This document shows positions 1 to 22,642 of a DNA stretch of 22,642 bases, piece by piece. Source of the DNA: a virus; IMG/VR virus record IMGVR_UViG_3300048837_000868, positions 1 to 22,642 of that record; one strand, 5' to 3'. Under the pieces are notes generated by a model. That model was not told the DNA's origin. It did no database searches and worked only from the letters and a program-made list of their open reading frames with translations. How positions within the stretch are numbered: the stretch's first letter is position 1; each line of letters opens with the position of its first letter. The translations under genes were made by a program, and so were the position numbers.

Positions 1-987
1 GACCTTGTGTTCTGGGGCGAGGAACTGTCGGACGCTGATTGCGCCACGCTTGTAGATTCCGGGATTCGCACCACGTTGGATGGCGCTGGCGACACCACTG
101 CCCCCATCCTCTCGTCCCCCGTGGGCACGACGACGGGAAGCACCACTGCCACGGTCGGCGCGACGACGGATGAGGGCAACGGCACCCTGTACGCCGTGGT
201 CGCCACCAGCGCGACGCAGCCGAGCGTGGCGCAGATCAAGGCAGGGCAAGACCACGCGGGGTCTGCCGCGCCGTGGTCCGGGTCGGTAGCGGTCGCAAGC
301 ACCGGCGCAAAGACGCTCGGCGCCACCGGCCTGACCGCCAGCACCACGTACTACGCGCATTTGGTCCATACCGACGCTGCTGCGAACGACAGCAATCGCG
401 TCGTGTCAGCGAGTTTCACGACCGATGCGTCGAACCCCGCGCCGGTCTGGTCTGGCACGCCGAGCGCGATGTCCACGAAGCGCGGGCAGGCGGTCACGAC
501 GCAGGACATCACAAGCCTCGTGTCAGACGCCGACACGCTGACGTACAGCCTCACGGGCGCCCCGACAGGCATCACGATCAACAGCAGCGCGGGGGTTATC
601 AGCGGCACGCCCACGGCAGCGCCGGGCACCTATTCGACGACGGTTGAGGCTGACGATGGCGTCAACAGCCCGGTATCGTCGCCAGCGTTCAACATCACGG
701 TCACACAATGCCTGCTCGCACTCAACAGCGCCGGCTATGAATTTGCGGACGGCAACAGCGCGGCGACGACCGCGCTCGTGACCTCGACGGAGCTTCAGGT
801 TGCCGTGTACCCGCTGACAGAGTGGCCGCCATCTACCGTGATAGCCACGGCCACGGCGACGACGGCGAGCACCGGGCGGCTGGCCGACCTCGGCGACAAC
901 GACCTGAGCTATGGCACGACCTATCGTTTGCTCGCCCGTGACGCTGCTACAAACGAGACGTGGGCGTGGTCAATGACGGCGACCTGA
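1..987 (+). CDS. Fn3/Ig-like virion surface protein, 5' end cut by window
   Basis: The frame is open from base 1, so this is the C-terminal 328 residues of a longer protein. The first residues (a WGEELSDAD-type segment) resemble the closing strand of a LamG/concanavalin-like domain. About residues 30-145 look like an Fn3-type repeat beginning TAPILSSP and ending SASFTTDASN. About 145-235 resemble an Ig-like (He_PIG-type) domain with the SLTGAPTGITI...GVISGTPT signature. A third beta-rich stretch ends the protein. Such domains usually decorate capsids or tails or bind host surfaces. It is the first of three tightly packed genes (1-nt spacing) ahead of the head protease. Exact role unknown; head fibre, decoration or adhesin are all possible. 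Confidence 0.6.
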   Translation, partial: DLVFWGEELSDADCATLVDSGIRTTLDGAGDTTAPILSSPVGTTTGSTTATVGATTDEGNGTLYAVVATSATQPSVAQIKAGQDHAGSAAPWSGSVAVASTGAKTLGATGLTASTTYYAHLVHTDAAANDSNRVVSASFTTDASNPAPVWSGTPSAMSTKRGQAVTTQDITSLVSDADTLTYSLTGAPTGITINSSAGVISGTPTAAPGTYSTTVEADDGVNSPVSSPAFNITVTQCLLALNSAGYEFADGNSAATTALVTSTELQVAVYPLTEWPPSTVIATATATTASTGRLADLGDNDLSYGTTYRLLARDAATNETWAWSMTAT

Positions 988-988
988 C

Positions 989-1423
989 ATGCTGATCCCG
1001 TCACGCGCCTGGGGGTTTCTGCGTACTGGCCTGGACGGTCGGTATGGCGTGCGCGTGGCCGACTTCGGGACGGGCGGCACTGCCGACAATCCGCTTCTGA
1101 ATGACGTTGAGGCGGGCGACGAGGCGGCCGGCGTTGAGTTTGCGCCGGTCTTTGCAGCGCAGATGTCCGATGGCGTGCTGGCGGTCTATTCTGACGGGTC
1201 GGTGTCGTTCACTGGCGCGGCTGATGGCACGTATGCGCAGGCGTACCAGTGCTGGACTTTCACCCCGGGCGACGCGGCGCCGGTCAAGCGGCTGACCAGT
1301 GGCGGGATTGATCCGGTCCTGACCATCGTTGTCGGCTCGGCCCTTCCGACCCTGAGCGCAAGCACCTACAAATCCGGCACCCTGACCAGCGGCGGTTGGA
1401 CCCCGCAGATCACGGCGACCTGA
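989..1423 (+). CDS. Hypothetical virion-associated protein (144 aa)
   Basis: I do not recognise a family. The ATG lies 1 nt after the stop of the preceding gene and the stop lies 1 nt before the next ATG, so the three genes form one translational unit. The protein is small, beta-rich by composition (many G, T, S, A, V), lacks a signal peptide or membrane segment, and ends in ITAT; the upstream protein ends in MTAT. The gene borders carry an identical 16-bp sequence (976-991 and 1412-1427), which hints at duplication or modular exchange. Position next to Fn3/Ig-like genes suggests a structural or decoration protein; this is inference. Confidence 0.5.
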   Translation: MLIPSRAWGFLRTGLDGRYGVRVADFGTGGTADNPLLNDVEAGDEAAGVEFAPVFAAQMSDGVLAVYSDGSVSFTGAADGTYAQAYQCWTFTPGDAAPVKRLTSGGIDPVLTIVVGSALPTLSASTYKSGTLTSGGWTPQITAT

Positions 1424-1424
1424 C

Positions 1425-1859
1425 ATGGCCGTATCCCTCTACTACATCATCGTCGCGGACGGCAGCACTGCGCCGACCGGGGCGCAGGTATACGCGGGGG
1501 TCGACTACGGCGCGGTGACTGTGCTCGCGTCGGGCTCTGTCGCGTACACAGCAGCGGGCGACTACGATGGCACCCCGTGGGCCGGCGCGAGCGCGAGCAC
1601 GGCATACGACCAGTACTGGGTCGCCTCTGACGGCACGACGCATGGCGCGCCGGTCAAGGGCGAAATCACCACCGCGGCAGGCCGTGCTTTGACCATCGTG
1701 ACAGGCGCCCTGCAAGCCAAAGCCGCCCCGGCAGGCGGCGATCTGACGCTCTACCTCACCGCCGCTGGAAAGCGCACCGCCAAGACGGCCCCGGCCGCCG
1801 GGGACCGCCAGCTCTACCTCACCCCCGCCGGCGCCTGGCAGGCCGGCCCGGCAGCATGA
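1425..1859 (+). CDS. Hypothetical repeat-ended virion-associated protein (144 aa)
   Basis: Family not recognised. It is a small, Gly/Ala/Thr/Tyr-rich protein without signal peptide or transmembrane segment. The C-terminus holds two tandem 21-residue repeats, residues 99-119 and 120-140, built around (D)xxLYLTxAG. It starts 1 nt after the preceding stop. A GC-rich hairpin at 1899-1917 follows before the head protease gene, so the three upstream genes may be a separable unit. Likely a structural protein by context only. Confidence 0.5.
   Translation: MAVSLYYIIVADGSTAPTGAQVYAGVDYGAVTVLASGSVAYTAAGDYDGTPWAGASASTAYDQYWVASDGTTHGAPVKGEITTAAGRALTIVTGALQAKAAPAGGDLTLYLTAAGKRTAKTAPAAGDRQLYLTPAGAWQAGPAA
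1719..1844 (+). repeat. Tandem 63-bp in-frame repeat (2 copies)
   Basis: Two adjacent 63-bp units (1719-1781 and 1782-1844) each encode 21 residues of the pattern K-(A/T)-A-P-A-(G/A)-G-D-x-x-LYLTxAG. The copies have diverged at the DNA level, so the duplication is not recent. Confidence 0.7.
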
Positions 1860-1898
1860 CCCGCGCGCCCGGCCTGCGCCGGACCCCTCACCCAGCAG

Positions 1899-1925
1899 CC
1901 CCCGCCCCGTGCGGGGGTTGCGCTT
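1899..1925 (+). terminator. GC-rich hairpin, possible weak terminator or attenuator
   Basis: A 7-bp perfect stem, CCCCCGC (1899-1905) with GCGGGGG (1911-1917), has a 5-nt loop and is followed by TTGCGCTTTC. The T run is poor, so full termination is uncertain. It lies between the surface-protein genes and the head protease start at 1942. Confidence 0.4.
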
Positions 1926-1941
1926 TCTGGAGCCCGCACGC

Positions 1942-3366
1942 ATGAAGCTGCTGGACCTGCTGACCTCGCCCTGGGCCGTGCTGCCTGCCCAGCTGCTGGA
2001 GATCCAGCGCATCTACGCGCTGCACCTGGCCGGCGAGAAGATCGACATCGAAGCCATCGAGGCCCGCCTGGGCCGGCCGCTGGCGGCCGAGCAGCAGGAC
2101 TACGAAATGCAGCACGGCGGCGTGGCCGTGCTGCGCCTGTCGGGCGTGATGTCGCCCAAGGCAAACCTCTTCATGCGCGTCAGCGGCGGCATCAGCACCC
2201 AGATGGCGCGCCAGCAGGTGCAGAGCATGCACGCCGACCCGCATGTGCGCTCGGTGGTGCTGGCGCTGGATTCGCCGGGCGGCAGCGTGTTCGGCGTGCC
2301 CGCCCTGGCCGAGGCCGTGCGCCTGCTGGCCGCCGACAAGCCCACCGTGGCCGTCAGCGAAGGCGTGATGGCCAGCGGCGCTTACTGGGTCGGCAGCGCG
2401 GCCGGCTCGGTGTACATGGACGGCAGCACCGACATGGTGGGCAGCATCGGTGTGGTGGCCACGCACCAGTACGCGCCGCAGCAGGGCCGCGTCACCACCG
2501 AGATCACCGCGGGCCGCTACAAGCGCATGGCCAGCGAGGACAAGCCGCTCACCGACGAGGGCATGGCCTACCTGCAAAGCCAGGTCGACCACCTGTACAG
2601 CGTGTTCGTCAACGCCGTGGCCGCGCAGCGCGGCGCCACGGTTGCGCAAGTGTTGCAGCACATGGCCGACGGCCGTGTGTTCATCGGCCAGCAGGCCATC
2701 GACGCTGGGCTGGTGGACGGTGTTTCCACGGTCGACGCGATGGTGGAGCAGCTGGCCACCAACCCCGCCGCTTTCGCACCGCGCCGCAAGGCAAGGTTCG
2801 CGTCCGCGGCGGCGGGGACCTCTGTGCCCACAGCGCGCGCCGGTGTTGCGCCCGCGCTGGGCATTTCATTGCCCCCCGGCGCCGGTGACGCGCATGAGGG
2901 CGACCCACCCACCGATCCGAAAGGAATCTCTATGTCGCAAGGCACAGAAGCCCCCCAGGTCTCGCGTGAGTCGCTGGAGCGCGACCACCCGAACCTCTTT
3001 GCGCAGATGCGCGACGTTTTCCGCGCCGAAGGCGCTGCCGGCGAGCTGACCCGCGTCAAGGCCGTGCTGGCCGAAGGCGAAGGCATCAAGGGCCACGAAG
3101 CGCTGGTGATGCGGCTGGCGCTGGATGGCCAGAGCACCGGGCCCGTGGCCGCCCAGGCCATCCTGGCGGCCGAGCGCAGCCAGCTGCAAACGGCCGCCGC
3201 CGCGCATGCCAAGGACGCCCCCGCGGCGGCCGCGGCCGCGCCTGCGCCTGCCGACGCCGCCGAAGGCGCAACGCGCGAGACGCAGGCGGCGCAGGCCAAG
3301 GCCTATGCCGCCGAGCACGGCGTGAGTTTCGTGGCCGCGCTGAAGAAGCTCGGCTTCACCCTTTGA
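1942..3366 (+). CDS. S49-family phage head maturation protease with C-terminal scaffold region
   Basis: This is a SppA/S49-type serine protease of the kind phages use to process the prohead. A Ser-Lys dyad is visible: Ser145 in the MASGAYWVG motif and Lys194 in AGRYKRMAS, about 50 residues apart as expected for short SppA proteins. The SPGG motif near residue 112 is also typical. Residues about 1-60 form a helical N-terminus and about 330-474 a scaffold-like Ala/Glu-rich region. I chose the ATG at 1942 rather than an in-frame upstream start (1909) because CTGGAG sits 9 nt before it. It leads the capsid module, followed by cement and major capsid genes. The C-terminal part is probably also made separately from 2932. 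Confidence 0.85.
   Translation: MKLLDLLTSPWAVLPAQLLEIQRIYALHLAGEKIDIEAIEARLGRPLAAEQQDYEMQHGGVAVLRLSGVMSPKANLFMRVSGGISTQMARQQVQSMHADPHVRSVVLALDSPGGSVFGVPALAEAVRLLAADKPTVAVSEGVMASGAYWVGSAAGSVYMDGSTDMVGSIGVVATHQYAPQQGRVTTEITAGRYKRMASEDKPLTDEGMAYLQSQVDHLYSVFVNAVAAQRGATVAQVLQHMADGRVFIGQQAIDAGLVDGVSTVDAMVEQLATNPAAFAPRRKARFASAAAGTSVPTARAGVAPALGISLPPGAGDAHEGDPPTDPKGISMSQGTEAPQVSRESLERDHPNLFAQMRDVFRAEGAAGELTRVKAVLAEGEGIKGHEALVMRLALDGQSTGPVAAQAILAAERSQLQTAAAAHAKDAPAAAAAAPAPADAAEGATRETQAAQAKAYAAEHGVSFVAALKKLGFTL
2932..3366 (+). CDS. Putative capsid scaffold protein from internal in-frame start
   Basis: An ATG at 2932 is in frame with the protease and is preceded by a strong Shine-Dalgarno sequence AAAGGA at 2920-2925, 6 nt upstream. 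The product would be 144 residues, helical and Ala/Glu/Gln-rich with an alanine/proline tract, ending VAALKKLGFTL. The arrangement matches the nested protease/scaffold design known from lambda C/Nu3. The internal initiation is inferred from the ribosome binding site and the composition change, not shown. Confidence 0.65.
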   Translation: MSQGTEAPQVSRESLERDHPNLFAQMRDVFRAEGAAGELTRVKAVLAEGEGIKGHEALVMRLALDGQSTGPVAAQAILAAERSQLQTAAAAHAKDAPAAAAAAPAPADAAEGATRETQAAQAKAYAAEHGVSFVAALKKLGFTL

Positions 3367-3394
3367 ATCAACGGCAACTTCAAGGAGCACTGCC

Positions 3395-3739
3395 ATGCAA
3401 GGTTCGATTTCTCTCCTGGTGCTCAACGTGACGGCCGGCGGCGCGCTGGCCATCGCGCGCGGCGTCACCGCCGCCGGCGCCTACCCCGCAGCGGGCGCGG
3501 GCATCCGCGGCGTCACCCGCACCTCGGCCGGCGCGTCCGGCGACCTGGTGCCCATCGACGTGATCGGCACCGCGCTGATGGAAGCCGGCGGCGCCGTCAC
3601 CGCGAATGCGGCGGTGAAGGTGGACAACACCGGGCGCGTGCTCGACAAGGACAGCACCAACATCGTCGTCGGCTACGCGCTCAACGCCGGGTCGTCGGGC
3701 GACATGATCGAAGTGCTGCTGGTCGGCGCCACCGCCTGA
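3395..3739 (+). CDS. Capsid cement / head decoration protein (DUF2190-like)
   Basis: This 114-residue protein sits between the protease/scaffold and the major capsid gene, the usual place for a head decoration protein. It is rich in small beta-forming residues, with VVGYALNAGSSGDMIEVLLVG near its end. That motif (an ability-to-return-to-baseline GYAL...G..I.V.L pattern) is typical of DUF2190-type capsid cement proteins. CAAGGAG lies 8 nt before the ATG. Family assignment is by eye. Confidence 0.65.
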   Translation: MQGSISLLVLNVTAGGALAIARGVTAAGAYPAAGAGIRGVTRTSAGASGDLVPIDVIGTALMEAGGAVTANAAVKVDNTGRVLDKDSTNIVVGYALNAGSSGDMIEVLLVGATA

Positions 3740-3773
3740 CCCGGCCTCAACCAGCAATTCAAGGAGCATTCAC

Positions 3774-4715
3774 ATGGGTCAAATGACCAACTCCCAAGCG
3801 CGCGTGATCGACCCGGTCCTGACCGAGGTTGCGCGCGGCTACGCCCAGAACGCCCTGGTGGGCATGGCGCTGTTTCCGCGCGTGCCGGTGGCGCAGCGCG
3901 GCGGCAAGATCATCACCTTCGGCAAGCAGAGCTTCATGCAGTACGCGAACATGAAGCGCGCCCCGGGGCAGAACACGCGGCGCATCCAGATCGGCTACGC
4001 CGGCGCGTCTTACTCGCTCGAGGACTTCTCGCTCGAGGGCCAGCTGCCCACCGAGACCGAAGAAGAAGCGATGGCCGTGCCCGGCATCGACATGGCCGCG
4101 CGCACCATGGGCGACGTGCAGGACATCATTGCCAACCGGCTCGAGATCGCGCAGGCCGCGCTGGCCACCACGGCGGGCAACTACGCCGCGGGCAGCAAGT
4201 CCACGCTGGCCGGCAACGACCAGTGGAGCGCCCTGACCACCTGCGACCCGGTCAAGGACATCGAGACCGCCAAGGAGGCGATCCGCAGCCTCACGGGCAA
4301 GCGTGCCAACACGGTGGTCATGGGCGCGGCCGTGGCGGCCAAGCTCAAGCTCACCGACGCGGTGATCGACCGCATCAAGTACACCGGGCGCGACATCGCC
4401 ACCAACGACCTGCTGGCCAGCCTGTTCGGGGTCGAGCGGGTGCTGGTGGGTGACGCCATCCAGGCCAGCGACGCGGGCGTGTTCAGCGACGTGTGGGGCA
4501 AGTTCGTGGTGGTGGCCTACACCAACACGGCCAGCCTGGCGTCGCGCGGTGCACCGAGCTACGGCTACACCTACCAGCTGCAAAGCATGCCCAACGCCGA
4601 AGAACCGTACTACGACCGCAACAGCAAGTCGTGGCTGTTCCCGGTGAACGACTCGTGCTCGCCGGTCATCGCCGGCGCGGAGTCGGGCTACCTGTTCAGC
4701 GCCGCGGTGGCCTGA
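3774..4715 (+). CDS. Major capsid protein
   Basis: The 313-residue product has the size, position and composition of a siphovirus major capsid protein. It has an N-terminal segment with FPRVPVAQRGGKI, a central helical region with AKEAIRSLTGKRANTVVMGAAVAAKLK, and a C-terminal part with PNAEEPYYDRNSKSWLFPV and a hydrophobic end. AAGGAG is placed 8 nt before the ATG. It follows the cement gene and precedes small joining proteins, as in lambda-type head modules. No separate delta domain is evident, consistent with scaffold being supplied by the 2932 internal start. Confidence 0.8.
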   Translation: MGQMTNSQARVIDPVLTEVARGYAQNALVGMALFPRVPVAQRGGKIITFGKQSFMQYANMKRAPGQNTRRIQIGYAGASYSLEDFSLEGQLPTETEEEAMAVPGIDMAARTMGDVQDIIANRLEIAQAALATTAGNYAAGSKSTLAGNDQWSALTTCDPVKDIETAKEAIRSLTGKRANTVVMGAAVAAKLKLTDAVIDRIKYTGRDIATNDLLASLFGVERVLVGDAIQASDAGVFSDVWGKFVVVAYTNTASLASRGAPSYGYTYQLQSMPNAEEPYYDRNSKSWLFPVNDSCSPVIAGAESGYLFSAAVA

Positions 4716-4737
4716 CGCGGCGCTGCCGGCAAGCGCA

Positions 4738-5073
4738 ATGTTCGACGACGACCTCGCGGACTTCTACGACGAAGCCGACTTTGCCCTGGCCTGCACCCGT
4801 CAACGCCCAGGCGTTGACGACGCGCAGTTCAGCGGCATCCTGGCCGTGATCGACGCTGACCAGTTCGACGGCCACGCCGTGCTGGGCCAGCACCGCCTGC
4901 AGTACCCCACGGCGGCGGCCGATCTGGCCACGGGCGACGTGCTGCGCACGCAGCGCCAGGATTCCGCGGGCGAGCTCTTGCCCGAAGAAGGCTGGCGTGT
5001 GCTGCGCAGCCCCGAGCGCGTGGTGGACGGCCGCGAGAGCGTGGTCTACCTCACCGCAGACCCCGAGGCCTGA
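4738..5073 (+). CDS. Head-tail joining protein candidate
   Basis: A small acidic protein (111 aa) begins FDDDLADFYDEADFA and ends VYLTADPEA. It lies directly after the major capsid gene and before a tail completion candidate. Length and location fit lambda FII-type head-tail joining proteins, which act at the portal vertex. The start codon has only a weak ribosome binding site; spacing to the next gene is 5 nt. Called mainly from gene order. Confidence 0.55.
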   Translation: MFDDDLADFYDEADFALACTRQRPGVDDAQFSGILAVIDADQFDGHAVLGQHRLQYPTAAADLATGDVLRTQRQDSAGELLPEEGWRVLRSPERVVDGRESVVYLTADPEA

Positions 5074-5078
5074 CGCGC

Positions 5079-5540
5079 ATGAACAGCGAGTGGTACGCCA
5101 TCACCCAGGTGGCGGTGGCCAGGCTTGCGCCGGTGGTGGCCGAGTTTTCCTGCCTGTGGCTGGAAAACCCGCCGCTGCCGCTGGACCTCAAGCCCATCGG
5201 CAACAAGCGCGCGCTGTTCATCGTGCACCGCGGCGACAAGGTGCTCGACCAGCCTGGGCAGGTGCGTGAAAAGCGCCGCCTGCGCCTGCTGGTGGGGGCC
5301 GTGGCGCTGACCACGACGCCGCTGCGCGATGCTGACGAGCTGCATTTTGCGGCCCGCATGGCGCTGCGCGGCGACGCCTGGCGCGCGGCGCTGTTTGCCG
5401 CCGGCCTGGCCGTGGGCCCGGTACGCGAGGTCGAGCTCGAGCCCGAGCTGAAGGACGTTGCGCAAGAAGGCAGCGCGCTCACCAGCGCGTTCGAGATCGA
5501 GTACTTCCAGACCTACGGCGACACCTTCGGCGAAAGCTGA
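5079..5540 (+). CDS. Tail terminator / minor tail completion protein candidate
   Basis: A 153-residue protein placed just before the tail tube gene. In this position siphophages encode the tail terminator (lambda gpU-type) or a neck completion protein. It has no signal peptide or membrane helix and ends EIEYFQTYGDTFGES. The sequence by itself does not identify the family; the call rests on size and synteny. Confidence 0.5.
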   Translation: MNSEWYAITQVAVARLAPVVAEFSCLWLENPPLPLDLKPIGNKRALFIVHRGDKVLDQPGQVREKRRLRLLVGAVALTTTPLRDADELHFAARMALRGDAWRAALFAAGLAVGPVREVELEPELKDVAQEGSALTSAFEIEYFQTYGDTFGES

Positions 5541-5576
5541 CGCGCCCGCGGTTGCACCATTTCAAGGAGTTTCACC

Positions 5577-6359
5577 ATGGCAGGTTTTCTCGGGGCCGGC
5601 AAGGTCCTGATCAACCCCAAAGACGCCACCACCAACGCCTTCAAGGGTTGGGACGGCCCCTACCACGCCAGCACGTTCGAGCCGCGCACCAATGCCGAGC
5701 GCAAGAGCCTGCTGAGCAAGGACCACGAGAGCTATGGCCAGGCCATCGGCAGCGTGGCCATCGGCGGCGAGCCCACGTTCCGCATGACGCTGCGCGACGC
5801 CAGCAAGGACGCCCTGCGGCTGCTCTTCCTGGGCACCGAGGCGGCGCACACCCAGGCCAACACGGCGGTCACGGACGAAGTGGTGCGCGCCTACCCGGGG
5901 CAGCTCATCCGGGTGGCCAACCGCAACATCAGCACGACGGTGCTCAGCAGCAGCCCGGCGGGCACCAACTACGTGCTGGGCACCGACTACACGGTGAGCG
6001 CGCGCAACGCGCGGCTGGGGTTTCTGGAAGTGGTGGCGGGCAGCAGCCTGGCCACCGCCATCAGCGCGGCCGGCAGCGCTGGTCTGGAGCTGCTGGTGGA
6101 CTACGCGCGCGCCGCCACCACCGGCTGGACGATCAAGGCCGGCACCCAGGCCAGCCTGCGCGCGTGGCTGCTGTTCGACGGCCGCAACCTGGAGAGCCAG
6201 GAATACGTGGAGTGCGAAATCTGGGAGGTGGTGCTCATCCCCGACGCGGGCTTCGACTTCCTGGCCGACGACTGGAACGAGATCCCGCTCACCGGCACGA
6301 TGGTCACGCCCACGGGCCGCGACGACCCGTTCGAAGTCCGCGCCCTCGTGGCCGGCTGA
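5577..6359 (+). CDS. Major tail tube protein
   Basis: The 260-residue product begins with a beta-strand-rich segment and is preceded by CAAGGAG 8 nt before ATG, a strong site suited to an abundant virion protein. It contains LVDYARAATTGWTIKAG and DGRNLESQEYVECEIWEVVLIP, patterns of the beta-sandwich tail tube fold, and ends with an F-E-V-R-A-L-V-A-G tail. It lies between the terminator candidate and the tape measure. A strong intrinsic terminator follows at 6381, which may limit expression of downstream tail genes. Confidence 0.7.
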   Translation: MAGFLGAGKVLINPKDATTNAFKGWDGPYHASTFEPRTNAERKSLLSKDHESYGQAIGSVAIGGEPTFRMTLRDASKDALRLLFLGTEAAHTQANTAVTDEVVRAYPGQLIRVANRNISTTVLSSSPAGTNYVLGTDYTVSARNARLGFLEVVAGSSLATAISAAGSAGLELLVDYARAATTGWTIKAGTQASLRAWLLFDGRNLESQEYVECEIWEVVLIPDAGFDFLADDWNEIPLTGTMVTPTGRDDPFEVRALVAG

Positions 6360-6380
6360 CCCCCGGCCGCTGACCCGCCG

Positions 6381-6424
6381 CGCCGGGCCGCTGCAGCACG
6401 CGCTGCGCGGCCCGGCGCCTTTTC
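6381..6424 (+). terminator. Strong intrinsic terminator between tail tube and tape measure
   Basis: CGCCGGGCCGC (6381-6391) pairs with GCGGCCCGGCG (6407-6417), extended inward by GCAGC (6393-6397) with GCTGC (6402-6406) around a single bulged T; loop ACGC. CCTTTTCC follows. This is one of the most stable hairpins in the window. Confidence 0.75.
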
Positions 6425-6448
6425 CAGAGCACCCACCGCGGCACACCG

Positions 6449-9400
6449 ATGGCTGACCCACGCATCAAGTACGACGTCCTGGCCAACGCCCAGGGCGAAG
6501 AAGATGTGCGTCGCCTGGCGGATGCTCTGGACAAGGTCGACGACGCGATCGACCCGGCCGCCGCGCAGCGTGCCAACAAGCTCGCGCAGGAACTGCGCAA
6601 CCTGGGCCAGCAGCAGGCCGCGCTCGACACCTTCACGCGGCTGCTGCGCGAAACGCAGGCCGCGAAAGGCAGCTTCGGTGACGCGCAGGCCGCCGTCGAG
6701 AAGTTTGCGCAGAAGATCGGCGACGTTGAAAAGCCCACCCGCGCGCAGACCGGCCAGCTCGAGAAGCTGCGCGACGCCGTCAAGGCCTCCAAGCGCGAGT
6801 GGGAGCAAAAGACCCAGGCCCTGGCCACCGCGCGCGGGGAGATGGGCACCCTGGGCGTGGCCACGACGGGCCTGGCGGGCACCGAAGACCGGCTGCGCGT
6901 GGCCACCGCGGCCGCCCGCAAGGAGGTGGCGCAGCTCGGCCAGCAGGGCCAGGCGGTGCAGCAGTTTCAGGCCCTGGCCGGCGCCACCGACACCGCCTCG
7001 AAACGCCTGCAGGCCGCCGACAGCGCACTCGAAGCCTACCGCCGCAGCCTGGGCAGCACCGAGGCCCCCACGCGCAGCCAGCAGCAGCAACTGGCCAAAC
7101 TGGCCGAAAGCGCGCGCCAGGCGCAGATTGCCTACCAGAGCAGCGCCCAGGCCCAGGCCCAGGCCGCGACCCAGCTGCGCGCTGCTGGGGTGGACACCCA
7201 GCGCCTCGTCACCACCCAGAGCCAGCTGCCGCCCAAGCTCACCGCCACCGCCACCGCGGCGCGCCAGGTGGCCGGCGGCTACACCGAGGCCGGCACCGCG
7301 GCCAAGACCAGTGCGGCGCAGCAGGCCGCCGCCAGCGACAAGATCGACCAGGGGCTGCAGGGCATCGCCGGGCGGCTGAACGGCCTGCGCAACCTGGGCA
7401 TTGGCGCCATCCTGGGCAGCCAGACGGCGCAGATGCTGCGCGGCGTCACCGAGACCGCCGACGCCTTCAACAACCTGCGCGCGCGCATCCAGCTCGTCAC
7501 CGGCGAAGGCCCGGCGCTGCAGCAGGCGCTGCAGGGCGTGGAGCAGATTGCGCTGAGCACCGGGCAGAGCCTGGAGTCCACGGGCACGCTGTTCACCCGC
7601 ATCCTGACGGCGGGCAAGGAAATCGGGCTGGTGCAGGCCGATGCGCTGGCGCTGACCGAGAGCATCAACCAGGCGGTGGTGATCAGCGGGGCCAGCGCCG
7701 GGGCCAGCGATGCGGCCATCACCCAGCTCATCCAGGGCCTGCAGAGCGGCGTGCTGCGCGGCGAAGAATTCAACAGCGTCATGGAGCAGGCGCCGCGCCT
7801 GGCGCAGGCGCTGGCCGACGGGCTGGGCGTCACGCGCGGGCAGTTGCGTGGCCTGGCGCAAGACGGCAAGCTGACCAGCCAGCAGGTGATCGAGGCGCTG
7901 CAAAGCCAGCGCGGCGCGCTGGAGACGGAGTTCGGCAAGCTGCCCGCCACCGTGGGCCGGGCGCTGGAAAACCTGCAGACGCGCTGGACCACCTTCGTGG
8001 GCAGCCTGGACGCCGGCACTGGCGCCACCGCCAGTGTGGCCGCCGGCATCAACGCCATCGCCAACAACCTCGACGACCTGGCCGGCATTGCCGAGCGTGC
8101 CGGCAGCGTGCTGGTGGCCGCGCTGGCGGTGCAGGGCGTGGCCGCGCTGCGCAGCCTGGCCGCGCAGACGCTGAGCACCGCCGGCACCATGGCCGTGCTG
8201 AGCAAGAGCATTGCCGACGTGCCCAAGGTAGTGAACATCGCGGTGGCGGTGGTGGGCTTCGAGGTGGCCTACCAGCTCGGCGATGTGCTGCGCGAGAACA
8301 GCGAGTGGGCGCGCAAGTTTGGCGTGGCGACCACCGAGTTCATGGTCGGCATCGTCAACGACCTGCAGTTCCTGAAGGATGCCGCGGCGGCGGTCTTCAG
8401 CGACGACACCATCGGCGCGGCGTTCGACCGCTTCAAGCAGCGCGCCGAAGAGCAGGCCGCGATCTTCAGCGACCTGTACCGCGAAGCCGAGCAGGCCCCA
8501 AGCGCCGTGCGCGCCGCAGCCATGGCGGCCGCGCAAGCCACCGAAGACCTGGGCAAGAAGGCACAGGGCACCGGCGCCACCATCGCCACGGCCGGGGCCA
8601 CGGGGGCGGCCGGCGTGGGCAGCGTGGGCAAGGCGGCCGAAGACGCGGCCAGTGCCATCGGCGTGCTGGCCGCGGCGGCGCAAGTCAAGCTTCCACCGAT
8701 AGCCAAGACCGCGCAGCAGCAGGCCGCGGCCATGGCCGACCTGGCCGCCAAGAGCAAGGACGCCGCGCAGCGCATCGGCGACGAGATCCCCAAGGCCATT
8801 GCCAAGCTCAGCGGGCCCGAGCTGCAGCGCTTTCGGGACACCTTTGTGGGCGCGCTGGGCAGCGCCACCGACAAGGCCGGCCTGCTGCAGCGGGTGCTGG
8901 TGGAGACCGGCCGCCGCGCCGCGCAGGCCCTGGGCGTGGACGTGGCGCGCGCCACCGCCACGCTGAGCGAAGAATTTGTCGCCGCGCAAGACAATCTTGC
9001 GCTTCTGGTGCGCAGCGTGGACGCGCTCAAGAGCGCAGGCCTGGACGCCGGGCGCGTGGTTGGCGAGGCGCTGCGCAAGATGGCCGACACCACGCGCAGC
9101 CAGGCCGAGATTGACGCCTTGCGCGCCCGGGTGGAGGCGCTTGGCAAGGCCGGCGTCATCAGCCGCGACCAGGTGCGCGAGCTGCTGGACGTCATCCGCA
9201 CCAAGGCCGAAGAGGCGGCCAAGGGCCTGGACAAGCTGGCCGAGGCGTACCGCTTCTTCGGCCTGACGGGGCGCGACGAACTGCAGCGCGTGGCCGCCGA
9301 AAGTGCGCGCCAGTGGGCGCTCATCCGCACTGACGCCACGCTGAGCCTGGAGCAGAAACAGGCCGCGTTTCGCCGCTACGCCAGCGACGCCATTGCCGCC

Positions 9401-10051
9401 AATGGTGGCGTGGCCGACAGCAGCATCAAGAGCGAGGCGCAGGCGCTGAAGGTGGCCATCCAGGTCGACAAGACCGGCAAGGCCACCGTGGCCGCGATGG
9501 GCGAGGCCGCCAAGGCGGTGGACGAAGTGGCCAAGAAGTTCAACGACCTGGGCCGCGAGATCAACCAGTACGGCGAAGAAGTCAACCAGCTCGCCGGCAA
9601 CATCGGCGGCTCGGTCAAGGGCATCCAGGGCGGGCCGGCCAACAGCGTGCTCGGGCCGAGCAAGATCGGCAAGACCGGCAGCAGCGACTTCAACATCGAC
9701 ACGCAGGTGCCGGTGCCGGCCGGGCACTACTACACCCTGGACCCGTATGACCCGAACGTGGTGCGCCCCGCGGGCACCGACAGCCTGGGCCGGCCGTATG
9801 GGGGCTACTTTGCGCGCATCCCTGGCTCGGCCGGCAACAGCGGCAACGGCGCCAGCTACAGCAGCCCCTTCGGCGGCTACGCCGGCAGCACCCAGCAGCG
9901 CAGCGGCACGCCGGAGGTCGGTGGGGCGCCGAGCAAGGTGGTGCGGGTGGACATCAACGTCAACGGCAAGACGGTGCAGGTGCCCACCACCGAAAGTGCC
10001 GCCGAACAACTGCTGCGCGAGCTCGAGCTGGCGCAGGGATCAGGAGCCTGA
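6449..10051 (+). CDS. Tail tape measure protein
   Basis: At 1200 residues this is the longest gene and sets tail length in siphoviruses; it also helps DNA entry. Residues about 1-300 are strongly helical and Gln/Ala-rich, with repeated coiled-coil character. About 310-520 match the tape measure core domain: LNGLRNLGIGA, a GVTETADAFNNLRARIQLVTG helix, LESTGTLFTRI, and the SGVLRGEEFNSVMEQAPRLAQALAD segment. A hydrophobic region around 540-590 could insert into membrane. The C-terminus (after about 1050) is Gly/Ser/Tyr-rich. The usual pair of tail assembly chaperones is missing upstream. The start ATG is 25 nt after the terminator. Confidence 0.9.
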   Translation: MADPRIKYDVLANAQGEEDVRRLADALDKVDDAIDPAAAQRANKLAQELRNLGQQQAALDTFTRLLRETQAAKGSFGDAQAAVEKFAQKIGDVEKPTRAQTGQLEKLRDAVKASKREWEQKTQALATARGEMGTLGVATTGLAGTEDRLRVATAAARKEVAQLGQQGQAVQQFQALAGATDTASKRLQAADSALEAYRRSLGSTEAPTRSQQQQLAKLAESARQAQIAYQSSAQAQAQAATQLRAAGVDTQRLVTTQSQLPPKLTATATAARQVAGGYTEAGTAAKTSAAQQAAASDKIDQGLQGIAGRLNGLRNLGIGAILGSQTAQMLRGVTETADAFNNLRARIQLVTGEGPALQQALQGVEQIALSTGQSLESTGTLFTRILTAGKEIGLVQADALALTESINQAVVISGASAGASDAAITQLIQGLQSGVLRGEEFNSVMEQAPRLAQALADGLGVTRGQLRGLAQDGKLTSQQVIEALQSQRGALETEFGKLPATVGRALENLQTRWTTFVGSLDAGTGATASVAAGINAIANNLDDLAGIAERAGSVLVAALAVQGVAALRSLAAQTLSTAGTMAVLSKSIADVPKVVNIAVAVVGFEVAYQLGDVLRENSEWARKFGVATTEFMVGIVNDLQFLKDAAAAVFSDDTIGAAFDRFKQRAEEQAAIFSDLYREAEQAPSAVRAAAMAAAQATEDLGKKAQGTGATIATAGATGAAGVGSVGKAAEDAASAIGVLAAAAQVKLPPIAKTAQQQAAAMADLAAKSKDAAQRIGDEIPKAIAKLSGPELQRFRDTFVGALGSATDKAGLLQRVLVETGRRAAQALGVDVARATATLSEEFVAAQDNLALLVRSVDALKSAGLDAGRVVGEALRKMADTTRSQAEIDALRARVEALGKAGVISRDQVRELLDVIRTKAEEAAKGLDKLAEAYRFFGLTGRDELQRVAAESARQWALIRTDATLSLEQKQAAFRRYASDAIAANGGVADSSIKSEAQALKVAIQVDKTGKATVAAMGEAAKAVDEVAKKFNDLGREINQYGEEVNQLAGNIGGSVKGIQGGPANSVLGPSKIGKTGSSDFNIDTQVPVPAGHYYTLDPYDPNVVRPAGTDSLGRPYGGYFARIPGSAGNSGNGASYSSPFGGYAGSTQQRSGTPEVGGAPSKVVRVDINVNGKTVQVPTTESAAEQLLRELELAQGSGA

Positions 10052-10054
10052 CCC

Positions 10055-10447
10055 GTGGCCACCACGTTGACCAAGGGCGTGACCACGCTCACCCTGCCCG
10101 CGGGCCTGCTCTGGACGGACGAGTTTGCCTTCGAGACCCTGGCCGCCGAGAGCGGCTACAGCGTCGACGGGGCACTGATCGTGGACGAAGCCGTCAAGCT
10201 CGGCGGCCGGCCGATGACGCTGGAAGGCGGGGAGCAGCACGGCTGGATCGACCGCGCCACGCTGCTCACGCTGGAAGCGTGGCGGCTGCTGCCGGGGCAG
10301 GATTTCACGCTCAGCTACCGCAGCGTGAGCTACGCCGTGCAGATGGACCACGAGCGCGGCGCCGTCGGTGTGCGCGCGGTGGTCGACTACAGCAACCCCG
10401 CGAGCACGGACTTCTATGTCCTGACCCTGCGCCTCATCCAGAACTGA
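10055..10447 (+). CDS. Minor tail / distal tail protein candidate (130 aa)
   Basis: The gene starts with GTG, with AGGAG 9 nt upstream that lies inside the end of the tape measure gene; the two are 3 nt apart. The product contains GWIDRATLLTLEAWRLLPGQDFTLSYR and ends in a beta-rich VLTLRLIQN. A small protein just after the tape measure is typically a distal tail component linking tube and hub. No family is recognised from sequence. Confidence 0.55.
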   Translation: MATTLTKGVTTLTLPAGLLWTDEFAFETLAAESGYSVDGALIVDEAVKLGGRPMTLEGGEQHGWIDRATLLTLEAWRLLPGQDFTLSYRSVSYAVQMDHERGAVGVRAVVDYSNPASTDFYVLTLRLIQN

Positions 10448-10454
10448 GTCTGCC

Positions 10455-12071
10455 ATGCCCATCACCGCCGCCGACCTGAAATTCTTCGCCAGCGAAGCCA
10501 TGAACGACACCGCCACCGGTGGCGGCCGGCGCAGCGGCACGGCGGTGCTGACGGGGGTGGAAAACAACGTGTTCCCGGACCTGTCGGCCGACGACGTGCT
10601 GCAAGGCCAGACGCGCGCCCGCAAGCTGTACCCCAGCGCGGTCAGCGTCGACGGCGCGGCGCTGCTGGGCGCCAGCGTGGTGCTGAACGCGCGGCCCAGC
10701 GACGCGCTGGTGGACATGGCGCTGGCGCTGTACGGCGACGACACCACCACGCGGCAGCAGTTCATGGCCGGGGCGTTGCCGGTGCCTACGATCAGCGGCA
10801 GCGTCGAGTTCATCTCAGGGCCGGCGGGCCAATATGTCACGCTGACCAACGGGTCTGCTGACGTCCCGATTTCCGCCAGTGGCAGCCGCGAGGATTTCTA
10901 TGTCGCGGCGGGGTCCATTGTCGCCTTCACTGAGACGGCGTCGACTGGCGCGACGCCGTACCATGTGGCCGCGGTGTCTGCGGTGGACATGCCAACTGGA
11001 ATCACAGGGGCCATAACCGTCACCATGAGCGCGGCATATGCCGGCGCCACGCGCACGGGCTATATGTTTGTGCTGTCGTTTTCCGCGTCCCCCCGCGTGT
11101 ACGGCGCAGCGACGACGGCAGCCGAGGCCGTCGCCACGGCCACGAGCGTGACCCTGACGTTGCCGATGGTGCGCCTTGTGCCGGCCGGCGCCACCTACCC
11201 CACGGTCGTCCTGGGCATCGCCCCCGGCGGCTTGCGGTCTTCGCGCGGCATGGCCCCGGTTCTGGCCGTCGGCGACATTGCCACGCTCTACAACGAGGCC
11301 GAGACGGCCCCGGCGGCCCGCGTGAATACCGACGTGGTCAACGTCGGGCGCACCAATCTGAGCCAGATGGCGCTGGTGGACGCCAACGGCGACGAGGTCG
11401 ACCGCGCGCTGGCCGATGGGCCGGCCATTGACGCCAGCTTCACCGTCGACCTGGCAGCCGGCACGCTGACCTGTGTGGACGTGTCGGGCTGGGCGCAGCC
11501 GGTGAGCGTGCGCCACCGGATCGAAGAGCGGGTGCTGCTCTCGGCGGTGGACGGCATCTCGGCCACCTTCAACGCGGCGCTGGCGCGCACCTTTGCGGCG
11601 GGCAGCATCCTGGTCAGCGAAGTGCCGCTGGGGGACGTGCAGGCGGGCACCGGGGTGCAGTTTTCGCAGCAGACGTGGACGAAAGCGTGGGCTGACACCG
11701 TGATCGGCAGCCCTGTGGGCGCCCTGTACGGGGGCGTCATCGGCCTGCAAAACGACGGCGCCGAGGCCGACCGCTGGGCCTGCGTCTTCAGCACCGCGAC
11801 GCAGTACACCCTGCACAGTGAGCGGTACGGGGTGGTGGGCACGGGCAACATCGGCACCGACTACGTGCCGTTGAACCCCGGCACCGGGCAGCCGCTGCTG
11901 ACCCTGTACGCCACCGGGTGGGTGGCTGGCGGCATCAGCCTGGGCAACGTGTTCAGGTTCAACACCTCCGGGGCGTACGGCCGCGTCTGGGCCCTGCAAT
12001 GTGCCGGCCCGGGGGCCGGCACCGGGCCGAGCGCCGCGCTGCTGCGCCTGCGGGGCAGCGTCGATGCCTGA
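10455..12071 (+). CDS. Large tail protein, baseplate/hub-type candidate (538 aa)
   Basis: The protein begins MPITAADLKFFASEAMNDT, a start I associate with conserved tail proteins of betaproteobacterial phages. The N-terminal 100 residues and the last 250 look conserved. The middle (about 115-220) is a Thr/Ala/Ser-rich beta module in DNA that is visibly less GC-rich, as if inserted. Its last 8 bases (ATGCCTGA) contain the start of the next gene, so translation is coupled. A tail tip or baseplate role is inferred from position after the distal tail candidate. Confidence 0.5.
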   Translation: MPITAADLKFFASEAMNDTATGGGRRSGTAVLTGVENNVFPDLSADDVLQGQTRARKLYPSAVSVDGAALLGASVVLNARPSDALVDMALALYGDDTTTRQQFMAGALPVPTISGSVEFISGPAGQYVTLTNGSADVPISASGSREDFYVAAGSIVAFTETASTGATPYHVAAVSAVDMPTGITGAITVTMSAAYAGATRTGYMFVLSFSASPRVYGAATTAAEAVATATSVTLTLPMVRLVPAGATYPTVVLGIAPGGLRSSRGMAPVLAVGDIATLYNEAETAPAARVNTDVVNVGRTNLSQMALVDANGDEVDRALADGPAIDASFTVDLAAGTLTCVDVSGWAQPVSVRHRIEERVLLSAVDGISATFNAALARTFAAGSILVSEVPLGDVQAGTGVQFSQQTWTKAWADTVIGSPVGALYGGVIGLQNDGAEADRWACVFSTATQYTLHSERYGVVGTGNIGTDYVPLNPGTGQPLLTLYATGWVAGGISLGNVFRFNTSGAYGRVWALQCAGPGAGTGPSAALLRLRGSVDA

Positions 12072-14334
12072 AGTCCAGGCCCTGACGGCGCTGCCCTGGG
12101 GGCTGGCCGCGCAGGCGCAGGCCGTGACGGCGCTGCCTTGGGGAGTTGCGGCCCGGGTGCAGGCCTTCGGCAGCGCCTACACGCCGCCCGCGCCGCCCCC
12201 CGGCGGCACCGAGGTCACGCCCGGCAACCTGGTGGCCGCTACCGCCCTGGGCGCGGCCACACGCTACCGCCAGGTGCACAGCATGAGCGTGGTGGACCTG
12301 CGCACCGACACGGCGCTGCACGTTGACGCCCTGCGCATCGGCCTGGACGATGGGTCGGCTCTGTGGACCCTGAGCGCCAGCGCCCGCGACCCCGCCGTGT
12401 TCGACACCCTGACCACGGGGGAGCAGCCGGCCAGCGTGCGCGTCACGATCGACGGCCTCGAGTGGTGTTTCGTCGTGGAGACGGTGCAGCGCCCGCGCAG
12501 CCACGGCAAGCGCACGGTGGCCTTCGGCGGGCGCAGCGTGGCGGCGGCGGCGGACAAGCCGTACCAGTTCGAGCAGAGGTACATCGCCGACGCGCCAACC
12601 ACGGCCGCGCAGCTGGTGAGCGGCGCGCTGCTGTCGGCCGGCGTGACGCTCGAGTGGAAGCTCGCGGACTGGTTGATCCCGGCCGGCGCCCTGAGCCTGG
12701 TGGGCACGCCGATGGATGTGGCGCGGGCGGTGGCCGCGGCCGTGGGCGCCACCGTGACGGCGCACCGCAGCGAGCCCACCGTCACCATCGAAAGCCGTTA
12801 CCCGCAACTGCCCAACGAATGGGCCTACGCCGTGCCCGACGTGCAGGTGCATAGCCACGCGGTGCGCGACGACAACTTTGAGCGCGCCGACCAGCCGGCG
12901 TACACCGGCGTCTTCGTGGCGGGGCAGCAGGCCGGGGCGCTGGCCTACGTGCGGCTGGACGGCACCAGCGGCGCCGATCAGGCCCCCCTGGTCACTGACC
13001 CATTGCTCACCGACGTTGACGCGCTGCGCGAGCGCGGGCGGGCCGTGCTGGGCGCGGGCGGCAAGCAGGCGCGGGTGACGCGCAGCCTGCCGGTGCGCGT
13101 GGGGGCGGGCGAGCCGGGGGTACTGGCGCGGGGCGCGCTGGCGCGGTGGCTGGACCAGACCGGTGCGGGCGGCATTGCGATCTGGCACGGTATGGTGCGC
13201 GCCGTCAGCGTCGAGGCCGCGCTGCCGGTGGTGCGGCAGAGCGTGACGGTGGAGCGGCACACGGCCTGGACCCCGAACCCAGACGACTCGCCGGCGCTGG
13301 TGTTTGAGGGGCCGATCCCGGACCAGGAGGCGACCGTTGACGAGGCGTACACGTTCGACCTGACCCCGTACCGCAGCGGCGGACTGTCTCCCTACGTGTG
13401 GTCGATGCGGACCGGGGCGCTGCCGGCCGGGCTGGCGATCGTGGGTGAAAGCATCGCGGGTACGCCCACGCTGGCGGGGGTATCGGCGCTGTCGCTGCGC
13501 GTCACCGACGCGGTGAGCCGGATGCAGGACAGCAATGCGTTTGAAGTGGACGTGCCTGCGGGTCTAGACGTGTTCATGCGTCTGGATTTCGACGATGCGT
13601 TTGTTGGCGAAATGACGCTCGACCACTCGTTGTACCGTCACGTAGTCGAGCGGTACACCCCGTCCACCAGCGCGGAGGCCCCTGGCGCTGGCGTTCACGT
13701 TTCGGCGGCGAAATTTGGCGCGATGGGGTGGCGGTGCCACCGCGAGGCCGGGATGAGCACGTACGCCAACGCGGATTTCAGCGGGGAGGCGGACGCGCAT
13801 CGGATATGGGGCGTCAAAGACTTTGAGATTGAGTTTCACTTGGCGGTCGGAAGCCTCCCGGGGTCGACTTCGTACATGCCACGGGTTGAAGTGATCTTTG
13901 ATGCGGTCGGCACAATCATGCGCATCCAAACGAGGCAAAGTCAGCTTGCGGTCTCGTTCTACACCGGAGTCGGGCTCGGGCCGTACATCGGCGTTTCTTT
14001 GCCCGCGGTCATCGGCTCCGCGACGACGGCCGCCACGTTGACCCGCCTCTTGTCGCCGACGGGGGTGATCGTGGACAGCTCCTTCCACCATGTAGCCCTT
14101 GTGAAAACGGGAGGCGCGCTGCATCTCACGTACGACGGGGTCGTGGTCGCGAAGGTGAATCTAACCCTCTGCGATCTGTCGCCGCGGGTGTCCATCATTG
14201 AGATCGGGTCGGGGGCGAGCGGGGTTCCCCCGGCGTACGACTACATAGACGACTTGCGGATTTGTGTCGGGGCCATTTCGCGCACGACGTTCCCGTTCGC
14301 GCCTCCAACCTCCGCTTTGCGGCTTGAAGCATGA
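12064..14334 (+). CDS. Tail tip hub/adhesin-like protein with Ig-like and LamG-like domains
   Basis: The 756-residue product starts at an ATG overlapping the previous stop by 8 bp. Residues 1-400 form a hub-like region. About 415-500 are an Ig-like (He_PIG-type) domain: PIPDQEATVDEAYTFDLTPY, LPAGLAI, IAGTPT. About 505-756 resemble a LamG/concanavalin-like lectin domain: FMRLDFDDAF at the start and YDYIDDLRICVGAISR at the end. LamG-like domains bind glycans, so this is a good receptor-binding candidate. The LamG part is visibly poorer in G+C than the rest. The end overlaps the next start by ATGA. Confidence 0.65.
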   Translation: MPEVQALTALPWGLAAQAQAVTALPWGVAARVQAFGSAYTPPAPPPGGTEVTPGNLVAATALGAATRYRQVHSMSVVDLRTDTALHVDALRIGLDDGSALWTLSASARDPAVFDTLTTGEQPASVRVTIDGLEWCFVVETVQRPRSHGKRTVAFGGRSVAAAADKPYQFEQRYIADAPTTAAQLVSGALLSAGVTLEWKLADWLIPAGALSLVGTPMDVARAVAAAVGATVTAHRSEPTVTIESRYPQLPNEWAYAVPDVQVHSHAVRDDNFERADQPAYTGVFVAGQQAGALAYVRLDGTSGADQAPLVTDPLLTDVDALRERGRAVLGAGGKQARVTRSLPVRVGAGEPGVLARGALARWLDQTGAGGIAIWHGMVRAVSVEAALPVVRQSVTVERHTAWTPNPDDSPALVFEGPIPDQEATVDEAYTFDLTPYRSGGLSPYVWSMRTGALPAGLAIVGESIAGTPTLAGVSALSLRVTDAVSRMQDSNAFEVDVPAGLDVFMRLDFDDAFVGEMTLDHSLYRHVVERYTPSTSAEAPGAGVHVSAAKFGAMGWRCHREAGMSTYANADFSGEADAHRIWGVKDFEIEFHLAVGSLPGSTSYMPRVEVIFDAVGTIMRIQTRQSQLAVSFYTGVGLGPYIGVSLPAVIGSATTAATLTRLLSPTGVIVDSSFHHVALVKTGGALHLTYDGVVVAKVNLTLCDLSPRVSIIEIGSGASGVPPAYDYIDDLRICVGAISRTTFPFAPPTSALRLEA

Positions 14335-14912
14335 GCACCAACGTCTTCACCCGACTGCGCGCCCTGCTGCCGCCCGAGCCGGTACTGATCGGCCGCGTCA
14401 CCGAGCACCACGACGACGACACCAGCACCATCGAGTTGCCGATCGGCATCCCGCTGACGCCGGTGGCGCTGGGCGTGAGTACCGGCAGCCTGATCCGCGT
14501 GCGCGGGCGCACCGTAGCGGTCGGCAAAAACGCCTGGGTGCGCGGCGGCGTGGTGCAGAGTGAGGCGCCCGAGGGCGACCCGGTCGACGTCGTCACCGGC
14601 AGCATCATCACCGCGCCGCAGGGCCCGCAGGGCATCACCTTCACCGGCCCCGTGCCCGACCCGGCCGCTACGGTGGGCGTGGCCTTCGACCTGGACCTGA
14701 CGCCGTTTTTCAGCGGCTACTACCCGGCGCTGGTCTTCGCGCTGACCGCGGGCGACCTGACCGGCAGCGGGCTGGCGCTGGACGCCGGCACGGGCCACAT
14801 CGGCGGCACTCCGCTCGGGGCCGGTGCCCTGGCGGGCCTGGTCGTCACCACCACCGACGCCACCGGGCTGACTGCGGCCACGGGGGCTTTCACCATCACC
14901 GTAGGGGTTTGA
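14331..14912 (+). CDS. Ig-like domain tail protein (193 aa)
   Basis: ATG overlaps the upstream stop (ATGA). Residues 1-100 form a small domain with LIRVRGRTVAVGKNAWVRGG, suggestive of a beta-barrel. About 105-193 are an Ig-like (He_PIG-type) module beginning GPVPDPAATVGVAFDLDLTP, followed by LTAGDLTGSGLALDAGTGHI. The same kind of module occurs in the upstream hub gene and in the first gene of the window. Probably a tail tip or spike accessory protein; the function is inferred from synteny. Confidence 0.55.
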   Translation: MSTNVFTRLRALLPPEPVLIGRVTEHHDDDTSTIELPIGIPLTPVALGVSTGSLIRVRGRTVAVGKNAWVRGGVVQSEAPEGDPVDVVTGSIITAPQGPQGITFTGPVPDPAATVGVAFDLDLTPFFSGYYPALVFALTAGDLTGSGLALDAGTGHIGGTPLGAGALAGLVVTTTDATGLTAATGAFTITVGV

Positions 14913-14914
14913 CG

Positions 14915-15160
14915 ATGTTGCAGGAAGAGCGCCGGGACGCATTGGTTCAAGCCGCCAGGGCGGCGCCGTCGCTGTTTGCAGTGGTGGTGACGAAATTCAT
15001 GGACCTGCCCGTTGAGAAGTGGTTGGCCCTGTCCGGCATCGGGTTCATCGCGTTGCAGGGCGTGCACTTGCTCTGGCGCTGGAACCGCGACTGGCGGCGC
15101 GAGCGCGAGCGCATCGCCGCGGGCCGGCCGCCGCCTGAGACGGACAGGGGTGAACTGTGA
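14915..15160 (+). CDS. Small one-TM holin candidate
   Basis: The 81-residue product has one hydrophobic helix (about residues 35-52, LALSGIGFIALQGVHLLW) followed by a strongly basic tail (RWNRDWRRERERIAAGR), and lies immediately before the endolysin. This fits a small holin that opens the inner membrane at lysis. I prefer ATG at 14915 to TTG at 14909, because TAGGGG is about 8 nt upstream. The stop overlaps the endolysin GTG by GTGA. Confidence 0.6.
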   Translation: MLQEERRDALVQAARAAPSLFAVVVTKFMDLPVEKWLALSGIGFIALQGVHLLWRWNRDWRRERERIAAGRPPPETDRGEL

Positions 15161-16461
15161 CGATCCGTGTCACGCCCGATCTTCTGGTCGCAGCGATGGG
15201 CTGCACGCGCGAGCGCGCCGACCGATACGCCGCACATCTGGACGCGGCATGCCTTGCGGGCGGCATCAGCACGGGCATGGCCGGCGTGGCGCGGCTGGCG
15301 CAGTTTCTGGCCCAGCTGGGGCACGAAAGCGGCGCGCTGGTCTACGTGCGCGAGATCGCGGATGGCAGTGCCTACGAAGGCCGGGCCGACCTGGGCAACA
15401 CCCAGCCCGGAGACGGGCGCAGGTATCGCGGGCGCGGCCTGATCCAGACCACCGGCCGGGCCAACTACCGCAAGACGCGCGGGTGGCTGGCAGCCCTGAA
15501 CGTCCGCGACGCGCCAGACTTCGAGGCCGAGCCCGAGCTGCTGGAAACGCCGCAATGGGCGGCCTGGTCAGCTGTCGGGTTCTGGCACGCGAACAAGCTC
15601 AATGTCGTGGCCGACGGCGACGACCTGACGGCGTGCATCCGCGTCGGGCGTGGCGTCAACCGAGGCAACGTCAACGACGCCCGGCCCGCCAATGGCGAGG
15701 ATGACCGCATCAAACGCTGGCGGCGGGCCAGGGCGGCGGTTGCGGCGGCCGCTGGCACACCGACGGCGCAGCAGCAGCCGGCCCCCGTCGTCACGGCGAC
15801 CACGGTGCCGGTTTCACAGAGTCAACCCTCACCGCCGGCTTCCGCGCCGGCACAGGAGCAGAGCATGCCCCCTTCACTGCTGGCTGGCCTGGCGTCGACC
15901 GTCATCAACCTGTTCACCCCGATCGCGGCCGAGAAACTGCGCAAGGAAATCGGGCGCCACACCGACGACTCTTCCGTGGCCGAGCAGCTGACCGCCGGCG
16001 TCATCGACGCAGCGAAGGCAGCCACCGGCATGAGCGACCCGATTCAAGCCGTGGCCGCGGTGCAGAGCGACCCGGCGGCGCTGGAGCGCGCCGAGGCCGG
16101 TGCCATGCAGTCGCTGGACCGCCTGCTGCCGCTGATCGAGCGCATCAACGCCATGGAGCAGGGCAACATCCGCGCCGCGCGCGAGTTCAACGCCGCCGAG
16201 CCGCTGTTCATCGACACGCCCTGGATCCGCATGAAGTTCGTGCACCTGCTGTCGCTGGTGTTCGTCACCTTCTCTGGCTGGTTCGTGCTGGAGAACTGGG
16301 GCTCGCTCACGCCTGAGCTCAAGGGTGCGGTGATCACCCTGATGGTGATCGCCGGCTGGAACGGCGTGCGCGACTACTGGATGGGCAGCAGCAACGGCAG
16401 CGCCGAGAAGACCGCCATGCTGACCAGCGCCGAGGCTGCGCAGCGCCGCCCGGGGGGCTGA
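15157..16461 (+). CDS. GH19 endolysin fused to a 3TM-holin-type C-terminal domain
   Basis: Starts with GTG inside the preceding stop (GTGA). Residues 1-175 form a GH19 (chitinase-like) peptidoglycan hydrolase, with catalytic Glu57 in QLGHESG and likely Glu74 in YEGR, followed by the family block LGNTQPGDGRRYRGRGLIQTTGRANY split across residues 79-104. About 180-235 is a Pro/Ala/Gln/Ser-rich linker. Residues 237-434 are an entirely different domain ending in two hydrophobic helices and YWMGSSNGSAEKT, a hallmark of 3TM-type (GTA_holin_3TM-like) holins. Endolysin and holin are normally separate; here they share one frame. A strong internal start at 15865 could release the holin part. Confidence 0.85.
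   Translation: MTIRVTPDLLVAAMGCTRERADRYAAHLDAACLAGGISTGMAGVARLAQFLAQLGHESGALVYVREIADGSAYEGRADLGNTQPGDGRRYRGRGLIQTTGRANYRKTRGWLAALNVRDAPDFEAEPELLETPQWAAWSAVGFWHANKLNVVADGDDLTACIRVGRGVNRGNVNDARPANGEDDRIKRWRRARAAVAAAAGTPTAQQQPAPVVTATTVPVSQSQPSPPASAPAQEQSMPPSLLAGLASTVINLFTPIAAEKLRKEIGRHTDDSSVAEQLTAGVIDAAKAATGMSDPIQAVAAVQSDPAALERAEAGAMQSLDRLLPLIERINAMEQGNIRAAREFNAAEPLFIDTPWIRMKFVHLLSLVFVTFSGWFVLENWGSLTPELKGAVITLMVIAGWNGVRDYWMGSSNGSAEKTAMLTSAEAAQRRPGG
15865..16461 (+). CDS. Putative holin from an internal in-frame start in the endolysin gene
   Basis: ATG at 15865 is in frame and preceded by AGGAG at 15854-15858 with 6-nt spacing. The product would be 198 residues: an N-terminal amphipathic segment (MPPSLLAGLASTVINLF), a helical middle, TM helices at about 125-142 and 152-166, and a polar end with GSSNGS. 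The sequence matches 3TM-type phage holins. Separate translation is inferred from the ribosome binding site and domain boundary. Confidence 0.65.
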   Translation: MPPSLLAGLASTVINLFTPIAAEKLRKEIGRHTDDSSVAEQLTAGVIDAAKAATGMSDPIQAVAAVQSDPAALERAEAGAMQSLDRLLPLIERINAMEQGNIRAAREFNAAEPLFIDTPWIRMKFVHLLSLVFVTFSGWFVLENWGSLTPELKGAVITLMVIAGWNGVRDYWMGSSNGSAEKTAMLTSAEAAQRRPGG

Positions 16462-16540
16462 TCAGGCCTGTCGGCCAAGGGGGTGCGCGGCGGCCTGAGC
16501 CGGCGCACAATCGCGGCCTGCACCGCTGGAGACTGACACC

Positions 16541-16972
16541 ATGCGCAAAGCCGCCGCCCACGCCGCCGCCCACGCCATCACCGCCCTGATCCTGGCCGCG
16601 CCCCTGCTGGCAGCGGCCCAGGGCACCATGTACCGCTGCCAGGCCCCCGACGGCAGCCTGAGCTTCCAGCAGACCCCGTGCGAAGCCGGCACGCGCGGCG
16701 GCCAGATCGAGGCCCGCGAGGTGCCCGTGACGACGATGGGCGACAACATCCTGGCCCGGGTCGGGCGCAATGCCGAAACCCGCGAGAGGCTGACCGAGAC
16801 CGACATGGTGCAGCGCCTGGGCCAGCCCAGCGGCCGCAACGTCGACGTCTTCAACGGCGTGGCCACGGTGCAGCATGTGTACCGCTACCCTGACGGCAGC
16901 GTGCGCTACGTCTACACGCGTGACGGCGTGGTGATCGGCGCGCAGGTGCGCGAAAGCGGCCGGCACAGGTGA
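16541..16972 (+). CDS. Secreted DUF4124-domain protein
   Basis: A Sec signal peptide covers about residues 1-26 (basic MRKAAAHAAAH, hydrophobic LILAAPLLAAA, cleavage near AAA-QG). Next is TMYRCQAPDGSLSFQQTPC, the DUF4124 signature with two Cys that may form a disulfide. The C-terminal half has RLGQPSGRNVDVFNGV followed by YRYPDGSVRYVYTRDGVV, resembling the lipoprotein SmpA/OmlA-type fold. It has a ribosome binding site (CTGGAGA) and a CACAAT at 16506-16511 that could be a -10 element. It sits between lysis genes and the attachment site, so it may be a phage accessory (moron) gene acting in the periplasm, or a host gene if a prophage border lies to its left. Confidence 0.7.
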   Translation: MRKAAAHAAAHAITALILAAPLLAAAQGTMYRCQAPDGSLSFQQTPCEAGTRGGQIEAREVPVTTMGDNILARVGRNAETRERLTETDMVQRLGQPSGRNVDVFNGVATVQHVYRYPDGSVRYVYTRDGVVIGAQVRESGRHR

Positions 16973-16984
16973 ATCGGTAGCACG

Positions 16985-17007
16985 CACGCAAGTGCTTGTC
17001 ACGCAAG
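16985..17007 (+). repeat. Direct repeat CACGCAAG x2 beside att core
   Basis: CACGCAAG occurs at 16985-16992 and 17000-17007, 15 bp apart start to start, immediately left of the hairpin and tRNA-like core. Repeats of this kind next to an attachment core are candidate integrase or excisionase arm sites; this is inference. Confidence 0.45.
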
Positions 17008-17023
17008 GGGTGCAGCCCCTTGC
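17003..17023. repeat. Perfect inverted repeat at the left edge of the att core
   Basis: GCAAGGGG (17003-17010) and CCCCTTGC (17016-17023) form an 8-bp perfect stem around TGCAG. Its right arm overlaps the start of the tRNA-Cys-like sequence (TTGC). No T run follows, so it is unlikely to be a terminator; it could be a core-type Int site. Confidence 0.55.
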
Positions 17024-17063
17024 AAATCCGTCCAGCCCGGTTCGACTCCGGGTCGCGCCTCCA
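17021..17063 (+). other. Phage attachment core: 3' part of tRNA-Cys(GCA)
   Basis: From the anticodon loop TTGCAAA (anticodon GCA) through the TPsiC arm (CCCGG TTCGACT CCGGG) and TCGCGCC, T, CCA, the sequence matches the 3' portion of bacterial tRNA-Cys. The 5' strands needed for the acceptor stem (GGCGCGA) and anticodon stem are not present upstream, so it is not a functional tRNA here. Phages that integrate into tRNA genes carry exactly this segment to restore the gene. With phage genes on both sides, attP (or a junction between tandem prophages) fits best; attL/attR of a single prophage is the alternative. Confidence 0.8.
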
Positions 17064-17069
17064 CAAAAC

Positions 17070-17085
17070 GCCTGATAAATCAGGC
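17070..17085 (+). repeat. Small hairpin downstream of the tRNA-Cys 3' end
   Basis: GCCTGA (17070-17075) pairs with TCAGGC (17080-17085) around TAAA. It separates the CCA end from the terminator and could aid tRNA 3' processing or be part of the terminator region. Confidence 0.4.
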
Positions 17086-17090
17086 ACTTA

Positions 17091-17120
17091 GACGCCCCGC
17101 TCACCGGGGCGTCTTTCTTT
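17091..17120 (+). terminator. Intrinsic terminator after the tRNA-Cys 3' segment
   Basis: GACGCCCCG (17091-17099) pairs with CGGGGCGTC (17105-17113), loop CTCAC, followed by TTTCTTTCC. It would end transcription of a tRNA-Cys gene restored by integration, and would also insulate the integrase gene from late transcription. Confidence 0.8.
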
Positions 17121-17164
17121 CCGCCGCTGAAACTGGCTGAGAACCGGTGCCACGCTACCACCAG

Positions 17165-17183
17165 GCGGTAGCAGTGCTACCGC
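17165..17183. promoter_or_regulatory. Operator-like dyad upstream of the phage integrase
   Basis: GCGGTAGCA (17165-17173) and TGCTACCGC (17175-17183) form a perfect 9-bp inverted repeat with one central G. A further half-like GCTACC lies about 20 bp to the left. It is about 50 bp upstream of the integrase ATG, where a repressor, Xis or Int arm site would act. TACAGT at 17220-17225 could be the -10 element; no good -35 is seen. Confidence 0.45.
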
Positions 17184-17233
17184 GGACGGATCGGTGTGTG
17201 CGTCGAGTCGAGTTCGCGCTACAGTCCGCCGCC

Positions 17234-18424
17234 ATGGCGATCAGCGTGCAGGAACGGGGCGGGCGGCATCAGCTGCGGGTGACGCACAAGCTTCTGCCGC
17301 GGCCGTTCTTCCACACCTTCGAGACCGCCGACGAGGCCCGGGCCTACGGCCGGCAGCTGCACAGTTTGCTGGAGCGTGGCGTGGTGCCGGCCGAGCTGGC
17401 CGTGCAGGGTCCGCGCCGTGATGACCCGCTGCTGGTGCAGGTGGTGCGGGCGTACCTGCGCACCGCGCCCGTGGCGCCCACCGACGAGCAGCTGCTGGGC
17501 ACGATGCTCGAAGAGCTGGCTGGGGTGCGCGTGGGTCACGTCACCTATGCCTGGGCGGAGGCCTACGTGCGCCGGCTGAAGGTGGAGCGCAACCTGGCGC
17601 CCAGCAGCATTCGCAAGCGCGTGGGGTCGCTGGCCCGGGTGATCGACTGGCACCACCGCACCAGCACCCCCGCCGGCCAGGTGCCGCCAGGCACGGCGCT
17701 GCGGCTGCTGCCGGTGGGCTACAGCGCCTACAGCCGCGTCGACACCGAGGAAGCCGCGGCCAAGGGCAAGGCGCCCAAGCGCGACCAGCAGCGCGACCGC
17801 CGGCTGGCGCCCGACGAGGAAGCCCGCGTGCGCCGTGCACTGGCCGGCCACAAGCGACCGGATCGCGAGCGCGCGCTGGTGGTGGACCCGGAGTTCGTGA
17901 TGCTGGTCGACCTGCTGGTGCACACGGGCCTGCGCCTGCGCGAGGCCTACCGCCTGCGGGTAGGGCAGATTGACTTTGCGCGCCATGTGATCGCCGTGGA
18001 CGGCAGCAAGGGCCACCGCGGGCAGCTCAAGCCCCGCCAGGTGCCGATGACGCCGGCGCTTGAGGAACTGCTGCGCGCCTACTGTCGCGGCCGCGTGGGC
18101 CTGCTCTTCAGCTTCTGGGACGGCCGCGAGGCCTCGCTACGGGCCACCACGAGCCGGCTGTCGGCCCGGTTTGCCAGCCTGTTCGACTACGCCCAGGTAC
18201 CCGACTTCACCGAGCACGACCTGCGCCACGAGGCCACCTGCCGCTGGGTGGAGCTGCGATCGCCCGGGGGCGGCTGGATGTTCAGCGACCTGGAGGTCTG
18301 CCGCATCATGGGCTGGACGGATCCGCGCATGATGTTGCGCTATGCCAGCTTGCGGGGTGAGGACCTGGCCGCGCGCATGCGCCCGGGTGTTCAGGCGCCC
18401 AACGAGGGCAGCGCGGGGGGCTGA
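17234..18424 (+). CDS. Phage tyrosine integrase
   Basis: The 396-residue product is a site-specific tyrosine recombinase. An N-terminal arm-binding-like region (VQERGGRHQLRVTHKL) is followed by a SAM-like core-binding domain (about 65-145) and a catalytic domain (about 190-380). Visible catalytic residues are Arg234 (HTGLRLREA), Lys259 (DGSKGHRGQ), His328 and Arg331 (HDLRHE), Trp361 in the His/Trp position (MGWTDP), and Tyr370 (LRYASL). I chose ATG 17234 over the upstream 17147 because the protein starts there like other phage integrases. It lies next to the tRNA-Cys core, so it very likely acts at it. Its last 34 bp overlap the convergent HTH gene. Confidence 0.9.
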   Translation: MAISVQERGGRHQLRVTHKLLPRPFFHTFETADEARAYGRQLHSLLERGVVPAELAVQGPRRDDPLLVQVVRAYLRTAPVAPTDEQLLGTMLEELAGVRVGHVTYAWAEAYVRRLKVERNLAPSSIRKRVGSLARVIDWHHRTSTPAGQVPPGTALRLLPVGYSAYSRVDTEEAAAKGKAPKRDQQRDRRLAPDEEARVRRALAGHKRPDRERALVVDPEFVMLVDLLVHTGLRLREAYRLRVGQIDFARHVIAVDGSKGHRGQLKPRQVPMTPALEELLRAYCRGRVGLLFSFWDGREASLRATTSRLSARFASLFDYAQVPDFTEHDLRHEATCRWVELRSPGGGWMFSDLEVCRIMGWTDPRMMLRYASLRGEDLAARMRPGVQAPNEGSAGG

Positions 18425-18702
18425 CGGCGCCCGCTGCGCCCGCCGTGGGGTGTGGCTTGATGCCGCGCTGCAGGGATGTCGTGCAGCGTGGCGCTGGGCT
18501 TGATGGGTGTGCGGCGTTCTTCGGCCTGGGCCAGCGCCAAGGCGTCCAGGCGGGCGAACAGCGCGCCTGCCGGGAACACCCAGTCGCGGCCCAGCTTGAT
18601 GCCCGGCAGCTGACCGCTGCGTGCCAGCTCGCGCACGGTGTCAGGCGAGCACAGCAGCAGCTGTGCGACCTGGTCAGCCGAGAGCGGGGCGCGCGCGTCC
18701 AT
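18391..18702 (-). CDS. Excisionase-type helix-turn-helix protein, directly after intI
   Basis: The 103-residue protein has an excisionase/MerR-like HTH near its N-terminus: residues about 7-45 with LSADQVAQLL, SPDTVRELARSGQLPGIKLGRDWVFP. This is the helix-turn-helix plus wing pattern of the HTH_17/excisionase family. The C-terminal half is basic and Pro-rich. Its ATG is 2 nt beyond the intI stop, so the two are probably translated from one mRNA. Its 3' end overlaps the phage integrase gene on the other strand by 34 bp. It could be the directionality factor of the phage integrase, a regulator of intI or the cassettes, or an IntI partner; the sequence cannot decide. Confidence 0.75.
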   Translation of the reverse strand: MDARAPLSADQVAQLLLCSPDTVRELARSGQLPGIKLGRDWVFPAGALFARLDALALAQAEERRTPIKPSATLHDIPAARHQATPHGGRSGRRQPPALPSLGA

Positions 18703-18704
18703 GG

Positions 18705-19742
18705 TCAGGCGATGGCGTCGAGCGGGCTGCGCACGCCGCTGCGGTGCCGGCCCACGACGTGGGTGTAGATCTGCGTCGTCTCGACGTTCGCGTGGCCCAG
18801 CAGCGTCTGGATGTCGCGGATGTTGGTGCCGTTCTCAAGCAGGTGCGTTGCGAAACTGTGCCGCAAGGTGTGCACGGTGGCGCGCTTCTGGATGCCTGCG
18901 GCCTTGACTGCTGCTCGCATGGCGCGCTGCACGTTGACCTCGTGCAGGTGGTGCCGCCTGATGACGCCGGTACGTGGGCAGGTGGCGTAGCCCGGGCTAC
19001 AGAAAACGAACTGCCATGACCACTCCCGACCGGCGCGTGGGTACTTCATGGTCAGCGCGTGCGGCAGCTCAACGTCGGCCATGCCCTTGGCCTGATCCAC
19101 GTCGTGCAAAACGCGGCGCTCGCGCAGGTGCGCGCGCAGCGGCTGCACCAGGCTCTCCGGGATCATCGTGCTGCGGTCCTTTCCGCCCTTGCCCTGACGG
19201 ATGGTGAGCACGCGGCGCTCAAGGTCAAGGTCCTGCACGCGCATGCGCAGGCCTTCCATCAGGCGCGCACCGGTGCCGTACAGCAGGCGCAGCACCAAGC
19301 CCGGCGTGCCGGTGGTGGCGTTGAGCAGGCGCCGCACTTCGTCCTGGCTCAGCACGGCGGGCAGGTATTTGCTGGCCTTGGCGCGCGTGAGTTCGTTCAG
19401 CCACGGGAGTTCGCAGCCCAGCACCTCTTTGTAGAGGAACAGCAGCGCCGATAGTGCCTGGTTCTGCGTGCTGGCGCTGACCTCGCGCTCGACGGCCAGG
19501 TGGTTGAGGTAGGCCGTGACCTCGACGGAGCCCATGCTGGCCGGATGGCGCTTGCCGTGCCACAGGCTGAAGCGCTTGGCCCACTGCACGTAAGTGCGCT
19601 CGGTTGCAAGAGAGTAGTGCTTCTCGCGCACCTTGCCTGCAATTCGCTCCCACAGGTTGGGTTGTCGAGATAACGGCCGGCGCGTGTCGTCTATTACCGG
19701 AAGCGCATCTGGAATTGCAGGCAATTCAATAGCTTGCGGCAT
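18705..19742 (-). CDS. intI: Integron integrase IntI
   Basis: The 345-residue tyrosine recombinase recombines attI and attC sites. It is separated from ordinary phage/Xer recombinases by the IntI-specific insertion at about 228-268: ALTMKYPRAGREWSWQFVF, then PRTGVIRRHHLHE. Catalytic residues are present: Arg160 (GTGARLMEGLR), Lys188 region (GKGGKDR), His291 and Arg294 (HTLRHSFATH), His317 (LLGHAN), and Tyr326 (IYTHV). The end, SGVRSPLD, is also typical. Length and reading frame are intact, so it looks active. GGAG lies 6 nt before the ATG. It lies only 30 nt after the stop of the first cassette ORF and reads in the same direction, unlike cassette ORFs in usual integrons. No LexA box was evident upstream. 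Confidence 0.93.
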   Translation of the reverse strand: MPQAIELPAIPDALPVIDDTRRPLSRQPNLWERIAGKVREKHYSLATERTYVQWAKRFSLWHGKRHPASMGSVEVTAYLNHLAVEREVSASTQNQALSALLFLYKEVLGCELPWLNELTRAKASKYLPAVLSQDEVRRLLNATTGTPGLVLRLLYGTGARLMEGLRMRVQDLDLERRVLTIRQGKGGKDRSTMIPESLVQPLRAHLRERRVLHDVDQAKGMADVELPHALTMKYPRAGREWSWQFVFCSPGYATCPRTGVIRRHHLHEVNVQRAMRAAVKAAGIQKRATVHTLRHSFATHLLENGTNIRDIQTLLGHANVETTQIYTHVVGRHRSGVRSPLDAIA

Positions 19743-19803
19743 TGAGTGCTCCGGTGCTATGCGACACGGTGATCATTGGCCTGTCGTAGAAGATACGTTC
19801 GGC
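19743..19803. other. attI: attI site region with first cassette junction
   Basis: The core GTTCGGC at 19797-19803 is the recombination point, with the cut between G19797 and T19798. The seven bases match the complement of the R'' box of attC1 (GCCGAAC), as expected if the cassette circle was inserted here. Only 54 bp separate the core from the intI ATG, short for an attI. The sequence also encodes the last seven residues of the first antisense cassette ORF. Confidence 0.75.
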
Positions 19804-20126
19804 CCCAGCGCTTTGCGCAGCGCGGCCATGTGTTCATCCATCAGCCCGTTCGGATCCCACACGCCACCGCGCACCACTATCCAGGCGGTAATGCACCGCT
19901 CCGCACTGCGGCGCAGGTTGTCGAATGCGTCGTGCTGCAGCTCGCCGTGCCAGCGCTCCGCATCCTTCGCGTAGTGCTCGGCCGCCTTGCTCCAGGTGTG
20001 CGCTTCGCTGGCAAATCGCTGGTTCTCCGTGCGCAGCCGTTCAATCTCTGCCGCCTGCCACTGCGTCAGCTTCATCAGCCGCGCCATGTCGTCAGGCAGC
20101 GGTATCAACATCGTCGGTTCGGCCAT
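19773..20126 (-). CDS. Cassette 1 ORF b: coiled-coil phage-type small protein
   Basis: The 117-residue protein has an N-terminal MAEPTMLIPLPDDMARLMK, a clear coiled-coil-like stretch (about 20-60, WQAAEIERLRTENQRF onward) and a C-terminal globular part (AERCITAWIVVRGGVWDPNG). It resembles small early-region phage proteins of unknown function; no enzyme motif is seen. It starts 3 nt after the upstream ORF in the same cassette, so translation is probably coupled. The gene runs over the cassette border. Residues Pro-Asn are encoded by the core GCCGAAC, and the last seven (VSSTTGQ) come from attI DNA. The C-terminus would therefore change if the cassette moved. Confidence 0.7.
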   Translation of the reverse strand: MAEPTMLIPLPDDMARLMKLTQWQAAEIERLRTENQRFASEAHTWSKAAEHYAKDAERWHGELQHDAFDNLRRSAERCITAWIVVRGGVWDPNGLMDEHMAALRKALGPNVSSTTGQ

Positions 20127-20129
20127 GTG

Positions 20130-20357
20130 TCAAGCATTCCTTGTCGGTTGGGCGGCCCATCCGCCAAACTGCGCCCGCTCGTAGTCGGCCGCCGTGTGGC
20201 ACTCGCTCGGGAAGTGAAGGCCCGGCATGCAGCACTCGCCGGGCGGCAGGCAGCAACCGAACTCGGGTTGTTCGTGCGGGTCGTCTTCCGCCACTGGTTC
20301 GTCCCAATCGGTGCATTCGTCGCAGCCGTTGCAGCCGTACTCGCAGGGTCTCAACAT
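20130..20357 (-). CDS. Cassette 1 ORF a: Cys-rich phage-type small protein
   Basis: The 75-residue product starts at ATG 20357, preceded by AAGGA with 8-nt spacing; an in-frame upstream ATG (20411) would lie inside attC and is less likely. It carries a CxxxCxxCxxC cluster (CEYGCNGCDEC, residues 5-15) and a second cluster CCLPPGECCMPGLHF...ECHTAADYE, which suggests zinc or another metal. The same motif set occurs in small proteins of unknown function in proteobacterial phages (from memory, not searched). Its start is about 37 nt from the attC1 core. Orientation is opposite to attC1 polarity. Confidence 0.72.
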   Translation of the reverse strand: MLRPCEYGCNGCDECTDWDEPVAEDDPHEQPEFGCCLPPGECCMPGLHFPSECHTAADYERAQFGGWAAQPTRNA

Positions 20358-20393
20358 GTCAGCAGTCCTTACAGGTTCGCTTCGGTCACAGGG

Positions 20394-20456
20394 GCCGAAC
20401 AAGCCACTCAACCGGACTGGCCCTGGCGGGCCAGCCGGTTACCGGCAACGTTATGC
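20394..20456 (+). other. attC: attC1 recombination site
   Basis: R'' GCCGAAC (20394-20400) and R' GTTATGC (20450-20456) bound a 63-bp imperfect palindrome. CAACCGG...CTGGCC in the 5' half pairs with GGCCAGCCGGTTA in the 3' half. The 5' half reads TCAACCGG where the complement of the 3' half reads TAACCGG: the extra C marks plus-strand polarity, pointing away from intI as in standard arrays. Confidence 0.82.
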
Positions 20457-20966
20457 AGCACCAACAGCCCCGCTCGCCTGCATCCGCGCAAGCGCCAACA
20501 GTCTCTGGTTGGCGTTAGTCAGTCGGGCCAGCAGAAGGCGCTTTTCCTCAAGGTACACAGCCGCGAACTTCGGGTCGTGCATCACGATGCTGCTGGTGTT
20601 GCTGATGAGGTCAGCGCACTTGATGGTCTGCACCCAGCCCGGCGCGTTCGCCAACCTGTCGCGGCTCATGGCTTTGCGCTCGGCCCGGTTGCCTTTCTCA
20701 AGGTCGCTCAGAAGTCGCACTCCATCTGCCACCGCATCGCCAAACTCGCCGCGCAGGTGCGTCACGGTCACGCCCTGGTCTTCCACGCAGTCGTGCAGCC
20801 ATGCCACCGAAACCATCATGTCGACAAAGTCGGGCGGCGCCACAGTTGCCACGATGCCAGCCACTTCGGCTAGGTGGTCGGTGTACGGGTTGCTCGTGTA
20901 CTTGCGCTGCTGGTGCGCGTGTACTGCGCGTGCCAGCATCATCGCTTTGTAGGCGGTTCGTTCCAT
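20451..20966 (-). CDS. Cassette 2 ORF: HD-family (p)ppGpp hydrolase-like protein
   Basis: The 171-residue protein matches the RelA/SpoT hydrolase (MESH1-like) HD fold. It has HQQRKYTSNPYTDHLAEVA (residues 18-36), the metal-binding LHDCVED (57-63, His58 Asp59, catalytic Glu62 Asp63) and a later Asp in KCADLISN (Asp119). It could remove the 3'-pyrophosphate of (p)ppGpp or act on a related nucleotide, changing stringent signalling during infection or lysogeny. I chose ATG 20966, with AGAGG 6 nt upstream; longer frames start inside attC2. The TAA stop is supplied by the core GTTATGC of the cassette's own first bases. It reads opposite to the attC polarity. Confidence 0.8.
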   Translation of the reverse strand: MERTAYKAMMLARAVHAHQQRKYTSNPYTDHLAEVAGIVATVAPPDFVDMMVSVAWLHDCVEDQGVTVTHLRGEFGDAVADGVRLLSDLEKGNRAERKAMSRDRLANAPGWVQTIKCADLISNTSSIVMHDPKFAAVYLEEKRLLLARLTNANQRLLALARMQASGAVGAA

Positions 20967-20999
20967 TCTCATCCTCTCGTTGCCCGCCACCAGGGCGCT

Positions 21000-21101
21000 G
21001 CATAACTGTCGGTTCAAGCGCGACTGCCAACGGCTGGCAAGGTTTGCGCGCTTTGGTTGCTTGGTCGCTGCCGTTGTCAGCGGCTTAACCTGGCGTTCGG
21101 C
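21000..21101 (+). other. attC: attC2 recombination site
   Basis: R'' GCATAAC (21000-21006) and R' GTTCGGC (21095-21101) bound a 102-bp palindromic site. The inner L'' is GTTCAAGC (21012-21019) and L' is GCTTAAC (21083-21089). The complement of L' is GTTAAGC, so L'' has one extra C, the classic extrahelical-base asymmetry, again giving plus-strand polarity. R'' matches the start of cassette 2 (TTATGC). Confidence 0.85.
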
Positions 21102-21430
21102 GTCACAACAGGCTCGCCCATGAACGTCGGCGGCTCCTGCATCGGTGCTGCGGCACGGCACGCTGCGCGGTACTCGTCCAGCAGCGCATGGGCATCGTTC
21201 CATGTTCCGGTCTGGTCCAGCAGCGCACATTCCAGCATCACCGCCAGCCTGTGCGCGTAAGCGCTGCCGACCTCGTGCAGCGCAAGAACCTCCCGCATCG
21301 CTTCCAGTTCGGTGCGGCAGGCTTGTAGCGGCGTCGGCTCTGGCGGCTTGCGCTTGCCAGCGGCATCAAACCTTTGTGGCGCGCACGTCGGGCATTCCTG
21401 CCAGTGTTCGCATTTGCATCGTTGCGTCAT
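21077..21430 (-). CDS. Cassette 3 ORF: hypothetical phage-type protein (117 aa)
   Basis: ATG 21430 follows GGAG (in GGAGACGAG) at good spacing, 16 nt from the attC3 core. The N-terminus is Cys-rich (MTQRCKCEHWQECPTC), a possible zinc site with four Cys; the rest is helical, with ELEAMREVLALHE and HALLDEYRAACRAAAP. No family is recognised; the style fits small phage early genes. As in cassette 1, the core GCCGAAC encodes Pro-Asn, and the last five residues (ARLSR) and stop lie in the neighbouring attC2. Confidence 0.65.
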   Translation of the reverse strand: MTQRCKCEHWQECPTCAPQRFDAAGKRKPPEPTPLQACRTELEAMREVLALHEVGSAYAHRLAVMLECALLDQTGTWNDAHALLDEYRAACRAAAPMQEPPTFMGEPVVTPNARLSR

Positions 21431-21445
21431 CTCGTCTCCAGTGAT

Positions 21446-21519
21446 GCCTAACACGTCGTTCCAGGGCGACCCGCTACGGGCTGGCGCCCTCCGCGGGCGC
21501 CTGAACTCGGGCGTTAGGC
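21446..21519 (+). other. attC: attC3 recombination site
   Basis: R'' GCCTAAC (21446-21452), 5-nt spacer ACGTC, L'' GTTCCAGG; L' CCTGAAC, 6-nt spacer TCGGGC, R' GTTAGGC (21513-21519); 74 bp in all. The 5/6-nt spacers and the extra C in GTTCCAGG versus GTTCAGG are canonical for a site read on the plus strand. Boxes are near-consensus. R'' has one mismatch against the start of its cassette (TTCGGC). Confidence 0.88.
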
Positions 21520-21789
21520 CTTTAAATACACGCCCAGGCGTTTGCACAGGTCGCGTAGTGCTTGCTGAACCAGGTCGTCCAAGTCGGTGTCGCCGCTGGC
21601 CTGAAAGTCGCGTATCACGGCACTGGCGGCAGATGCGACTTGCGTGCGCACTTCCTCCGCTATCAACTCCGCAAAACGGCGCACGGCCTCGTCACCAGAA
21701 ACGCCGTTGCTTCCGTGCCCTTTGTTGGCCGCTCGTACAAACTCAGCCAAGTCGGCGGCGCTAAGGTGGCTCAGTAGTTTCGTTGGCAT
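21514..21789 (-). CDS. Cassette 4 ORF: hypothetical helical protein (91 aa)
   Basis: The protein is predicted helical, with LSAADLAEFVRAANKGHG at the N-terminus and VQQALRDLCKRLGVYLKA at the end. No domain is recognised and no signal peptide is seen. Its ATG touches the half attC (R'' 21791-21797), and its Shine-Dalgarno GAGGAG is the complement of the attC spacer at 21798-21803. The TAA stop is formed by the first bases of the cassette (core GTTAGGC at 21513-21519). It overlaps the end of the next upstream ORF by 19 bp. Confidence 0.65.
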   Translation of the reverse strand: MPTKLLSHLSAADLAEFVRAANKGHGSNGVSGDEAVRRFAELIAEEVRTQVASAASAVIRDFQASGDTDLDDLVQQALRDLCKRLGVYLKA

Positions 21790-22085
21790 GGCCTAACTCC
21801 TCGTTCCAGCGGAGCTCCGCCGGCATCATCGTCACTCATCGGATCCTCCTGTGCGGGCCGCGACCGCATCAGCACCGCCCACGCCTGCTGCACTGCGCCG
21901 CTCTCCCTGTCGTCTACCGGCCCTTCGCGCTGTTCGACGGCGCGCACCAGATCGGCCAGCGCGTCGCAAAGGCTGTCGCGGTGCACTATCAGGGCCTCGA
22001 TTTCGTCTGCCGCTTCGTGCGCAACCGTGAAATCGTCGTGGTGTGTGCCCATCGTTCTGAGGTTGTGCACCAGGTATTTGTCCAT
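21771..22085 (-). CDS. Cassette 5-like ORF: coiled-coil small protein running into half attC
   Basis: The 104-residue protein has a likely coiled coil (EAADEIEALIVHRDSL followed by CDALADLVRAVEQRE), typical of small phage early proteins, and no recognised enzyme motif. AAAGGACA lies about 8 nt before the ATG. The last 15 or so residues (GGAPLERGVRPCQRNY) are encoded by the half attC, so the natural stop was probably lost when the 3' half of that attC was deleted. A core-like GTTAGGC (minus strand) lies 24 nt upstream of its start, at the same relative place as in the other cassettes. Confidence 0.62.
   Translation of the reverse strand: MDKYLVHNLRTMGTHHDDFTVAHEAADEIEALIVHRDSLCDALADLVRAVEQREGPVDDRESGAVQQAWAVLMRSRPAQEDPMSDDDAGGAPLERGVRPCQRNY
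21791..21820 (+). other. attC4, 5' half only (truncated)
   Basis: R'' GCCTAAC (21791-21797), spacer TCCTC and L'' GTTCCAGC are followed by a perfect 12-bp palindrome GCGGAGCTCCGC, where the loop end of an attC would be. No matching L' and R' GTTRRRY box follow. R'' matches the beginning of cassette 4 (TTAGGC). Confidence 0.7.
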
Positions 22086-22103
22086 CGCCTGTCCTTTCGT
22101 TTC

Positions 22104-22642
22104 TCACCAGCCTAACTTCAGCTGCAACCGAGCCCCAACGGCTGGCCCAGGTGTCAAGGAATCCTTGACGGCTGCCTCATCCTGGCGGCCCAGGCCGCCG
22201 ATGCACACCGTGGTGCCGGCGCCGACATTGCCCGCCAGCGCGCCGGCGCTGCGCCGCTTCACGCGCTGCACGGCGTCTTGCAGTTCACCCTGGCTGGCCA
22301 GATCCAGCTGCCAGGTGTGCCAGTGGGCTGCGTCGTCAAGCGCCTGCAGCTCGGGGGCGCGCAGGGTCCAGCTGTCGCGCAGTCTCTGGCGGTCGTGCAC
22401 GCTGGCCAGCGCGGCCTGTGCGGCGGCGAAGATGGGCAGCAGCGGCTCGCCGCCGATGTGCGCCTTGGCCAGGGCCTCGCCCACGTTGAAGGCATCGGCC
22501 AGGTTGAGCCAGTGCGCCGGGCCGCCACGGCCCAGCCTGAAAGCCTCCACCGCGGCGGCGGTGGGCCCGGCCAGCCGCTGCCGCTGCTCGGGCAGCAAGG
22601 TGGCGATGCGGTCGACGGCGTACAGGTGCGCGTCGAGCCGCA
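22104..22642 (-). CDS. Phage-type protein of unknown function, 5' end cut by window
   Basis: The minus-strand frame is open through the right edge, so at least 178 residues are visible and the start lies outside; a TTG at 22598 is probably internal. Visible sequence includes YAVDRIATLLPEQRQRL, a helical GGPAHWLNLADAFNVGEALA, LASVHDRQRLRDSWTLRAPEL and LDLASQGELQDAVQRVKRR. I associate this with conserved, uncharacterised proteins in early regions of betaproteobacterial phages and prophages, without a search. Its stop is 3 nt before a core-like GCCTAAC (22110-22116) that encodes part of its last residues. It reads toward the cassettes and intI, so a transcript from here could cover the array. 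Confidence 0.6.
   Translation of the reverse strand, partial: RLDAHLYAVDRIATLLPEQRQRLAGPTAAAVEAFRLGRGGPAHWLNLADAFNVGEALAKAHIGGEPLLPIFAAAQAALASVHDRQRLRDSWTLRAPELQALDDAAHWHTWQLDLASQGELQDAVQRVKRRSAGALAGNVGAGTTVCIGGLGRQDEAAVKDSLTPGPAVGARLQLKLGW
22110..22116 (+). other. Isolated integron core-like heptamer
   Basis: GCCTAAC has the R'' consensus but lacks a convincing partner L''/L'/R' on its right. It may be the remnant of the outermost attC, a secondary site where cassettes entered next to the phage gene, or chance. Confidence 0.35.

Follow-up and report, generated by a model that had tools for sequence, protein, structure and literature searches.

The window, by which we mean the whole 22,642-nucleotide stretch of viral DNA that was analysed, contains one open frame of 434 codons (GTG 15157 to TGA 16459–16461) in which an endolysin is joined to a holin, with a candidate ribosome-binding site and an in-frame start codon at the junction. 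The same fusion, with the same start signals, was present in eight other viral contigs, and the lysin halves of the nine fused ORFs belong to unrelated types. In textbook lysis the holin timer and the endolysin blade are separate proteins; here they lie in one polypeptide. We lean towards a two-product gene whose lysin would be tethered by the holin and which would have arisen by stop loss with later lysin exchange.

Domain layout of the fused gene

The frame was open throughout 15157–16461, in agreement with the sequence-only reading, which had described a GH19 lysin, a linker and a holin within a single 434-residue ORF (Table 1). The lysin half of the window matched the PHROG 181 endolysin profile (E = 5.3e-49), and its residues 5–193 aligned with PDB entry 9hnv, a GH19-type endolysin of known structure (E = 2.3e-29); 4ok7 aligned with residues 73–191 (E = 1.1e-11), and PDB chain 9ms7 was also matched. 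The HESG and YE stretches of the window lysin, which we take to hold the catalytic glutamates of GH19, align with 9hnv. No Pfam match to the GH19 domain was obtained in the window. The GH19 assignment stood, and the extent first given for it, residues 1–175, was too short, as the PDB alignment carries the domain to about residue 193. A search with the whole protein matched 1312 phage records, and the 60 matches listed all fall in the lysin half. The anticipated linker is present and comprises about 47 residues; a structure model of the full-length fusion was poor (mean pLDDT of 54).

Table 1. Coordinates of the lysis genes and their signals in the window
Feature	Positions	Strand	Size or evidence
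Small one-TM protein, holin/antiholin candidate, 83 codons	14909..15160	+	PHROG 920 holin, E 1.3e-6
Endolysin-holin fusion ORF, GTG start	15157..16461	+	434 aa
GH19 endolysin domain, residues 1 to about 189–193	15157..15723	+	PHROG 181; PDB 9hnv, 4ok7
Ala/Pro/Gln-rich linker, about 47 codons	15724..15864	+	Translation, codon composition
AGGAG, candidate internal Shine-Dalgarno	15854..15858	+	Found in 9/9 fused loci
In-frame internal ATG, possible free-holin start	15865..15867	+	Sequence; start comparison across fused loci
TeaA-type (3TM) holin domain, 198 aa	15865..16461	+	Separate-gene profile E 2.3e-17; profile-profile 99.4; BLASTP to TeaA

The holin half of the window had no match in Pfam or NCBIfam; the curated cut-off of PF11351, which nothing in the window reached, was passed by a Herbaspirillum relative (L034; 26.8 versus 24.8 bits). 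The window holin alone matched two PHROG profiles weakly (phrog_27280, E = 0.00076; phrog_1544, E = 0.0071, or 0.026 with the full protein), and the fused relative L013 matched PHROG 1544 with E = 6.8e-7. The first relative found, L001, matched TeaA, the holin of Vibrio phage ICP1 (tblastn E = 5e-5 to 7e-5, ∼31%). A profile (A9) built from eight separate-gene relatives including TeaA, with no fused sequence among them, matched the holin part in all nine fused records (E = 9.6e-19 to 1.9e-11), comparison of the fused-holin profile with the separate-gene holin profile gave an hhalign probability of 99.4, and BLASTP aligned the window holin with TeaA directly (E = 4e-9, 22% identity over 148 columns). 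By these sequence comparisons, the window holin half is homologous to the experimentally tested TeaA. Excerpts of PMC7182436 describe a lower proton motive force signal when TeaA was expressed alone, with rapid lysis upon addition of an energy poison, and place TeaA in PF11351 by remote homology.

These family profiles bear out the proposed holin domain. A strict hydropathy scan gave two membrane-like segments in the window holin and between one and three in each of the eight other fused proteins. The "3TM" label comes from the family and not from the window sequence. The model of the holin domain was all-helical (pLDDT 79, pTM 0.47), and a Foldseek search of BFVD with this model yielded no match at E ≤ 0.001; the best was an ORF of Vibrio phage VHML (E = 0.0071), and the third was a "Holin of 3TMs" (E = 0.12). 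The separate one-TM holin candidate expected ahead of the fusion is also present and matches PHROG 920; its stop overlaps the GTG of the fusion, and its start may be ATG 14915. Immediately after the lysis gene, positions 16541–16972 encode a DUF4124 protein (E = 4.9e-7).

Recurrence of the fusion and of its candidate internal start

Eight homology scans of IMG/VR viral contigs (one with the whole protein, then seven with holin-domain queries) gave nine distinct records besides the window, eight of them with a full-length holin domain. In all eight the holin is joined in frame to an upstream lysin, with AGGAG and an ATG or GTG at the same junction, and 157–266 open codons precede the internal start (237 in the window). 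Each of the nine fused records gave one TeaA-type match, and no second lysin of the three families sought (PF00959, PHROG 90 and PHROG 181) was detected in these records, which are fragments. The ninth additional record (L014/L020/L026) retains only the C-terminal part of the holin, in a different frame from an ORF that is lysozyme-like by eye, and was counted apart as a remnant. In L026 (about 1890–2644) this lysozyme-like ORF is followed by the C-terminal stub of a fused-type holin, and another membrane-protein-like ORF (1448–1999) lies upstream, an arrangement that may have arisen when a lysis cassette was replaced and part of it stayed behind.

Elsewhere the yield depended on the query. 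Two scans of bacterial-genome contigs, with queries from the window and L001 only, found no relative; these queries predate the wider family, so bacterial prophages lie largely outside the survey. Among isolate phages, the holins of the window, L010 and L011 gave no match or only weak ones, those of L001 and L013 reached TeaA-type genes, and separate-gene queries matched 184 and 254 records. Plasmids gave one weak match each for the window and L013.

The AGGAG and the ATG at 15865 that had been put forward as a holin start are both present, 6 nt apart, and the ATG is codon 237 of the fusion frame. They form the sole in-frame AGGAG-N4-10-ATG/GTG pair of the window ORF, and it sits at the lysin–holin junction. 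Codon-order shuffles of the ORF predicted 0.19 such pairs, and in 0.6% of the 2000 shuffles a pair lay no more than 5 codons from the junction. All nine fused ORFs have a single in-frame pair, located at the junction, and a pair that close to it arose in 0.2–0.9% of codon-order shuffles per gene; the nine ORFs are related, so these results are not independent trials. The start is ATG in seven and GTG in two, always 6 or 9 nt after the AGGAG, and two extra AGGAG–start pairs (in L010 and L012) are both out of frame. When the peptide was fixed and synonymous codons were redrawn, the motif recurred in 0.21–0.83 of draws per gene; because such redraws recreate it so often, position and recurrence are the evidence here, and codon choice is not. 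The nine junctions were also inspected by eye for a programmed frameshift at the AGGAG, which we set aside as no slippery run common to them was seen.

Predicted pairing with the anti-Shine-Dalgarno sequence was stronger at the internal site than at the presumed full-length start in eight of the nine ORFs, with a tie in the window; the start codons of the long forms are guesses. On this comparison, the fusion product may well be no more abundant than free holin.

Separate-gene relatives and the origin of the fusion

The lysin halves of the nine fused ORFs are of four unrelated types: GH19 in the window, GH24/PF00959 in four (L001, L010, L012 and L033), the lambda-lysozyme type (PHROG 90) in three (L011, L013 and L024), and an SLT-type lytic transglycosylase in L028 (9udh, E = 2.4e-40; PF01464 above its cut-off). 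The L013 half matched PDB 1am7, presumably the lambda enzyme, with E = 2.2e-25.

The sequence-only reading held that its proposal would be refuted if relatives had two separate genes meeting at this boundary. None of the eight close relatives with a full-length holin has them, and all 16 of the distant relatives fetched, ICP1 TeaA included, do; upstream of these 16 holins the frame is open for no more than 48 codons. These 16 loci were picked for diversity from phage and plasmid lists of up to 254 records; the holin of one, L008, is an unannotated ORF. A lysin lies directly upstream of the holin in 11 of the 16, as judged by PHROG match, annotation or eye. Six of the eight upstream proteins scanned matched an endolysin PHROG, and those of L041 and L042 matched phrog_1501, of unknown function. 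Upstream annotations include GH108 (L034), amidase (L007), lysozyme (L008) and peptidase M15 (L044), the lysin-like ORF of L004 appears by eye to be broken, and no annotated lysin lies beside the holin at L005, L015 or L043. The seven closest-spaced pairs are those of L004, L006, L007, L008, L034, L038 and L041: no more than 2 nt separate the end of the upstream gene from the holin start, or the two share 1 nt. The upstream stop in these pairs either falls between a purine-rich site and the holin start or overlaps that start. In the fused clade the site and the start are retained and the upstream stop is gone. The TeaA-type gene of L038 (1995–2543, Xanthomonas phage PBR31) is 61.5% identical to a Herbaspirillum "3TM-type holin" and is annotated as a "putative spanin," probably a misannotation.

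A holin-domain tree was built from 16 rows, nine fused and seven separate-gene, omitting L035, whose annotated start looks late, and L038–L045. The nine fused rows formed one side of a branch with support of 100/100, and some inner branches were not firm. Because separate genes (seven of the 16 loci in the tree) lie outside the fused clade, the fusion reads as the derived state. A long branch (1.5) links this clade to the remaining rows, and the separate-gene relatives closest to it may have escaped sampling. This tree requires at least four lysin-type changes, and four types need at least three on any tree. The simplest history consistent with these sequences is that the lysin stop was lost once at a coupled junction and that the upstream half was then exchanged.

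If a swap lands in frame about one time in three, three or four swaps would all be joined with a chance of about 4% or 1%, assuming independence, and slightly lower once linker stop codons are counted. A stop-free linker by chance had a probability of 0.54–0.94 for each of the six linkers tested; because the linkers are short and GC-rich, the lack of stops is not unlikely alone, and this simple test on six linkers did not show selection against stops. The holin of L001 (4043–4597) seems to be a mosaic of two sub-clades that changes over near its middle, as its columns 1–100 are 81% identical to L010 and 26% to the window, and its columns 101–209 are 27% identical to L010 and 75% to the window.

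Proposed products, precedents and genomic neighbourhood

The fusion, the recurring start signals, the TeaA homology, the separate-gene relatives outside the clade and the different lysin types are seen in the sequences themselves; that both products are made, how they sit in the membrane, how they share the work and in what order the changes took place are inferences. The gene most likely yields two products, a membrane-tethered lysin–holin and a free holin. Initiation at GTG 15157 would give the 434-residue protein, in which the TeaA-type holin would anchor the GH19 endolysin in the inner membrane with the enzyme on the cytoplasmic side, and the full-length product would thus be a membrane-tethered lysin; initiation at ATG 15865 would give the free holin. 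Basic residues precede the second hydrophobic segment and occur in the C-terminal tail of the window holin, a placement that suggests that both ends of a hairpin are cytoplasmic and that the lysin would wait inside on its tether. Long and short forms would assemble together in the membrane, and upon holin triggering, the lysin tethered at the lesion would meet peptidoglycan at once. The gene would have originated from an ordinary lysin–holin pair that lost the lysin stop and kept the holin ribosome-binding site and start, after which the lysin half would have been swapped several times between unrelated families with the frame still joined. The presence of four enzyme types on the same holin frame, with the joint and the internal start kept, points to selection acting on the fusion itself.

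An alternative that we consider unlikely, though the best placed of its kind, is that the long form is chiefly an antiholin. Its N-terminal enzyme would block holin assembly, the long:short ratio would time lysis, and membrane depolarisation would turn these proteins themselves into tethered lysins. In keeping with this, all nine ORFs have two starts for the holin frame, and excerpts of PMC9671378 describe dual-start holin/antiholin genes as established for lambda and P2; against it, the small one-TM gene upstream could itself be the antiholin or the main holin. Taken further, and with equal reserve, the gene could be a one-gene lysis clock in which the endolysin would itself serve as the extension that makes an antiholin of the holin: the long form would poison holin assembly and keep the enzyme at the membrane, the short form would trigger, and a single event would open the membrane and activate the tethered enzymes. 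Unrelated enzymes could slot in because timing would be carried by the holin frame only.

It is rather improbable that only the full-length fusion is made and that the internal AGGAG and start are an ancestral relic or retained linker codons. The motif encodes [QK]-E, a dipeptide compatible with a linker, and the synonymous shuffles often recreate it; all nine ORFs nevertheless keep a start codon 6 or 9 nt after the AGGAG, across linkers that can barely be aligned. Slightly less probable still is a precursor that a protease would cut in the linker into soluble lysin and holin, for although the linkers of several members are rich in Ala, Pro and Gln, the nine show no common cleavage motif by eye, and the six measured range from 17 to 47 codons. 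Two genes joined by an assembly or sequencing error, a concern raised by the sequence-only reading, are for practical purposes ruled out, as eight other contigs carry the same fusion with different lysin halves and nothing was found in favour of an error.

Published precedents are endolysins that end in membrane segments and a single holin–endolysin fusion in the reverse order. Excerpts of PMC7143992, PMC8943055, PMC8879335 and PMC6498227 describe M4Lys, Enc34 ORF39, the Siskin endolysin and LysAP of Acidovorax phage AP1, which share the order of the window protein (enzyme N-terminal, membrane segments C-terminal), and report that the C-terminal transmembrane domain is required for lysis in M4Lys and LysAP. 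The tails of these proteins are one or two transmembrane helices, whereas that of the window protein is an entire TeaA-type holin with a start codon to itself. Homology between the window tail and that of M4Lys, the one member of the group compared, was rejected (hhalign probability of 0.1), and the M4Lys gene has no internal GGAG, AGGA or GAGG with a start at 4–10 nt. ICP1 TeaA (PHROG 1544), the homologue of the window holin half, is unlike it in having a gene of its own, downstream of the antiholin gene arrA, and in carrying no fused lysin. In the natural TpeE-family fusion of Clostridium sporogenes, the excerpted text of PMC9527704 gives the reverse order, holin N-terminal and lysin C-terminal, and a different holin family. 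Endolysin genes with internal in-frame starts include Ms6 lysA and that of phi2638A (excerpts of PMC3111421 and PMC12203907), whose short product is a lysin or lysin isoform; that of the window would be a holin. Titles and abstract openings, in a search with most subscription journals outside its reach, described no N-terminal endolysin joined to a holin that has an internal start of its own, and names of the PF11351 type turned up in a single paper of those searched.

How a tethered enzyme reaches the wall was left open by the Enc34 and AP1 authors in the excerpts consulted. The fused genes offer a clean system for this question, which M4Lys, Enc34 and LysAP raise as well with their N-terminal enzymes and membrane tails, and for whether long and short forms set the time of lysis.

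Towards the right end of the window, a phage-type tyrosine recombinase (17147–18424, + strand) adjoins an integron-type integrase (18705–19742, − strand; TIGR02249, 427 bits versus a cut-off of 265), and this end of the virus record may be a host integron beside a prophage. GTTRRRY was not enriched across the whole window (27 versus 21 expected), and the folds of two other GCCTAAC cores (21791 and 22110) were at chance level (126/200 shuffles) or weak (15/200). Positions 21446–21519 form an attC-like site with GCCTAAC/GTTAGGC ends, the minus strand of which folds at −24.2 kcal/mol, a stability matched by 0 of 200 shuffles (4 of 200 for the plus strand).
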